A stretch of 64,000 nt of DNA from Candidatus Zixiibacteriota bacterium. GTDB taxonomy: Bacteria > Zixibacteria > MSB-5A5 > GN15 > FEB-12. The stretch covers positions 1-64,000 of the forward strand of contig JAJRQO010000028.1 of the NCBI GenBank assembly GCA_024280215.1. Direction: 5' to 3'. Positions 1-64,000 of this stretch are shown in pieces. The notes under the pieces were generated by a model, which did no database searches, was not told where the DNA came from, and worked only from the letters and a program-made list of their open reading frames with translations. Each line of letters starts with the position of its first letter. The stretch's first letter is position 1. The position numbers and the translations under genes are program-made.

Positions 1-140
1 AACTTAAGATATTTGAGTATATTGAATTGTTTTATAACCGTAACCGTCGTCATTCGAGCTTAGGATACAAAAGTCCAGCTCAATTTGAAGTGATGACAAA
101 ACATACTTAACTCCGTGTCCGTTTTTGCGGGGGAAGTCCA
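1..140 (+). mobile_element. IS3-family element, right end (truncated by window edge)
   Basis: The first 110 bases encode the C-terminus of an IS3-family (OrfB, rve/DDE) transposase. It is followed by a GC-rich end, TGTCCGTTTTTGCGGGGGAA..., that finishes in TCCA near 140, as expected for an IS3-type terminal inverted repeat ending in CA. The left part lies outside the window, so the repeat pair and target duplication cannot be checked. Confidence 0.75.
3..110 (+). CDS. IS3-family transposase OrfB, C-terminal fragment
   Basis: Frame 3 reads [19 protein letters not shown], then [13 protein letters not shown] and a TAA stop. The [19 protein letters not shown] signature is the conserved end of the IS3/IS150 group integrase-type transposase, following the last catalytic Glu helix. 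Only 35 residues are visible because the gene starts upstream of the window. The transposase would cut and rejoin the element ends. Identification is firm at family level; the subgroup is not resolved. Confidence 0.8.
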
Positions 141-279
141 CACCAATATAAATATCATTCACACTACCAAGATTCCAAAGAAAAGGCTCAATTTTATTAG
201 AACTATCAATTAAGTGCCATATTATAGAAGAAATGTTATCTAATCTATCTATGATAATTCCACCTTGTAATAAAAATCG
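141..279 (-). other. possible gene fragment interrupted by the IS element
   Basis: On the minus strand an open frame runs from just after a TAA (282-280) straight into the IS end. It gives protein-like text such as IIIDRLDNISSIIWHLID and FLWNLGSVNDIYIGVD. No ordinary start codon is present, so it may be a remnant whose 3' part was displaced by the IS, or a chance frame. No family is recognised. Confidence 0.25.
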
Positions 280-396
280 TTAGCTTAGGTATCGGCATTC
301 TGTTTATTTAAAAATAGCTTAATTGTATGAAAATAGGCTTTTATTGTTGTTGATAAAGTAAGATAAATATACGATTTTCCTTCTATAGAGTTATTT

Positions 397-421
397 GTCA
401 GAACCACTAAAGGGTTCTGAC
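397..421. repeat. palindrome GTCAGAACC / GGTTCTGAC
   Basis: A perfect 9-bp inverted repeat (397-405 and 413-421) with a 7-base loop sits 30 bases upstream of the MscS start. It could be a transcript hairpin or a member of a dispersed palindrome family. The element at 61365-61403 has a related sequence (GTCGAAACCA / TGGTTTCGAC). Confidence 0.55.
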
Positions 422-450
422 CTACGATATTACAAGTAAAAGGAAATGAA

Positions 451-1683
451 ATGCTTGAAATATTAGAAAAATTAGGAACGCAGTTAGGTCTTACAGGGAC
501 GTATCTGGAACTATTTACGGTCATGGTATTAATCACGCTGATACTGTTTGTTGCATTTATTGCAAATTTTATTGTGAAGCGGATTCTTCTCAAAATCGTC
601 GCACTTTTTGTCAAGACATCAAAAACAAAATGGGATGATATACTGCTTGAGAATAAATTTTTCTCACGTCTTGCTCATATTGCTCCTGCTTTAGTTTTTT
701 ATTTTTCTGCCCCTTTGCTTCCTGATTTGACAACTTTTATTGAACGGATTGCAACTGCATATATTCTTTTCTCTATCTTGACTGTCATCTATTCTTTCTT
801 GGATTCATTAGTTGATATTTACCGTTCCTACGAAACCTCCAAGCAAAGACCACTCAAAGGCTACGCACAAATTGTCAAAATTATTATCACTTTGTTGCTT
901 GTAATTGTTATTGTCTCAACGCTTATGGGTAAAAATCCGATGCTGCTTCTTGGTGGGTTGGGTGCCATGACTGCGGTGCTTTTGTTGATTTTCAAAGATA
1001 CTATTTTAGGTTTGGTCGCATCGGTACAGATTTCTACAAGCAAAATGGTGCAGGTCGGTGATTGGATTGAAATGCCAAAGTATGGTGCCGATGGTGACGT
1101 TCTTGATATTTCGCTTTATACAATTAAAGTACAGAATTGGGATAAGACGATTACGACAATCCCATCATATGCGATGATTTCTGATTCATTTAAAAACTGG
1201 CGGGGGATGTCTGAGTCTGGGGGAAGACGTATCAAACGCTCAATCTATCTCGATATGACTTCAATTCGGTTTCTTAACGATGAAGACTTAAAAGAGTATC
1301 AAAAATTTCAAATGATAGAACCTTACATTCAACAAAAGCAAAAAGAAATTTCAGAATATAATCAAAAAAATAATATTGATAATTCCGTATTAGTAAACGG
1401 ACGACACTTAACAAATATTGGTACTTTCCGTGCCTACATTGTTGCCTATTTAAAACAGCATAAAAATATTCATGATAAGATGACTTTTTTGATTCGACAA
1501 CTTGCCCCTACTGACCAAGGGCTACCTATTGAGATGTACGTTTTTAGCAATGACCAAGATTGGATTCGATATGAAGCGATCCAGTCAGACATCATGGATC
1601 ATCTTCTTGCGGTAATACCGCTCTTTGATTTACGTGTCTATCAAAATCCAACAGGGTATGATTTTAGAAATTTGACAAAGTAA
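451..1683 (+). CDS. ybdG: mechanosensitive channel, YbdG-like MscS family
   Basis: A 410-residue inner-membrane protein of the MscS superfamily, the same size as E. coli YbdG (the miniconductance channel). About five hydrophobic segments occupy residues 18-190. The last is the pore helix region (LLLGGLGAMTAVLLLIFKDTILGL), followed by the MscS beta domain (VQVGDWIEMPKYGADGDVLD). The text after that (NWDKTITTIPSYAMISDSFKNW, WRGMSESGGRRIKRSI, and the ending YQNPTGYDFRNL) is characteristic of the YbdG branch. The role is release of solutes under mild hypo-osmotic shock. The start is preceded by AAAGGAAATGAA. It is monocistronic and convergent with the next gene. A second, shorter MscS lies at 44221. 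Confidence 0.9.
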   Translation: MLEILEKLGTQLGLTGTYLELFTVMVLITLILFVAFIANFIVKRILLKIVALFVKTSKTKWDDILLENKFFSRLAHIAPALVFYFSAPLLPDLTTFIERIATAYILFSILTVIYSFLDSLVDIYRSYETSKQRPLKGYAQIVKIIITLLLVIVIVSTLMGKNPMLLLGGLGAMTAVLLLIFKDTILGLVASVQISTSKMVQVGDWIEMPKYGADGDVLDISLYTIKVQNWDKTITTIPSYAMISDSFKNWRGMSESGGRRIKRSIYLDMTSIRFLNDEDLKEYQKFQMIEPYIQQKQKEISEYNQKNNIDNSVLVNGRHLTNIGTFRAYIVAYLKQHKNIHDKMTFLIRQLAPTDQGLPIEMYVFSNDQDWIRYEAIQSDIMDHLLAVIPLFDLRVYQNPTGYDFRNLTK

Positions 1684-1685
1684 AT

Positions 1686-2354
1686 TTATCTGAATGTAGC
1701 TATTTCATCGAGTGATTTTTTACTGATGTCTGGTACTTGTACATTCTCTGTTGGATAACCAACCGCCAAAATCAAAAATGGCGTTTCATATTTTGGGCGT
1801 TCTAATAAATCCCGTAAAAACAACATCGGTTTTGGTGTATGGGTAAGGCTTACAAGTCCTGCATTATGAATAGCAGTAATAAGCATGCCTGTAGCAATCC
1901 CGACAGATTCATTTATATAATAATGTTGCTTGATTTTGTTGTCAGGAAGCAAAGTATGCTTTTGTCCAAAAATGACAATAAGCACAGGAGCTTTTTCAAG
2001 ATATTCTTTGTTTTGATCAGTACCTAATGGTGCCAGTGCATCCAACCAATATTCTGGAGCTTTTGATTCGTAAAATTCTTTTTCGACTTTCTCTGCTTCA
2101 ATTCGTATTTGTTTTTTTAATTCTTGCTCACGCACAACTACAAAGTGCCATGGTTGCATATTCGCTCCATTAGGAGCAGTTCCAGCGGTAAGGAGAGCTT
2201 TTTCTATAACTTTGATAGGAATAGACTCATTTGAAAAATCACGTACTGTACGGCGTTTTTTCATTAGGCTATAAAACGAGTCTGCTTTTTCAAGCATTTC
2301 TGTTTTTGTTAATTTGTTATAAGTTGGATGTGGAACGAATTGATATTTGGACAT
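1686..2354 (-). CDS. nitroreductase-family FMN oxidoreductase
   Basis: A 222-residue protein of the nitroreductase/iodotyrosine deiodinase-like fold. The N-terminal FMN-binding signature KKRRTVRDFSNESIP (about residues 33-47) is followed by TAGTAPNGANMQPWHFVVV, typical of the branch that includes iodotyrosine deiodinase-like and BluB-like enzymes. The C-terminal part has the usual SLTHTPKPMLFLRDLL and ILAVGYPTE segments. It would use FMN and NAD(P)H to reduce a small substrate that cannot be told from sequence. It converges on the MscS gene with two bases between the stop codons. Family certain, substrate unknown. Confidence 0.88.
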   Translation of the reverse strand: MSKYQFVPHPTYNKLTKTEMLEKADSFYSLMKKRRTVRDFSNESIPIKVIEKALLTAGTAPNGANMQPWHFVVVREQELKKQIRIEAEKVEKEFYESKAPEYWLDALAPLGTDQNKEYLEKAPVLIVIFGQKHTLLPDNKIKQHYYINESVGIATGMLITAIHNAGLVSLTHTPKPMLFLRDLLERPKYETPFLILAVGYPTENVQVPDISKKSLDEIATFR

Positions 2355-2427
2355 ATTATACTCTTCTATTTGAAATGAACGTTGTGTTAGTATAATACGT
2401 AAGGTGAATGTTTAATTCAAGAAATTA

Positions 2428-2847
2428 TTAATAAAGATATTTTTCAACTCTATTTTCTGGCTTTCTATTTAATTTAATTTTGAATTTTTTATTTGAAGTT
2501 TGGTAACTCTCTAAAATTTTTGAAATACGTTCATTGTGTGTCAAATCCATTTGTATGTTTTTGAGTGATTCAGAAAATGAATTATTAAGATTCTTTTCAT
2601 CGGTGTAATAATCTTGAAGTTTTTTTCGTTTTGCTTCCCATGTTAGTTCATGTGAAGTTTGCATTTCTGATAATTCAGCCTTGGCAACAGAAAGACTCAT
2701 AAAAGCAGCCGTCATTAAAAGCACCGTTGAGGCAAGTACAAAAAAACTAATTTCCATAAATGGAGTCATGATGATATACGTAATTTGAATTGTTAACCCA
2801 AAATATAATAAAAATCTACTTAAAGTTTTTGTTTGATGCTTTTTCAT
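2428..2847 (-). CDS. small membrane protein with cytoplasmic coiled coil, unknown
   Basis: I do not recognise a family. The protein has two adjacent hydrophobic segments near the N-terminus (LLYFGLTIQITYIIMTPF and FFVLASTVLLMTAAFMSL). A charged helical tail follows (AELSEMQTSHELTWEAKRKK and on), probably forming a short coiled coil, and the end is very basic. This is consistent with a small inner-membrane protein with a cytosolic tail. An in-frame TTG at 2868 would add seven residues; ATG at 2847 is chosen as the ordinary start, though neither has a strong ribosome binding site. Confidence 0.6.
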   Translation of the reverse strand: MKKHQTKTLSRFLLYFGLTIQITYIIMTPFMEISFFVLASTVLLMTAAFMSLSVAKAELSEMQTSHELTWEAKRKKLQDYYTDEKNLNNSFSESLKNIQMDLTHNERISKILESYQTSNKKFKIKLNRKPENRVEKYLY

Positions 2848-2946
2848 ATAATACCCAATCTTTGTCAAGTAACCATAAATTATACATCATTTATCGGAAT
2901 CAAATGAGTGAATATTTGGTAATATTGTTCAGAAATATAATATTGT

Positions 2947-4056
2947 TCAATTTTTGTGTAGTTGAGAAATTGCATAGTCGAGTTGAACGCCTATTTTATC
3001 CCAATAATAGCTCTTCGCAATTTCTTGCAAGTTTAATGAAACAGTTCCATTTTGAAAATTTTCTATTAACTGGATTAGTTCTTTAGTAAGTTTTTTTTCA
3101 GTAGGAGAATAAAAATATTTTTCATGCATAGGAATTTCATCTAAACGAAGTAATTCGGGGTATGATAACTTCTTAGGCAACAGCGGATAGACGCCGGCAT
3201 CGATTGCTTCCATAACAGATATTCCAAAAAACTCATGGTCAGCCGTTGATACTAAGACGTCAATTGTTTTTAATGCTTTTTGGTAAGCATCAAATGAACC
3301 TATATATCCCCAGTTGACAATTTCATCTTTGAAATATTCTTGAGATTTTTCGAAAATTTCAGGACAGTTTTTAAAACTTTCTCCAATGACAGAGAGTTTG
3401 AATTTAATCTTTTTAGATTTGATAGCCCTTAGTACCGAAAAAAAAAGTTCAGGATTTTTATCAAATTCCCACCTTGCCACCCATCCGATATGGACTGGAG
3501 CTTGGTACGGTTTACGAGTATGCCTATTTGTTTTGATTGCCTGTGGGAATATTTTCGAGTATTTTTTCATATGAACTATTTCCCCAAGCATCTTATCCTC
3601 AGGCATCCGCTTGAGCATCTTTTCAATTGCAATAAAAAAAGAGTCTTTATGGAAAGTGGAATTGAACCAAATCTGGTCAGCAGCTTTCATTGAGATAAAA
3701 TTATTTATGGCAAAATGAAGGTCTCGTTCTTTTTCAACTTGTACTGGATATGTCAGTTGATTTTCATGAAAATATAATATAGAGGGGAGTTGTGCAATCG
3801 ATGGATGGACTAAACCCTTAAACTCTGCTAATGGTAACATGTCGGTGCAGAAGAGTAGGTCAAAAGTTTGACCATTGCGAAGAAGTTCATTGACTTGATT
3901 GGCAAAAGTAACAGCAGAATGACGCATCCGCCATTTCCACTTAAATGGTGGAAGAGTTAATACAGTCCATTTATGTTTAGAATGTTCGGCACAGCCATCA
4001 ATAAATGATTTATGAGAACCACCATAAAATGGTTCAAGGGCAAGAATCTTCATCAT
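2947..4056 (-). CDS. tRNA-queuosine alpha-mannosyltransferase-like (DUF3524) glycosyltransferase
   Basis: 369 residues. The N-terminus (KILALEPFYGGSHKSFIDG, then WTVLTLPPFKWKWRMRHSA) is the diagnostic DUF3524 sequence. The FHENQLTYPVQ motif near residue 105 and the NFISMKAADQIWFNS segment also match. The C-terminal half is a GT-B (glycosyltransferase group 1) fold with HIGWVARWEFDKNPELF and EFFGISVMEAIDAGVYPLLP. The family includes vertebrate QTMAN (GTDC1), which mannosylates queuosine in tRNA-Asp; by inference this enzyme transfers a sugar to queuosine or a related tRNA nucleoside. Its ATG immediately follows the TAG of the upstream lipoprotein gene (TAGATGATG), so translation is probably coupled. 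Confidence 0.88.
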   Translation of the reverse strand: MMKILALEPFYGGSHKSFIDGCAEHSKHKWTVLTLPPFKWKWRMRHSAVTFANQVNELLRNGQTFDLLFCTDMLPLAEFKGLVHPSIAQLPSILYFHENQLTYPVQVEKERDLHFAINNFISMKAADQIWFNSTFHKDSFFIAIEKMLKRMPEDKMLGEIVHMKKYSKIFPQAIKTNRHTRKPYQAPVHIGWVARWEFDKNPELFFSVLRAIKSKKIKFKLSVIGESFKNCPEIFEKSQEYFKDEIVNWGYIGSFDAYQKALKTIDVLVSTADHEFFGISVMEAIDAGVYPLLPKKLSYPELLRLDEIPMHEKYFYSPTEKKLTKELIQLIENFQNGTVSLNLQEIAKSYYWDKIGVQLDYAISQLHKN

Positions 4057-5787
4057 CTAATCAAACGGATTCTCGTAATGGTTTTGTTCATCTGTCGAGA
4101 GAGAATTTCGATTTATGCTTGTCTTGAAATTATGAACTGGTAAAGGTCCTATGTATCGGTTCTCTTTGAAAACACGAACATGCCCGCTTCCTTGATCAGG
4201 CATAAAGTCTGGGATGAAGGTTTGAGTACAAGAATTACTAAAGAATACATTAACGTTTACTATATCAATTAAATTAGGACTTCCTATGTCAGTCCATTTT
4301 AAACCAATTTCCATGTATTTAGAATTTCGAGGAATATTATGATTAAATAGTCCAAGAGTATCAAAGATTAAATCCCACGCAGTAGAGTCAGTGTTAGTGT
4401 CGAAAGGTGTAAATGTATTATTCCAACGAGATAATGCATTGTTCCCTCCATGAAGTCCCAAAACTATCCGATATTCTGCACCTATATCATTCAGAGTACC
4501 ACCACCACCAATTCTTCTACCTGTGCCAACATTTAAGTCGGTGTCAAGATAAATCCCTAAATCTACAGCAGTATCTCCGCAAGATACAAGAAAAGTATCT
4601 AAACCACAGACATAGGTTCTCGTACATACAGAAGAATCTGGTCCATAAGGGTATATCCAATCAAATCCATATTCGTATCGTAACTCTAAAGTCGAGTCGG
4701 TCGAGCGTACAAACATTTTTCGTAAATCGTTTGGAACTTGCAATTGATTAAAACCGTCGTTTTCTTCAGAGTAAACTTCCTGCCAGAGATAGAAAAATGT
4801 CATTGTATCAGAATGTCCAAAATTTCCTAATGAATCATAAGAGATGGCATAAAGAGTATGTTCAGTACCAATCGTAAACAAAGAAGCGTCTACGACAAAG
4901 TCTGAGACTTCAGACGCAAGGTCAGTGTTGTCAACTCCAACTCTTATATTATCAACATAATATTGTACCGAGTCAATCCCAATTGGGTTGCTTGTGAGAA
5001 GTGTATAGGTTGCCGTGTCGCCGATAATAGAAGAATCATTTGGTAGGACAAAGCTTGCGGTTGGAATAATAGTAGGAGAATTAAATGACCATGAATATAA
5101 TGCGGCAAGATTGATTCCGTTTGTATCTTTAAGATTTATTGTAAAACTAAATGTATAAGTCGAGTCATATGCAAATGGAGTAGTAGGATGAAAAATTGCT
5201 GCTCGTTGTAAAGCATTGTAACTAATAGTGCCAATTTTCCCATTACTGTTTTTAAATGTTGTGTCATTAAGTGTCGTAGTATCAATAGCTTTTGAAAAAT
5301 AAGCGACTACTGAGTCTGTGATGTTGTTAATCGTAACTCCGGAAGCAGGATAAGTTGACAATACAACAGGCGGTAAGGTTGCTGGGTCAACTTCGGTAGT
5401 GAATGAAATATTAATATTTTCGACTAATTTATTTCCAGCAATATCAGTGACAGAGGATAAAATATTGACAGTATATATCGTGTTATAGTTTAGGGGACTC
5501 GTGAATTTTATGACAGCAATTGAGTCAGTGAATACGACATTACTTGTTGTATTTGTAACTGAAATAGATGCATTCGTAATGGTCTCTGCTTTAATCTTTT
5601 CTGAAAATATAACAACAACAGAATCTGTAATTGGTATATTTATAGCATTATTAGGGGGAGAAGTAGAAATAATCGTTGGGGCAGTTGTATCAGCTGGTGG
5701 TTCTGTTGGTCCGTCACCACATTGGCATTGGATAAATATCATTGAGAGAATAAGGAGATAAAACAGAATGTAATTTTTTTTCAGCAT
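4057..5787 (-). CDS. lipoprotein with Ig-like (Big_5/SbsA) domains
   Basis: 576 residues. The signal peptide ends in a lipobox-like IQCQC near residue 20, so it is probably a lipoprotein. Two Big_5-type Ig-like domains follow. Each opens with P.I..T.P....I.I.DSVV..FS..I (about residues 35-135 and 140-235), then comes another Ig-like unit (ASFVLPNDSSIIGDTATYTL). The C-terminal 230 residues are a beta-rich region with Cys residues, resembling a CBM9-type or DOMON-like sandwich, which I cannot assign. It probably acts at the cell surface in adhesion or matrix binding. It is the first gene of a two-gene unit with the DUF3524 transferase, although the two products seem unrelated in function. Confidence 0.75.
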   Translation of the reverse strand: MLKKNYILFYLLILSMIFIQCQCGDGPTEPPADTTAPTIISTSPPNNAINIPITDSVVVIFSEKIKAETITNASISVTNTTSNVVFTDSIAVIKFTSPLNYNTIYTVNILSSVTDIAGNKLVENINISFTTEVDPATLPPVVLSTYPASGVTINNITDSVVAYFSKAIDTTTLNDTTFKNSNGKIGTISYNALQRAAIFHPTTPFAYDSTYTFSFTINLKDTNGINLAALYSWSFNSPTIIPTASFVLPNDSSIIGDTATYTLLTSNPIGIDSVQYYVDNIRVGVDNTDLASEVSDFVVDASLFTIGTEHTLYAISYDSLGNFGHSDTMTFFYLWQEVYSEENDGFNQLQVPNDLRKMFVRSTDSTLELRYEYGFDWIYPYGPDSSVCTRTYVCGLDTFLVSCGDTAVDLGIYLDTDLNVGTGRRIGGGGTLNDIGAEYRIVLGLHGGNNALSRWNNTFTPFDTNTDSTAWDLIFDTLGLFNHNIPRNSKYMEIGLKWTDIGSPNLIDIVNVNVFFSNSCTQTFIPDFMPDQGSGHVRVFKENRYIGPLPVHNFKTSINRNSLSTDEQNHYENPFD

Positions 5788-5845
5788 CTGAATCCTTTTA
5801 TATAAAAGAGCAATAACTATTGTTCTTATACTCGTCAGTTTTGAA

Positions 5846-6337
5846 TTAGCTCTTAACAGAGAGCAAGTTTTTGAAATTACTTTCAGTAAGTCGGACTTTA
5901 AATTGAGAGTCTAAATCTTTTTTTGTTTTGATATTGGCATTGAATACTTCAATCTGATGAGAAATTTTATTTTCTTTTATAGCAGATGCAAAACTATTAC
6001 GATTGGTCAGTTTTACTTCTTGTTCTTCTAAATAGGCGATATTTTGCCAATCTAAAAATGATATACCAATTTTTTTCTCAAGAGATTGTAAAAATGTAAT
6101 AGAAGCATCAATTGAACATCCAGAAGCTGACGTGTTGTCTTCATCTACAGCAATAACAAGAAAACAGTTATCGAATATTTCAAGAGCAGCTTTTAAATCA
6201 GCACCATGAGCCGCCCACGTAGACAAAAAGGTAGACCCTTTTGAGTAGATAGTCTTTTGTTCTTCAGGTGAGATAAAGCGATTCGAGATATATACCCAAA
6301 TACGGGCGTTTTCAGTTAGTTCAGAAAATTGTATCAT
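5846..6337 (-). CDS. conserved cytosolic protein of unknown function (FCB-wide family)
   Basis: 163 residues with no signal peptide or membrane segment. The layout (RIWVYISNRFISPEE, FLSTWAAHGADLKAA, CFLVIAVDEDNTSASGCSID, ASITFLQSLEKKIGISFLDW) matches a family common in Bacteroidota. That family is often labelled ABC transporter ATPase, although it lacks Walker motifs, and the label should not be trusted. The conserved AVDE...ASGCSIDAS core suggests a ligand or catalytic site containing Cys and Asp. It stands alone between a lipoprotein gene and the candidate selenoprotein gene. Confidence 0.75.
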   Translation of the reverse strand: MIQFSELTENARIWVYISNRFISPEEQKTIYSKGSTFLSTWAAHGADLKAALEIFDNCFLVIAVDEDNTSASGCSIDASITFLQSLEKKIGISFLDWQNIAYLEEQEVKLTNRNSFASAIKENKISHQIEVFNANIKTKKDLDSQFKVRLTESNFKNLLSVKS

Positions 6338-6429
6338 ATTGTAGGGCTAATATATAAGAAAAGTAAATTTTGACAATATAAATTTTAAAATTAATTTCCT
6401 GTTTTTGTCGATTTAAACTCTAAAACAAA

Positions 6430-6458
6430 AAAACGACAGCCTCGCAGACTGTCGTTTT
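6430..6458 (-). terminator. rho-independent terminator of the candidate selenoprotein gene
   Basis: A perfect 10-bp inverted repeat, AAAACGACAG / CTGTCGTTTT, with a 9-base loop and T/A-rich flanks. It lies about 24 bases after the stop of the minus-strand gene 6482-7888. Confidence 0.85.
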
Positions 6459-6481
6459 CTAAATTTTGAATAAAAGATATA

Positions 6482-7888
6482 TTATGGGCAGGAAGCAGGA
6501 ATATCTCCGCCTTGGAACATAAATGAGACCATGGCAACAATATCAGCAATATCTATCGGAAGAACACCACCTGAGCCATCTATATCAGCTTCTTCGATAC
6601 ATGTTGGAGCTGGACCACCTTGAAATGAAAAGGCTACGAGATAAACTAAATCACCAATATCGACTGAACCAGACAAAGTACCATCATCAGCACCACTATC
6701 AACATTACCTCTTTCTCCAATACAACATCCTACTTTTATGGTATGAATTTGCGACCAATCAGTAGTTGCTCCCCAAATATCTTTTGTTCTGACACTTACA
6801 TCAAAGGTTCCTTCATTAAACCATGCGTAATCGACAGTACAGGTATCGCCAGATGGAAAAGCCGCCGACCAATTTGAAGTGCCTTCACCCCAACTAAATT
6901 GATAAAATATATCATCATTTTCTGGGTCAGTAGTGCTTGCTGAGAAGCTGGTAGTTTCAAGTTTTCTAGTTGCAAGAGGTGGAGAAATCAACTCAGGAGT
7001 GACAGGAATAGAGTTTGCTGAAACTCCGTTACCAATTTTAATATAAATTTCATAGTTATTATTACCAAGATGTGTCATTTTTGTGAGTAAATCAAGATCA
7101 GGAACGACTCGACTGCCTACGGCTTCAATTCGACCACGATAGAATGACTCACTTGAAGTCCCACCAACACCGACAGTATCCCCAGCATCATAGAAAACTG
7201 AAGGGTATCCAGCAAAATTATAATCGACATTAAGTCTATTATAAGCAGTAGAATTTACATCACCAACTAAGGCAACGTGATTTATAGGGTAATCACCTGA
7301 GGCTTCAATGCTTTGTAATGCGGCACGCGCAAGAGGACAGTATTGTCACCATGTAGCCGTACCTTCTTCTATATAAACTGAGTGTGTAAAACCTGCTGAT
7401 GTTCTGTTCATACCAGGTTGATTAGGTCGAGCCGAAGCAGATGCGTCAGCATAATAGGCATAGTAATAATAACTATTAGGTGGATAGGCGTCACAAATTT
7501 CAAAAGCGCTGGTGAAAATAGCAACGACAGTCCCAATATTTTCAGATGAAAGATTTGAAAAACCCGATGTCGAACCGTCCCAAGTGATGGTCGTATCCCA
7601 AATAGTTGCATCAGCAATATTTAAGTCAGTTACCATTGGATAGACAAGATGAGCGTTGTCATAAGCGTTTCCTGTCAAATCATTCCATCTTGAAACTGGT
7701 TCTACAATGTGTACTTTAATTGAACCAACATATGCAGCCTTGGTTCCATCGGTAGATTGATCATTATTTTGGTTTTCAATTATGTTCGATGGTTCTCGAA
7801 CAAGAGATACATTCGCTGAGGCAGTATTAACAAAAGCAAAAAGCATAAAACATGTTATTCCCCAACAGGTGTAGTTCCTGATGTTCAT
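6482..7888 (-). CDS. secreted thioredoxin-like protein, candidate selenoprotein (Sec181), with dockerin-like tail
   Basis: Read as one gene this is 469 codons interrupted by a single in-frame TGA at 7348-7346. Both sides are in the same frame, and the 89 codons after the TGA (7345-7079) have no stop and no earlier ATG. Around the TGA the text is YIEEGTATW-[TGA]-QYCPLARAAL. This is the active-site loop of a thioredoxin-like domain whose CxxC would be CQYC, so TGA stands where the first catalytic Cys belongs. The domain continues with a typical thioredoxin pattern, including the cis-Pro segment AGYPSVFYDAG. Next come an Ig/PKD-like unit (about residues 290-385) and a dockerin-like tail (GNVDSG ... 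VDIGDLVYLVAFSFQGG ... DIADIVAMVSFMFQGG). A signal peptide occupies residues 1-25 and AAAGGAG precedes the ATG. If not a selenoprotein, it is a gene with a nonsense mutation or sequence error. Confidence 0.8.
7319..7348 (-). promoter_or_regulatory. candidate bacterial SECIS hairpin after in-frame TGA
   Basis: Reading the minus strand, TGA (7348-7346) is followed after 14 bases by TGCG-CGTGC-CGCA. This is a 4-bp GC-rich stem (7331-7328 with 7322-7319) with a five-base loop whose second base is G. The loop starts 18 bases after the TGA. A short apical stem, a G at the start of a small loop, and this spacing match what is described for bacterial SECIS elements. The lower stem is weak, so this is suggestive rather than proof. 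Confidence 0.45.
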
Positions 7889-8005
7889 TGTTGCTCCTTT
7901 TATCTGTGATTACTTTAATATCGTATTATTATGAATATAATACGAATCAGGATAAAAACAAGGGCAGTTTAGTCCGTAATGGAGACTAACTAAAAAAAAC
8001 TTCTC

Positions 8006-9205
8006 TTATCTTAAATTTAGACCCATTGAGACAGTAAAATCAGTATACGTATAATTTGCGATGTTTGATTTATTATCAGTATAATCAAATGTTAGTGATG
8101 GTACAAGTAACCGTCCCGAAGATGTTGCTATCGGTGTTGAAAAAGTAGCGAAAATTCGGTACTTGTCATCTTTTCGAACTTTAGAAAATTGAGTATGTAT
8201 GATTTGAACTTCTTCTTGTAAAAATATGTCAAATATCGTTTCAGATTCCATTGTATTTAAATATATAGAGTTCCAATATCCCCCGCCAATTTTTACAATA
8301 GTAAATGGAACGATATATGTTTTTAAAATAGCCTGAACAGAATTACCATCATAAGAAGAGACCCAAGGGGAGAGATACCCAGTCGAAGCTCCAAATAGGA
8401 GTGCAGAATCTTTTAGGTCGGTGAACTGTCGAAAATTATAGCTCATCGAAATCCCTGTTTTATCAAAAATAGGTCGAGAGTACCTGATTGAAAAATAATA
8501 GGAATTCAAATCAGCTTCTTCTAAGAAAGCGTAGCCATCTTCAGTAGCACGTATAGGATAATAGCCAAATGGTTCAGAGAACTCTGGAAGATAATCATAC
8601 TTTTCCAATGTATACCCAGCTTCTATATCGATGGCATTTTTACCAAAAAATGAAAAATTGATTCCTGTAAACAAATCTACTGGAGTTTTGTCAGAAATAG
8701 AATCAGATGTGTAGCCAGTGAGTGTATACTTAATACCACTGCGGATATTTGTCTTTGCATTTAGTAGATAGCCAAAAGAAAGAGTTCCGTTAATGTTTTT
8801 ATCGGCATATTCAGAGCTATATGAACGTAAGCTTATTATTGCTACTGTTGTAGATTCTTCTTCATAGCTGTATTCTTGGTAGTTAATATTCATGTAAACT
8901 GAAAACTTTGATGAATCATTTAATGGAAGAATCGTAACTCCAGCACCGTAATTAAGATTTGTTAAGCTACTGTTCTTATTATATCTCTTGTATTCAGTAG
9001 AAAAATTAAACTCACTAAATGCCAATGGATAAAGATTGAGAGATGCTTTTGTTGAAGTAAAATAATCAGTTGAATCTAAATAGTTTTTATAAATATTACT
9101 AGTGTAGGTTCCATTTATAGTAATATCAGCGTTGTAAAATGACTGTCCCAAAAGCGAGCCTGTAAGTACGAGGAGAGTAATAGTTGTCAAAAGAACCTTT
9201 TTCAT
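8006..9205 (-). CDS. outer-membrane beta-barrel protein, unknown
   Basis: About 399 residues from the ATG at 9205, with a clear signal peptide (MKKVLLTTITLLVLTGSLLG). The mature part is made of alternating aromatic/polar beta strands (NITGTYTSNIY-like, FNFSTEYKRYNKNSS, KFSVYMNINYQEYSYEEES). It ends in strands with a C-terminal aromatic/hydrophobic pattern (YTYTDFTVSMGLNLR), as expected for a transmembrane barrel of the outer membrane. No specific family is recognised. The start codon overlaps the stop of the upstream small gene (TAATG), so the two are translationally coupled and probably work together. A longer reading from 9229 would add eight residues before the signal peptide and is less likely. 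Confidence 0.72.
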   Translation of the reverse strand: MKKVLLTTITLLVLTGSLLGQSFYNADITINGTYTSNIYKNYLDSTDYFTSTKASLNLYPLAFSEFNFSTEYKRYNKNSSLTNLNYGAGVTILPLNDSSKFSVYMNINYQEYSYEEESTTVAIISLRSYSSEYADKNINGTLSFGYLLNAKTNIRSGIKYTLTGYTSDSISDKTPVDLFTGINFSFFGKNAIDIEAGYTLEKYDYLPEFSEPFGYYPIRATEDGYAFLEEADLNSYYFSIRYSRPIFDKTGISMSYNFRQFTDLKDSALLFGASTGYLSPWVSSYDGNSVQAILKTYIVPFTIVKIGGGYWNSIYLNTMESETIFDIFLQEEVQIIHTQFSKVRKDDKYRIFATFSTPIATSSGRLLVPSLTFDYTDNKSNIANYTYTDFTVSMGLNLR

Positions 9206-9594
9206 TAGAAACATACTCCACCAACACAACCAGAGCTTGACGAAGCCGAAACACCTAACCCAGAATTAAAACTCGATTCAAAGTTAGATCTGTTTTGAGA
9301 AAGCATCCGTGCTTTAAATTTGTGTAGTGCAAATTGTTGAGAAACAGTAAGATTCACAGCATTCGCTTTTTTAGAAAATATTGATGCAGGTGAAAAAGTA
9401 AATGTTCGAGTATGAGATTTTATCTCTTTGACTTTTACTTGGAATTCATCGGGGATATTATTGTTGTCAAAATCTATAATATTGTCGTCAAATCCGTCAC
9501 CATCCATATCTACAAAATAACGACCACCAGCTTGCACAGAAACAGAACATAAGAGAACTGTTGCACATAAGTATAATATGATTTTTAATTTCAT
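9205..9594 (-). CDS. small exported protein with calcium-binding-type repeat
   Basis: 129 residues from ATG 9594, which is preceded by a GAGGT ribosome site; a longer frame from 9651 lacks one. The signal peptide is MKLKIILYLCATVLLCSVSVQA. The mature N-terminus carries DMDGDGFDDNIIDFDNNNIPDEF, two short Asp-rich loops of the thrombospondin-type-3/EF-hand kind that would bind calcium. The middle is basic and alpha-helical. The end is Ser-rich and closes with a CxxxxC pair (SSSSGCVGGVCF), which may form a disulfide. It is coupled by TAATG to the outer-membrane barrel gene that follows, suggesting a secreted partner or cargo of that barrel. Confidence 0.7.
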   Translation of the reverse strand: MKLKIILYLCATVLLCSVSVQAGGRYFVDMDGDGFDDNIIDFDNNNIPDEFQVKVKEIKSHTRTFTFSPASIFSKKANAVNLTVSQQFALHKFKARMLSQNRSNFESSFNSGLGVSASSSSGCVGGVCF

Positions 9595-9748
9595 CGTAAC
9601 CTCATTTTTAATTAAAGATAATATATACCATCTTGTTTTATATTCAAGCACTTTTCAAAAATTAGTATTAAAACATAAAAAAATAGTATTGAATTTAAAT
9701 ATAAAATTTATACATTGTCTTTGTTGAATGAAATTAAGGAAAGAAGTT

Positions 9749-11127
9749 ATGAAAAAAACTATTCACGTATCAGATATTATAAATAGAGAAATCTTAAAAC
9801 CTGGCTCAGTTATATATACGGCTGGTAATGCTTCTACACCACAAATTTTGTTAAAGCAATTAGGTGATGATCATTCTATAAATCATGTCGCTTTGTATTC
9901 TGTGCTCTTACTTGGTGACAAAATCGACTCGCTTTTTACTGAAGAACGATGTAAAGGACTAACGCATCGTGTAATTTTTAATTCACATCTAACAAGAGAA
10001 CCAGTCAACAAAGGATGGGCAAAATATCATCCGATGCATCTTGTCGAAATCCCTAAATATGCTCGTCAAAGTGATGGTTTTGATGTTGTCATGTTGACTG
10101 TTTCAGGGCCAGATATATCTGGACAATACAGTTTAGGGACAACAGTTGAAGGACTTCTTGCCGCTATTCGTTCGGCAAAAGATAAAGGTGGGATTGTCAT
10201 AGCAGAGCGTAACAAAAAGATGCCATTTGTACTTGGTTCCACTATACCAGCTGAAAGTATTGATTATCTAATAGACACTGATTATGAATTACCCGTTTCA
10301 CCTGTCAAAGCCCCAGATGATGTTGCTCAGAAAATCGGTGATATAATTGCCGAGTTATATATACAAGATGGTTCTGGGAAGAAACCAGGGTCGACTCTTC
10401 AGTACGGAATAGGTGAAGTGCCTGAAGCAGTTACCAATGCAATTATTAAAAAAGGTGTCAAAGATTTAGGGATTCATACAGAACTTTTTTCAGGGGCGAT
10501 GAGAAGACTTATCGAACAAAATATAGTTTCTAATAAATGGAAAAAATCTGTTAACTTTGCCGTATCATCAATTTTTCTTGCTGAAAATCAAAAGGGTATG
10601 ATTGGTTGCACTATAATAGTTCGGTGCAAAGTCGTCCGTGTGATTATACTAATTCGATATTTCGTATTGCAGCACATTCAAATATGGTCTCGATAAATTC
10701 TGCTATTGGTGTTGACTTACATGGTAATATTTGGGCGGATTCATTGGATGCTCGGAAAATTTATAGTGGAGTTGGGGGACAAGCTGATTTTATTCGTGGA
10801 GCCCAGTATGCTGAAAACGGCCTCGCCATTATTGCCCTTAAATCTATGACGAGTAAACAAGTGTCAAAGATTGTCGATCGTTGTCCTGCGGGAATTACCA
10901 CGACTGCTATTCCAGCCGATCAAGTTATGATCGTGACAGAGCAAGGAGCCTTTGACCCAAGACGCTTAAGTCTGGGTGAAAGAGCTGTTGGTATTGCTCA
11001 TCTTGCAGAGCCTGAAACAAGAGAAAAATTCTTAGAATTAATCTACAATAATCCATCATTTCATAAACCGAAATTGTCTTCAAAAAATGGGCTCCCTGGA
11101 TTTACTGCTTATGATGATTTGTTTTAA
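9749..11127 (+). CDS. acetyl-CoA hydrolase / 4-hydroxybutyrate CoA-transferase-type enzyme, frameshifted
   Basis: This is a family I CoA-transferase of the acetyl-CoA hydrolase/transferase (Cat1/Cat2, AbfT-like) branch, about 459 residues when the two frames are joined. It contains AGNASTPQILLKQL near the N-terminus and LQYGIGEVPEAVTNAI. The catalytic-Glu segment is DLGIHTELFSGAMRRL and the CoA-site motif is YSGVGGQADFIRGA. The expected order FLAENQK-G-YDWLHYNSSVQSRP needs a minus-one shift near 10591-10597; the zero frame otherwise stops at 10696. A GGG run (one G short of GGGG) lies at the break, so an indel or sequence error is the simplest cause, but A-AAG-GGT there is also a slippery heptamer. 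ATG 9749 has AAGGAAAG in front of it and is preferred to ATG 9728. Confidence 0.8.
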
Positions 11128-11170
11128 ATTTTCTTGTGTCTATCATAATATTTGATATTTTTCTAAATAC

Positions 11171-11204
11171 AAAAAACCGATATAGGAAACTATATCGGTT
11201 TTTT
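11171..11204. terminator. bidirectional rho-independent terminator
   Basis: A perfect 14-bp inverted repeat, AAAAAACCGATATA / TATATCGGTTTTTT, around GGAAAC lies between the convergent CoA-transferase and helicase genes. A and T tracts allow it to act on both strands. Confidence 0.92.
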
Positions 11205-11226
11205 TATATGATATTTCTTTTAATAC

Positions 11227-13218
11227 TTATTTCTTAGACCGTCTTTTACGACCAGAACCTTGACCTACTGATTTCTTCTTCTTCGTTCCACCTTTGGAAA
11301 AGTTAGACCAAAATGGTTTTTTATCACCATCAGAATCAGGTTTCTTAAATTCAGCATCTCTTGGTTTTTGAGGTTTTGAATCTAAATAGCCAGAACTTTT
11401 TCTATTAAAATTTCTTTCGTTTGAATCACTATCTTTTGAGAAAGCTTTTTGTGAATCAGACTTTTTGAAATCTCGACGATCTGATGAACGATCACTTGAA
11501 TATTTTCTATTAGACGGTTTCCCATCTCTTGAAAAATTTCGTTTTGCTGGTCTCTCATTATTTGAGTAATCTTTTTTAAATCCAGAATCTTTTGAACTAA
11601 ACCGTCTTGAAGATGCATTCTGAGAATCTGTCTTTCTAAAATCATTACGGTTCGAAGAATTACTATCTCTTGACGAATCAGAATCAAACCGTCTTGAGTC
11701 ACTTTTTTTAGCCGCAAATTTCTTAGAATCATTTTTAAAAAAATCATCAATAGTTCTGTTGTTTTTATCAGGAGATTTTTTACTAAACCTTTTGGCATCC
11801 ATCGGAAATTCATCTTTAATTCTTGAAAGTTTCGAATCATCCTGTTTTGATGAATATTTATTTGAATCAGATTTTTTATAATCTTTTCTTTTTGGTGAAC
11901 GCTCTCTGGAGAATTTACGTTCAGATGGGCGACCATCTCGTGAATTTCTTCGTCTTGAAGGTCGATCATCGGAATAGTCTATATTAACACCATTCTCAAT
12001 CGCATCTTTTAATACAGAACGCTCTGATGGTAATTCAGATGGGAGAGAGGAGAGAGTTAATTTCGTTTTCATGAACCGCTCAAGGTCTCTAATAGCACCT
12101 TTTTGAGCAGATGTCGCAAATGTTATCGCATGACCAGTCATCCCAGCCCGACCAGTACGACCAATACGATGGACATAATCTTCAGAGTTTGCAGCCATAT
12201 CATAATTGACAACAAGTTCGATTCCTTTGACATCGATACCACGAGCAGCAATATCAGTCGCAATAAGAATCTGATATCTGCCACGTTTGAAACCTTCTAA
12301 AGCATTTCGACGTTGCCCTTGGCTACGATCCGAATGAATCTCTGCCGAGGTAAAACCCATTTGGTTTACTTTTTCTTTGAGCTTGGCAGCCATCCGTTTG
12401 GTACGGGTGAAGACAAGTACAGGACCAGTACATTGTTTAAAATGATGAGCTAATAATCGCCCTTTGTCCTGATTCTTTATCATGTAAATTTCTTGACTTA
12501 CTTCCGATGGAGGTATACCTGTACCCGCAACTTCTATACGAACAGGGTTATCCATCAATTGACGAGCAATTGATTCAATCTGTTTTGGCATGGTGGCAGA
12601 AAACAACATATTCTGTCGACCATCAGGAATTGATTTTATAATTTTTTTAATGTCTGGTACAAAACCCATATCAAGCATACGATCGGCTTCGTCTAAGACA
12701 AAAACTTCGACGTTGGATAAATTTACAGTTCCACGTTCAAGATGATCCATTAAACGACCAGGAGTTGCAATAATAACGCGTGCTTTCTTTTTCAAGATAT
12801 TGATCTGCATTATCATAGAAGCTCCACCAATCAAGACTGCTGAGCGTATCCCTAAGGGACGGCTAATAGCTTGTAGTGATTCTTCCACTTGAATTGCAAG
12901 TTCACGAGTAGGGACTAAAACAAGTCCGGTTGCTCGTTTACTTTTTGCTAATCGCTGTAGCATTGGAATACCAAATGCTAACGTTTTACCTGAGCCTGTT
13001 TGGGCTAAAGCGATCAGATCATCGCCTTGTATTGCAACCGGTATCGATTCCTTTTGAATTGGAGTCGGATTCTCAAATCTGAGTCGGTTGATTGCCTTTA
13101 ATATGCTCGGTGCGATACCCAAATCTGAAAATCCGTTTTGGGAATGCTTAGTGTTGTTTTCACTTTTACTCTCATAGCTATTTAAGGCAGCATTGTGTGA
13201 TTGTTGGTTGATGTTCAA
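11227..13218 (-). CDS. DEAD-box RNA helicase (RhlE-like) with long SR-like tail
   Basis: 663 residues from a TTG start preceded by AAAGGA. All DEAD-box motifs are present: Q-motif PTPIQ (51-55), AQTGSGKT (72-79), PTRELA (103-108), TPGR (152-155), DEAD (176-179), SAT (207-209), ATDIAARGID (320-329) and HRIGRTGRAG (350-359). It unwinds RNA with ATP, in ribosome assembly, cold adaptation or mRNA turnover. The helicase core ends near residue 400, where RhlE proteins usually carry a short basic tail. Here about 240 residues of Ser, Arg, Lys and Asp repeats (SSRDSNSSNRND, SSDRRDFKKSDSQ, GRKRRSKK) form a disordered RNA-binding tail. Confidence 0.92.
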   Translation of the reverse strand: MNINQQSHNAALNSYESKSENNTKHSQNGFSDLGIAPSILKAINRLRFENPTPIQKESIPVAIQGDDLIALAQTGSGKTLAFGIPMLQRLAKSKRATGLVLVPTRELAIQVEESLQAISRPLGIRSAVLIGGASMIMQINILKKKARVIIATPGRLMDHLERGTVNLSNVEVFVLDEADRMLDMGFVPDIKKIIKSIPDGRQNMLFSATMPKQIESIARQLMDNPVRIEVAGTGIPPSEVSQEIYMIKNQDKGRLLAHHFKQCTGPVLVFTRTKRMAAKLKEKVNQMGFTSAEIHSDRSQGQRRNALEGFKRGRYQILIATDIAARGIDVKGIELVVNYDMAANSEDYVHRIGRTGRAGMTGHAITFATSAQKGAIRDLERFMKTKLTLSSLPSELPSERSVLKDAIENGVNIDYSDDRPSRRRNSRDGRPSERKFSRERSPKRKDYKKSDSNKYSSKQDDSKLSRIKDEFPMDAKRFSKKSPDKNNRTIDDFFKNDSKKFAAKKSDSRRFDSDSSRDSNSSNRNDFRKTDSQNASSRRFSSKDSGFKKDYSNNERPAKRNFSRDGKPSNRKYSSDRSSDRRDFKKSDSQKAFSKDSDSNERNFNRKSSGYLDSKPQKPRDAEFKKPDSDGDKKPFWSNFSKGGTKKKKSVGQGSGRKRRSKK

Positions 13219-13504
13219 AAAATCCTTTCTGTTATGGAAATTTAAATTATTTAATTAAAAGAAGTACAAAGACTTATCTTATTTATTGTTGGGACAATAA
13301 ACCTATAAATCCATTTTTGTCAAGGTAAAAGAACCGTATCTCATGTCGATTATGGAGCAAGAATAGCTATTTTAAGCTCAATATGAGTGTTTTTACAAAA
13401 ACTATCAATATTCTCATAATAAAGCTGATTATTTAATATGATTTTCATCGCTAACGGACTTAATAAGACGTAAATATATTATTTGTTTTTAGAATGCGAA
13501 CTTT
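13219..13504. other. AT-rich intergenic region upstream of helicase
   Basis: 286 bases between the end of the large exported protein gene and the helicase start, both on the minus strand. It should hold the helicase promoter and a long leader. Long 5' leaders are common for cold-responsive helicases, but I see no convincing hairpin or cold-box, and no small gene. Confidence 0.4.
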
Positions 13505-16500
13505 TTAATTTGAATCAAAACCAAGTAATCTTTCAACTATCGTTTTAACCGCTTCACCAATATTGTTAAAACTTAACTTTAAATCTATTTCGTTGAATTC
13601 ATCAAGAAGAGTCAATTCAATATGGAAGTCGACCCCTTTTCCATGGACTAAATTATCAAGAGAAGAATCAAATTCTGATTTTAAAATTTTCACAGGAGCT
13701 TTTCCATTTTTATCGACATAATCAATAATCTTTTGGAAAAAGAGAAGAAGGTTATTCAGCTTTTCTTTTTGAGTTTGTAACTCATTCCAAAGCTGTTCCG
13801 ACTTATTTTTGAGTGCAACTAATTTGGGATTATTATCAGGATCAGGAACAGCATTGTAGATGGCAAGTTTTCCAGCATAGACAGCATGTACTCGAGTATA
13901 CCTTAAAGCCTTTTTACGATAGTCGTTTAATTTTGATCTGTAAACATTTAGGGCTTTAGCTTTTTGTTTAACTTTTCTTGCCTTAATACGTTTATAGGAA
14001 TTATATGTCGAATTTTTACTTCTTTTAGATGCGACTAAATTCTTATAGGCTATATCTCGAACTGATTTAGAATCAAGCATTATTACCTTTGCTGATGCTC
14101 GAACTTTTTCAAGTTCTTTTTTGAGTTCAACGACAGCTTGTTCTTTTTTCTGTTGTAATTGTTCTGCTTTTTCAAAAGCAACCATTGTCGCTTGAATGGA
14201 CAAAATACCTGCTTTAGCAGTTGTTGAAAGTCCTTCTGCTAATGGCTTTTCTAACATCTCTCCAAAATCATTTTCAAGTTCACCATGTACCTCAAAAGAT
14301 GGATTGGTAAAGTTAAATGCACCGTTTGCCGTTAACTGTGTTTTATACAGACCGTCGATTTCAGTCTCAGTTTTAAATGCTAAGCTATCGCGAGTTATGG
14401 CAAGGTCAATCATTTTCATACTTCCAAGTATATCAACTTCACCATTTAATCTAAAATGCGACTCAAGTGGAACTAACTGCAAATCAATCATCGCATTATT
14501 CCACACAAGTGGTCCGACTTTAAATTCGTTGAGATGTCCTTTTGCCCAGATACCTTCAACGCCAACATTACAATCAATTGCAGCAAAGTTTTCCATTTCT
14601 CCATCTGGAGTTCTGCTCAAATGTAGCTCACCTTTGATTGCCATACCTGCTTCAACACCAAGGTCAGGGTCGGATTTTGGGGCAAACTTTAATCCCATTT
14701 TTTTTATGTCCATCTCAGGAAAATTTGCGACTGGAAGAGGAACAGGTGTTGTTCCTGATGCTACTGCAACCATTTTACTTTGTACTATCGCTAAATCAGA
14801 AAATCCAATACCTGCGTCACTTGAACCTTCAAACATCGCATTGGTTGGTACTCCTGAGTAGGCATTGATTGCAACACCAACCGCACACTGAATATCTTTT
14901 TCACCGATAACTAAATCACCAGCGAATCCAAGTCCAATATTTCCGTAGGCATTCACTGAAACTTTTAAAACTGTTTTATTGAGTGTTAAAAACTTTATCC
15001 CAAATGGCGCAACCCAAGGTTCTTCAGCTTCCATACCACCAACGATAGCCAATGCAACCCCAGCACCATCTTTCATTATTTTACCTTGTACGAAGAAAGT
15101 TATAATATCGCCATTGATGTCAACCGTGATTGCTCCAAGCACGCCAACAGATGGCGTCCCTGTAATCTCAAGTGCTAACTCACCAGATTTAAACCATGCT
15201 GGTGACCCTGGTGGTTGCATAGGGGGGAGTCCTGCCTTGAGATAAATATCTTTAATAAGGTCAAGACTTCCACCTGATTTGCCTGACATCAGACCAAAGA
15301 CATTTCCAAAAGCACCTTGAAGTAGTAACCCCTTAGAATGCATACCAAGATGGTCCATCAATTTGATAAGAGGGTCATCAGGTTCCATGTTTTCAAGTGG
15401 GATGACAGAAATGATATTGATTCCTAGTTTAAGCACAAGTTCGTACTCATCGCTATTATAAAATTTTGAATAAAATTCATGGCTATCATAACCAAGGTCT
15501 TCCGATGAAATCCTGCAATCCTGATTTGTAATAACAAAACCAACATTTGAAAAATCTAAATTATCTAACACGGGATTTGACAACAATGGAATTGCTTCGG
15601 TTAGTTTCCAACTCTCAGGTTTAATTCCAATTGTAAACATTCTTTCATTCTTTTCATTTTTAGCAAAAGAAAGTAGTAAATCAGTCTTAGAATTCATTAA
15701 TTCTGTCTTCGCCATCATAAACAAATCAGTAGTTGCTCCACCGGTAAATCCTAATGCTATATCAGATAAATCAAACATATCTGTTGGAATTGATAGCTTT
15801 ACTGCGGAAGTTTTATCTGTAACAACTTTTTGCATTATCGTTATCAATTTGCTCAAACTGAAATCATCCGACATTTTTGCTTTGCCACGAAACTTATATT
15901 TTTTCTTCTTCTTTTTACTTTGTGTCGAACTACTTGTTTTGGTTGTATCTGTTTTAGTAGAATCTTTAATAGTGAGGTCTTTATCAAAACCAACTAAGAG
16001 CGTATCAGCAACTTTCATATCTCCTATTGTTAAAGCTCCCTCAAGTTGCATACCTAATTTTTCTTTTTCAAATTCAAAGATTAGTTTTGAGTCGTGAATC
16101 TTTAGCCATGACGTTCCAAGCATAATTGTATCTTCAGTGCCATATTCTACTTTAATATTTGCCTCAGTGGAATCACCCATTTGCTGTTCAAGATGCAACT
16201 CCCGATAAAACGAATGTTCTTTTCTATCACCAAAACTTCCTTTTATTGTTTCTTTTAATTCTATAAATGGTGTGTACTCTGCCACTAAAGTTGTTTTAGT
16301 TGAGTCAGATGGAGAAGAGGTGACTGTTGTGTCTTTTGCTGTGGATGTCGTGTCAGTCTTTTTACCTAAGGCACGAGTCACGCCACCTTTGAATTCAAAT
16401 TGTCGAGAGTTGAGCCAGAGTCTGAAATTAGGCGAAATTATTGCTGGTAATTTTGCCCCCAAAGAAAGTTCAAAATCTTTAGCCTCTTTTTTAGTAAGTA

Positions 16501-17971
16501 AGTTTTTAACAGGACCACCATATCCAGTCAAGATTACTTGATTACTTTCGACTCCAACAAAACTGACAAAGCGTTCAAACCATGGTGTTCTATCAATATC
16601 AACAACAGAATAAAAATTCATACCTGGTTCAACAGCGACAGCATTGGTGTCAAAGAAAGATGCTACTCCTGATGGCAATGTTTTGGACTCCAATGTATGT
16701 TTTTTATTTGCAAATACTATAACAGTAAATTCCGATGCTATCTCCTCATACTTCCCTCGTGATGCAAACGTGACAAATGCATTCCCAAAGGAAAAATGAA
16801 TAAACTTGATACTTATCGCACATTTTAAACCCATATCATATTTGAGAGTCATAAGTACTTGTGCTTTTTTTTCGTTGAACCGCTCTGTCTCGCCTCGAAA
16901 CGCTATTACTTTATTTTTTGTGTCAAACGAAACACCAACATTTGAAAGTGAGAAACGGTCAAAGAGTCCCAAGCCCGGAATAGGGAAGACAACCTCGCCA
17001 CCTGCTTTAATACGTTCCCATTCAGCTTTCACTTCTTCAAACGACAATGAACTCAAGTTGTCCAATACATTCTCAGATGAACTCGTACTTCCTTCTGCTG
17101 CCAATACAATCGTATGCGGGTCGTTGTTGCTAATTATCTCTTCGTCATTTTCATAATAAACAAATGTCCATATTTCACTTTTACCATCATTCGATGATGG
17201 AGGGTAGCCGTTATCATCAACTACTGTTACTTGCCACGCATATTTTTTACCATTTTCAAATGGTGTTGCACTCAAAGGATATGTATAATTTGCTTGTTCT
17301 ATATTTGATTCTGAATGATGCAAGAATGCTGATTGTGAAAGAGCTTCATGAGCCGTCTGATGACTTAAAACTTCTGCGATATTTAGTATATATTTATACG
17401 AATAATTGATTGGAGATTGTGTTGGTTGCCATTGAAATATAGGAGTTGTTTCCAATCTATCTCCGTCAAGTGGGTCAAACAAGTATGGTGGATCTGGATA
17501 AAGAATATCAAAAGAGTAACATAATTCATCAGCTAAATCTACTCCGTATATATCTTGAAATGAAAGACAAATCAAATAGCTTCCCTCAGGTAACCTGCCT
17601 GTACGCATGATAATATCTTCAATACTTCTATCATACTCAACTGATTCCGTATTGAGTAAATCTGGTGTATAGGTTATCTGCTCATCTCCGCTAAAAATTT
17701 CTACAATGTTTGAATTACCACTCGCTATAATACCACTACCGCTTTTTTCAATAGTAAAAAATATCTCACCACTTATAGTTTCACTTGAATCGTTGCGAAT
17801 TGAAAATTGGATTAGATTCGGATCTATTTCCCAGTCACTTATATATGGACTTGGAAATGGGTCAACATGTAAGCTGACAGTTACGGCTTGAGCTGAGAGA
17901 ATCATTGGAAATAAAATTATAGTAGATATAATTATTGCGAAATTAAATTTATTAAATAGTTTATTTTTCAT
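13505..17971 (-). CDS. giant exported protein of unknown function with C-terminal coiled coil
   Basis: 1,488 residues from ATG 17971, which follows GAGGA; eight codons upstream are in frame but lack a ribosome site. A signal peptide (FAIIISTIILFPMILSAQA) is followed by a Bacteroidota-style fibronectin-like N-terminus (PPYLFDPLDGDRLETTPIFQ, WQPTQSP ... KYAWQVTVVD). The long central part is beta-rich and repetitive. It has a Thr/Lys-rich linker with a KKKKKK run, and Gly-rich stretches (GAITVDINGDIITFFVQG) that resemble beta-helix or barrel text. About residues 1260-1420 form a strongly charged coiled coil (EKAEQLQQKKEQAVVELKKE). I cannot assign a family. A surface or periplasmic structural role is likely. 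Confidence 0.72.
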   Translation of the reverse strand: MKNKLFNKFNFAIIISTIILFPMILSAQAVTVSLHVDPFPSPYISDWEIDPNLIQFSIRNDSSETISGEIFFTIEKSGSGIIASGNSNIVEIFSGDEQITYTPDLLNTESVEYDRSIEDIIMRTGRLPEGSYLICLSFQDIYGVDLADELCYSFDILYPDPPYLFDPLDGDRLETTPIFQWQPTQSPINYSYKYILNIAEVLSHQTAHEALSQSAFLHHSESNIEQANYTYPLSATPFENGKKYAWQVTVVDDNGYPPSSNDGKSEIWTFVYYENDEEIISNNDPHTIVLAAEGSTSSSENVLDNLSSLSFEEVKAEWERIKAGGEVVFPIPGLGLFDRFSLSNVGVSFDTKNKVIAFRGETERFNEKKAQVLMTLKYDMGLKCAISIKFIHFSFGNAFVTFASRGKYEEIASEFTVIVFANKKHTLESKTLPSGVASFFDTNAVAVEPGMNFYSVVDIDRTPWFERFVSFVGVESNQVILTGYGGPVKNLLTKKEAKDFELSLGAKLPAIISPNFRLWLNSRQFEFKGGVTRALGKKTDTTSTAKDTTVTSSPSDSTKTTLVAEYTPFIELKETIKGSFGDRKEHSFYRELHLEQQMGDSTEANIKVEYGTEDTIMLGTSWLKIHDSKLIFEFEKEKLGMQLEGALTIGDMKVADTLLVGFDKDLTIKDSTKTDTTKTSSSTQSKKKKKKYKFRGKAKMSDDFSLSKLITIMQKVVTDKTSAVKLSIPTDMFDLSDIALGFTGGATTDLFMMAKTELMNSKTDLLLSFAKNEKNERMFTIGIKPESWKLTEAIPLLSNPVLDNLDFSNVGFVITNQDCRISSEDLGYDSHEFYSKFYNSDEYELVLKLGINIISVIPLENMEPDDPLIKLMDHLGMHSKGLLLQGAFGNVFGLMSGKSGGSLDLIKDIYLKAGLPPMQPPGSPAWFKSGELALEITGTPSVGVLGAITVDINGDIITFFVQGKIMKDGAGVALAIVGGMEAEEPWVAPFGIKFLTLNKTVLKVSVNAYGNIGLGFAGDLVIGEKDIQCAVGVAINAYSGVPTNAMFEGSSDAGIGFSDLAIVQSKMVAVASGTTPVPLPVANFPEMDIKKMGLKFAPKSDPDLGVEAGMAIKGELHLSRTPDGEMENFAAIDCNVGVEGIWAKGHLNEFKVGPLVWNNAMIDLQLVPLESHFRLNGEVDILGSMKMIDLAITRDSLAFKTETEIDGLYKTQLTANGAFNFTNPSFEVHGELENDFGEMLEKPLAEGLSTTAKAGILSIQATMVAFEKAEQLQQKKEQAVVELKKELEKVRASAKVIMLDSKSVRDIAYKNLVASKRSKNSTYNSYKRIKARKVKQKAKALNVYRSKLNDYRKKALRYTRVHAVYAGKLAIYNAVPDPDNNPKLVALKNKSEQLWNELQTQKEKLNNLLLFFQKIIDYVDKNGKAPVKILKSEFDSSLDNLVHGKGVDFHIELTLLDEFNEIDLKLSFNNIGEAVKTIVERLLGFDSN

Positions 17972-18060
17972 ACTTTTATCCTCAATGAAATTCAAAATGT
18001 CCTATTTGATGTGAATAGTATACAAAATGAGTCCATGAAGTCAAGAAACATTCAAATATA

Positions 18061-18093
18061 AAAAACTGGTCTGAGTGAACAAGACCAGTTTTT
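18061..18093 (-). terminator. terminator of the ABC exporter operon
   Basis: A perfect 12-bp inverted repeat, AAAAACTGGTCT / AGACCAGTTTTT, with a 9-base loop lies 27 bases beyond the stop of the last permease gene. It has a T-rich run on the minus strand. Confidence 0.9.
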
Positions 18094-18119
18094 GAAAGGA
18101 AAAGAGAAGATATGATTCT

Positions 18120-19574
18120 TTATCTCAAATCGAATCTCATAAAGGAAAAGTATGCACCAGTTAACAGCCCAAAAATCATAAATAAGAGAATTGAGATATT
18201 AACTATTACATCAGGTAATATCTTACTTAACTGAGTCTTAGGATGTACAAACTGTGGACGGTCACTCACATCAATTGCTTCATCACGACCCATTTTCAAA
18301 TCCATTCCCTTATCAGAATCCATCGTAATCATTATCGAGCCGGCACCAGGTCCGGCATTTTCGGATTTCTTATCTATATAGCTGTTAAACTCTTCTCGGT
18401 AATCTTTCATAACTTGTTCATAGGAAGATTTAAGAGAAATATCGGTATTTGAAAGCGACATTGCAGCAAGTTGATATGTGGCCGCTGGCGAGAATCGAGC
18501 TAACATAAAACCAAGGTTTTGTTGAGCTTTCTGCTTGTTTTTCCAGTCTTCAAGCAATGATTCTTCATACCCTTCGATTTCTCGTGTCACTTCTTTTCGA
18601 AGAGAGTCTTCTGCCTTTAAATTAGCCCACATCATATCATCAGAGATACCATCTTCTTCACTATCATCGTTATGTTCACTGCCGCTTAGCCTTTTATCCA
18701 TATCTTTGTAATAATTTTCCCATTTGTTTTTGGCAAAAGAGACTTTCATACCTTCTACTTCAGCAATGCGAGGAACCGAAACAATATTTCCCGATGCCAT
18801 TACACCACCTCTTGGAAGTATCAAGACAAAACAGATCCAGAAAACAAGAGATAACAAAAATGAAACATTAGAACTTCGACTCATTGTTGACATGAATACG
18901 CCAAAAACTATAAAAATTGACGTATATAATACAGAAATAAATATGAGCAATACTAACCTTATCCATTCCTGAGATGAAAACTCTATTTGAAATAGCATAA
19001 CTATCAATACAGACAAAAGTATAGGAATCAATATCGGAATCAGAAGTCCTAACCAAGTGCCAATACACTTTGCCAAGATGTATTTTGTTCGTGGAACGGC
19101 ATTTGAAAATATTAACCTCAGCGTTCCACTTTCTTTTTCTCCATTGACGGCATTAAATGTAAATAAAATTGCCAACAATGAAAAAATAATTTGTACTATA
19201 AATGTAAAATCAATAATCCGAAATACCGCAAAAATTGGATCATCAGAATAAATTGAATTTTTTAATTTCACCGTAGACTCACGATTAATATCTGACCATC
19301 GTCCTATATCATAACTCAACCCAGAAGTAAATATCATCAGAGGCGACGGTTTCCGATGTTCACGATATGAAACAGAATGCCAACTTGAAACCTGTTGGAT
19401 TCTTTCATCGGCCATTTGATGTACAGTTTCATATTGTGTCATCGCTTGTTTGTATTCATTGATGCCGATTAATACGCTCATAATGAGAAGTAACGAACAT
19501 ATCATAAACGTTACTAAAAATTTATTACTAACTGTAATTGATTTAAGTTCTTTTTGTATAAGAGTATGTAACAT
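18120..19574 (-). CDS. ABC-2-type transporter permease (second of two)
   Basis: 484 residues. TM1 near the N-terminus (KFLVTFMICSLLLIMSVLIG) is followed by a large extracytoplasmic loop (about 40-130). Then comes the ABC-2 membrane core with the NGEKESGTLRLIFSNAVPR coupling motif, further membrane helices, and a second long soluble loop rich in acidic and Lys residues before the final helix. The arrangement resembles DUF3526/ABC-2 permeases. It is a paralogue of the upstream gene 19587-20999 (shared GEKExGTLxLxxSNAxPRTK), so the pair probably forms a heterodimer with the ATPase at 21002. Last gene of the operon. Confidence 0.85.
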   Translation of the reverse strand: MLHTLIQKELKSITVSNKFLVTFMICSLLLIMSVLIGINEYKQAMTQYETVHQMADERIQQVSSWHSVSYREHRKPSPLMIFTSGLSYDIGRWSDINRESTVKLKNSIYSDDPIFAVFRIIDFTFIVQIIFSLLAILFTFNAVNGEKESGTLRLIFSNAVPRTKYILAKCIGTWLGLLIPILIPILLSVLIVMLFQIEFSSQEWIRLVLLIFISVLYTSIFIVFGVFMSTMSRSSNVSFLLSLVFWICFVLILPRGGVMASGNIVSVPRIAEVEGMKVSFAKNKWENYYKDMDKRLSGSEHNDDSEEDGISDDMMWANLKAEDSLRKEVTREIEGYEESLLEDWKNKQKAQQNLGFMLARFSPAATYQLAAMSLSNTDISLKSSYEQVMKDYREEFNSYIDKKSENAGPGAGSIMITMDSDKGMDLKMGRDEAIDVSDRPQFVHPKTQLSKILPDVIVNISILLFMIFGLLTGAYFSFMRFDLR

Positions 19575-19586
19575 AATTTCTTCTTT

Positions 19587-20999
19587 CTATCTGGCGTCAT
19601 AACGGTTAAATGAAACGAAAGCACCAGCAATAAAAATACAATTAAACAGTATAAGTAGACCAAAATCTGGAAGAGCTTTTTGTACTGACTTTGATAAAGA
19701 CTCAGGTTCAAATTTAAATTGTGGTATCTCTGTCGGATCTATCGGGTCTTTTTCAGGAGCGTCACTTTCTGATATTGTCATAATAAATCCACCTCCCATG
19801 TTCATACCTGTTTTTTCATTAAGAAACTCCTTCAGCGATGTCTGATAATTTTTAGCTTGTTGATAAAATTGATCCTTAAGTTCTGGCGATGTTCCTGCAA
19901 GAGTAGAAGATGCAAGCGAAAGCGATGACGATGGTGAAATCCTTGCGAGTGCAAACGCAATTTGTGAACGTTCAAGTTCTTTATTGTACCGTTGTTCATT
20001 TAGTCTGCTTCTATAAATATTCATTCGTTCTTCTCTTGCTATAGAAATAGAGTCCATGAATTTATTAAAATTCGCCATGACCTCTTCCATATCTTCGTTT
20101 TCTATTGGTGTATAATTATCTAATGAGTTAAGAAATGACTTCCATTGCTCAGTAGCATACATAGCTTTTTGATAACCGAGTTCATCAACAGTTGGTACAT
20201 CTACAGCTCGACCAGAAACCATAACTGCTACTCTTGGTAAAATTAATGTACTGCTAATCCAAATGATAAGAAGAATCAAAAATGATGTTGCAGTTCTTTG
20301 AGTAAATGATGATACCATTACCGACATAGCTAAAAACAAGCCAAAGTATAGAAGCCCAGCAACTACAATCAATCCAAGACGTATCCATTCTTCTGAACTT
20401 AAGTGTACACCAAGTAGAGGTAGTAAAAGACAGCCGAGTCCAATTGATATTATAAGCGAAATAGATAAAACAGAAAAAGCTCCTATAAATTTACCCATTA
20501 AAAATTTTGTTCTTGGTATCGCATTTGAGAGACAAAGTTTTAACGTACCTTTTTCTTTCTCTCCACAAATAGCATCGTAACCAAGCATGATAGCAAAAAG
20601 TGCCAAGACTACTAAAAAAATGAATTCTAAATCGATAAACCTAAAGTATGCATAGGCAGGCTCTTCATTATATCTACTGTCATCAGCTGTTACTTCTCCA
20701 CTTGGTTCTATGTTTGACGTCCGCCCAATATCGTTTGATACACCACTTACAAGAGTTGCCAATGGTTGAGGGGGAAGGAAAATTCGATTCTCTTGCACCC
20801 GATACCATTCTTTAATACCTTCAAATGATTGCAGGTTTTCAGCTTTAGCAGCTTCCCAATGGGTTACATTATCTTTATAACTAACAGCACCTGAATAAAA
20901 TGAAAGTAATATCAAGACCAAGCATACGATAAACGTATATGTAAATTTAGGCGAACCTATAATCTCACGTATTTCTTTTTCAACTAGAGTTTTGAGCAT
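19587..20999 (-). CDS. ABC-2-type transporter permease (first of two)
   Basis: 470 residues with the same plan as its downstream paralogue. The N-terminal helix is FTYTFIVCLVLILLSFYSG, followed by an exposed loop with SGVSNDIGRTSNIEP and the coupling segment CGEKEKGTLKLCLSNAIPRT. Several helices, a long soluble loop and a last helix (LPDFGLLILFNCIFIAGAFV) complete it. It starts two bases after the ATPase stop. Together the five genes 18120-24080 look like a dedicated exporter or envelope-maintenance transporter. The substrate cannot be read from the sequence. Confidence 0.85.
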   Translation of the reverse strand: MLKTLVEKEIREIIGSPKFTYTFIVCLVLILLSFYSGAVSYKDNVTHWEAAKAENLQSFEGIKEWYRVQENRIFLPPQPLATLVSGVSNDIGRTSNIEPSGEVTADDSRYNEEPAYAYFRFIDLEFIFLVVLALFAIMLGYDAICGEKEKGTLKLCLSNAIPRTKFLMGKFIGAFSVLSISLIISIGLGCLLLPLLGVHLSSEEWIRLGLIVVAGLLYFGLFLAMSVMVSSFTQRTATSFLILLIIWISSTLILPRVAVMVSGRAVDVPTVDELGYQKAMYATEQWKSFLNSLDNYTPIENEDMEEVMANFNKFMDSISIAREERMNIYRSRLNEQRYNKELERSQIAFALARISPSSSLSLASSTLAGTSPELKDQFYQQAKNYQTSLKEFLNEKTGMNMGGGFIMTISESDAPEKDPIDPTEIPQFKFEPESLSKSVQKALPDFGLLILFNCIFIAGAFVSFNRYDAR

Positions 21000-21001
21000 T
21001 T

Positions 21002-21763
21002 TTAAACCCCTTCAGATGCTGGCTGTGGAGCATGACCAGCCATATATTGCATGTACAAAGATTCAAGATCTTTGTCAAAGAGGGTAGATGCCTTTTCTTT
21101 CATCAGGAATTTTCCATCATTCATTATCGCAATCGTATCGGCTGCCTCTTTTGCTCTGAAAATATCATGAGTCGACATTAGCACCGCTTTACCTTCACCT
21201 TTTAAATCATTAAGCAATTGTATGAATTCATACCCCGCTTTAGGGTCTAATCCTGATGTAGGTTCGTCAAATAGAATTGCTTTAGTATCTTTTAATATTG
21301 CGATAGCGATTCCACATTTCTGACGCATTCCTTTTGAGAATCCTTTGAGCTTGTTATTATGTACCTGTTCAGCTAATCCTACTCGAATTAAAACCTCCTG
21401 ATAATGATCTTTCGTAAGTGAATCTTGTCCGCCTAACTGTGAGAAAAAATCGAGGTTTTGCAATGCAGTGAAATTGGGATACAGCATTACATTTTCAGAT
21501 ACATAAGCGAGATTCTTTTTCACCACAAGAGGTTCTATATGTGATGAGACTCCACATACTTTTGCATCACCAGAAGTTGGCTCGAGCAAATTTAAAAATA
21601 TATTGATCGTAGTTGTTTTACCAGCACCGTTTCCACCAAGCATAGCAAAAATTTCATTTTCATAAATTGCAAAATTTAAATTATCAAGTGCAAGAACTCC
21701 ATCGTCGTATTTTTTTGTAAGATTTACTGCTTCCAATATTACTTGCTTATTATTTTCGTTCAT
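21002..21763 (-). CDS. ABC transporter ATP-binding protein
   Basis: 253 residues. Walker A GGNGAGKTTT is near residue 43, the signature segment is LKGFSKGMRQKCGIAIAIL, Walker B with the D-loop is AILFDEPTSGLDPKAG, and the switch His is in STHDIFRAKEA. This is the CcmA/NatA class that powers ABC-2 permeases, consistent with the two permease genes immediately downstream. Acts at the cytosolic face of the inner membrane. Confidence 0.93.
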   Translation of the reverse strand: MNENNKQVILEAVNLTKKYDDGVLALDNLNFAIYENEIFAMLGGNGAGKTTTINIFLNLLEPTSGDAKVCGVSSHIEPLVVKKNLAYVSENVMLYPNFTALQNLDFFSQLGGQDSLTKDHYQEVLIRVGLAEQVHNNKLKGFSKGMRQKCGIAIAILKDTKAILFDEPTSGLDPKAGYEFIQLLNDLKGEGKAVLMSTHDIFRAKEAADTIAIMNDGKFLMKEKASTLFDKDLESLYMQYMAGHAPQPASEGV

Positions 21764-21780
21764 AATTAATTCCTTAGTAA

Positions 21781-23283
21781 TTATTTTTTGGATAATTTAA
21801 GCCCGTACATTATTACTCCAAATATTAGTCCACCAATTAATAATAGTATAAAAAGTGTTCCCAATATTGATGTACTTGAGTTGACCTCTATGGTAATCGT
21901 TTTATCTTCCGCACTAACTGGGAGTCCGTTCGACATAGAAGTTAATCGAACCCTTATATTATATTTTCCAGCTGCGACATCTTGAGGTGGTGTTACAAGC
22001 ATTGTAGTACGGATTTCATCACCAATTTCAAGGCTCGAAATAGATTTTGGTCTGAATCCTTTTGTCCAATTCAACGGGAGATCGACTTTGAATTCTATAT
22101 TATCAAGCCTATCTGAACCTTCGTTGAATAAATCCATAATCACCGAAGCACTTTGATCTCGGTCTATGGCATGGTAGAGTTGTGGAGTCTTTACTCGTAA
22201 TTCACCTTTGCCACGAGGAACCAATTCGAGTTTAACAAATCCAACTTCAAGGGCTGCAATTTCTTCTTCAGTCCAATTTTTTGTGCGTAAATTTTTAATT
22301 TGTCCTACTTTATCTTTAGGTAAAATCAGCACATAAAATGGTATCGGTTGATCCATCACAACTTCGTCGCTTGGTCTATCTGGTAATGAAATTTCAAGAG
22401 CGGCTGGTTTGGTTCGAGAACTTTCTGTAAACTTGATTTGTGTTAAGCGTACTTGCCCGTTTTGCGATTTAAAAAAACGTCCGATCTGTTTTGGAAGATT
22501 GACCACTTCTAAAGCAAAAGTATTTGACGAACCACTATAAAGCTCTAATGTCAAATCAAATGATGTTGCTTTTCCAAGATCAACTTCCTGAGAAAACTGT
22601 TCAGACTGCACCAGTACTTTATCAACCGATTCATCTTTTTGTAAAAATATTTTCATCGTCCGTTGAACGCCATTGGAATAAATCATCGATACGTTTACTT
22701 GGTCTAAGTCTTGTAAAAGTACAAAATCAATTTCAACTGGTTTCCCATAAAATAGTTTATCAATCTTTTCTTCATACGGTTGACTAATGATTGCTTGGTT
22801 ATCATTAAGAATTGATACATAGACATTCGGAATAATATCAGGTTGCAACGATCGAAAAAGTTCATCATCTACATTGATAAGTTTCTGAAATTCAGATGTA
22901 CCACCGCTGGTATTAGCGAAGGTGATACGGGCATGTTTTTTCCCATCTTCACCTTGATATTTTACCGCCTTGGTAATACTAATATACTGATCTTCAAATA
23001 AGACAGTCAGCAGTGACTGCTGATAATTCACTTCAGCATAAATGTATCGGTTATGCATTTTCTCAAGTGCGACTTTATCTATTAACCCTTTTTCAAACAA
23101 TGCTTGTTGACGTTCGTATTCTGATTTAGCAGCTTCAAAATCAGCTTTGGCACGTTTTAAACCAAGAAGTGTAAATGTATCATCTCTTTGATTAAACGTA
23201 TTAGAAGTTTGAGCAGTAGAACCAGAAATTGTGAAGACTACAATAAGTAATTGCCAAAATATAATTTTGAAATAGTTTTTCAT
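21781..23283 (-). CDS. membrane-anchored NEW3-like/coiled-coil protein of ABC exporter operon
   Basis: 500 residues. A signal peptide (LLIVVFTISGSTAQ) precedes a helical hairpin (KRAKADFEAAKSEYERQQAL, FEKGLIDKVALEKMHNRYIY) like those of membrane-fusion proteins and TolC-type proteins. Long beta-sandwich regions follow, the last of which resembles a NEW3 (COG1470) domain (LKNIEFKVDLPLNWTKGF-like text). A C-terminal membrane anchor ends the protein (ILGTLFILLLIGGLIFGVIM). NEW3 anchors next to ABC-2 transporters are a known arrangement. I infer a periplasmic adaptor that links the permeases to the envelope. It sits between the PDZ gene (8 bases upstream) and the ATPase gene. Confidence 0.7.
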   Translation of the reverse strand: MKNYFKIIFWQLLIVVFTISGSTAQTSNTFNQRDDTFTLLGLKRAKADFEAAKSEYERQQALFEKGLIDKVALEKMHNRYIYAEVNYQQSLLTVLFEDQYISITKAVKYQGEDGKKHARITFANTSGGTSEFQKLINVDDELFRSLQPDIIPNVYVSILNDNQAIISQPYEEKIDKLFYGKPVEIDFVLLQDLDQVNVSMIYSNGVQRTMKIFLQKDESVDKVLVQSEQFSQEVDLGKATSFDLTLELYSGSSNTFALEVVNLPKQIGRFFKSQNGQVRLTQIKFTESSRTKPAALEISLPDRPSDEVVMDQPIPFYVLILPKDKVGQIKNLRTKNWTEEEIAALEVGFVKLELVPRGKGELRVKTPQLYHAIDRDQSASVIMDLFNEGSDRLDNIEFKVDLPLNWTKGFRPKSISSLEIGDEIRTTMLVTPPQDVAAGKYNIRVRLTSMSNGLPVSAEDKTITIEVNSSTSILGTLFILLLIGGLIFGVIMYGLKLSKK

Positions 23284-23291
23284 ACTGTACC

Positions 23292-24080
23292 CTAATTAGT
23301 AATTATAACGTCAGAGTTACCGCTATCAACTTTAGGTTTAGAAAAACTTAGTTTAAATTCTTTTGCATTACGTGATATAATCATTGTAATCATATCACCA
23401 TATTTGATATTATTATATATTGTATTTAATTCTTTTGAAGTGAGAATTTTATCACCGTTTATTGATATGATAATGTCTCCATCTTGTGGTTTTTCACCAT
23501 CTATAATTTGTTCAAACTCAGGGACTAATGCTAAAACCGTAACTCTGTTATCAATATCTTTTAGTATCATTCCGGCTTCAAGCATGAGAATGTCTTTCAT
23601 CTCGACACCATCTTTCATTATAGATGTCTCATTATCTGTACCATCTCCATCGATTGTGGTTGTCATCATCATCATATTTCCACCATCTGACGGGTCAGCT
23701 TTTGGAAAGGAAACAATCAGCATTTCTTTACCACGTCTAACACCAAAGCTTATTTCACCTCCAATTTCTACAGCATCCATTGCAGCGTTTAAGTCGTCAA
23801 CGGTCTTAACTTTTTTACCATTACACATTATGATCTTATCTTGATTTTGGATATCTACATTTTTATATTTTTTGTCTCGATTGCTTTTGTCAGGAACTAT
23901 CTCGATAACGAGTCCTTTTTCGCCACCTTTAATGATTGCACCTAAGCCCATGACAATTGCAATTTCACCATCTTCAGATTCAAATGTCATTCTTTTTGTA
24001 TGTTGGGCAGACCCCGGTTGTGCAAAAATTAAAAACAGAAAACAGGTAGTCAGTAACATTGATATTGATTTGGATTTCAT
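23292..24080 (-). CDS. periplasmic double-PDZ-domain protein
   Basis: 262 residues with a signal peptide (MLLTTCFLFLIFAQPGSAQ). Two PDZ-like units are visible. The first is GLGAIIKGGEKGLVIEIVPD ... DKIIMCNGKKVKTVDDLNAAM. The second is MILKDIDNRVTVLALVPEFE ... GDIIISINGDKILTSKELN. There is no protease domain, so it is a binding adaptor rather than a DegP-type enzyme. It is the first gene of the exporter operon, immediately downstream of the phased GTTAA repeats shared with the divergent two-component system. Confidence 0.8.
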   Translation of the reverse strand: MKSKSISMLLTTCFLFLIFAQPGSAQHTKRMTFESEDGEIAIVMGLGAIIKGGEKGLVIEIVPDKSNRDKKYKNVDIQNQDKIIMCNGKKVKTVDDLNAAMDAVEIGGEISFGVRRGKEMLIVSFPKADPSDGGNMMMMTTTIDGDGTDNETSIMKDGVEMKDILMLEAGMILKDIDNRVTVLALVPEFEQIIDGEKPQDGDIIISINGDKILTSKELNTIYNNIKYGDMITMIISRNAKEFKLSFSKPKVDSGNSDVIITN

Positions 24081-24154
24081 CTTAAAACTCCTTTTGAGTT
24101 TATATTGGTTTTGTTTACTTTTATAAATTTAATGTACGCCAAACTTAATCAGAG

Positions 24155-24194
24155 GTTAAGTTAATCTCAGTTAAGAAATGTTAACAAATGTTAA
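24155..24194. promoter_or_regulatory. phased GTTAA direct repeats, candidate response-regulator operator
   Basis: GTTAA occurs at 24155, 24160, 24170, 24180 and 24190, so the last four are exactly 10 bases apart and lie on one face of the helix. Tandem half-sites with about one helical turn of spacing are the usual binding pattern of OmpR/PhoB-type regulators. The site sits between the divergent PDZ-ABC operon and the histidine kinase/OmpR pair, so autoregulation plus operon control is the natural inference. Confidence 0.65.
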
Positions 24195-24233
24195 AACTGT
24201 TTTTATTCTGTGATTATTCTATATATTACCACT

Positions 24234-25865
24234 ATGAAATTATCAAATAGGAAAGTCTTTATTATTGTTCTAATGATGTCTGTGGCACTCAGTGGGCTTA
24301 TAGTTTTGCAGGCAATTCTTTTGAAGACAGCTTTAAAGACAGAAGAGGAATCGTTCCGTCAAAATGTAATCCTTGCCCTTAATAATGTTGTTGAAGACTT
24401 AATAGATAATGAAGCCCGAAATGCGATTATGCAGATCTCAATTAATGACACAACAATTGACGGCAATAGAGGAATTATAAAAAAAATTGGTCGATTTAAT
24501 ACCGATGTTAAAGACTCAATATTTTTCTTTCATTCTGATTCAATTCAAGAAGTGGATTCGATGGCATTTTCTTACGAATTTACAATTGATCAATATGTTG
24601 ACGATGTAGATGAAGTTATCCTTGGTACAAAGAAAGAAAATGTAAATTTTGCTTTGCTAATTGATGACTCTTTAAAAATCAAAGCATCACAAAACTCTTT
24701 TGGCTTTATTGGTGATTCAATTTTATTTCAGGATAACTTTGAAAATAAAGATAGTGCCAGAGTAATGATTATTCAGGCAGCACTGAGCCAAATGGAACTG
24801 ATGGAGCATATACCAATTGAAAGTCGTCTTGACACTCTTGCTTTGGACTCTGCCATTTTTGAATCTCTAAATAGAGTCAATGTAGATTTAAATTATTCTT
24901 TTGCTGTAACTAATCGTACCATTGACAGCATGATAATGCAAGCTCATAACCCTGACCTTGAAGTTCTTTCTGTCTCACCCTATAAAGCAGTTTTATTCCC
25001 AAATGATTTTATAATTTCAAATAATTATCTTATCTTAGATTTTCCTAATAAACAATTTTTTATCTACTCAAAACTTCTGACCCTGATACTTCCAACCCTG
25101 TTTTTCCTTTTGATTATCATTAGTATCTTTATCTATGCTATCAAATTAATTCTGAGGCAAAGGAAAGTTTCGGTGAGGTTAACAAACTTTATTAATAATA
25201 TGACCCATGAATTTAAAACACCAATCTCAACCATACAGCTTGCTTCCGAAGCGATATCTAAATATGAATCCTCTGAAAACAATGAAAAATTACTTTCCTA
25301 TAATAAAATGATTCTATCTGAAAATAAGAGGATGAAAAATCATGTAGATAAAATATTGCAAATGGCAACCCTTGAAGAGGGTGACTATCTGTTATCTCTT
25401 GAAAAATTTAATATTCATTCCCTGATTGATGAAGTAGTTGATTTATTTTCCATGTTACTCAAGCAAAAAAAATGTGAAATTTCTATGAATTTAAAAGCAA
25501 CGAAGTTTAACGTTTACGGAGATAGAGTGCATTTGTTAAATATTATATCTAATTTGATTGATAATGCATTGAAGTATTCAAATGATAATCCAAAACTGAT
25601 AGTTACTACAAACTCTAAAAATTCTCATATTGAAATTTCTATCAAAGATGATGGTATAGGAATACATCCTGATGATCTAAAATTTATTTTCGATAAATAC
25701 TATCGAGTTGGAAAAGGTGACGTGCATGATATCAAAGGATTTGGACTTGGGCTCAGTTACGTCAAAATGATGGTAGAAGCCCACAAAGGCTCTGTAAGAT
25801 TAGTGAGTGCTTTAGATAAAGGAACAGAGGTTATTATTTCTTTGCCTCTCAATCAACTCTTATGA
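24234..25865 (+). CDS. sensor histidine kinase
   Basis: 543 residues from ATG 24234; a GTG eight codons earlier is in frame. TM1 (residues 8-30) and TM2 (LLTLILPTLFFLLIIISIFIY, about 280-303) flank a roughly 250-residue periplasmic sensor with no recognised domain. The HisKA motif NNMTHEFKTPISTIQLA carries His325. HATPase motifs follow: N-box NLIDNALKYS, G1 IKDDGIGI, F-box and GFGLGLSYVKMM. There is no HAMP domain. The gene overlaps its response regulator by ATGA and is divergent from the ABC exporter operon, which it probably controls. A TATATT lies 7 bases before the ATG with no Shine-Dalgarno sequence, so a leaderless transcript is possible. Confidence 0.92.
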   Translation: MKLSNRKVFIIVLMMSVALSGLIVLQAILLKTALKTEEESFRQNVILALNNVVEDLIDNEARNAIMQISINDTTIDGNRGIIKKIGRFNTDVKDSIFFFHSDSIQEVDSMAFSYEFTIDQYVDDVDEVILGTKKENVNFALLIDDSLKIKASQNSFGFIGDSILFQDNFENKDSARVMIIQAALSQMELMEHIPIESRLDTLALDSAIFESLNRVNVDLNYSFAVTNRTIDSMIMQAHNPDLEVLSVSPYKAVLFPNDFIISNNYLILDFPNKQFFIYSKLLTLILPTLFFLLIIISIFIYAIKLILRQRKVSVRLTNFINNMTHEFKTPISTIQLASEAISKYESSENNEKLLSYNKMILSENKRMKNHVDKILQMATLEEGDYLLSLEKFNIHSLIDEVVDLFSMLLKQKKCEISMNLKATKFNVYGDRVHLLNIISNLIDNALKYSNDNPKLIVTTNSKNSHIEISIKDDGIGIHPDDLKFIFDKYYRVGKGDVHDIKGFGLGLSYVKMMVEAHKGSVRLVSALDKGTEVIISLPLNQLL

Positions 25866-26557
25866 ATAATCAAGAAATTAAAATTCTCTTACTTGAAGAT
25901 GATCCTAATCTTGGAACAATACTGCAAGATCATCTTATTATGAATGGTTATAAAGTAATCTTAGCAGTGAACGGGGTAGAGGGTATAAATATTTTCGACA
26001 GAGATAATTTTGATCTTTGTCTTGTTGATATTATGATGCCTAAAATGGATGGTTTTGCTTTCGTAGAAAAAATTAGAAAAACAAACTCTGAAATCCCTAT
26101 TATTTTTCTCACAGCAAAGTCTTTGAAAGAAGATAAAATAAAAGGTTTTCAAATTGGATGTGATGATTACATAACAAAACCTTTTAGTATTGAAGAGCTT
26201 TTACTGCGTATGATTGCTCTATTAAAACGCTCAAGGAAATCACAAAATACTCAAAAATCAGTGTATCAAATTGGCAAATACAAATTCGACTATAATCGAC
26301 AAGTTTTACTTTTCCAAAAAGAATCTCACAAACTAACTACAAGAGAAAATGAACTACTACATATTCTTGTTGAAAATATTGGAAATGTCGTCGAAAGAGA
26401 AACTGCACTTAGAGAAATTTGGAGAGATGATAGTTTTTTTGCTGGACGTTCAATGGATGTTTTTATTTCTAAACTACGAAAACAGTTAAAAAAGGACTCA
26501 TCAATTGAAATTATTTCTGTTCATGGACGAGGCTTCAAACTTATTGTCAGTGCTTAA
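25862..26557 (+). CDS. OmpR-family response regulator
   Basis: 231 residues. The receiver has acidic EDD (12-14), phosphoacceptor Asp56 (LCLVDIMMPKMDGF), Thr84 and Lys (FLTAKS). The C-terminal winged helix carries LTTRENELLHILVENIGNVV and SMDVFISKLRKQLKK, ending in ISVHGRGFKL. The start overlaps the kinase stop (ATGA), so the pair is cotranslated. The likely target is the phased GTTAA site upstream. The stop codon lies inside a short palindrome (CTTAAAGTGTAACTTTAG, 26553-26570) related to those at 57954 and 59259. Confidence 0.93.
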   Translation: MNNQEIKILLLEDDPNLGTILQDHLIMNGYKVILAVNGVEGINIFDRDNFDLCLVDIMMPKMDGFAFVEKIRKTNSEIPIIFLTAKSLKEDKIKGFQIGCDDYITKPFSIEELLLRMIALLKRSRKSQNTQKSVYQIGKYKFDYNRQVLLFQKESHKLTTRENELLHILVENIGNVVERETALREIWRDDSFFAGRSMDVFISKLRKQLKKDSSIEIISVHGRGFKLIVSA

Positions 26558-26570
26558 AGTGTAACTTTAG
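26553..26570. repeat. short palindrome CTTAAAGTGTAACTTTAG at gene end
   Basis: A near-copy of the 19-base palindrome CTTAAAGTGTTACTTTAAG found at 57954 and inverted at 59259. It contains the TAA stop of the response regulator. Confidence 0.5.
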
Positions 26571-26620
26571 GAGTGAGCCTCTAAACGAATAAACAGGTGA
26601 ATAATAGCTGGTTCAATAAG

Positions 26621-26649
26621 AACGCACAAAGTATTTAACTTCGTGCGTT
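26621..26649. terminator. terminator between convergent regulator and cheW
   Basis: Inverted repeat AACGCACaAAG / CTTcGTGCGTT (one mismatch) with a 7-base loop, followed by T-rich sequence. It lies between the response regulator gene and the minus-strand cheW-like gene and may serve both. Confidence 0.7.
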
Positions 26650-26679
26650 TCTTTACGTTAAAAATTCACTTGTTATGTA

Positions 26680-27174
26680 TTATACAATTTCAGCTTCAAC
26701 TTCAACCTCACGAGCGGTAACATTTACTTCTGAAACAATTTTTGAAATATTTAAAAAGATCAATAAACGTTCTTCTATCTTTGCGACACCATTGATATAG
26801 TCTGAACCAACTGATGTAACTATTCCAGGAGTAGCCTCAATAGTTGTACTTGGAATACGAAGAACTTCTTCGACCGCGTCAACAATCATGCCGACAATAT
26901 AATCCTGATCTTCGCAAACGACGATTCGAGTATTCTTGGTCCATTCTTCAATGGTCATTTCGAACTTTTTACGAAGATCTATGACAGGTATAACCTTACC
27001 TCTAAGGTTAATAACCCCCTCACAATACTGTGGGGCTTGTGGGATTTTTGTAATCTCCACCATCCGATTGATTTCCTGAACCTTTCGAATGTCAATACCA
27101 AATTCTTCTTGACCCAATTTGAAAGATACAAGTTGAGTTAATTCATCTTTATTATTATTGTCGTTGTGTGTCAT
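26680..27174 (-). CDS. cheW: CheW-like chemotaxis adaptor
   Basis: About 164 residues. A single CheW domain is visible: QLVSFKLGQEEFGIDIRKVQ, EINRMVEITKIPQAPQYCEG, VINLRGKVIPVIDLRKKF. It couples chemoreceptors to the kinase CheA. It lies directly behind a chemoreceptor gene (15 bases), and no CheA, CheY, CheR or CheB is in the window, so the signalling core must be elsewhere. ATG 27174 is taken as the start with GAG upstream; a GTG three codons earlier is also possible. Confidence 0.93.
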   Translation of the reverse strand: MTHNDNNNKDELTQLVSFKLGQEEFGIDIRKVQEINRMVEITKIPQAPQYCEGVINLRGKVIPVIDLRKKFEMTIEEWTKNTRIVVCEDQDYIVGMIVDAVEEVLRIPSTTIEATPGIVTSVGSDYINGVAKIEERLLIFLNISKIVSEVNVTAREVEVEAEIV

Positions 27175-27189
27175 ATCAATCACTCAATT

Positions 27190-29238
27190 CTAAATTGTAG
27201 AAGTTTCATTGATTCTAAATTGACCAACGATTTGTTTCATACCTTCAGCATTTTGATTTAACTGTTCAGCAGCGGCAGCAGATTGTTCAGCTCCTGTTGC
27301 CGATTCTCTTGCGATGGTAGCAATATTTTCCATGTTTTGAGAAATCTGTTCGGCGGCAGAAGATTGTTCTTCTGAGGCAGTAGCAATTTGTTGAATCATG
27401 TCGACTACTTGACCTGACATTGTAACAATTTCATTTAAACTTGAGCCAGCTTTATCAGTTAATTCACGTCCATTATCAACTTCCTTAACACCTTTTTCCA
27501 TAGATTGGACTGCTTCGTTCGTTTCTGTTTGAATACCTTTAATCATTTCTGTAATTTCACCAGTTGCTTTACCAGTACGCTCAGCAAGTTTTCGTACTTC
27601 ATCGGCAACAACGGCAAAACCACGACCCTGTTCACCAGCACGTGCCGCCTCAATTGCTGCATTTAATGCAAGCAAGTTTGTTTGGTCTGCGATGTCATCA
27701 ATAACACCAACAATCTCACCAATTTGATTAGCTGATTCTGCTAACTTTCTAACAGATTCACCAGATTCACGAACGACATTAGCGATTTCTTGCATACCTT
27801 GAATTGTTTCACTTACAATTTGAGCACCATCACCAGCTGTCTCCCCAGCTTGAGATGCGGCAGTATTTGCTTCGGTTGCATTTTTTGACGATTCTACAAT
27901 AGTAACAGTCATTTCTTCTACAGCAGTTGAAATTTGAGTGACTTGATCTGTTTGATCTTTTGAGCCACGAGACATTTGTTCTGCAGAAGAAGCTACTTCT
28001 GTCGCTGCTGAAACCACTTGTTCTGAAGTAATATTTAATTGTTGAACTATTCCTGTTAAGTTTGAAATCATCTTCATAAATGAACTTCCTAAAACATCTT
28101 TTTCAGATTTAGGTTCAATATCTACAGTTAGATTATTTGAAGCAATTTCATTGGCTGCTTGAGCAAGTGTTTTCATGTATTCGATTAGGTTTTGGAATGC
28201 TGTTGCCAATTGACCTGTCTCATCTTTTGATGTCACGACGATTGAATGATCAATATCGCCCGTTGATATACTTTCAGCTATTGCGGTGATGTATGTAATT
28301 GGACGGGAGATAATACGTGCGACATAAAAAGCAATAAAGCCACCCATCAATAAGGCGATTGCTGATATCCAAATAGGAATTTGAGCATTGCTATTGGCAG
28401 TTTCGACTGTTAAAGCCTCATTTGCTATTGATTCTTCTGAAGCACGATTGTAGCCCTCAGATATAATTGGCTCTAAGCTATGGACTGCTTGACGCATGTT
28501 AATTACGACTTTAGCAATCAATTTGTCCTGTTCAACGAGTGCAAGAAAACCTTTTTCATATTTCATAGCTGCAACTTTAACTGCTTTTTTATTTTCTGAA
28601 CTCAATGAGCTGGCAAACGCGTTTAACTGAAGAGTTGCCAATTGATCAAGAGTTCTTTGAATGTATTTCTCATCGCTACGTAATAAATAATCTTTTTCTT
28701 CTTTTCTGATTGTTAATAAATTGATTTTAAGAAGCGATTCGTTAGAATTTTCTAGAATACTTGCTAATTCGTGAGAAGCTTTTCTGAATTGACCTTGCAA
28801 ACCTGATTGATGGTCCAGCCCTTTTGCCACCCACGAATCAACTACTATATTGAAATTAGCTAAGTATATTTCAGCATTTTCAAGAATTAAATTCGCTTCT
28901 TCAATAACAGCTTTATCTCCTTTAATTTGCTCAAATGCGAGTAATAACTCAACTTCTGTTTTGAGTTTTGCTATAGCCTCTTCGACTCGTGCTTGATACT
29001 TGAGGTCTTTTCGTAAAAAAAAGTCTTTTTCGGATCGTCTTGCTTGTAACATAAAGCGGTCTATATTTGCATTACAGCTTTTTACAAATAATTCTTCTTT
29101 TATTAAATTTTTGAAGCTTGTAGTAGTTGTTTCTAAATTGTTGAATGACATATAAGCGACTACAACCAGTAAAATTAAGACTGCTCCGAAACCTGAGTAT
29201 AATTTAGTATTGATTTTAAAATCTTTGTAACTTTTCAT
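27190..29238 (-). CDS. methyl-accepting chemotaxis protein
   Basis: 682 residues. TM1 lies about 12-32, followed by a 250-residue all-helical extracytoplasmic region with two RKxEKDFLLRxDxKY repeats ([15 protein letters not shown] and [15 protein letters not shown]). These are typical of the helical bimodular (HBM) type of sensor. TM2 lies near 290-310, then HAMP, then the MA signalling domain with the invariant tip [20 protein letters not shown] and [18 protein letters not shown]. There is no C-terminal NWETF-type CheR/CheB tether. HBM receptors of known specificity sense organic acids, but the ligand here is not known. Co-directional with a porin-like gene upstream and cheW downstream. Confidence 0.93.
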
Positions 29239-29263
29239 TTTAGCATCCTTTTTTATTCTTTAC

Positions 29264-30841
29264 TTAGAACTTGAATAATGTATTAACAAACATTGTTTTG
29301 TCGCTGTCTTTAGTCTCGTCTTCATAGTTTGTGAAGCGGTAATTAAGAGCTACTTTGAATCCCTTAACGGGTACACTTTCGATTCCGAAAATTCCTAAGG
29401 TTTTACTGTCATCAATATTGTTTCTGTTTGGGTCGTAGAGATCAACTCGTCCGAATAAATTAACACTGTTAAAAAAAGTATTATCGTGAACAAGTTTATT
29501 TAGATAAAAAGTAGAAAAGAACGATAGCCCTTGTTTTTTAACCGTAGCTTCACCAGCACCATTTCCAACAGTTGTAAAGTTCATATCAAAGCCTACGTCT
29601 AAGGTTTTGTTCCAAGCAAGAAGTCCACCAAATGAAACTATTTGACGTTTCCAGTCAGACGCTCCTACTTCTGTTACGGTGGTATCAAATTGTGTAGCAG
29701 AAGTATCAACAACAGTAATATCATCTAAGTTAGAATTCTGAGTGCCTGAGTATAATTGAATCATTAAAGTACTTTTAGAAAAAGCTTTCAGGTTTTTTAA
29801 TGGTTTTACAAGTGAAACCAAGCTAATATCTTTATTACTATTTAATTCCTGAACTTGAGTGTAACTTGTTCCATTGAGTAGTGCAATACTGACAAAACCA
29901 TATTTAGATTTTGGACCAAAATCAATTATTGTTGAGATACCTAAATCGGATGATGTTAGAAATTTCTGTTTATCACTAACAGTTTTTTCTACATAACGAC
30001 GCCCCCAATACTTATTCATTTGGTCGATGTAAAGAGTTGGCTGAAGTCCGAAACGCAGTTTGGCGTGGCTTTGAGTGAAAGCAGGTTTCCAATCAAGATA
30101 GGCATACTTAAGGATTATATTGTACTTGTTATCAATAGATCTCAAGTCGGATGTAATTCTAACGCTTGCATAATTAGATAACTTTGACTTGAGTGTAACA
30201 TAAGCTCGAGATAAGGCGAATTCATTATAATTATCGCTGTCTTTAGAGTAGTCGACCATACCGTGGCTGTACATACGCCCATTTACTGTAGTTTTGGGTA
30301 TTGAAAGTTTCTGTGCAGGTTTATCCTGGTTTGTTGACAGTGCTTCAATGTTTTCATTTAGAACAGTTAGTTTGTTATTTAACTGTTCATACCGAGAATT
30401 ATTAGATGGATTTTCTGGTAAAACCCCATCCTCCAGTGAAACCAGTAAAGTTGGGTTCTTATCCATCAGATATTTTAAATTTTTGATTTCAGCTTTAGAA
30501 AATTCAACTTCATTAAAAAGTTCCATAAATTGAGACTCAGTTATAGTAGAATTTTTTATTTCTTGAATTAAATTTTTATTTTGAAGTTTTAACTCTTCAA
30601 GTTCTACCTTAATTTTTGTTAACTCACTTTGGTCTGAAATTGAATTAGTAAGTGAGTCCAATTTTTTTTGAAATTTTAAAAATTGTAATTCATTCGCTAC
30701 TGATTCAGATGTAACTAATTTTTTTAAATTTACTTCTATCTTATTTACCGCATCAAGTAGTTGTTCAAAATCTTGGCAAAAAGCAGATGATCCTCCAAGT
30801 GATATGGAAATTACCATACACCAGATAATTAGTCTATTCAT
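29264..30841 (-). CDS. outer-membrane porin-like protein with N-terminal coiled coil
   Basis: 525 residues. A signal peptide (MNRLIIWCMVISISLGGSSA) leads into about 130 residues of coiled coil (LQFLKFQKKLDSLTNSI, LTKIKVELEELKLQNKNLIQ). A beta barrel then starts near VNGRMYSHGMVDYSKDSDNY and ends with FKVALNYRFTNYEDE and a final Phe (NTLFKF), the usual barrel end signal. This plan resembles phosphate-selective (OprP-like) and DcaP-type porins. It is first in an operon with a chemoreceptor and CheW, which suggests that uptake and sensing of the same solute are linked. Confidence 0.78.
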   Translation of the reverse strand: MNRLIIWCMVISISLGGSSAFCQDFEQLLDAVNKIEVNLKKLVTSESVANELQFLKFQKKLDSLTNSISDQSELTKIKVELEELKLQNKNLIQEIKNSTITESQFMELFNEVEFSKAEIKNLKYLMDKNPTLLVSLEDGVLPENPSNNSRYEQLNNKLTVLNENIEALSTNQDKPAQKLSIPKTTVNGRMYSHGMVDYSKDSDNYNEFALSRAYVTLKSKLSNYASVRITSDLRSIDNKYNIILKYAYLDWKPAFTQSHAKLRFGLQPTLYIDQMNKYWGRRYVEKTVSDKQKFLTSSDLGISTIIDFGPKSKYGFVSIALLNGTSYTQVQELNSNKDISLVSLVKPLKNLKAFSKSTLMIQLYSGTQNSNLDDITVVDTSATQFDTTVTEVGASDWKRQIVSFGGLLAWNKTLDVGFDMNFTTVGNGAGEATVKKQGLSFFSTFYLNKLVHDNTFFNSVNLFGRVDLYDPNRNNIDDSKTLGIFGIESVPVKGFKVALNYRFTNYEDETKDSDKTMFVNTLFKF

Positions 30842-31182
30842 CCTTTCACTCCTCTTTCATTGTATCTGTTATAAAATATTCTATCTGTCATAAATCCAGT
30901 TTAGATTTCATCTTCAAGGAATTTTGAAAACTAACAAAATAATTAATTTATTTAACCTGATTGACATGAGATCTTACATTCTCATTTATTTGTTCAAAAA
31001 ATTCACCAATATCCTTTTTAATTATTATTTCGGAGATATCTTCTATTAACTTGCGGGGGTATTATTGGGTGTATAATGGGTACAATACATACCTATTCTG
31101 TTGTAGGAAAAGAGGATGTTTTATGTCTTTATATTGCCTTCTATTTAAATTTGATTACGAGTTAACATTATGATATGATTAG
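30842..31182. other. intergenic region upstream of porin-chemoreceptor operon
   Basis: 341 AT-rich bases between the end of the LuxR-type regulator gene and the porin start. It must hold the promoter of the three-gene operon. A G-rich patch near 31050-31080 (GCGGGGGTATTATTGGGTG) stands out. No hairpin terminator or short coding frame is convincing. Confidence 0.4.
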
Positions 31183-33345
31183 CTATAACGAATTAAGAAA
31201 TGAAACAAGATTGATATTATTGTTAGTGAGTCCAAGTTTTTTTCGAATTTTCTTACGTTGTCCAAATACAGTACTCACTGAGGTGCTGAGCGTTTCAGCA
31301 ATTTCTTCAGAGGTTAATCCGTCCTTTAACATTTTACAAATTTCTACTTCTCTTGGTGTGAGGTTTATAAATTGAGATTCAAGTTTGCCTATAAAAGGGG
31401 AGACAATACTATTTAGGTTATCTACTATTAAAGAGATGTAATTTGATTGTAATGTATTTGATCCGATTTCTAATTTGCGAACAAGAGGTAAAATTGTTCG
31501 GTTTACGTGTGCCTGTACAACTAATAATTGTTCTTTTTTTTCTGATTCTATAGTTTTTAAAATTTCATTCAAAGCGATATTTGATTCCTCTAATGCGATT
31601 TCTGATTTTTTTTGTGCTGTGATATCTTGAATCGTTCCAAACATTTCAATTCGGTTACCATCGTCATAGATACTAATTTCACCGAGTCCATGAACCCATT
31701 TTTCTTCACCAGTTTTTACATCAATAATTTTATACTTTTTATCAAATTTTTTATTCTCTCGTAAGATATCATTTAATAAATAACTTGAAAGCATCTCTCT
31801 ATGATCGGGATGAATAATTTTAAGCCAACTTGAAATAGTTTTTTTATAGGAGCTATCAATACCAAAAATTTTATCTAACTCGATTGAACTTGTCCATTCG
31901 TCCGTTAAAATATCGAAAGCGTAATAACCAATATGAGCTATCTTTTGAGCTTCAAGAAGTTTCATTTCACTCTTTTGAAGTTTTGTCTCAGCTAGTTTTT
32001 TGTGTTTAGCAGAACGTAATACTTCTATACCATATGCTAAGTTTTCAGATAAATTTAATAGTAGTTTCAATTCTTCTTTATTAAAGGAATGAGGTTCAGA
32101 TGAATAAATATGTAGAGCACCAAATGTGCAGTGACTACCTATCAATGGTAAGGCTATAGATGATTGATAACCTCTTTGTATAGCAGTTTCTCGTAAAGGA
32201 TTGTAAGTTGAATCATTAAGAATATCTTCAACGATCACTGGTTGATTGGTTTTAATCGCTTTGTCTGTATATCCTTTGCCAATTTCTGTCTCATCCAATT
32301 TAATGTACAATGTTTCCAAATAGTCTTGTTCAAATCCTTGTTGGGCTATAACTTTTATATTCTTAAATTCATTTTTTTCAGTAAAGCCAACCCAAGCCAA
32401 TTTATATCCACCAATTTTTACTATGAGACTACAAATGTCATTCAAAAATTTAATTTCACTTTTTGCTTTTAACATGACTTGATTACAATTGCTCAATAAT
32501 TGAAAAGCTCTTTTTGACTTTTCTTTCTTTTCTTCAATCTGAGTTCGTGATAAAGTAACCCCAATGCAGTTACTAAGTTTTTCAAAGAATGTTATGCTCT
32601 CTTCTGTAAACAGATCTTCTCTGAAATCATTAAGTTGAAGAAGTCCGATTGTTATATCTCCTGCTTTTAGGGGAATAAGTGCGACGGATTTGTATCCTTC
32701 TTCATTACACCGATTTCGATTTATTAATGGAAATGATTCATTGGATTTGTGAGATAATAATTCGGATGAATGTTTTGTCCAATAGCTTCCTTTTTGACTA
32801 AGAAATGAGAGGTTTGAATTTTCTTTTCCCATTATAACAGCTCCACATAGACATGAAAGATGACACGAACCGTCAGCATTTTTGAGTATCTTTCTGCTTG
32901 GTGATATAGAACAAAGATTCATCTCAGACTTTATAAAATCATTTGAAAAACCTGAACTTTCATAGTAAGGATAATTATCACCATCTTTCAAACGAATCCC
33001 TACCGCAGACAACAGAGTATACCTTTGTATCTCTGTTATCACATCACGTATAACATCAATTTGAGAATTTTGTTTGTTGAGTATTTCTAATATCCGGAGA
33101 GTGAGTTCTTGTTGTTGCTCTAAACTTATCTCGTTTGAAGACTGCGATGTTCTTGAATTTGTTATAATACCAAGATTATTTAATCTATTATTCATGTTAT
33201 TTATATCGACATCTATGTGCAATAACTGAACAGTTTGAAATTTAGAGTTGAACATATAAGAAAAAGATAATATGAAAAAATAGTAACTTGAATCAGTAAT
33301 ATTTCTTATATATAAAGAGTACAAAATACTCTGTTTTTTTATCAA
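31183..33345 (-). CDS. GAF-GAF-PAS sensory regulator with LuxR-type HTH
   Basis: Up to 720 residues. The first GAF domain (about 90-270) carries a Cys cluster (MNLCSISPSRKIL ... ADGSCHLSCLCGAVI). It continues with GSYWTKHSSELL and RNRCNEEGYKSVALIPLKAG, a recognisable GAF subfamily found in many environmental sensors. A second GAF domain (about 290-460) is followed by a PAS domain (HIGYYAFDILTDEWTSSIEL) with its PAC segment. The C-terminus has a LuxR/FixJ helix-turn-helix (LTPREVEICKMLKDGLTSEE). It is a one-protein sensor and transcription factor, and the Cys cluster hints at metal or redox sensing. The start is uncertain: the TTG at 33345, and Met codons at 33255 and 33195, all lack a clear ribosome site. 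Confidence 0.85.
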   Translation of the reverse strand: MIKKQSILYSLYIRNITDSSYYFFILSFSYMFNSKFQTVQLLHIDVDINNMNNRLNNLGIITNSRTSQSSNEISLEQQQELTLRILEILNKQNSQIDVIRDVITEIQRYTLLSAVGIRLKDGDNYPYYESSGFSNDFIKSEMNLCSISPSRKILKNADGSCHLSCLCGAVIMGKENSNLSFLSQKGSYWTKHSSELLSHKSNESFPLINRNRCNEEGYKSVALIPLKAGDITIGLLQLNDFREDLFTEESITFFEKLSNCIGVTLSRTQIEEKKEKSKRAFQLLSNCNQVMLKAKSEIKFLNDICSLIVKIGGYKLAWVGFTEKNEFKNIKVIAQQGFEQDYLETLYIKLDETEIGKGYTDKAIKTNQPVIVEDILNDSTYNPLRETAIQRGYQSSIALPLIGSHCTFGALHIYSSEPHSFNKEELKLLLNLSENLAYGIEVLRSAKHKKLAETKLQKSEMKLLEAQKIAHIGYYAFDILTDEWTSSIELDKIFGIDSSYKKTISSWLKIIHPDHREMLSSYLLNDILRENKKFDKKYKIIDVKTGEEKWVHGLGEISIYDDGNRIEMFGTIQDITAQKKSEIALEESNIALNEILKTIESEKKEQLLVVQAHVNRTILPLVRKLEIGSNTLQSNYISLIVDNLNSIVSPFIGKLESQFINLTPREVEICKMLKDGLTSEEIAETLSTSVSTVFGQRKKIRKKLGLTNNNINLVSFLNSL

Positions 33346-33560
33346 TGAGCGATTGGGGAGTTGGAAATACTAAGTTTATATATTTAGTTAAATTCAAACA
33401 AGATTAACGCTATTAGTTGGTTGCCCAAAACACAAATCAAGCACCAGGTTGGATCAATTGTTCCATGTTCATCCAATTATAATTTTGAATGTTAGGTATG
33501 TTAAAAGAACCCTTTAGCGGTATATGGGAGAGTCATGAGTTATGCTACTGTCCATCTATA
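33346..33560. other. intergenic region between LuxR regulator and T9SS protein
   Basis: About 215 bases upstream of the LuxR-type gene, which would hold its promoter. A weak inverted repeat, TTGGAT / ATCCAA, is present near 33455-33480. No coding frame is seen. Confidence 0.35.
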
Positions 33561-33596
33561 AAGAAAGCCAGCAAGTGTGAACCTGCCGGCTTTCTT
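33561..33596 (-). terminator. terminator of the T9SS cargo gene
   Basis: Inverted repeat AAGAAAGCCaGCA / TGCcGGCTTTCTT with a 10-base loop and one mismatch, 24 bases beyond the minus-strand stop codon at 33621. Confidence 0.85.
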
Positions 33597-33620
33597 GTTT
33601 AAATTAAATTGTAACTATAC

Positions 33621-36335
33621 CTATTTTATCAACATCATCTTCTTAGTTTCAATAATATTACCTGCTGTCAGTTTATATAAATAAATTCCACTGGCAGCCG
33701 TATTTCCATTCCACGTGAATGAATGTATTCCTGCATCAAGGTTCCCCTCAAAGACAGTAGTTACTTTCTTACCAAGTAAGTTGAATACTTCAAGCTGAAC
33801 GTTAGATGCTTCAATTAAACTAAAAGCAATCTCAGTTGATGGATTAAACGGGTTAGGATAGTTCTGATGGAGAACAAATTGCGACGGTAAAGTATTCTCT
33901 TCACCCGCTATACTGCCCTCCTGCTTGAACATCACATTGCCAACACAACAGACAGGAATAACGCCAGCCGGAATCAACGAACCCAAATGGATGTTACGGA
34001 TGTCATACGTAGCCTTCCGAAGTGCATAATCATCTCCCGTCTGAAGAATGTTACTAAAGTATGTTATTGCTTGACTTACCGTAGCTCCATCAGCAGACAC
34101 AATCTTCATCTGGTCGAGACGACCGGAAACCACACTCAGTATAGTTCCAAGCAGGTACTTCCTCAGATGCGTATCGTATGAGCGATCCGAATCCAACACC
34201 ATGGCATATACGATTTCATCAAACGTCATTGGTCTTGCCGGATCGTCGACATAGGTCAGAAGCGGATACTGTATAGCGTAACCGTCAGAGCGATTATAGA
34301 AGTGGTCGAAAATCATCTGGCTCCACTGCTCAACCTCCTGAATTGTGAAGATGTCTGTTCGAGGACCATCTTCATACAGGTCAAGCAAATACACCTTCCA
34401 AGCCCACATATGTAGGAACTTGCCAGGAGCTACAGCGGCCAACTCAAAATTGACCTCCGTGTCAATCCCAGCCAGAGTCAACATGACTGAAGGTGGCGTC
34501 ACTGGTGCCATTGAGAGCGGAGTCGTGATTTCTACTGTGTAGTCACCACTGCCTATTTCCTCAAAGCGGTACAGACCGTCCACATCGGTGTACATGCTCG
34601 CAATCATAAAATTAAGTGAATTGAACAATTTGACTTCAATACCTAGAAGCCCAACTCCAGCCGCCATGACCTGACCATAGATGTCAGCAAACTCTGACAC
34701 CGAACACTCGAGCGCAAACTCGATAACACTGGTATTGCCATCACCGTCCGTCACGACCACCGTGCCGACACCTGGTAGAGTCGAATCCGTCGTTGTGACT
34801 GAGTAGTTGACCTCAGACGCACCCAGAGCAAATGGTGTTACCGTCAGAGTTAGATTCACACTACCAAAACCGAGATTCACAGCATAAATGCCCGAAGCGT
34901 CTTCATGAATATCCGTACAAACAACTTCTGCAATGCAACCGTTGTTAGTGATGGTCTCACATATTGGCGGTACCAAGTCATTAACTGGATTGATTGGTAC
35001 AAACAGAGCGCCACCTGGATAGATATACGAATCGTAATTATTGTAACCCTCTATCGTGATACCGTGCCTCTCCTGTGTTGACATGGTAGAATGGGTACCC
35101 TGAGACACTGGCAGAACGGCAGCTGAGTAGTCGCTACTCAGAATGGAGCTAAAGTCTCCTGGTGCTATAGGCACACCATCCAGCAAAATAGTTCCACCTG
35201 CGATGTCGTCGTTATGGGCAATAATCGACAGGTAGTTGTTGTCAAACTGTGATCCACCGACGGTGGAAAACGTATAGCTATACAGGAACTGCTCGGATGG
35301 AGCAATATTCCCCATAGCCGGATCGCCTTGAGTTGCACCTGGGTTGTCGTCACCAGGCATAAACTGAACTACAAAGATTGCATTATCAGCCTCAAAGACG
35401 TGATTACCAATCAGGAACTGAACCTCTATGAAATCTCCCTTGTTTATCACTCCGATGGACGTACCATCCTGTAAGACAGTCGTGTTATCTGCACCGGCGA
35501 TAATACGATAGACGGAGCCTCCTGTACGCTGTGGCAAATTCGCCACGAACACTCTGTTACCCCAGCTCTGAAGTGGCTGTGCAACCTCAAAAATGTGATC
35601 GCATGCATATACGTGTGAAGGTACGTTGGTGCAAAGATTACCATTGGTCATACCGATAGGGAAGTTTGATTCAATCAGCGTTCCGGTAAGATCACCGGCT
35701 GTGCCATAACCGACGGCTGACCGGTTAAAATATGCCTGCCCCCTGTTCAGATTCACCACAAACGGCACTCCAGCAGGGTGACCGCCACTGAGTGCTTGCG
35801 TCGGCGTTACAGTCACTTCGGTACCGTCCACAGATGCAACAAAGGCAAACTCACCGTCGTCCCCGCTGTGAGCGGTAGACCCGCTGTAAGTAGCAACGAT
35901 GAAGTCTCGATTCATCGCGTCAACCGGTAAGGCTAAACCGGCGTCAGAGGTGTAAGTCAGTCGATTAATCATGTAGCAGACAAACTCGTCATCAGAAAAC
36001 GCATGAACCGCATTATTTTGGACTGCCCCCGCCGTCCAGCTTTGAGCCGACGAGTTCGGTACGACTACTATGGTAACCGCGCCAGGATTGACTGGTACCG
36101 TTGTTGAATAGGTTGGGGCGGCAAATGGATATTCCACCGTTACGCTGGTCGCCACATCACTAGTCAGGTGCAGCTCGGTCGATGGTCCACTCAGGTTGCT
36201 CAGGAAAGTCATGATGAACTCCCTGCCCTTGTTGTCAAGATACTCCTGTGCCGAGACCTGCGATGCGAACAATATCGCCACGACAAGAGAGAGAATGATT
36301 ACTTTGGTTAAACGCAATCTTGAACTATTACGCAT
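33621..36335 (-). CDS. secreted IgGFc-binding-like protein with T9SS sorting domain
   Basis: 904 residues from ATG 36335, which has AAAGGAG eight bases upstream. After a signal peptide comes an IgGFc-binding-protein-like N-terminal region: NKGREFIMTFLSNLSG, TELHLTSDVATSVTVEYPF, FLYSYTFSTVGGSQFDNNYL, and IEGYNNYDSYIYPGGALFVP. A carboxypeptidase-regulatory-like beta sandwich (IYGQVMAAGVGLLGIEVKLF) and a 170-residue alpha-helical region follow. A type IX secretion C-terminal domain ends the protein (NYPNPFNPSTEIAFSL, SGIYLYKLTAG, TKKMMLIK). The body is about 50-60 percent GC in the lines I counted, against 33-42 percent for the tail (33621-33900) and the neighbours, so the gene is mosaic. Likely a cell-surface adhesin. 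Confidence 0.82.
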   Translation of the reverse strand: MRNSSRLRLTKVIILSLVVAILFASQVSAQEYLDNKGREFIMTFLSNLSGPSTELHLTSDVATSVTVEYPFAAPTYSTTVPVNPGAVTIVVVPNSSAQSWTAGAVQNNAVHAFSDDEFVCYMINRLTYTSDAGLALPVDAMNRDFIVATYSGSTAHSGDDGEFAFVASVDGTEVTVTPTQALSGGHPAGVPFVVNLNRGQAYFNRSAVGYGTAGDLTGTLIESNFPIGMTNGNLCTNVPSHVYACDHIFEVAQPLQSWGNRVFVANLPQRTGGSVYRIIAGADNTTVLQDGTSIGVINKGDFIEVQFLIGNHVFEADNAIFVVQFMPGDDNPGATQGDPAMGNIAPSEQFLYSYTFSTVGGSQFDNNYLSIIAHNDDIAGGTILLDGVPIAPGDFSSILSSDYSAAVLPVSQGTHSTMSTQERHGITIEGYNNYDSYIYPGGALFVPINPVNDLVPPICETITNNGCIAEVVCTDIHEDASGIYAVNLGFGSVNLTLTVTPFALGASEVNYSVTTTDSTLPGVGTVVVTDGDGNTSVIEFALECSVSEFADIYGQVMAAGVGLLGIEVKLFNSLNFMIASMYTDVDGLYRFEEIGSGDYTVEITTPLSMAPVTPPSVMLTLAGIDTEVNFELAAVAPGKFLHMWAWKVYLLDLYEDGPRTDIFTIQEVEQWSQMIFDHFYNRSDGYAIQYPLLTYVDDPARPMTFDEIVYAMVLDSDRSYDTHLRKYLLGTILSVVSGRLDQMKIVSADGATVSQAITYFSNILQTGDDYALRKATYDIRNIHLGSLIPAGVIPVCCVGNVMFKQEGSIAGEENTLPSQFVLHQNYPNPFNPSTEIAFSLIEASNVQLEVFNLLGKKVTTVFEGNLDAGIHSFTWNGNTAASGIYLYKLTAGNIIETKKMMLIK

Positions 36336-36344
36336 GAGATTCAC

Positions 36345-37018
36345 TCCTTTTGTGATTTAAACGTTAACAAAGATTTACTACAATCCTCTAAATTAGGATA
36401 TAGTAAAGTATATATATGAATATAGTAAACATACTGATCGTGTATTCATTTGTCAACAATAGAAATGTATTGAAAGGGGGGCTACAATAGTTATTTAATA
36501 GTTAAATGACTTTTTCCTAACGTGGTTCTAAAATTTAATGATAGTTTTTTTCGAGTTAAGTCGAGATATAGTATTCTAAAAATATATCCCATGCTTCATT
36601 AAGTTAATCTTGATGAGACATTCCACTAATCGCCATTTTATATATATCTTCAAGCGAGTAATCTAATTTTTGTAGCTTTCTAAATCCTGTTAGGTAGCAT
36701 ACTGTTTCTCTTGACATTGGCAAAAAAAGAAAATAATCATACTCTATCAAAAAATGACCAAGACTCATGCTTAATATGGCTTCGCATTCATTATGAACTC
36801 GATTAAAAATATCAAATAAAGTACCTAATTTTGTATTATACAAAATTACGTGTACAATCCTGAAACTAAAATCAAGCAATCCTCAAAAGATAAAAGAAGC
36901 TTTACGCATTCTAATTGACAGAGTTGAATACAATCCAAAAAAGCAAAAAGCGTTGTTTTATGTAAATAGGATTCCAAGTGGTTCAAAGAGTTACGGGGAT
37001 TTTTTGCCAGTTAAAAAG
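36345..37018. other. gene-poor stretch with degraded sequence
   Basis: 674 bases between the T9SS protein and tRNA-Leu. It contains the recombinase-like remnant listed separately. A 91-codon minus-strand frame at 36604-36879 has no ribosome site or recognisable domain and overlaps that remnant. The region looks like decayed mobile DNA next to a tRNA. Confidence 0.4.
36857..37018 (+). pseudogene. possible site-specific recombinase 3' remnant abutting tRNA-Leu
   Basis: On the plus strand the frame reads QKIKEALRILIDRVEYNP then KKQKALFYVNRIPSGSKS and runs on into the tRNA. This resembles the charged C-terminal end of large serine recombinases, although I cannot prove it. Stops and the missing upstream part show that it is not an intact gene. 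Its place beside the 3' end of a tRNA gene fits an old integration event. Confidence 0.3.
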
Positions 37019-37102
37019 TGCCGAAGGCCGGAATCGAACCGGCACGATGTTGCCATCGGAGGATTTTGAGTCCTCTGCGTCTACCAATTTCACCACTCCG
37101 GC
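37019..37102 (-). tRNA. tRNA-Leu (anticodon CAA)
   Basis: The minus strand folds as a class II tRNA. The acceptor stem is GCCGGAG / CTTCGGC with one G-T pair, and the D-arm has TGGTAGACGC. The anticodon stem AGAGGA / TCCTC carries loop CTCAAAA, giving anticodon CAA (decodes UUG). A long variable arm (GATGGCAACATC) and TPsiC GTTCGAT complete it. CCA is not encoded; the discriminator is A. Confidence 0.95.
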
Positions 37103-37219
37103 AGCCTGAAGGCTGATTCATTACTTACTTCAGTAATTTCTCATCCTTGGTAGGGGAGAATAGTAAATATTTTAGATTCTTTTGTCAAGTAATTGGTTTA
37201 TTTCGAATTAACTATTTGA

Positions 37220-39376
37220 TTAAAAATGCGTCCGCTCATCAGTCGTATCATCAGCATTAAACTCATCTCCTGATTGTGAACTACCACGCTTGTAACGTCC
37301 AGCAGATGGATGTAAGCTACAAGTCTCGGTTGGTTCTGTGCCTTCGATATAAACCTCTTCACGAACCTTCACACATCTATCAGTAGCAATTTCACCTGTC
37401 TCAATACAAATATCCTGATGAACTATTCCTTCTGGCTCTTCAAACTCCATTATAGGCAAGGAATCATGAGCGGCAATCATATATTCTGTCCAAATAGGAA
37501 CGCCGTTTTTGGCTCCATCTTGATTACGCCCCAATGAAATTTTCTCATCGAACCCAACCCAACATCCAGTTGTGATTTGTGGAGTATACCCAATAAACCA
37601 GTTATCACAGAAATTATTAGAGGTTCCAGTCTTTCCACCAGCAGGACGCATAAACCCACGCCATCTTGAACCACGACCTGTTCCACCTGTGACAACTGAC
37701 TGCATCATTGATGCCATAATAAATGCTGTCTGAGCAGAGAGTACTTCTTCTTTTTTCACAGAGGTGTTATCTTCAATAACTTGACCATATCGATTTACAA
37801 TTTTATGAATCAATCGGGTAGGAACATGAATTCCTTGATTAGGGTATATCGAGAAAGCCGAGACCATTTCAATTAACCGAACTTGTGCCGATCCCAATGC
37901 CAAAGAGGGAACAGGTTCAAGCGGAGTTGTTATGCCCATATTGCGAGCATAAAATATCGCCTGTTCAGGTTTAATCTTTAGAATAAGTCGAATCGCAATC
38001 AAGTTACGGGAAAATTGTAATCCCTCACGCATTGTAATGGGACCTCTAAACTTATTATCAAAATTATGTGGACGCCATTGCTTTGAACCAGGAATATCTA
38101 AAACAATAGGATTGTCATCAATAATTTCGGTTGTTGTAAAACCATTATCAATACAGGCAGTATATACAAAAGGTTTAAAACAGGAACCTGGCTGGAGTAG
38201 AGACTGCACCGCACGGTTGAACTTTGTCTCTTTAAATGAACGACCACCAATCATAGCCAATACATCGCCATTGCTATTATCAATAGATATAAATGCACCT
38301 TGTACAGGTTTAATCATCCGAACTTCGTCACCATACTCATCAACTGTGTCAGGTATGACCATCGAGTATGTCTTATCTTCTGTTGTATACCGTTTGGAAA
38401 TTCTGGCACGCAGCTCATCAATTTTCTTATACATTGCTTTTTCAGCATCTGCCTGTAAGTCTAAATCAAGTGAGGTATACACTTTCAAGCCACCCGAATA
38501 AAGCATCTCTTCACCATAAGTATCAAGAATATATTTACGAATTGTTTCGGTGAAATATGGTGCATGCCCAACTTTTTCAACAGGAGGAGAAATTGTAAGC
38601 GGTTCAGCTTTTAATGAGTCATACACTTCTCGGGTTAATCCACCATATTGATGCAGTGAGAACAAAACTCTATTTCGAGCTTTCAATGATTTTTCTGGAT
38701 GTCGAATTGGCGAATTTATATTTGGACCTTTTAATAGTCCAATTATTATAGCACAGTCAGAAACTGTTAGTTCTGGAACTGTTTTTGAAAAGAAAACATG
38801 TGCGGCAGCAGCAATACCATACGCACCTTTACCAAAATAATATTGATTAAGATACATCTCAAGTATTTCATTCTTAGAATATGATCGTTCTAATTTTATT
38901 GCCGTAAGGGCTTCTTTGATTTTTCGTTCAAGAGTCTGTTTACGGTTCAAGAAAATCATTCGTGACAATTGTTGAGTAATTGTAGATGCCCCCGCAGCAA
39001 TCCGCCATTGGATAATATTTTTAAACGCAACCATGCCAATACGTCTGACATTAATTCCCCAATGGTTATAAAACTCTCTATCTTCTGAAGCAAGTAGCAT
39101 TTCTACTAAATGAGGAGGGAAGTCCTTATAAGGTGTAAGAATACGATTCTCAATATAAAACTCTTTAAGAAGAATTCCATTACGATCATATAATTTTGTC
39201 TTTATGCTCGGTTCTATATTATGTAGCTGCTCAAATGATGGCAGTTCAGTCTGGTATATATTATACGTCTTGAAGCCAAGTACTGTAAGTAGAACTAAAA
39301 TTAGTCCAAGTAGTACAAATAACGAATTTCTAATTCGATTTGTCTTTTGTCTCACTTTTGAATTTGCTAATCCCAT
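37220..39376 (-). CDS. mrcA: penicillin-binding protein 1A (bifunctional glycosyltransferase/transpeptidase)
   Basis: 718 residues. The cytosolic N-terminus is followed by TM 18-40. The GT51 domain has catalytic Glu98 in SEDREFYNHWGI, then GASTITQQLSRMIFLNR and LNQYYFGKGAYGIAAAA. The transpeptidase domain has SxxK at Ser398-Lys401 (QPGSCFKPF), SRN at 456-458 and KTG at 582-584 (GGKTGTSNNF). It polymerises and crosslinks peptidoglycan at the inner-membrane surface. The tail after residue 640 is short and charged, with a Cys pair. Divergent from tyrS, with a 16-bp palindrome in between. Confidence 0.95.
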   Translation of the reverse strand: MGLANSKVRQKTNRIRNSLFVLLGLILVLLTVLGFKTYNIYQTELPSFEQLHNIEPSIKTKLYDRNGILLKEFYIENRILTPYKDFPPHLVEMLLASEDREFYNHWGINVRRIGMVAFKNIIQWRIAAGASTITQQLSRMIFLNRKQTLERKIKEALTAIKLERSYSKNEILEMYLNQYYFGKGAYGIAAAAHVFFSKTVPELTVSDCAIIIGLLKGPNINSPIRHPEKSLKARNRVLFSLHQYGGLTREVYDSLKAEPLTISPPVEKVGHAPYFTETIRKYILDTYGEEMLYSGGLKVYTSLDLDLQADAEKAMYKKIDELRARISKRYTTEDKTYSMVIPDTVDEYGDEVRMIKPVQGAFISIDNSNGDVLAMIGGRSFKETKFNRAVQSLLQPGSCFKPFVYTACIDNGFTTTEIIDDNPIVLDIPGSKQWRPHNFDNKFRGPITMREGLQFSRNLIAIRLILKIKPEQAIFYARNMGITTPLEPVPSLALGSAQVRLIEMVSAFSIYPNQGIHVPTRLIHKIVNRYGQVIEDNTSVKKEEVLSAQTAFIMASMMQSVVTGGTGRGSRWRGFMRPAGGKTGTSNNFCDNWFIGYTPQITTGCWVGFDEKISLGRNQDGAKNGVPIWTEYMIAAHDSLPIMEFEEPEGIVHQDICIETGEIATDRCVKVREEVYIEGTEPTETCSLHPSAGRYKRGSSQSGDEFNADDTTDERTHF

Positions 39377-39483
39377 AAGGCTCTTATTTTCTTACTTTTC
39401 CTTGTCTAAGTCAAGATAAAACCAATAATTCAACATAAAATCTATTTTTTTTATTTCAAATCCGACTTAATTTTCGTTTATTC

Positions 39484-39499
39484 TCTCTTAATTAAGAGA
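39484..39499. promoter_or_regulatory. 16-bp perfect palindrome between mrcA and tyrS
   Basis: TCTCTTAATTAAGAGA lies 61 bases upstream of the tyrS start and 108 bases upstream of the PBP1A start. A perfect palindrome in a divergent promoter region may be a dimeric repressor site, but it is AT-rich and the regulator is unknown. Confidence 0.4.
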
Positions 39500-39559
39500 A
39501 CATATATTCTTTATATGCCGATATGGTCTAAAAAGTTCTTATAAAAGGAGTTTGGAAAC

Positions 39560-40819
39560 GTGGATCAAGATTTTAGTCCTGAAGTAATAAAAGAGTTTGA
39601 AAAGCAATGGAAAATCATCTCTCGTGGAGCAATTGATATGTTGCCAGATGGAGAATTTCAAAATAGATTAAAAAAATCAATAGCTAATAATCAACCGCTT
39701 CGTGTTAAACAAGGTTTTGACCCGACATCACCAGATATTCATTTAGGACACACCGTCGGAATCAGAAAACTAAAACAATTTCAAGAACTCGGACATCAGA
39801 TTGTTCTTATCATCGGTGACTATACTGCCTTGGTTGGCGACCCTTCGGGACAATCAGCAACTCGACCATCGTTGTCGTATGATGACATAATGAAGAACGC
39901 AGAAACATATCAAACCCAGTTTTTCAAGATCTTGGATAAAAATAAAACTGAAGTATGTTACAATGGTGACTGGTTTAAAAAAATGGATTTCAACGAAGTC
40001 ATGCATTTAGCTACAAAATTTACTGTCGCTCGTATGCTTGAGCGTGATGATTTCACCAAACGAATGAAAGCCAGCACACCAATTTCGATACATGAACTTT
40101 TTTACCCACTAATGCAGGGTTATGATTCTGTTGCTATGAAAGCAGACTTAGAATTAGGTGCTACTGAACAGACTTTTAATCTCCTTGCGGGTCGGACTAT
40201 TCAGGAAGCCTACGATGTTAAAGCACAACTTGTACTAACAATGCCGATTCTTGTCGGGTTAGATGGTGAGAAGAAAATGTCAAAGTCATTAGGCAACTAT
40301 ATAGGTATAGATGAACCAGCTCGTGAAATTTTTGGTAAAGCGATGTCAATTCCTGATAATCTTATTCTCTCATATTTTGAACTTGCTACAGACGTATCAC
40401 TTGATAAAATTGCTGACATAAAAGCTCAGTTAAACGATAGCTCTGTCAATCCTATGTTTTTAAAAAAAGAACTCGGTGAGACAATCGTTGATATGTACCA
40501 TCCTGAGGGGGCGGGCAGAAATGCACGGGAAGAATTTGAGAGAGTATTCTCTCAAAAAAAACTACCTGATGAAATTCCTGAAATCACAGAAGAAAAACTG
40601 GTTGAACTGGAAATAAATCCACGAAAAATATACTTGGTACACTTGATTGCCAAAAACAAAATGGCAAAATCTAATTCGGAAGCTCGTAAATTGATCACCG
40701 CTGGTGGCGTATCATTAAACGAGAAAAAAGTAACTGATGCCAATCATGAGTTTGACTTATCAGAAGATGTTATCTTAAAAGTTGGCAAAAGAAGGTATTT
40801 GAAAATTCTTAAAAAATAA
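39560..40819 (+). CDS. tyrS: tyrosyl-tRNA synthetase
   Basis: 419 residues from a GTG start with AAAGGAG upstream. The class I signature HLGHT (61-65) and the KMSKS loop (GEKKMSKSLGNYIG, about 237) are present, and the C-terminus has an S4-type RNA-binding domain (SNSEARKLITAGGVSLNEKK). The text belongs to the TyrZ-like (TyrRS type 2) lineage rather than E. coli-type TyrS. It charges tRNA-Tyr in the cytosol. No T-box or leader peptide is seen in the 180-base upstream gap. Confidence 0.96.
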   Translation: MDQDFSPEVIKEFEKQWKIISRGAIDMLPDGEFQNRLKKSIANNQPLRVKQGFDPTSPDIHLGHTVGIRKLKQFQELGHQIVLIIGDYTALVGDPSGQSATRPSLSYDDIMKNAETYQTQFFKILDKNKTEVCYNGDWFKKMDFNEVMHLATKFTVARMLERDDFTKRMKASTPISIHELFYPLMQGYDSVAMKADLELGATEQTFNLLAGRTIQEAYDVKAQLVLTMPILVGLDGEKKMSKSLGNYIGIDEPAREIFGKAMSIPDNLILSYFELATDVSLDKIADIKAQLNDSSVNPMFLKKELGETIVDMYHPEGAGRNAREEFERVFSQKKLPDEIPEITEEKLVELEINPRKIYLVHLIAKNKMAKSNSEARKLITAGGVSLNEKKVTDANHEFDLSEDVILKVGKRRYLKILKK

Positions 40820-40883
40820 TTGAATCATTTTGAATTCTAAATTGTTAAAACTAAAAGATTAACACACAACAAAGAGTAGAAAA

Positions 40884-42527
40884 TTGAAGTTTAATAAATA
40901 TATCTTGATACTAACTGTAGGTTGTCTCTCCGTTACTGGTTGCTCTAAACAAGTTTTAAATAGTGAAATTGTTGAAGCACCGATAGCACCTAAGGTTGAA
41001 GAAGTTGTTCGAGTAGACAAATTCTCTTATAATGATGATTTTGAAAAATTAGATCAAAATTCGTATAATCACTATATCATGGCATTACTTTTGGAGTCAG
41101 AAAACCCTCCAGATATTCAAGCTGCCGCCGAGCATTATAAAATTGCCCTACAACGATATCCTTATTCTACTGAAATATTGTATTCACTCGCAAACTCCTA
41201 TATGAGCATGAGGCTTTTTGCTGAATCGATTGAACTACTTGCTCGAATAAACCCGCCTGATAAAAAAGTTTTAAAATTACAGGGGTTTGCATATTTACAA
41301 GTAGATAAACAAGATTCAGCAAAATATGTCTTTGAAAAATTAGCACAGATTGACCCGAACGAAGCGACATCGTATTTTTATCTTTCAAAGTTCTACGCTC
41401 AAAGAAATAATTCTGACTCACTTATGTGGGCTTATGAAAATCTTACTCGACTTTTATCGTTTAACCATAAGTATTGGCAGGAATTAGGAAAATTAAAAGC
41501 TCAAAAAGGTGACTTCCAAGCTGCCAAAAAAGCTTTTGAAAAGTCACTTGAAAAAAACAATACAGCAGTAAATTTATTGTCCTATGTCGGGCTTGCTGAA
41601 ATGTATAAAATTGAACAAAAGTTCGATTCTGTTTTAATCGTCTATAAGAATGCTCTCTTAGTTGACTCTACAAATGGTGCTCTCTATGAAGACATCTCGA
41701 TGCTCTATGCACAACTTGATTCACTTGAGCAATCAATTCCATATGCTGAAAATGCTGTAAAATTTAAACCTCAAGATATGTTAGCTCTTAGACGACTTGG
41801 GATTATTTATTTTGGCACTCAAAAGTTTGATTTAGCTGAATCAGTCTTTACTGAATTAGTGAATCGGGGTGAAAAAAACTTCCTGAACCATTTTTACTTA
41901 GGACGAATTGCAGTACAAAATAAAGATTTTAATATTGCTGTTGATGAATTTAAAATTATGGTACAGCTCAATGATTCAATACCTGAACATTGGATGGACT
42001 TAGGGTATGCCTACAAAAAATTAAATGATTATCCTCACGAACTCTTAGCTTATCGTACTGGATTAGAAAAAACAACTAATGAAAAATCTCGAGTAAAATT
42101 ACTCTTTTCGTTAGGTACTGCCTATGAACAGGCTAAGATGGTTGATAGTGCTATTGTTACTTTTGAAAAAATTCTTTTGATTGACAAAAATAATCATCAA
42201 GCGATGAATTATCTTGGCTATATGCTTGTTGAACAAGAAAAAGAATTTTCGTATGCTGAGAAACTTATTAAAAAAGCTCTCAAACTTTCACCTGACAATG
42301 CTGCATATCTTGATAGCTATGGGTGGCTTTTTTACAAAAAAGAAAAATTTAAAAAAGCTCTAAAATATTTAGAGAAAGCTGCGACCTATCAAAAAGATTC
42401 TGTCATATATGAACATGTCGGTGATGCATACTCTGCTAAAGGAGATACTGTAAAAGCGATTAAATGGTGGAACAAAGCACTTGAGTTAAACCCTAAGAAC
42501 GAGGTTCTTCAAAACAAATTAAAATGA
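40884..42527 (+). CDS. TPR-repeat lipoprotein
   Basis: 547 residues from TTG 40884 (AAAGAG upstream). The signal peptide ends in the lipobox SVTGC near residue 20. The rest is about a dozen tetratricopeptide repeats (for example YSTEILYSLANSYMSMRLFA, NHQAMNYLGYMLVEQEKEF, LDSYGWLFYKKEKFKKALKY, VIYEHVGDAYSAKGDTVKA). The layout is close to outer-membrane TPR lipoproteins such as NlpI or BamD-like scaffolds. It opens a four-gene operon (40884-45852) whose members overlap or nearly touch, and it probably scaffolds an envelope complex. Confidence 0.87.
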   Translation: MKFNKYILILTVGCLSVTGCSKQVLNSEIVEAPIAPKVEEVVRVDKFSYNDDFEKLDQNSYNHYIMALLLESENPPDIQAAAEHYKIALQRYPYSTEILYSLANSYMSMRLFAESIELLARINPPDKKVLKLQGFAYLQVDKQDSAKYVFEKLAQIDPNEATSYFYLSKFYAQRNNSDSLMWAYENLTRLLSFNHKYWQELGKLKAQKGDFQAAKKAFEKSLEKNNTAVNLLSYVGLAEMYKIEQKFDSVLIVYKNALLVDSTNGALYEDISMLYAQLDSLEQSIPYAENAVKFKPQDMLALRRLGIIYFGTQKFDLAESVFTELVNRGEKNFLNHFYLGRIAVQNKDFNIAVDEFKIMVQLNDSIPEHWMDLGYAYKKLNDYPHELLAYRTGLEKTTNEKSRVKLLFSLGTAYEQAKMVDSAIVTFEKILLIDKNNHQAMNYLGYMLVEQEKEFSYAEKLIKKALKLSPDNAAYLDSYGWLFYKKEKFKKALKYLEKAATYQKDSVIYEHVGDAYSAKGDTVKAIKWWNKALELNPKNEVLQNKLK

Positions 42528-44221
42528 TGAGTAAAATTGGATTTACTCCATTTCTTAAAAGCATTATCTTACTTTGTTCTTTTGTCAGTTTCATCGGATG
42601 TGCTGAAATTGGTGCACCTCCTGGAGGAGAAGTAGATAAAGTAAAACCTCGAATTTTGTCTTCGACACCTATTAATGGGGCTACACAGGTTGCCATAGAC
42701 AATCAAATCATTATTGATTTCTCTGAACGGATAAAAAATCCTACTACTCAAAGACCTATTTTTATTTCTCCACGCCTTAAAAATGAACCGCATATAAAGT
42801 GGAAGTCTGATAAAGTTATTATAACTTTGGCTGATTCTTTTCAAGTTGATCAAACTTATATTATCTCATTTGCTGATGGCTTACAAGACCTCAGAAATAA
42901 TCCGATTGACTCAGGTTCAATATTAGCATTCACTACTGGAGAAAAACTGGCAAATGGTTCTATTGACGGATTTGTGATTGACGAAAACAGTAACCCTAAA
43001 CCAAAGACTGTAGTTGCTCTCTATGACAATGAGCTTTTTAAACGCTCTGGAATTGATTCATTGTATCCTTTGTATATGGGCGTCTCTTCGGCTGATGGAT
43101 ATTTCTCGTTTCAATATATCCCTGACGGTGACTACCAAATTGTTTCATTTACTGATAATAATAATAATGATCTCTATGATTCCGACAAAGAAATGTACGG
43201 ATTACCTTATAAAAATATAACTTTAGACTGTACAAATAAACAGATTAAAAAACTTTCACTCGCATTAACAAACTATCAACCTGATTCGCTTAATATAATT
43301 TCTGCACGTCAGACGGACAATAATCTTTTTAGCATTCAATTTAATCAAAACATTATGACCTATTCTAAATTTGATATGTCTAATGCTCAACTGACCATGT
43401 TTAACTATGACGAGAGTTCTCAAGTATATTCTTCTGCATATATCAACAAGAATGACTCAACTAACCCACAATCTATTTCTGCCTATTTCGGTGAACTTCC
43501 TATCGGTAATTATAAATTAAGCCTTCTTATTGATAGCTTATCTCTTACATTTGATTCTGTCCGAGTAAAAGAACTCAATGATAATAGAGCACCATTTATT
43601 CAATTGTTTCATCCTGGTTCGTTAAAAATATTCAAAGACTCTCTTAACATGTTTATTCAATTTTCAGAACCAATAGACACAACCCAAATTTCTCCTGAAA
43701 CTTTTTATCTTATAGATGCAGACAGTAATCTTGTTTTACCAAAATATTCATTTATCAATACAAGTCTTTGTCAATTTTCTGGTGATTTTATCTCTGAAGA
43801 AATTGATAACTATGTGTTCAATCTCTCGGAATTTGATATACTTGATATGTCGGGCAATCAAATGGGGGATAGCACTACCAAACATTTAATCAATTTTATT
43901 AATGACGATTCATTAGGCGTAGTAAAAGGTTTCATTCAAACTGATTTCTCCTTTAACTCAACAGTTAATCAAATATTACAATTCAAAAATATCTCTACAC
44001 AACAAAAGTTTACTATAGTAGAAACATTATCTACTTTTGAAATGGAATTGCCTCAGGGGAAATATCTGTTGTCTGGATTTATCGATATAAATAACAATAG
44101 TAGAAGAGACTTCGGAATGTTAGCTCCATTTGAGTTTGCTGAACCTTTCAGTCTCTACCCAGATACGATAATTGTTCGAGCAAGATTTGAATCAACTGAC
44201 ATACAATTGGAGTTTAAATAA
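42524..44221 (+). CDS. Ig-like-domain (Big_5) lipoprotein
   Basis: 565 residues, overlapping the TPR gene by four bases. The lipobox is FIGC in FVSFIGCAEIGAPPGGEVDK. The CAxxGAPPGGxxDxxxPxI start, followed by STPINGATQVAIDNQIIIDF, is a widespread Bacteroidota/FCB lipoprotein type with a Big_5 Ig-like domain. A carboxypeptidase-regulatory-like segment follows (ISFQYIPDGDYQIVSFTDNN-type text), then a second Ig-like domain near residue 350. Surface or periplasmic, exact role unknown. Confidence 0.82.
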   Translation: MMSKIGFTPFLKSIILLCSFVSFIGCAEIGAPPGGEVDKVKPRILSSTPINGATQVAIDNQIIIDFSERIKNPTTQRPIFISPRLKNEPHIKWKSDKVIITLADSFQVDQTYIISFADGLQDLRNNPIDSGSILAFTTGEKLANGSIDGFVIDENSNPKPKTVVALYDNELFKRSGIDSLYPLYMGVSSADGYFSFQYIPDGDYQIVSFTDNNNNDLYDSDKEMYGLPYKNITLDCTNKQIKKLSLALTNYQPDSLNIISARQTDNNLFSIQFNQNIMTYSKFDMSNAQLTMFNYDESSQVYSSAYINKNDSTNPQSISAYFGELPIGNYKLSLLIDSLSLTFDSVRVKELNDNRAPFIQLFHPGSLKIFKDSLNMFIQFSEPIDTTQISPETFYLIDADSNLVLPKYSFINTSLCQFSGDFISEEIDNYVFNLSEFDILDMSGNQMGDSTTKHLINFINDDSLGVVKGFIQTDFSFNSTVNQILQFKNISTQQKFTIVETLSTFEMELPQGKYLLSGFIDINNNSRRDFGMLAPFEFAEPFSLYPDTIIVRARFESTDIQLEFK

Positions 44222-45315
44222 TGATTGAAATACTTGAAAAAATACCTGTTGAGCCACTCATGCAAAAATTTATAGGAGTTGGAGTAATTATCCTTTCAAC
44301 CTTTATTGTTGTTTTTGTAACAAAAATTGTTGTGAAACTTTTAATAACAAATATTACTGATAAAACCAAAAACGAACTTGATGATACCTTGGCGGCGATA
44401 ATATCTAAACCTGCCGTAATGCTTATCTATTTGTTTGGAGCCTCTTTGTTATTTAAATTTATTGAGACATTACTTATTGAAAATGTTGGTGTAGAGGTTT
44501 TTAACTTTATTGACGGACTTATTTACGCTCTTGGAGTAATTGTTGTTGCATCTCTTCTTACTAAAATCTTTTCTGCAATAGTGAATTGGTATAGCTCTTC
44601 ACTCGGTTCACAAACAGAAACAAAAGTAAACGATGAATTTATGCCACTTTTAGATAGAGCCTTAAAAATTATTGTCTATACTCTCGCGACTCTAATCATC
44701 TTAGAATATTTCAAAGTCGATGTCAAAGGTCTTATCGCTGTCTTGGGCATTGGTTCTCTTGCTATAGCACTTGCCGCTCAGGAAACTCTTGCAAATATGA
44801 TTGGCGGTTTTGTCATCATGATAGATAGACCTTTTCGAACAGGGGATTGGGTTGAATTTGATGATGGGCGTACTTGTCAAGTGCATCAAATAGGTGTTCG
44901 TTCTACAAAATTGCTAACTATTGAGAACACTCTGATTATTGTTCCAAATGCAGAGCTTATGAAATCAACTATTCACAATGTTACCTACCCATACCCTGAA
45001 ATTAAAATTAAGATTTCTGTTGGGGTAGGTTATGATTCAGATATTCATCTTGTCAAAAAAGTTATGTTTGAAGAAGCGGACAATCAAGAACATATTATGC
45101 AAAACCCTGCCCCTATTTTTCGTTTTGATGAATTTGGTGACAGTTCACTGAATGTTACTCTAATTTGTTCTGTGCCAGAAGTCTCCTATAAGTTTGACAC
45201 CGCTTCACAATTAAGAGAGAAAATTTTAGATCGCTTCCGAATTGAAAATATTGAAATCCCATTCCCACAAAGAGTGGTTACGTTTGTAAACAACCCAGAT
45301 AAAGTTGAGGAGTAA
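44221..45315 (+). CDS. mscS: MscS-family mechanosensitive channel
   Basis: 364 residues, starting inside the previous stop (TAATG). About four membrane helices lead into the MscS pore and beta domain: VLGIGSLAIALAAQETLANM, IDRPFRTGDWVEFDDGRTCQ, IENTLIIVPNAELMKSTIHN. The cytosolic vestibule part follows. It is the classic small-channel type, unlike the YbdG-type channel at 451. It lies in an operon with three lipoprotein genes. Confidence 0.93.
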   Translation: MIEILEKIPVEPLMQKFIGVGVIILSTFIVVFVTKIVVKLLITNITDKTKNELDDTLAAIISKPAVMLIYLFGASLLFKFIETLLIENVGVEVFNFIDGLIYALGVIVVASLLTKIFSAIVNWYSSSLGSQTETKVNDEFMPLLDRALKIIVYTLATLIILEYFKVDVKGLIAVLGIGSLAIALAAQETLANMIGGFVIMIDRPFRTGDWVEFDDGRTCQVHQIGVRSTKLLTIENTLIIVPNAELMKSTIHNVTYPYPEIKIKISVGVGYDSDIHLVKKVMFEEADNQEHIMQNPAPIFRFDEFGDSSLNVTLICSVPEVSYKFDTASQLREKILDRFRIENIEIPFPQRVVTFVNNPDKVEE

Positions 45316-45318
45316 TTG

Positions 45319-45852
45319 TTGAAAAAAATAATTGTTTGTTTATTTTTGCTCTTTCTGATGTCAAGCTGTACTGAAAGAATGACAAAGGAGTTTGTTAAAT
45401 CAGAGCAAGATATTTCAAAATTAAAAAAAGCAGGTACGTGGTATTTTGAAATTCCACGACTAATAGCCTTTAAAGATGTACCACTTAACCAAATACCTAA
45501 TGATTCATTAACAGCGTACTGGATGTCTTTTCAAGCATTTCAGTTAAAGAAAAATTCTTCTGATTTCAGCTTACAAATTGATTCTGTTGGGCTTACATTT
45601 TTAGAATCATCAGAAACAGTTTGGAAAAAAACTTCTCGGATAGCTCCTCATGAAAAATCGGGTAAATCGTATCTTTCTTTTGAATACTTTGATGAGGTAG
45701 GGATTTATATCCCTGATTCAATTTCTCAAGTTAAAATTTTCTTTGATGCGGTTATCACTGATCCTCGCAATAATGAAGTGAAGACAAGTCAGATAATGTT
45801 TCAAATGGACCGTTCAAATGCATTCGGTTTATTACCATTTATGATTCAATAA
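45319..45852 (+). CDS. small lipoprotein of unknown function
   Basis: About 177 residues from TTG 45319 (GAGGAG seven bases upstream); TTG 45316 is an alternative. The signal peptide ends in LMSSC at about residue 16, so it is a lipoprotein. The mature protein is beta-rich (LIAFKDVPLNQIPNDSLTAY, YIPDSISQVKIFFDAVITD) with no family I recognise. Last gene of the operon, followed by a strong terminator. Confidence 0.72.
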   Translation: MKKIIVCLFLLFLMSSCTERMTKEFVKSEQDISKLKKAGTWYFEIPRLIAFKDVPLNQIPNDSLTAYWMSFQAFQLKKNSSDFSLQIDSVGLTFLESSETVWKKTSRIAPHEKSGKSYLSFEYFDEVGIYIPDSISQVKIFFDAVITDPRNNEVKTSQIMFQMDRSNAFGLLPFMIQ

Positions 45853-45860
45853 GCATAAAA

Positions 45861-45887
45861 AAAGACGGAGAGTTAATCTCCGTCTTT
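45861..45887. terminator. bidirectional terminator
   Basis: A perfect 11-bp stem AAAGACGGAGA / TCTCCGTCTTT with loop GTTAA and A/T tracts on both sides. It lies between convergent genes ending at 45852 and 45916. Confidence 0.92.
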
Positions 45888-45915
45888 AAAAAATAAATCT
45901 TTTCAATGAACTAAT

Positions 45916-46509
45916 TTAGTTCATTGGTCCCCAAATTACTAAAGAGACTCTACGATTTTTAGATGATGATGACATTTCGCCTGAATCAGCAATTGGTTTA
46001 TTTTCACCATAAGAAATTTCGAACATACGGTACAAAGAAATTCCAAAACGTTCTGATAAGAAACGTTTTGAAGCTGCAGCTCTTTGTTGACCCAACATCA
46101 AATTGTAACTTGCATTACCTGTTTTATCAGTATGTCCAGCAATTTCAATGACAGAACCAGGATTCTGTTCCATTTTATCACCAGCTTCACTTAAAATTTG
46201 TTCAGCCGCACCATTAACAGTTGATTTGTCAAAATCAAAGTTTAATTCACCTTTCCAGATGACTTGATAGTTTTCAAAACCTTTTGCCTTGTTAATCGCC
46301 ATGTCGGTTTTAGCACCAAGTTCTGTACCTAAAGCACGAAGTTTTGTAATCTCTGAAGCATTGCCGTCTGTTTTGTCACGAAGTGTACCGATTTCAGAAC
46401 TCGTACGAGCTTCTGAATCTTGAATTTGTTGAGCAACATAATCTTTGTTAACACCACATCCAACAAATATGAGTGTCAATGCGAGTAACGCTACGGTAAA
46501 TTTTTTCAT
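45916..46509 (-). CDS. OmpA/Pal-like peptidoglycan-associated lipoprotein
   Basis: 197 residues. The lipobox VGC occurs in LTLIFVGCGVNKDYV. A coiled-coil segment of about 50 residues (QDSEARTSSEIGTLRDKTDG ... LRALGTELG) precedes an OmpA C-terminal domain with NFDFDKSTVNGAAEQILSEA, VIEIAGHTDKTGNASYN and SLYRMFEISYGENKP. It should anchor the outer membrane to peptidoglycan. It has its own promoter region upstream and no operon partner. Confidence 0.9.
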   Translation of the reverse strand: MKKFTVALLALTLIFVGCGVNKDYVAQQIQDSEARTSSEIGTLRDKTDGNASEITKLRALGTELGAKTDMAINKAKGFENYQVIWKGELNFDFDKSTVNGAAEQILSEAGDKMEQNPGSVIEIAGHTDKTGNASYNLMLGQQRAAASKRFLSERFGISLYRMFEISYGENKPIADSGEMSSSSKNRRVSLVIWGPMN

Positions 46510-46605
46510 CTTTTAAAACCTTTCAATTCTATTAACATTACTTATTGTACTATTTTGGGAATAAAATATAGAAAAAAATAATTAAAGCAACCTAAAATCT
46601 CATTT

Positions 46606-47415
46606 TTATTGCTTAATTCCACCTGTTGTTATACCTGAAACAATCTGTTTTTGCATGATAATAAAGACGATCAAAACTGGAACCACCGCTATTGCGGAAC
46701 CTGCCATAAGATGTTGCCAGTCAATTGCTTGATGCCCCTGCATAAGAGCTAATCCAACAGGAAGTGTGCGAACAGAATCTGATTGGGTCAATATAAATGG
46801 GAATAAAAATGAATTCCAATTGGTGAAAAAGACTTGTATTGCAAGAACTGCAAGAACTGGTTTACAAAGTGGCATGACAATACGAAACAATATCCGCATT
46901 TCTGAAGCACCATCTATTCGGGCAGCCTCTTCCATAGAAGGAGGAATAGAATCAATATATTGTTTTACCAGAAAAATACCAATTGGGTTCACAAGCCACG
47001 GAAGTATCAATGCAAAATACGAATCATAAATCCCAAACTGTACCATAAGAAGATACATTGGAATTATGACAATATGAATCGGAATCATTAATATCAGTAT
47101 CACAGATACAAATAGTAATTTATTTACAATATATTTATATCGAGCAATCGTATACGCAGTCATAAAACAAAAAATGATATTTCCAAAAGTCACAATCACC
47201 CCGACAAACATAGAGTTATATAGATATCTACCAATTTGAGAATTACTGAATAAGTCTATATAATTTTGAAATGTGAATGATGTTCCCAATAAATTATCAA
47301 GCTGTATTGAATTACCAGTTTCCATTAATGAAACCCGAAACATCCAAAGCAATGGAAATATCATGATGCCTAAAATAAAAAGAAGCATCGTATAGCGAAG
47401 TATACTTTTTACCAT
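46606..47415 (-). CDS. ABC sugar importer permease (MalG-like)
   Basis: 269 residues with six membrane helices and the MalG/UgpE-type EAA loop EEAARIDGASEMRILFRIVM, LPLCKP-like text included. It ends with IVSGITTGGIKQ, the typical MalG-type tail. It overlaps the MalF-like gene by seven bases. Together with the binding protein at 48282 it forms a CUT1-family carbohydrate importer, but no ATPase gene is nearby. Confidence 0.92.
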   Translation of the reverse strand: MVKSILRYTMLLFILGIMIFPLLWMFRVSLMETGNSIQLDNLLGTSFTFQNYIDLFSNSQIGRYLYNSMFVGVIVTFGNIIFCFMTAYTIARYKYIVNKLLFVSVILILMIPIHIVIIPMYLLMVQFGIYDSYFALILPWLVNPIGIFLVKQYIDSIPPSMEEAARIDGASEMRILFRIVMPLCKPVLAVLAIQVFFTNWNSFLFPFILTQSDSVRTLPVGLALMQGHQAIDWQHLMAGSAIAVVPVLIVFIIMQKQIVSGITTGGIKQ

Positions 47416-48278
47416 GCTTCACCTCGTTGTTTCAGTAATTTAAACTGAACAAATGAAAAGAGTGCAACAATAACAAACAAAATATATGCCGCCGCTGATG
47501 CATACCCAAAATTAAACTTCGTTGTCAGCCCAGCCTCATATATAAAATAAACCATTGTTGAAGTCTCAAATTTCCCTTGTGTCATCACAAATATTTCTAC
47601 AAAAACCTGAAATGATTTAATTGAGTTAATCACTAAAATAAAAAGTGCCACAGGCTTTAACATGGGAAGGGTTATAGAGAAAAATTGACGAACAACTCCA
47701 GCACCTTCTATCTTAGCAGACTCATACAACTCCTGAGGTATCGCTTTTAAGCCTGCTAAAAATATCAGCATATAATAACCAACCGCCATCCAAACATCCA
47801 TTGCCATTATCGAAAATAGAGCAGTAGAGCTATCAAGCAAAAAGCCATGTTGTGGAACAGTAAAACCTAACATCTCAGCAAGGAGTGCGATATACCCTCC
47901 ACGTTGAAAAAGATTTGTAAAAATTAGTGCGATGACAACCATAGAGGTAATCGATGGGAGGAAAAAACCTGCCCGAAAAAGTCCCCGACCTTTAAATTGT
48001 TTATTGACAAGCAGAGCTAAAAGAAGAGCAATAATCGTCGTAAACGGAATCGTACCAATTACAAAAATTGCCGTATTTTTAAGGGCAACTAAAAATGCCT
48101 CATCAGTTAATAATGTTTTGTAATTATCAAAGCCAACCCATTCATATGTTTTTGATAGGAGGCGTTTATTCGTAAACCCAACAACAAAAGAATAAATAAT
48201 AGGATAGAGCCAAAACAGCAACAGCGTGACAATCCAGGGGAGAGCAAGAAAAAGTGCTGTTGTTTTTTTTTGTTTCAT
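47409..48278 (-). CDS. ABC sugar importer permease (MalF-like)
   Basis: 289 residues. The N-terminal helix ALFLALPWIVTLLLFWLYPI and the EAA loop ESAKIEGAGVVRQFFSITLP are as in MalF/UgpA-type CUT1 permeases. It starts three bases after the binding-protein stop. Substrate not readable from the sequence; likely an oligosaccharide or glycerol phosphate type compound. Confidence 0.92.
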   Translation of the reverse strand: MKQKKTTALFLALPWIVTLLLFWLYPIIYSFVVGFTNKRLLSKTYEWVGFDNYKTLLTDEAFLVALKNTAIFVIGTIPFTTIIALLLALLVNKQFKGRGLFRAGFFLPSITSMVVIALIFTNLFQRGGYIALLAEMLGFTVPQHGFLLDSSTALFSIMAMDVWMAVGYYMLIFLAGLKAIPQELYESAKIEGAGVVRQFFSITLPMLKPVALFILVINSIKSFQVFVEIFVMTQGKFETSTMVYFIYEAGLTTKFNFGYASAAAYILFVIVALFSFVQFKLLKQRGEAW

Positions 48279-48281
48279 ATA

Positions 48282-49487
48282 TTACCGTAAAGCTTCAATT
48301 TTCTTTCGAGCTTCAAAAAGAGCAGTCGCAGGTTGACCATCACCAAACAAAGCATCCTCTACAGCTTTTTCAATTATTTCTTCATAAATAACCCAGTTTG
48401 GGTCAACTGGAGGATAATTGGCAAGTCTCAGTTGTTTGATGAACGTTTGTAAATGTCTATTGGAAGTAAAATATTCATCTTCGGTTGCTTTATTACTTGA
48501 TGGGTTTGCAGAACGATTCGCCTTACAAAACTTCACTTGATTGGCTGGAGAAGTTAAAAACTCTACAAATTTTTGTGCCGCTTCTTTTTTATCAGAGCTG
48601 TTATTAATCGCTAAAAACTCACCACCCATAAATGAACGACCAGGGTATTTTTTCCCAGGAATTAAAGTTGATACCAATTTAAAATCTAATTTTTCATTAT
48701 CGATACGTTTTAATAACCAGTCTCCTGAAATTACAAAACCAACTTTCCCCTGTAAGAAGGCATCTTCAATACCTCGTTGCTTTGCGACAAATCCACATGA
48801 GTCGTGCAATTCTTTATAATAATTTAAAGCGTTTACGGCATAGTCAGAGGCGAGTAGACAAAGACGGTTATCATCGGAAAATATCTGAGCACCAAACGAC
48901 CAAAAGAAAGGAAGGTACTTTTTGTACAAGCGATGTTTTTCTGGAGCATTGGAACCAAATCCATATATCTTTTTTGATAATGAATCTACTTTATAAACAG
49001 CTTCTCTAAATTGATCAAACGTAACTGGAGCAAATGTCGAATCATATCCAGCTCTATTTAAAAGATCTCGATTGGCAAACAAAACTCGAGTCCCTAAAAA
49101 CCAAGGCTTGGCATATACTTTATCTTGAAATGTCGACATCTCCCAACCTTGAATATCAGACTTGATTGCATCATCGCTTTTATACTCAGCCAGATGTCCA
49201 TTCACAGCAAATTCAGCTATCCAATCAGAACCAAGTTCGACGACATCTGGACCATTCCCGGAGGCAAATGCGATTACTATTTTTTCATGACCATTTGCCC
49301 AAGTCAAATCTGTCAACTCGACTTCAATATCTGGATTGGCGTTTTCAAAATCTGATACTATTTCTTCTATAACAGGTTTAATTGTTGGGTCAGTCCAAAA
49401 CTGCCACCAACTGATTGTTGTCTTTGCCGAGAGTAACTGTGATTGTAAAACTATAAGTGTTACTGTGAGTACTATCTTTTTCATCAT
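48282..49487 (-). CDS. extracellular sugar-binding protein (family 1)
   Basis: 401 residues. The signal peptide is VLTVTLIVLQSQLLSAKTTI. The mature part begins ISWWQFWTDPTIKPVIEEIV and has the family-1 solute-binding pattern (FASGNGPDVVELGSDWIAEF, FLQGKVGFVISGDWLLKRID, EAAQKFVEFLTSPANQVKFC). There is no lipobox Cys, so it is free in the periplasm. First gene of the importer operon. Confidence 0.92.
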   Translation of the reverse strand: MMKKIVLTVTLIVLQSQLLSAKTTISWWQFWTDPTIKPVIEEIVSDFENANPDIEVELTDLTWANGHEKIVIAFASGNGPDVVELGSDWIAEFAVNGHLAEYKSDDAIKSDIQGWEMSTFQDKVYAKPWFLGTRVLFANRDLLNRAGYDSTFAPVTFDQFREAVYKVDSLSKKIYGFGSNAPEKHRLYKKYLPFFWSFGAQIFSDDNRLCLLASDYAVNALNYYKELHDSCGFVAKQRGIEDAFLQGKVGFVISGDWLLKRIDNEKLDFKLVSTLIPGKKYPGRSFMGGEFLAINNSSDKKEAAQKFVEFLTSPANQVKFCKANRSANPSSNKATEDEYFTSNRHLQTFIKQLRLANYPPVDPNWVIYEEIIEKAVEDALFGDGQPATALFEARKKIEALR

Positions 49488-49612
49488 TTATTCCTATTCA
49501 TTTTGTTTCCATGAAAATATCATCATTTCACGAAAATGTAAATATAAAATTTGACAATATTATAACAAAAGCCCTCTGAACAAGCTACCAGTATGTAAAA
49601 TTTAACCCTAAA

Positions 49613-49673
49613 TGAGTCATTGCGAGTCGAGAGAATCCGCTTTAGCGGAAGAACGAGACGTGGCAATCTCATA
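49613..49673. repeat. dispersed element GTCATTGCGAG ... GTGGCAATCTCAT
   Basis: The ends carry inverted ATTGC / GCAAT and the middle a perfect TCCGC-ttta-GCGGA hairpin. The GTCATTGCGAG ... GGCAATCTC frame is known to me as a common dispersed intergenic repeat in environmental bacterial genomes. Only one copy lies in this window. Confidence 0.6.
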
Positions 49674-49714
49674 CTGAACAGCTTACAACCTTCATGCTAC
49701 TCAAATTACAATCT

Positions 49715-49739
49715 GTCATACTGAGCTTGTCGAAGTATG
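49715..49739. repeat. dispersed repeat GTCATACTGAGCTTGTCGAAGTATG
   Basis: An imperfect palindrome with CATACT / AGTATG arms around GAGCTTGTCGA. Related copies lie at 52871-52907 (CATACTGAG...GTCGAAGTAT) and 61253-61276 (CACCCTGAGCTTGTCGAAGGG), where both arms change together and pairing is kept. Confidence 0.75.
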
Positions 49740-49817
49740 CTCAAATAAGAAAAACGGTCAAAAACTTTCCCCACATTTTTTGTTGAAAATAATTTGTTCA
49801 TTATATATCATTTATAC

Positions 49818-50624
49818 ATGTCTACAATAATTATAGCTCAAGCATTTATTAGTACCGATAGAACTGGTGTTTTTATCATTTCCATTATCGCAATTCTTAT
49901 CGTATTATACACGACATATTTTAGAAATAATAAAAAGCCGTTCACTATTAGGAAAATAAATGGACTTCAGGCGGTCGAAGATGCTATCGGTCGAGCAACC
50001 GAAATGGCACGCCCACTCCTCTATACCCCAGGATGGGGGGGAGACATACAACGACCGACAACAATTGCTTCAATGAATATTCTCAGTTTTGTTGCTGAAA
50101 AAACCGCTCAATATGATTGCGATTTAGTTTTTCCTACCCATGACCCCGTTATTATGTCTGTCGCACAGGAAGTTGTCAAAGAAAGTTATTCCCGCACAGG
50201 TTACCCTGACAGGTATAAAGAAGATAATATCTCCTATGTCTCATCATCACAATTTGGCTATGCCGCTGCAGTTGACGGTATCATCAGTCGCACAAAACCG
50301 GCATCAATTTTTCTCTTAGGTACATTCGAGGCAGAGTCACTTATCTTAGCCGAAACAGGTAATTCTATCAATGCAATCCAAATAGCAGGAACCGACTCAA
50401 CTATTCAGCTTTCGTTTTTTATTGTGGCATGTGACTATACATTAATTGGCGAAGAGCTCTTCGCCGCTTCAGGATATTTAAGCGGTAACAAATCAATCCT
50501 TGCATCTGTACAAGCACAAGACATGATGAAAGTCGCAATTGGGCTATTTGTCGTCATAGCAACGATATGGGCAACAGTTGAATCGCTGAGTGGCAATCCA
50601 CTTTCTAATTGGTGGAATTTCTAA
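49818..50624 (+). CDS. membrane protein of DUF6754 type, gene 1 of unknown cassette
   Basis: About 268 residues from ATG 49818 (TTG 49794 is also possible). TM1 is VFIISIIAILIVLYTTYF. A soluble domain follows with EDAIGRATEMARPLLYTPGW, GGDIQRPTTIASMN, DLVFPTHDPVIMSVAQE and FGYAAAVDGIISRTKPASIF, and a C-terminal helix ends the protein (VAIGLFVVIATIWATVESLS). The ARPLLYTPGWGGDIQ motif matches what I know as DUF6754, a family without known function. Its stop overlaps the next start (TAATG). I can offer no function. Confidence 0.72.
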   Translation: MSTIIIAQAFISTDRTGVFIISIIAILIVLYTTYFRNNKKPFTIRKINGLQAVEDAIGRATEMARPLLYTPGWGGDIQRPTTIASMNILSFVAEKTAQYDCDLVFPTHDPVIMSVAQEVVKESYSRTGYPDRYKEDNISYVSSSQFGYAAAVDGIISRTKPASIFLLGTFEAESLILAETGNSINAIQIAGTDSTIQLSFFIVACDYTLIGEELFAASGYLSGNKSILASVQAQDMMKVAIGLFVVIATIWATVESLSGNPLSNWWNF

Positions 50625-51244
50625 TGAACCGCCAAATTCCTCTTGTTGTCTGTTTCTCATTTGGGCTGATGATGTTTTTGCAATATTTTTCAACTCACAC
50701 AGTCGCTCGAAGCCTTAACTTAGCAATTTTAGATTACTGGCAAATTATTTTCGCTTTCACGCTCATCCTTGGAGTTGTCAGTTATATTAAAGTAAACATG
50801 ACAAAAATATCACGAGGTATTGACCGTCCTTATCTCATCGTAGGGCTTATTGGTATGATTTCCATGCCTATCATGGCTCTTATCTGGGGTATCAAAGCCG
50901 ACTCACCATTTATGTGGATGTTTGAAAATGTACAAGCACCGATGGCATCAACCGTTTTTGCACTCCTCGCATTTTTTGTCGCATCGGCATCATTTAGAGG
51001 ATTTAGAGCAAGGTCAACTCAGGCATCAATTCTCTTAGGAGCCGCACTTATAATTCTGCTCTCTCGCTCTAATCTTCCAATTCCGTATGCGGAAAACCTT
51101 TCTGAATTTGCCGATTGGATTCGCAATTATCCGTCGATGACTGCCCGTCGTGCAATCCTTATTGGCATTGGACTTGGCTCATTGACAACTTCACTTCGTG
51201 TTTTATTAGGTATTGAACGAACTTGGCTGGGAGGAGAAAATTAA
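50624..51244 (+). CDS. polytopic membrane protein, gene 2 of unknown cassette
   Basis: About 206 residues from ATG 50624, overlapping the previous stop (TAATG). Roughly six hydrophobic helices are seen (IPLVVCFSFGLMMFLQYF, WQIIFAFTLILGVVSYIKV, YLIVGLIGMISMPIMALIWG, PMASTVFALLAFFVASASFR and others). A conserved-looking FRGFRARSTQASILLGAALI and GIGLGSLTTSLRVLLGIERT lie near the C-terminus. No family is recognised; it may form the membrane core of the cassette. Confidence 0.72.
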   Translation: MNRQIPLVVCFSFGLMMFLQYFSTHTVARSLNLAILDYWQIIFAFTLILGVVSYIKVNMTKISRGIDRPYLIVGLIGMISMPIMALIWGIKADSPFMWMFENVQAPMASTVFALLAFFVASASFRGFRARSTQASILLGAALIILLSRSNLPIPYAENLSEFADWIRNYPSMTARRAILIGIGLGSLTTSLRVLLGIERTWLGGEN

Positions 51245-52050
51245 TGCACTTGCTCCCAAGACATTTTGTTTTTATCGGACTCTTTCTACTTATCGGAATT
51301 ACTATGGCATTAGACATTGACGTAGACGTCAAAGTCTCGCCATACACAAAACAGATGCATGCCTATATTGATTCAATCCCCGAAGGCTCAACCGTAATTA
51401 TGTCATTTGACCATGAAGCCTCATCGCTACCAGAAATAAGACCGATTGCTTTAGCTATGTTGCGTCATGCCTTCTCTAAAAATATAAAACTAATCGGCGT
51501 CTCTCTTTACCCTGAGGGTACTCTGATCGGATATCGCCTGATGAACAATATTGGCAAGGAATATAACAAAACCTACGGAGATGATTTTGTCTATCTCGGT
51601 TTCCGTCCTCAATATATTGCGGCTATTCTTTCAATGGGGGAATCAATCGAGAAGACGTTCCCACAAGACTATCTCGGCTACCAATACAATGCAATACCGA
51701 TGCTTACATCAATAACAAATTACGACGACATCAATTGTGTTATATCAATCGCCGACGGTTCCCTCACAACACATTGGATTGAATATGGTGGACAGTTCGA
51801 CATCAAAATCCTCGGAGCCGTTACAGCCGCTATGGTCACAACCTACGACCCATACTTGTCGTCAAATCAGATGACTGCAATGATTGGTGGTTTGCGTGGT
51901 GCTGCTGAATATGAAAAACTATTCGGCATGAAGGGGGGAGGAGCAAGAGGAATGTTAGCTCAATCCGCCGCTCATCTCTATGTTATCTTCTTAATTGTTC
52001 TTGGCAATATCTTCTACTTTCGTTCTCGTAAGAAAGGAGCCAAAAACTAA
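51244..52050 (+). CDS. membrane-anchored alpha/beta protein, gene 3 of unknown cassette
   Basis: 268 residues from ATG 51244 (TAATG overlap with gene 2). An N-terminal helix (FVFIGLFLLIGITMALDI) and a C-terminal helix (LYVIFLIVLGNIFYFRSRKK) flank a soluble domain. It has Rossmann-like strands and helices: EGSTVIMSFDHEASSLPEI, SKNIKLIGVSLYPEGTLIGY, VYLGFRPQYIAAILSMGESI, INCVISIADGSLTTHWIEYG. The plan TM-soluble-TM is the same as in gene 1, suggesting the two soluble domains face the same side and may pair. No family known to me. Confidence 0.7.
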   Translation: MHLLPRHFVFIGLFLLIGITMALDIDVDVKVSPYTKQMHAYIDSIPEGSTVIMSFDHEASSLPEIRPIALAMLRHAFSKNIKLIGVSLYPEGTLIGYRLMNNIGKEYNKTYGDDFVYLGFRPQYIAAILSMGESIEKTFPQDYLGYQYNAIPMLTSITNYDDINCVISIADGSLTTHWIEYGGQFDIKILGAVTAAMVTTYDPYLSSNQMTAMIGGLRGAAEYEKLFGMKGGGARGMLAQSAAHLYVIFLIVLGNIFYFRSRKKGAKN

Positions 52051-52664
52051 TGGACATTTCAACAATCGTCGCTGGACTCCTTACTCTGATAATTTTTTCT
52101 TTCTTATACAAAGACAACCCTTTTTACAAAATGGCTGAATCACTATTAATTGGCGTTTCTATCGGCTATGTTCTTGTTATCACATGGTCGAACACCCTCA
52201 TGGACATGCTTTTTGAACCTCTGTTTCAATCGGGTAAATTAATACTTCTAATTCCTTTCCTCTTAGGTCTGCTTATGCTCGGTCGCTTCTCAAATAAAAC
52301 CGCCGCACTCTCACGTATTCCTATCGCCGTCATGATTGGTTCTGGAGCGGGTATCGCCATCCCGACCATGTTATACAATCGAACCATCAAACAACTTACC
52401 GCATCTGTCATGCCACTTTTTTCACCAGATGGTACTTTCAACTTTGCGGGTATTGTTGTCATTATTGGACTGCTTTCAACCTTAGCATATTTCTATTTTA
52501 GTCGTGAACACAAAGGGAAGTTTGGTCTTTTCGCTAAAGTTGGCACATACTTCCTGATGATATTTTTTGGTACCACATTTGGTTACACCGTAATGTCTCG
52601 TATGTCTACCTTTATCGGACGCATGGAATTTCTCCTCTCCGACTTCCTCAAAATCACACAGTAA
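52050..52664 (+). CDS. polytopic membrane protein, gene 4 of unknown cassette
   Basis: 204 residues from ATG 52050 (TAATG overlap with gene 3). Six or so helices are visible: IVAGLLTLIIFSFLYKDN, LLIGVSIGYVLVITWSNTLM, LILLIPFLLGLLMLGRFSNK, VMIGSGAGIAIPTMLYN, FAGIVVIIGLLSTLAYFYFS and YFLMIFFGTTFGYTVMS. No recognised family. Complements gene 2 as a second integral membrane subunit. Confidence 0.72.
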   Translation: MDISTIVAGLLTLIIFSFLYKDNPFYKMAESLLIGVSIGYVLVITWSNTLMDMLFEPLFQSGKLILLIPFLLGLLMLGRFSNKTAALSRIPIAVMIGSGAGIAIPTMLYNRTIKQLTASVMPLFSPDGTFNFAGIVVIIGLLSTLAYFYFSREHKGKFGLFAKVGTYFLMIFFGTTFGYTVMSRMSTFIGRMEFLLSDFLKITQ

Positions 52665-52669
52665 CTCCA

Positions 52670-52798
52670 ATGACCTGCCCAAAATGCAAAACTGCAATGG
52701 TTGAAGAAAAACGCTCTTTCCACAAACAACGAAAATGGATTTGTCCAAAATGCAAACATGTTCGTTTCCAGCAATTCAAAAAACTCCCCAAAAAGTGA
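52670..52798 (+). CDS. 42-residue zinc-ribbon protein
   Basis: Starting five bases after the stop of cassette gene 4, the frame encodes MTCPKCKTAMVEEKRSF then HKQRKWICPKCKHVRFQQ and ends in a basic tail. Two CPKC knuckles 24 residues apart form a minimal zinc ribbon. Basic flanks suggest RNA or DNA contact. Its position makes it a likely fifth member of the operon. Confidence 0.65.
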   Translation: MTCPKCKTAMVEEKRSFHKQRKWICPKCKHVRFQQFKKLPKK

Positions 52799-52870
52799 TT
52801 ATTTTCAAATAACTTTTTGAATATATTCCCGTACACTCAGTATATCTTTTATTAGTAAATATAACGTATC

Positions 52871-52907
52871 AATGAGTCATACTGAGCGGAGTCGAAGTAT
52901 ACTCATT
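52871..52907. repeat. dispersed palindrome CATACTGAGCGGAGTCGAAGTAT, overlapping a false gene start
   Basis: Outer arms AATGAGT / ACTCATT are perfect and enclose the repeat core. The translated repeat (MSHTERSRSI) is what an automatic gene caller would put at the N-terminus of the DUF72 protein; it is repeat DNA, not protein. Confidence 0.75.
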
Positions 52908-52919
52908 AAGGAATTACAT

Positions 52920-53705
52920 TTGGAACTAAACAACACATGCGACATTCGCATTGGCACATCAGGATACAGCTTTGCCGACTGGAAAGATAACTTCTACCCC
53001 TTAAATATTGACAAAGGGAAGATGCTTGACCATTACGTGCAGTACTTTGAAACCGTTGAAATCAACTCGACCTACTACCGCATCCCTCATCCTGCGGTCA
53101 TGCACAATATCGTAAAAAAAGCACCTAACAATTTTGATTTTATCATTAAAGTTCCCCAATCGTTTACTCATCGACGAGTTGACATTGATAAAGATATTCA
53201 TGATTTCAACCTATCAATACAACCGTTTATCGACCAAGGAAAACTCTCTGGTCTTCTGGCACAATTCCCATATTCGTTTAAATTCTCACAAAATGGTCTC
53301 GAATATATTTCAATCCTCAAACAAGCGATGGCACCTCATCCTTTGTTCGTCGAATTCCGTCATAATGGATGGGTCAACAGAAAGATGTACAACCATCTCA
53401 AAAAAGACAATATCGGCTATGTCGCAGTTGATGAACCTGATCTAAACGGTCTCCTTAAACCCGACGCTTTCGCCACAACTGATACCGCCTACATACGACT
53501 GCACGGGCGAAACAGCGAACAATGGTGGAATGGGGGAGACCTTCGTTATAACTACAATTATTCAGAAACAGAACTTGTAGACTGGAGAGACAAAACTTTC
53601 AAACTCACCACAAAAGTTAAGAAAATATTTGTCTTTTTCAACAATTGCCACCACGGACAAGCTGCCAAAAACGCTTTGTTTTTTAAGGATATGTTGCAAC
53701 TGTAA
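52920..53705 (+). CDS. DUF72 family protein
   Basis: About 261 residues from TTG 52920, with AAGGAA upstream. The upstream ATG at 52872 lies inside a dispersed repeat and is rejected. The sequence IRIGTSGYSFADWKDNFYP, NSTYYRIPHPAVMHNIVKK, FDFIIKVPQSFTHRR, ARLHGRN-like YIRLHGRNSEQWW and YVFFNNCHHGQAAKNAL-type end are the DUF72 (COG1801) TIM-barrel family. Molecular function is not established. Confidence 0.9.
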   Translation: MELNNTCDIRIGTSGYSFADWKDNFYPLNIDKGKMLDHYVQYFETVEINSTYYRIPHPAVMHNIVKKAPNNFDFIIKVPQSFTHRRVDIDKDIHDFNLSIQPFIDQGKLSGLLAQFPYSFKFSQNGLEYISILKQAMAPHPLFVEFRHNGWVNRKMYNHLKKDNIGYVAVDEPDLNGLLKPDAFATTDTAYIRLHGRNSEQWWNGGDLRYNYNYSETELVDWRDKTFKLTTKVKKIFVFFNNCHHGQAAKNALFFKDMLQL

Positions 53706-53784
53706 TAAAACTTTTTTAGTTGATTTTAACTTAAACAAAACGTAAAATAATAACTTATATTATATAGAATAAGAGAAGAAATTT

Positions 53785-54714
53785 ATGCTATTAGAACTAA
53801 AAAACATCAGGAAAGAATACGAAGACAAAGTCGCCGTAGATTCACTTTCCCTTGAAATCCCCAAAGGGGTCATTTATGGCATCATCGGACCAAACGGTGC
53901 TGGTAAAACTACCACTATCCGCATGGTTATGAATATAACAGTTCCTGACTCGGGTGAAATTCTTTTTGAAAATAAGCCTGTCGATGAAACTTTTCGTGAC
54001 AGAGTTGGTTATCTCCCAGAAGAGCGTGGTTTGTACAAGAAAATGACCCTTATTGATGTGGTCTCGTATATGGCTGCTTTGAAAGATTTTTCTAAATCTC
54101 AAGTAAATGAGAAACTTGATTATTGGCTCAATAGAGTTGATTTGATTGACTATAAAGATAAAAAAGTCGAAGAACTTTCAAAAGGTATGCAGCAAAAATT
54201 ACAATTTATAACTACAATTATTCATGAACCAGAAATTATCATTCTCGATGAAATCTTCTCTGGACTTGATCCCATCAACATTGAAATTATCAAAGATATC
54301 CTCCTTGATTTAAAACGAGAGGGTAAAACTATATTGTTCTCCACCCATGTGATGGAACAAGCTGAAAAGCTGTGTGATAATCTCTGTATGATTTCACAAG
54401 GACAGAAAGTGTTAGATGGAACCCTTACTGACGTTAAATCACGATTTGGTAAAAACTCTATTCAGATTAATATAGATGGAGATGGTAAATTTATTAAAGA
54501 ACTCTCTGGTGTGAAATCATTTACCGAGTACAATAACTATATCGAAATTAAAATTGATAAAAATTCAGACACCAACCAAATTCTAAAATCTGTGGCTGAT
54601 AAAGTTATGGTCAAGCGGTTTGAAATCGTTGAGCCATCGTTGTACGAAATATTTATAGAAACTGCCAAAGCCGACCCGACAGACTTCAACGGAAATGGGG
54701 GACAGCATGCATAA
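53785..54714 (+). CDS. ABC exporter ATPase (NatA-like)
   Basis: 309 residues. Walker A GPNGAGKTTTIRM (about 36-48), signature EELSKGMQQKLQF, Walker B IIILDEIFSGLDPINIE and switch His in FSTHVMEQAEKL. The extended C-terminus (DUF4162-like) is typical of NatA-type ATPases. It pairs with the permease that begins inside its last codons. Confidence 0.93.
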   Translation: MLLELKNIRKEYEDKVAVDSLSLEIPKGVIYGIIGPNGAGKTTTIRMVMNITVPDSGEILFENKPVDETFRDRVGYLPEERGLYKKMTLIDVVSYMAALKDFSKSQVNEKLDYWLNRVDLIDYKDKKVEELSKGMQQKLQFITTIIHEPEIIILDEIFSGLDPINIEIIKDILLDLKREGKTILFSTHVMEQAEKLCDNLCMISQGQKVLDGTLTDVKSRFGKNSIQINIDGDGKFIKELSGVKSFTEYNNYIEIKIDKNSDTNQILKSVADKVMVKRFEIVEPSLYEIFIETAKADPTDFNGNGGQHA

Positions 54715-56008
54715 ATTTATGATAGTCTTCAAACATGAATATGCCCTAGTTGTAAAGAAAAAATCTTTTATAGTTGGACTTATATTAACTCCGCTATTGA
54801 TGGGGCTTATGATGTTTGCCCCTATTTTGATTGAAAAATTTAATGAAAAAAAGACCGAACACTTAGCAGTTATTGATCGAACTAACTTAGATATAGGCAA
54901 AAAATTTGTAGAAAATCTTGAAGTCTATACTCTTGATGATTCTGTTACTGCATCCTTTATAGTTGAAAACCTTTATGTAATTGATGCATTTGATGTTGAT
55001 GAATTTAACACTACTAAAGATTCTCTGAAAAATTTGATTTCTGAAGGTAACTTGAAATATTTAGTCGTTATAACTCCAGATGCCGTTACTACTGATACGG
55101 GTGTCTATGTTGTTGCAAGTAATGAAAATATCTCTGCTAATAGAAAATTCCGATGGCAATTAACGAAAGTTATTTCTTCACTTAGATTAGAAGCTTCAAA
55201 TGTCAATATCCCTATTGACTCCGTTTTAAACATGACACAACGTATTGACTTAATCGCAAAAGATTTAAAAGGTGTAACTGTGTCCTACGAAATTCAATTG
55301 TTTATTGCTATTGTTTTTGTAATGTTAATGTATATGTTAATTATACTGAATGGACAGATGGTGATGCGATCTGTCATAGATGAAAAAACTTCTCGTATTA
55401 TGGAAGTCTTGGTCTCATCGGTAACACCATTTCAACTGATGCTTGGAAAAATATTTGGACTTGGTGCAGCAACTCTTACTCAAGTTGCTATTTGGGTTAT
55501 AGCAGGTTATACTATCTTTGCCCTAAATCCAATTCAATCTACAATGCTTAATGGAATATTAACTCCGTTTTTACTCATCTTCATATTACTTTTTTTCATA
55601 CTTGGTTTTTTATTGTACTCTACGCTGTTTGCTCTCCTTGGATCGATAGTAGATACTGAAAAAGAAGCACAAAATTTCTTAGTTCCGATTATTATGTGTT
55701 TGATGGTTCCGGTGATGCTTAGTTCATTGATTATCGACGACCCTAATTCTTTAGTAGTGAGAATTATGTCTTTTATTCCGATGTTTACACCAACGACGAT
55801 GGTAATGAGGCTCAATTTTCTCTTTCCATCATTACCTAATAACAGCTTATTCCAACCCGCTGTTTTAGAAAGCATTTTGACATTAATTGTCTTAGCTGCT
55901 ACCGTTTTAGGTACCATTTGGTTAACATCTAAAATCTTTAGAATGGGTATCCTTATGCATGGTAAAAGAGCTACCTTACCTGAAATTATCAAATGGATTA
56001 GAAAATAA
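54707..56008 (+). CDS. ABC-2 permease (NatB-like)
   Basis: 433 residues from ATG 54707, with GGGGGA upstream; ATG 54695 would add four residues. The sequence KKKSFIVGLILTPLLMGLMM, a large extracytoplasmic loop, then NGQMVMRSVIDEKTSRIMEV and LLYSTLFALLGSIVDTEKEA identify a NatB/YhaP-type ABC-2 permease. It overlaps the ATPase gene by eight bases. The pair probably extrudes Na+ or a hydrophobic compound; substrate not shown. Confidence 0.92.
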   Translation: MHKFMIVFKHEYALVVKKKSFIVGLILTPLLMGLMMFAPILIEKFNEKKTEHLAVIDRTNLDIGKKFVENLEVYTLDDSVTASFIVENLYVIDAFDVDEFNTTKDSLKNLISEGNLKYLVVITPDAVTTDTGVYVVASNENISANRKFRWQLTKVISSLRLEASNVNIPIDSVLNMTQRIDLIAKDLKGVTVSYEIQLFIAIVFVMLMYMLIILNGQMVMRSVIDEKTSRIMEVLVSSVTPFQLMLGKIFGLGAATLTQVAIWVIAGYTIFALNPIQSTMLNGILTPFLLIFILLFFILGFLLYSTLFALLGSIVDTEKEAQNFLVPIIMCLMVPVMLSSLIIDDPNSLVVRIMSFIPMFTPTTMVMRLNFLFPSLPNNSLFQPAVLESILTLIVLAATVLGTIWLTSKIFRMGILMHGKRATLPEIIKWIRK

Positions 56009-56009
56009 A

Positions 56010-56918
56010 ATGATTCGACTACACTCATTACCAAAAGTACTTCTTCTTCTTGCTGTATTAGTCTTTTTCTCAGCTAATACGATTTATTTTCTTGAAGCGA
56101 ACGCTACAAGTAATCATGAAGATATCAACAAGCAGTTTTATTTTGATTTTTCAACAGTAAAAAAAGGACCTTACTTAAATCTCAAAGCTGCTTTGTTAAT
56201 AGACTACTCCAACGGCAATGTTTTGTACTCAAAAAACTCTGAAAAGAAAAGATCAATCGCATCACTTTCAAAGCTTGTCACAGCTATGGTACTGCTCGAC
56301 CACAAAGTCAACTTAGACTCTGTCGTTGCAATCTCCAAAGCTGATGCTCGCAACTCATCTAAGTCCAGACTACGAAGAGGTTACCAACTCACCGTTCGTG
56401 ACTTACTCCATGCTTCACTACTAAGTTCAGATAACAGAGCTGCTCGTGCATTAGCACGGGCAACCTCTGGTTCAATTAAAGCGTTTGCTGTTGAAATGAA
56501 TAAAAAAGTCAAAGAACTCGGACTTAAAAACACAATCTTTTTTGAACCATCGGGTCTAGACAAAAGAAACATGTCGACAGCTATTGAAATTGCAAAAATT
56601 GTACAATACAGTTATGAATACCCAATCATTCAAAAAATCACCCAAAAGAAAAACTACTACGTAAAAGTCAGAAACAAAAAAAATAAAAAACTTCAGATGG
56701 TCAATACAAATCGCATCATTCATTCTAAGTACAAAGTTTTAGCAGGCAAAACAGGATATATCAAAGCGTCTGATTACTGTTTGACTACCATCGTAAAAAA
56801 CAAAAAAGGGGAGAAGCTGACGTTAGTTGTCCTCGGTGTACCTGGTGATAAACTCCGTTTCAAAGAAGCGAGAAAGCTCATTGACTGGGGCTTCAGACAA
56901 CTCAAAAAATCGTCATAA
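56010..56918 (+). CDS. dacA: D-alanyl-D-alanine carboxypeptidase (DacA/PBP5 family, S11)
   Basis: 302 residues from ATG 56010, one base after the permease stop. An in-frame ATG at 55959 lies inside the permease gene. A signal/anchor segment (LLLLAVLVFFSANTIYF) precedes the S11 catalytic domain: Ser85-xx-Lys88 (ASLSKLVTAM), Ser140-Asp-Asn142 (LSSDNRAARALAR) and Lys247-Thr-Gly249 (LAGKTGYIKASDY). There is no PBP5 C-terminal domain. It trims the stem peptide of peptidoglycan in the periplasm. Confidence 0.93.
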   Translation: MIRLHSLPKVLLLLAVLVFFSANTIYFLEANATSNHEDINKQFYFDFSTVKKGPYLNLKAALLIDYSNGNVLYSKNSEKKRSIASLSKLVTAMVLLDHKVNLDSVVAISKADARNSSKSRLRRGYQLTVRDLLHASLLSSDNRAARALARATSGSIKAFAVEMNKKVKELGLKNTIFFEPSGLDKRNMSTAIEIAKIVQYSYEYPIIQKITQKKNYYVKVRNKKNKKLQMVNTNRIIHSKYKVLAGKTGYIKASDYCLTTIVKNKKGEKLTLVVLGVPGDKLRFKEARKLIDWGFRQLKKSS

Positions 56919-56954
56919 ATTTCCCTTAGGATATTCTTAGCTTTACTTTATATT

Positions 56955-56977
56955 AACCTTTCTAACAATGAAAGGTT
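56955..56977 (+). promoter_or_regulatory. hairpin covering the epimerase ribosome binding site
   Basis: AACCTTTC / GAAAGGTT form an 8-bp stem around TAACAAT. The right arm holds the AAAGG ribosome site eight bases ahead of ATG 56984, so folding would hide it. It might also be a weak terminator for dacA, but no T-run follows. Confidence 0.45.
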
Positions 56978-56983
56978 TTACCT

Positions 56984-57958
56984 ATGATTCAGACAGTCAT
57001 GGTTACCGGTTCATCTGGAACTGTCGGAACAGCTTTAGTTTTAGATTTACTCTCACAAGGATACAATGTCATCCCGCTTGATATGAAACCTTCGATGTGG
57101 GACGACAAAATAAACAAAAAAACTATCCTACATGACCTAAGAAAACCTCTAACTTTAATTGGTAAACGTAAAATTCCCGATATTATTATCCATCTTGCTT
57201 CAAACGCTCGTGTACACGATTTAGTCGTTGATCCCCAAAAAGCATTAGACAACTACATTATGACCCATAATATCTTAGAATACGCTCGTCTCAACAAAGT
57301 ACAACGCTTTGTCTTTTCATCATCTCGAGAAGTCTATGGTGAGTCTCGATCAAACATAAAACGGTCTGAAGATTCCACGCATGTTACCAAGATTAAATCA
57401 CCATACACCGCCTCAAAATTCGCCTCAGAAGCACTCATCCATTCCTATGGAGAATGTTACGATATAAACCCTGTCATTGTCAGACTTTCAAATGTCTACG
57501 GTCGCTTTGATGTCTCCGAGCGAGCAGTGCCGCTCTTTATCTATTACGCCAAACGGAACCGTACTATCAATATCTTTGGAGCAGAGAAGAAGCTTGACTT
57601 TACCTACACCGATGATGCTATTGATGGACTATTGCGTATTATAAAAAAATATGACAAAATTGCCCCGAACACATTCAACATTACTCTTGGTAAAGGTCGG
57701 AAAATTATCGATATTGCTAAAATTATCATTAAAGAGATGAATTCTGAAAGTCAGCTTGTCATAGGTGATAAACGGACAGGCGAGATTTCGACTTTTGTCG
57801 CAAATATTTCTCATGCATTTAACCTCTTAGGCTATAACCCTAAAATTTCTGCCAATGAAGGTATTAAGTTGAATATTGAATGGTATCTGGAAGCAATGAA
57901 AGATCGTCGTTACTATGAAAGTCAGGTTCGTGACCTCAAACGTCGTGGATGGGCTTAA
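56984..57958 (+). CDS. NAD-dependent sugar epimerase/dehydratase (extended SDR)
   Basis: 324 residues. The NAD-binding GSSGTVGTALV is at 9-19, and the catalytic set is Ser113 (FSSSREVYG) with Tyr141-xxx-Lys145 (SPYTASKFASEA). It also has VRLSNVYGRFD and FTYTDDAIDGLLRII. This places it with UDP-glucose 4-epimerase/dTDP-glucose dehydratase-like enzymes that act on nucleotide sugars. Its stop codon lies inside the palindrome at 57954. Converges with a GT2 gene. Confidence 0.92.
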   Translation: MIQTVMVTGSSGTVGTALVLDLLSQGYNVIPLDMKPSMWDDKINKKTILHDLRKPLTLIGKRKIPDIIIHLASNARVHDLVVDPQKALDNYIMTHNILEYARLNKVQRFVFSSSREVYGESRSNIKRSEDSTHVTKIKSPYTASKFASEALIHSYGECYDINPVIVRLSNVYGRFDVSERAVPLFIYYAKRNRTINIFGAEKKLDFTYTDDAIDGLLRIIKKYDKIAPNTFNITLGKGRKIIDIAKIIIKEMNSESQLVIGDKRTGEISTFVANISHAFNLLGYNPKISANEGIKLNIEWYLEAMKDRRYYESQVRDLKRRGWA

Positions 57959-57972
57959 AGTGTTACTTTAAG
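57954..57972. repeat. 19-base palindrome CTTAAAGTGTTACTTTAAG
   Basis: A perfect 8-bp inverted repeat with loop GTT that contains the TAA stop of the epimerase gene. The exact reverse complement of the same 19 bases lies inside leuS at 59259-59277, and a near copy ends the response regulator gene at 26553. It may double as a hairpin between the convergent genes. Confidence 0.8.
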
Positions 57973-57975
57973 TGA

Positions 57976-58665
57976 TTATCTTAATAGATTGTATTTAATA
58001 ATACACCAAATTGCTCGTACACCATCTTTCCAACCAATTTTCTTACCCTCATCATACGTACGACCATAATATGAAATTCCAACTTCATAGATCCGTACAT
58101 TCTTTTTGGCAAGTTTAGCAGTAATCTCTGGCTCAAAGCCAAACCGATTTTCTTCAATTGTAATAGACTGAATAATCTCCCGACGAAAAGCCTTATAACA
58201 GGTCTCCATATCAGTCAGATTGATATTGGTGAACATATTTGATAATATAGTTAGAAATTGATTTCCAACATAATGCCAGTAATAGACAACACGGTGGGGA
58301 CCACCACCAATAAATCGTGAACCATAGACAACATCAGCCTTATCATTTATAATTGGAGTTATCACGTTAGGATATTCATTTGGGTCGTATTCCAAATCAG
58401 CATCCTGCACAATCACAATTTCACCTGTCGCAGCAGCAAATCCTCTGCGAAGAGCCGCACCTTTGCCATAGTTACGTTCCTGTAATAGAATTTGATCAAC
58501 AGAATCTTTTAAACTCCCAGAATACAAATCACGAGTCCCATCAGTAGAGAAGTCATCGACGATGATTATTTCGATATTTTCAACTGGAGATTTACGCACC
58601 GCATCAACAAGCTCGACAAGAGTGGAGACTTCATTATAAACTGGAATAATAACTGACAGTTTCAC
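57976..58665 (-). CDS. family 2 glycosyltransferase (dolichyl-/polyprenyl-phosphate sugar transferase-like)
   Basis: 229 residues. The GT-A fold starts with [20 protein letters not shown]. The nucleotide-sugar site [10 protein letters not shown] and acidic motif [13 protein letters not shown] are present, with [19 protein letters not shown] and [12 protein letters not shown] further on. The plan is that of DPM1-like GT2 enzymes with no membrane tail. It probably makes a polyprenyl-phosphate sugar for envelope glycans; the neighbouring epimerase may supply the activated sugar. Confidence 0.9.
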
Positions 58666-58754
58666 TTAACCATAATGTCCTATAATATATATTATGTTAA
58701 CATAAAGATTTTGGTGTATGTGTCAAAATATGTTATGTAAACTAAATTCACGAA

Positions 58755-61229
58755 TTAGCCTTTCACGACAATATTGAATATCCGACCTTTTACAAAGATA
58801 ATCTTTACGATATCTTTTCCTTCGGTGTAGCTTTTTACTTTTTCAGACTTAAAGGCTATCGCTTCAGCAGTTTTTTGGTTGCAATCCATAGGAATCTCTA
58901 TCTCATCACGAAGTTTCCCATTTATCTGTACTCCAATCACAACGGTATCCTTCACAATCGCTGACTCATCACAAACTGGCCAGTTAGACTTAAAAATAGA
59001 ATTTTCAAACCCAGCAAATTTCCAAACTTCCTCAGCCAAATGTGGCATCAATGGTGCTGACATCTGAAATGTCTTTAATATCAAAAAATCATTAAATTGG
59101 TCATTTGTAATTTTATCCGAATCATAATCACGCACCAACTCCATCAATCCGGAAATCGCCGTATTAAACTGAAGTCTTTCAAAAGAATCCGAAACTTGCT
59201 TGATAACCTGATTCAGCTTTATATACAGTGAATACTCAAACTCATCCAAATTATCACGCTTAAAGTAACACTTTAAGTCTGGCTTCGAGTTTCGTAATTT
59301 TTCATGCATCGGAAACAATTTGTTTACCGTAAATTTTTCAACCCCAGTAACCGAATCAGATGACCATAAAACTTCTTTGTCAGAAGGTGCCGTGAAAAAC
59401 ATCGCAAGTCTCGAAACATCAACACCACGTTCTTCCATCAATCCAATCGGAGATGTCACATTGCCTTTAGATTTTGACATCACATCACCATTTGAATCAC
59501 AAACCATTCCATGATTAAACAACCGCTTAGCAGGCTCTGAATCATTAACCCAGCCAATATCTTTTAAGAATTTCTGGAAAAAACGGAAATATATCAAATG
59601 CCCCGTCGCATGCGTTATCCCGCCAACATACAAATCAACAGGCATATATTGAGCCACTTTTTCTTTCATAAATGGAACTGAGTCATTTTTTGAATCAATA
59701 TACCGCAAAAAATACCAAGACGAACAAACAAAGGTATCCATCGTGTCTGAATCAAGCTCCGCTTCTCCCCCACATTTAGGGCAAAGGGTGTTAATATACT
59801 CAGGTACATCAGCAAGTGGCGAACGACCTTTCGGCTTAAAATCTTTCACTTTTGGAAGCTCAACAGGCAGTTTTTCCTCAGGAATTGGAACCGTGCCGCA
59901 ATCTTTACAATGCACAATCGGTATCGGACAACCCCAGTACCGCTGACGTGATATCGACCAATCTTTCAATTTGAAATTTACTTTATGACAACCAAATTTT
60001 TCTTTTTCAGCAAAATCTATGACCGCTTTAATCGCTTTTTTACCAACCAAACCATTAAACTGACCAGAGTTTACCATCACGCCATAATCGGTATATGCGT
60101 CATCCATCTCATTACTATCTAAAACTGTATCTTTGTCTGGATGAATCACTACTTTGATGTCAATGCCATACTTTTTCGCAAATGCAAAGTCTCGTGTATC
60201 ATGTGCTGGCACCGCCATCACAACTCCGGTACCATAGCCAGCCAAAACATAATCAGCCACCCAAAGCTCAACTTTTTCACCATTGTATGGGTTAATCGCA
60301 TATTTACCTGTAAAGACACCATCTTTTTCATCGGTCGCAGATGAACGTTCAATATCAGAACGAGTCATTGCTTTTTTCTTATACTCTTCAACTTTGGGTT
60401 TAAAATCACCCTCTATATTAAGTGAGTCTAATATCTCCGCTTCGGGGGCGATTGCCATAAAAGTTACCCCAAATATCGTATCAGGGCGAGTCGTATAAAT
60501 CGCAATAGATTCATCAGAGCCATCAATTTTAAAATTTATCTCAGCACCATACGAACGACCAATCCATTCTCGTTGCATTGTCTTAACATTTTCTGGCCAT
60601 TCAGGAAGCGTATCTAAATCATCTACAAGTCTATCAGCATAATCAGTTATTTTGAAATACCATTGGTTCTGATCTTTCTTGACAACTTCGGTTCCACACC
60701 GTTCACATTTTCCATCTTTAACCTGTTCATTGGCAAGTACCGTTTTATCTTCTGGACACCAGTTGACAAATCCACGCTTGCGATACGCCAAACCTTTTTT
60801 ATAAAGTTGAATAAACATCCATTGCGTCCATTTGTAATAATCTGGAAAACAGGATGCAATCTCGCGTGACCAATCAAATGAAATACCTACTTTTTGGAGT
60901 GTCTCTCTTGAGATTTTTATATTTTTTTCAGTCCAGTCAGACGGATGAATATCTCGTTGAATCGCGGCACGCTCTGCTGGCAGACCAAATGCATCCCATC
61001 CAAACGGATGCAACACATCCTTGCCAAGCATCATCTGCTGACGGGCAATCGCGTCACCGATTATATAGTTTCTGAAATGCCCCATGTGAATATCACCAGA
61101 TGGATATGCAAACATAACCAGCATGTAAAATTTATTCTTAGGGTCGGCTTTATCGGGAGCTTGGTAGAGTGATGTCTCATCCCAATGCTTTTGCCACTTC
61201 GTTTCTATCTCTTTAAAATTGTATTCCAT
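58755..61229 (-). CDS. leuS: leucyl-tRNA synthetase
   Basis: 824 residues, the usual bacterial length. The HIGH-type motif is YPSGDIHMGHFRNYIIGDA (about 42-60), the CP1 editing domain includes GTGVVMAVPAHDTRDFAFA, the zinc-type knuckle is CPKCGGEAELDSDTMDTF, the KMSKS motif is VMSKSKGNV near 573, and the anticodon-binding helices follow. It charges tRNA-Leu and clears mischarged products. A 19-base palindrome interrupts the region between KMSKS and the anticodon-binding domain (encoding LKCYFK); that stretch is variable in the family, so the enzyme is probably intact. Confidence 0.97.
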   Translation of the reverse strand: MEYNFKEIETKWQKHWDETSLYQAPDKADPKNKFYMLVMFAYPSGDIHMGHFRNYIIGDAIARQQMMLGKDVLHPFGWDAFGLPAERAAIQRDIHPSDWTEKNIKISRETLQKVGISFDWSREIASCFPDYYKWTQWMFIQLYKKGLAYRKRGFVNWCPEDKTVLANEQVKDGKCERCGTEVVKKDQNQWYFKITDYADRLVDDLDTLPEWPENVKTMQREWIGRSYGAEINFKIDGSDESIAIYTTRPDTIFGVTFMAIAPEAEILDSLNIEGDFKPKVEEYKKKAMTRSDIERSSATDEKDGVFTGKYAINPYNGEKVELWVADYVLAGYGTGVVMAVPAHDTRDFAFAKKYGIDIKVVIHPDKDTVLDSNEMDDAYTDYGVMVNSGQFNGLVGKKAIKAVIDFAEKEKFGCHKVNFKLKDWSISRQRYWGCPIPIVHCKDCGTVPIPEEKLPVELPKVKDFKPKGRSPLADVPEYINTLCPKCGGEAELDSDTMDTFVCSSWYFLRYIDSKNDSVPFMKEKVAQYMPVDLYVGGITHATGHLIYFRFFQKFLKDIGWVNDSEPAKRLFNHGMVCDSNGDVMSKSKGNVTSPIGLMEERGVDVSRLAMFFTAPSDKEVLWSSDSVTGVEKFTVNKLFPMHEKLRNSKPDLKCYFKRDNLDEFEYSLYIKLNQVIKQVSDSFERLQFNTAISGLMELVRDYDSDKITNDQFNDFLILKTFQMSAPLMPHLAEEVWKFAGFENSIFKSNWPVCDESAIVKDTVVIGVQINGKLRDEIEIPMDCNQKTAEAIAFKSEKVKSYTEGKDIVKIIFVKGRIFNIVVKG
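59259..59277. repeat. inverted copy of 19-base palindrome inside leuS
   Basis: CTTAAAGTAACACTTTAAG, the exact reverse complement of the element at 57954-57972, read in frame within leuS. Confidence 0.8.
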
Positions 61230-61252
61230 AATATATTGTCAACTTTCAAACT

Positions 61253-61276
61253 GTCACCCTGAGCTTGTCGAAGGGC
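61253..61276. repeat. dispersed repeat GTCACCCTGAGCTTGTCGAAGGGC
   Basis: Same GAGCTTGTCGAAG core as at 49715-49739. The arms here are CCCT / AGGG rather than CATACT / AGTATG, so both arms have changed together and pairing is kept. Confidence 0.7.
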
Positions 61277-61364
61277 TTTCCATCTTATCCGTTATCGTCA
61301 TAAATTCAAGAAAGAAAAGTAAGAAAAATTCTGCCAATAGGCAAGTATTATGTATTATGAGTAG

Positions 61365-61403
61365 GTCGAAACCATCTACACATTAAGTGTCTGTGGTTTC
61401 GAC
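61365..61403. repeat. palindrome GTCGAAACCA / TGGTTTCGAC
   Basis: A perfect 10-bp inverted repeat (61365-61374 with 61394-61403) around a 19-base loop, 40 bases beyond the stop of the minus-strand gene at 61443. It could end transcription, but no T-run follows. It resembles the palindrome at 397-421. Confidence 0.6.
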
Positions 61404-61442
61404 ATATTTAGATTACTCCGCCCCGATTTAGATATTAAAAAT

Positions 61443-61856
61443 TTACTTCTTATCAACTGCTAACATACTACCAAAACAGACTGCAGGATAATACCCAACC
61501 ACCGTAATAACTATCAACCATACAGGATGCGGTATCATAAACATATTCAATGCGGAAAATAATAATAAGACACCAGCAATGACATAGCTGTTGAATTTCC
61601 AATTGACAGTATCAATTTTTCTACTTACAAACCCACCAACAAAAGCACCCATCATCCATCCCGCCCATAAAGATATAAAAGCACCAATAGGCATTGACTT
61701 CACATGTTCAGTATAAAGTTTTGACAATGTTTCCCAATCAGCACCATCTACTCCCTGAGGTGGTGGATAATACATATGGTTTACATATTCACATATCCAA
61801 ACCGTTATTGATGCGGCAACAATCCCACTCAAGATAGCCAAAATCTTTTTTTTCAT
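61443..61856 (-). CDS. four-helix membrane protein, unknown
   Basis: 137 residues. Four hydrophobic segments: ILAILSGIVAASITVWICEY, GAFISLWAGWMMGAFVGGFV, YVIAGVLLLFSALNMFMI and WLIVITVVGYYPAVCFGSML. The first loop has a conserved-looking YYPPPQGVDGADW. Small proteins of this plan occur widely in Bacteroidota without known function. The start codon follows AAAAAGGAGAATCG. Confidence 0.72.
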   Translation of the reverse strand: MKKKILAILSGIVAASITVWICEYVNHMYYPPPQGVDGADWETLSKLYTEHVKSMPIGAFISLWAGWMMGAFVGGFVSRKIDTVNWKFNSYVIAGVLLLFSALNMFMIPHPVWLIVITVVGYYPAVCFGSMLAVDKK

Positions 61857-61998
61857 CGATTCTCCTTTTTCTCTGTTTAATTAGATAAAAGAAGATAGTA
61901 ATTGTCTACTATTACTGTCAAGAATTATTTTAGTATGTGACACTCCCCTCACTTGTGGTCTGTTTCCCGAGGGGACTAAGGGGAGTTTGCTTTTGTAG

Positions 61999-62018
61999 GG
62001 AACAGGCTTGCCTGTTCC
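61999..62018. repeat. hairpin GGAACAGGC / GCCTGTTCC
   Basis: A perfect 9-bp stem with a TT loop in a gene-free region; part of the intergenic repeat cluster. Confidence 0.6.
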
Positions 62019-62048
62019 GCATATTATGAATGTTCAACCACACCCCTT

Positions 62049-62065
62049 CCCGTGCTTGACACGGG
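62049..62065. repeat. CTTGA-loop hairpin CCCGTG-CTTGA-CACGGG
   Basis: A perfect 6-bp stem, followed by GGATCCAG-type flank. Same loop as 62100-62114 and, inverted, 63962-63978, with different stem bases. Confidence 0.7.
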
Positions 62066-62099
62066 ATCCAGTCCTACAAGCAAAGCAGATATTGTCATT

Positions 62100-62114
62100 C
62101 CCAACTTGATTGGG
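62100..62114. repeat. CTTGA-loop hairpin CCCAA-CTTGA-TTGGG
   Basis: A 5-bp perfect stem with the same loop, preceded by GTCATT and followed by TGTCCAG. Stem bases differ from the first copy but pairing is kept. Confidence 0.7.
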
Positions 62115-62354
62115 TGTCCAGAAAAATGGCTTCGTTTTCTGAAACCAGAGTTTTTTGTATAGCTTTTGTATTGATTACAATTGTAGAATGCGAAAATGTT
62201 TGTATAATAAAATTATTCCGAATAAAAGAATTCACACAGAACGAGCAATAAAAGTAAACTACATTTTGTTTGTATCGAAACTGATTTGATTAAGTAGCAG
62301 ACGAGAATGATTACCACCTACTTACAAAATCTTTCCCACAACACATAGTAACTT

Positions 62355-63749
62355 TCATACTTCTCTACTACCCCTACAACCTTCAGATCTATATTGAGTA
62401 CAACCCCAAAATTCTTTCCATTTTTGTCCTGGGTAAGGTTTTAAAAGTTTCATTGGGCTATCACATAAAGGACATAATGGTTTATTGGATTTATATTTAT
62501 AATTTGTTTTAACGTTTTTTGATTTTACCTTTGAATCAGATAACATACTAGTAAAGGCATTATCTGTTCGTGTGGAAAGCATATCCCACCTAGAATACCA
62601 AATACCTTTATTTCTTTTTATATTAAGAAGTTCAGCTAGTCTTGGACCTGTTTCTTCAGTTAGTTCCTTTGTACCACTCCAATTTTGATCACATGAGTTG
62701 CAATGAACATTTACATAAGCATTAACTGATATCGCAATGTTTTCACTCTTACACAAAGGGCAAGATAAAGAATGAAATATTTTAATCTTATTCAATTCTT
62801 CAAATGTAGTTAACTCTAATCGTCTGATATGTGGTCGAACTTTATGGTAACCCTCACTTGACCTATTGTGTCTCGAATGACCTCTAACTATTGTAAAATA
62901 CCTAGTCTTGATTTTACCCCATATCCCATCATGTCCAATATCGGGTTCAAGGGCATGATGGAATTCACATAATGTTACTAAATTATTTGGTACATGCTCT
63001 CCACCTTGAGAGACCGGTATTTTATGATGAATGTGTAAATAATCAGAACGAGACGGACAACCAGATACCTGACAATGATTACCATCCCTTCTTAAAACGA
63101 CCTTTCGTAAATAATCCCAAAAGGGTGGATATCCAGGCCAGTTATTAAATACTTTTAGAATTTTATAGTCATCTTTAGATAACTGGACGTTAGGCTCATG
63201 AAAATGCTTTAGAGAAGGTTTCTTAGGTTCTGGATAATTTTTCTCCCACTCTTTTTTTTGTCTATTCCAAATCTCTATTTTCTTTATTTGTTCTTTTTTA
63301 AAGTAGAATGAAAAAAGAGACAGACTTATAGGAACTACAATAAAACCAATATGAATTAAAAGTAAAAAGAGTGATAACCATGCAAAAATAGTTAATGGAG
63401 TATCTTCTGAATGATAACCAAATTTTTGTGCTAAATCGAGATAAGCTAATCGCCTTGATTCTATCTCTGTTAAATAGTTTCTTCTTCTTTTCTCATATTT
63501 CTGAGGGAACGTGATAGTTGAGACTGTTAAAAGACAGGTTTTACATAAATATGATTTATCGTTTAGTCTTAAACCTGGTCCTAGCTTGCTACTACAAAGA
63601 ATGCAGGGCGTGTTTCCAGTTTGCACCTTACTCGAATTGGAAACTTCATTTTTTTCTATAAGTTTATCAAGGTTTACATTAGATAAAAATAATTTTGGAT
63701 TGAATGACGAATGCCATTTATCTATAGTCAAATTAAACTCCTCAGACAT
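62355..63749 (-). CDS. membrane-linked HNH endonuclease-like protein with zinc ribbons
   Basis: 464 residues. A first zinc knuckle (CILCSSKLGPGLRLNDKSYL then CKTC) lies near 49-72. Two membrane segments occupy about 117-150 (FAWLSLFLLLIHIGFIVV, SLSLFSFYF). An HNH nuclease domain is near 210-275: CQVSGCP, then LHIHHKIPVSQGGEHVPNNL and VTLCEFHH. A second ribbon (CPLCKSENIA ... CNSC) and a topoisomerase-type C-terminal zinc finger (CPLCDSPMKLL ... WGCTQYRSEGC) follow. HNH residues are present, so DNA cleavage is likely. The combination of membrane anchor, HNH and topoisomerase-type ribbon is not one I know. A defence or DNA-uptake role is possible but unproven. Confidence 0.78.
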   Translation of the reverse strand: MSEEFNLTIDKWHSSFNPKLFLSNVNLDKLIEKNEVSNSSKVQTGNTPCILCSSKLGPGLRLNDKSYLCKTCLLTVSTITFPQKYEKRRRNYLTEIESRRLAYLDLAQKFGYHSEDTPLTIFAWLSLFLLLIHIGFIVVPISLSLFSFYFKKEQIKKIEIWNRQKKEWEKNYPEPKKPSLKHFHEPNVQLSKDDYKILKVFNNWPGYPPFWDYLRKVVLRRDGNHCQVSGCPSRSDYLHIHHKIPVSQGGEHVPNNLVTLCEFHHALEPDIGHDGIWGKIKTRYFTIVRGHSRHNRSSEGYHKVRPHIRRLELTTFEELNKIKIFHSLSCPLCKSENIAISVNAYVNVHCNSCDQNWSGTKELTEETGPRLAELLNIKRNKGIWYSRWDMLSTRTDNAFTSMLSDSKVKSKNVKTNYKYKSNKPLCPLCDSPMKLLKPYPGQKWKEFWGCTQYRSEGCRGSREV

Positions 63750-63835
63750 TAAACATATAAAACATAGTCCAACATGTCAAACAGTGAAATATTCAAATAG
63801 AGATTTATAAAGTGGATAATGTTTGAGGTTGCCGC

Positions 63836-63850
63836 GGGTGGCAGACACCC
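63836..63850. repeat. hairpin GGGTG-GCAGA-CACCC
   Basis: A perfect 5-bp GC-rich stem in the intergenic region, in a GC-rich patch (GCCGCGGGTGGCAGACACCC) unlike its surroundings. Confidence 0.5.
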
Positions 63851-63961
63851 TCGTCTACCCATGAACGTCCATCACTTTCACTATAACATCTTACTGTTTT
63901 CGCATCACATCTCATTCTATGAATTACTTGATTTTGAAAGAGGAAAACAACAATGTTGGTT

Positions 63962-63978
63962 CCCCGATCAAGTCGGGG
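63962..63978. repeat. inverted CTTGA-loop hairpin CCCCGA-TCAAG-TCGGGG
   Basis: A perfect 6-bp stem whose loop TCAAG is the reverse complement of CTTGA, so this is the third member of that family, in opposite orientation to the copies at 62049 and 62100. Confidence 0.7.
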
Positions 63979-64000
63979 ATGGTTTAGAGGGTGGGATTAC

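Follow-up and report, generated by a model that had tools for sequence, protein, structure and literature searches.

A probable selenocysteine-containing thioredoxin-fold protein and its three-gene cassette in Candidatus Zixiibacteriota

In a 64,000-nucleotide stretch of a Candidatus Zixiibacteriota genome (assembly GCA_024280215.1, contig JAJRQO010000028.1, positions 1 to 64,000; hereafter the window), we identified a gene, c0, whose product very probably carries selenocysteine (Sec) at residue 181, within a thioredoxin-fold oxidoreductase domain, and which often lies in a cassette with two further genes, c1 and c2 (Table 1). The c0 frame runs from ATG to TAA with one internal TGA, at codon 181, and no further stop; its 469 codons, stop included, specify 468 residues beginning MNIRN, and a ribosome-binding-site-like AAAGGAG lies directly upstream of the ATG. 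The active-site stretch reads GTATW-U-QYCPLARAAL, with AGYPSVFYDAG further downstream. The initial annotation had described both this motif and a single TGA splitting an otherwise open gene of this length, and both descriptions hold when the frame is re-read and translated. Ordinary annotation would cut members of the family into two short genes. The window contains only one other long frame split by a TGA, at 23842 on the plus strand; it lies opposite a real minus-strand gene and proved spurious.

Table 1. Positions in the window of c0, its features, and the accompanying cassette genes
Feature	Position	Strand	Basis or remarks
Selenoprotein gene c0	6482..7888	-	Signal peptide, N-terminal domain, UxxC thioredoxin-like domain, PKD-like domain, and dockerin-like tail
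TGA codon 181, predicted selenocysteine, first position of UxxC	7346..7348	-	TGA, TGC, or TGT in 86/86 homologues
SECIS-like hairpin UGCG-CGUGC-CGCA	7319..7331	-	Loop 18 nt past the TGA, with G as its second base; window copy weak
Probable Sec-type signal peptide, residues 1-26 (...TASA)	7811..7888	-	Read from sequence
Thioredoxin-like domain, residues ~165-262 (U181, C184, P229)	7103..7396	-	Model pLDDT 86, pTM 0.78; structural matches
PKD-like domain, residues ~293-385	6734..7012	-	Weak for the window protein; 4xed match, E 2e-9; 22/28 members
Dockerin-like tail, residues ~390-464	6497..6721	-	Pfam Dockerin_1 in 11/28 members; similar tails in the genome
Cassette gene c1, ~400-aa outer-membrane-barrel-like protein	8006..9205	-	Barrel nature predicted from sequence character
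Cassette gene c2, small secreted protein with DMDGDGFDD motif and C-terminal CVGGVC	9205..9594	-	Sequence

That the frame stays open on both sides of the TGA would also be expected if read-through or a genome-wide change of code inserted Trp, Gly, or Cys at UGA, but we consider such decoding highly improbable. As the initial annotation had it, TGA is an ordinary stop in the window, since it terminates five of the 46 large non-overlapping open reading frames, and the genome codes for a complete Sec system. In this draft assembly (3.03 Mb in 42 contigs, 96% complete), selA (532 bits), selB (322 bits), and selD (372 bits) each score above cut-off, selA adjoins selB, and selC is present as a tRNA-Sec of 63.7 bits with a TCA anticodon; all four genes that the initial annotation had proposed to look for are thus accounted for. 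The selD gene itself has an in-frame TGA within CAGUASK (L188, G000 C39 48581-49501, minus strand), at the known Sec site of SelD. Decoding as another residue also fits poorly with a codon column that alternates with Cys only and with a hairpin specific to TGA-bearing genes, both described below. SelB exceeds its family cut-off in 114 of the 133 genomes of the phylum, and because it is near-universal there, a comparison of SelB presence with the Sec or Cys form of c0 is uninformative.

A read-through search found the c0 protein, whole or in part, in 67 of the 133 genomes of the phylum. Across 86 distinct homologues the active-site column is occupied by TGA (44), TGC (23), or TGT (19), and by no other codon; within the phylum there are 44 TGA and 27 Cys forms, and homologues from outside it (Thermoplasmata, Bacteroidales, WOR-3, and others) all have Cys. 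The second active-site cysteine, C184, and P229, at the cis-proline position, are invariant in the alignment. A tree built without the Sec/Cys column requires at least 13 Sec/Cys changes, six of them forced by starred, well-supported branches, and several genomes carry tandem Sec and Cys copies. About one-third of the members use Cys, and Sec is therefore not essential to the family. One TGA-bearing member (L055 600 onward, G013 C170) has UGSSC, that is UxxxC, with one additional residue between Sec and Cys.

These homologues also bear on the rival possibility that c0 is a pseudogene or an artefact, a normal Cys gene in which the TGA arose by nonsense mutation or through an error of sequencing or assembly. 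The assembly is a draft in many contigs, the hairpin of the window copy is weak, and errors or decay do occur nearby: a CoA-transferase-like gene at 9728-11127 (plus strand) is broken into overlapping frames of 322 and 173 aa, and the same gene is intact in the sister genome G060 (L126 5497-6918, 473 aa), which points to a frameshift or sequence error in the window. Nonetheless, the TGA is found at exactly this codon in the 44 homologues, which span different genera and families and reach down to ~30% identity, and in the sister species as well (L026), and the hairpin is restricted to TGA members. Mutations or errors would not pick a Cys column 44 times, and this explanation, which the initial annotation had left open, is contradicted and in practice excluded; we give it very little weight. 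The Sec181 that the annotation proposed is, on the other hand, well supported by the machinery, by a column of Sec or Cys in every homologue, and by the hairpin.

Bacterial SECIS elements have been defined by a stem of 4-16 bp, a loop of 3-9 nt containing a G, a spacing of 16-37 nt, and a minimum free energy of -7.5 or lower (PMC13188914). We compared the region after the codon in non-redundant members, 38 with TGA and 25 with Cys. A strong stem follows the codon in 35/38 TGA members but in only 5/25 Cys members, a G lies within the first two loop bases in 37/38 and 8/25, respectively, and all of the published rules, energy included, are satisfied by 31/38 and 5/25; the loop in TGA members mostly starts 18-24 nt from the codon. 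When synonymous codons were shuffled with the protein preserved, TGA members had a mean z of -2.18 and Cys members one of -0.20 (Mann-Whitney p 7e-9, a guide only because the compared members are related). The stems themselves vary (CAGCGCG/TGCGCTG, CGCAGCC/GGCTGCG, CAAGG/CCTTG, and AACCAG/CTGGTT) and their register shifts slightly, as expected if structure rather than protein sequence is conserved.

The window copy resembles the published elements (PMC13188914) in having a hairpin directly after the UGA, a small apical loop with a G, which in such elements often precedes a second G or a U, and a fitting spacing, but it differs in that its stem is only 4 bp and its energy, -3.2 for the hairpin alone and about -6 kcal/mol in context, falls short of the cut-off; the shuffle is not significant for this copy by itself (p 0.24). 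The counterpart in the sister genome G060 does reach the energy rule (-7.8). The downstream SECIS that the initial annotation had suggested seeking is thus represented across the family by a TGA-specific, SECIS-like structure, although the window copy misses the energy cut-off, and its hairpin is the weakest point for Sec in this particular gene.

The domain architecture is consistent with the initial annotation of c0 as a thioredoxin-like protein with a dockerin-like tail. Modelled alone, the thioredoxin-like domain gave a confident prediction with the beta-alpha-beta-alpha-beta-beta-alpha thioredoxin fold, in which UxxC opens a helix at its N-terminal end and the invariant P229, the cis-proline, precedes a strand, and its top structural matches are thioredoxins (Foldseek probability 1.00). 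It is the only part that modelled well; the full-length model, from a nine-row alignment, reached a pLDDT of just 35 and was left out of the fold search. A PKD-like domain is recognized in most of the 28 members searched and Pfam Dockerin_1 in 11 of them; a Pfam search of the window protein alone gave no Dockerin_1 match. About 50 proteins of the same genome have tails similar to that of c0, and cohesin domains are also present, which make tethering to a surface scaffold plausible. The genome also codes for DsbD_TM proteins as possible electron suppliers.

Selenoproteins with a thioredoxin fold and UxxC are already known as a kind, and the closest named one is Omp28_seleno (NCBIfam NF045500), an Omp28-related selenoprotein that corresponds to 'GOS_C' of PMC2398784 and appears in Table 1 of PMC13188914. 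It shares with c0 a thioredoxin-like fold, UxxC, the existence of Cys homologues, and a weak profile match around the active site (residues 169-246). However, at 18 bits the window protein falls below the cut-off of 200, and we therefore regard c0 as a separate family and Omp28_seleno as a distant relative. The best c0 member by E-value (6.3e-15) reaches 55.4 bits and matches best over the tail, not the active site. The family differs further in its PKD and dockerin architecture and its c2-c1 cassette, of which we found no description in the literature searched.

The Omp28 lipoproteins (NF033782) and Cys-containing thioredoxin-like proteins of Bacteroidales, WOR-3, and Thermoplasmata share the TATWCQYCP motif and the cis-proline region, and in two Thermoplasmata proteins the alignment spans nearly the whole c0 query, but all of them have Cys. 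Searches of the contigs of the Bacteroidales, WOR-3, and Thermoplasmata relatives with c1 and c2 models (E 1e-3) gave no match. Two Thermoplasmata metagenome-assembled genomes, of archaea, code for nearly full-length Cys homologues of c0 (L098 and L099), a possible case of inter-domain transfer. Classical thioredoxins (PF00085), which include an experimentally verified Sec-thioredoxin, have the same fold and UxxC position; c0, in contrast, has several domains, including an additional one at the N-terminus, as well as a surface tail, and is probably secreted, and PF00085 did not match the window protein (E up to 1) or any of the 28 members (E up to 0.01). The architecture is absent among the 119 families in PMC13188914, and a literature search on Omp28 or dockerin combined with selenoprotein returned nothing relevant. 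The statement in the initial annotation that such a protein had not been seen described thus stands for the c0 family, its multi-domain surface architecture, and its cassette, none of which we found described in the libraries and literature searched, whose coverage is incomplete; it requires amendment in that a distantly related Sec family does exist.

The conserved three-gene context was absent from the initial annotation. In the window, the c1 ATG overlaps the c2 stop (TAATG); searches of Pfam and NCBIfam matched no family for c1, and for c2 none above cut-off. All three genes are present at 37 of the 56 c0 loci examined, and c1, c2, or both at 43 (six with just one). The usual order is c2-c1-c0, with c0 first or inverted in some lineages. 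The 13 loci lacking both c1 and c2 are in some cases on short contigs and in others not (e.g., L133 and L134). By genome, c0 and a strong c2 occur together in 43, c2 only in four, c0 only in nine, and neither in 77, counts that are phylogenetically non-independent; in the four c2-only genomes, c1 is truncated, or else lies beside a contig end or runs off it. At one locus (L209 4530-5045, G049 C181), a c2 N-terminus is fused directly to a dockerin tail, which looks like what remains after loss of c1 and the greater part of c0 by deletion.

Among 36 aligned c2 proteins, D28, D30, G31, D32, G33, and D36 are invariant, as are C122, G124, and C127 at the C-terminus. Of the complete c2 proteins from cassettes, 37 of 38 end in CxGGxC and the remaining one in CVGPLC; none of the 23 c2 paralogues whose loci lack c0, nearly all of them paired with c1, has this tail. 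The genome of the window has one such paralogous c2-c1 pair (L181 6663-8304, G000 C19), whose c2 ends in CDGSGPKGPRGRGGN and not in CxGGxC. The difference in tails between cassette and paralogous c2 proteins may reflect one event between two subfamilies. A literature search for CxGGxC found no use of the motif among the matches listed.

We propose that UGA181 is decoded as Sec by the SelA, SelB, SelD, and tRNA-Sec of the genome, aided by the hairpin just downstream, and that Sec181 would be the attacking residue of the UxxC active site, beside the conserved cis-proline. Outside the cytoplasm, the protein would act as a thiol:disulfide oxidoreductase, probably held at the cell surface by its dockerin-like tail, with c1 as the outer-membrane partner. 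The exchange of Sec and Cys, the SECIS-like structure, the decoding machinery, the fold, the cassette, and the correlation of the c2 tail with c0 are evident from sequence; we infer its secretion, its tethering, the direction of its redox reaction, and c2 as its substrate. Its most likely role is redox service of a c2 dithiol at the cell surface, and the most likely client would be the C-terminal CxGGxC cysteine pair of c2; that c2 is the main client is a realistic prospect, at somewhat under an even chance. It cannot be the sole client, because 13 c0 loci lack c1 and c2, and the stand-alone genes imply that other clients exist in some species.

Those same stand-alone genes are compatible with a broader role, to which we assign a nearly even chance, in which c0 is a genuine Sec protein with many envelope proteins, or small molecules such as peroxides or metalloids, as its substrates, and in which its link to c1 and c2 is structural or regulatory only. 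Thioredoxin-fold selenoproteins are diverse in function, and the acidic DxDGDG motif of c2 could simply bind calcium. The strong conservation of the cassette, however, and the confinement of the CxGGxC tail to cassette-type c2 proteins argue against such generality and for c2 as a client. Tentatively, then, the cassette may constitute a selenium-dependent envelope redox system, in which a dedicated Sec-thioredoxin with its own outer-membrane barrel would keep the CxGGxC of a probably calcium-binding c2 in the right redox state across much of the phylum; if real, such a system would be previously undescribed.

The c0 proteins add a well-supported selenoprotein family in a phylum in which SelB is found in most genomes. 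Through the cassette, a specific motif becomes a candidate client of the predicted Sec enzyme; to our knowledge, such a candidate is rarely available for predicted thioredoxin-like selenoproteins, whose functions are mostly unknown. With exchange of Sec and Cys and conservation of the SECIS-like structure over dozens of species, the family offers a good natural set for asking why Sec replaces Cys.
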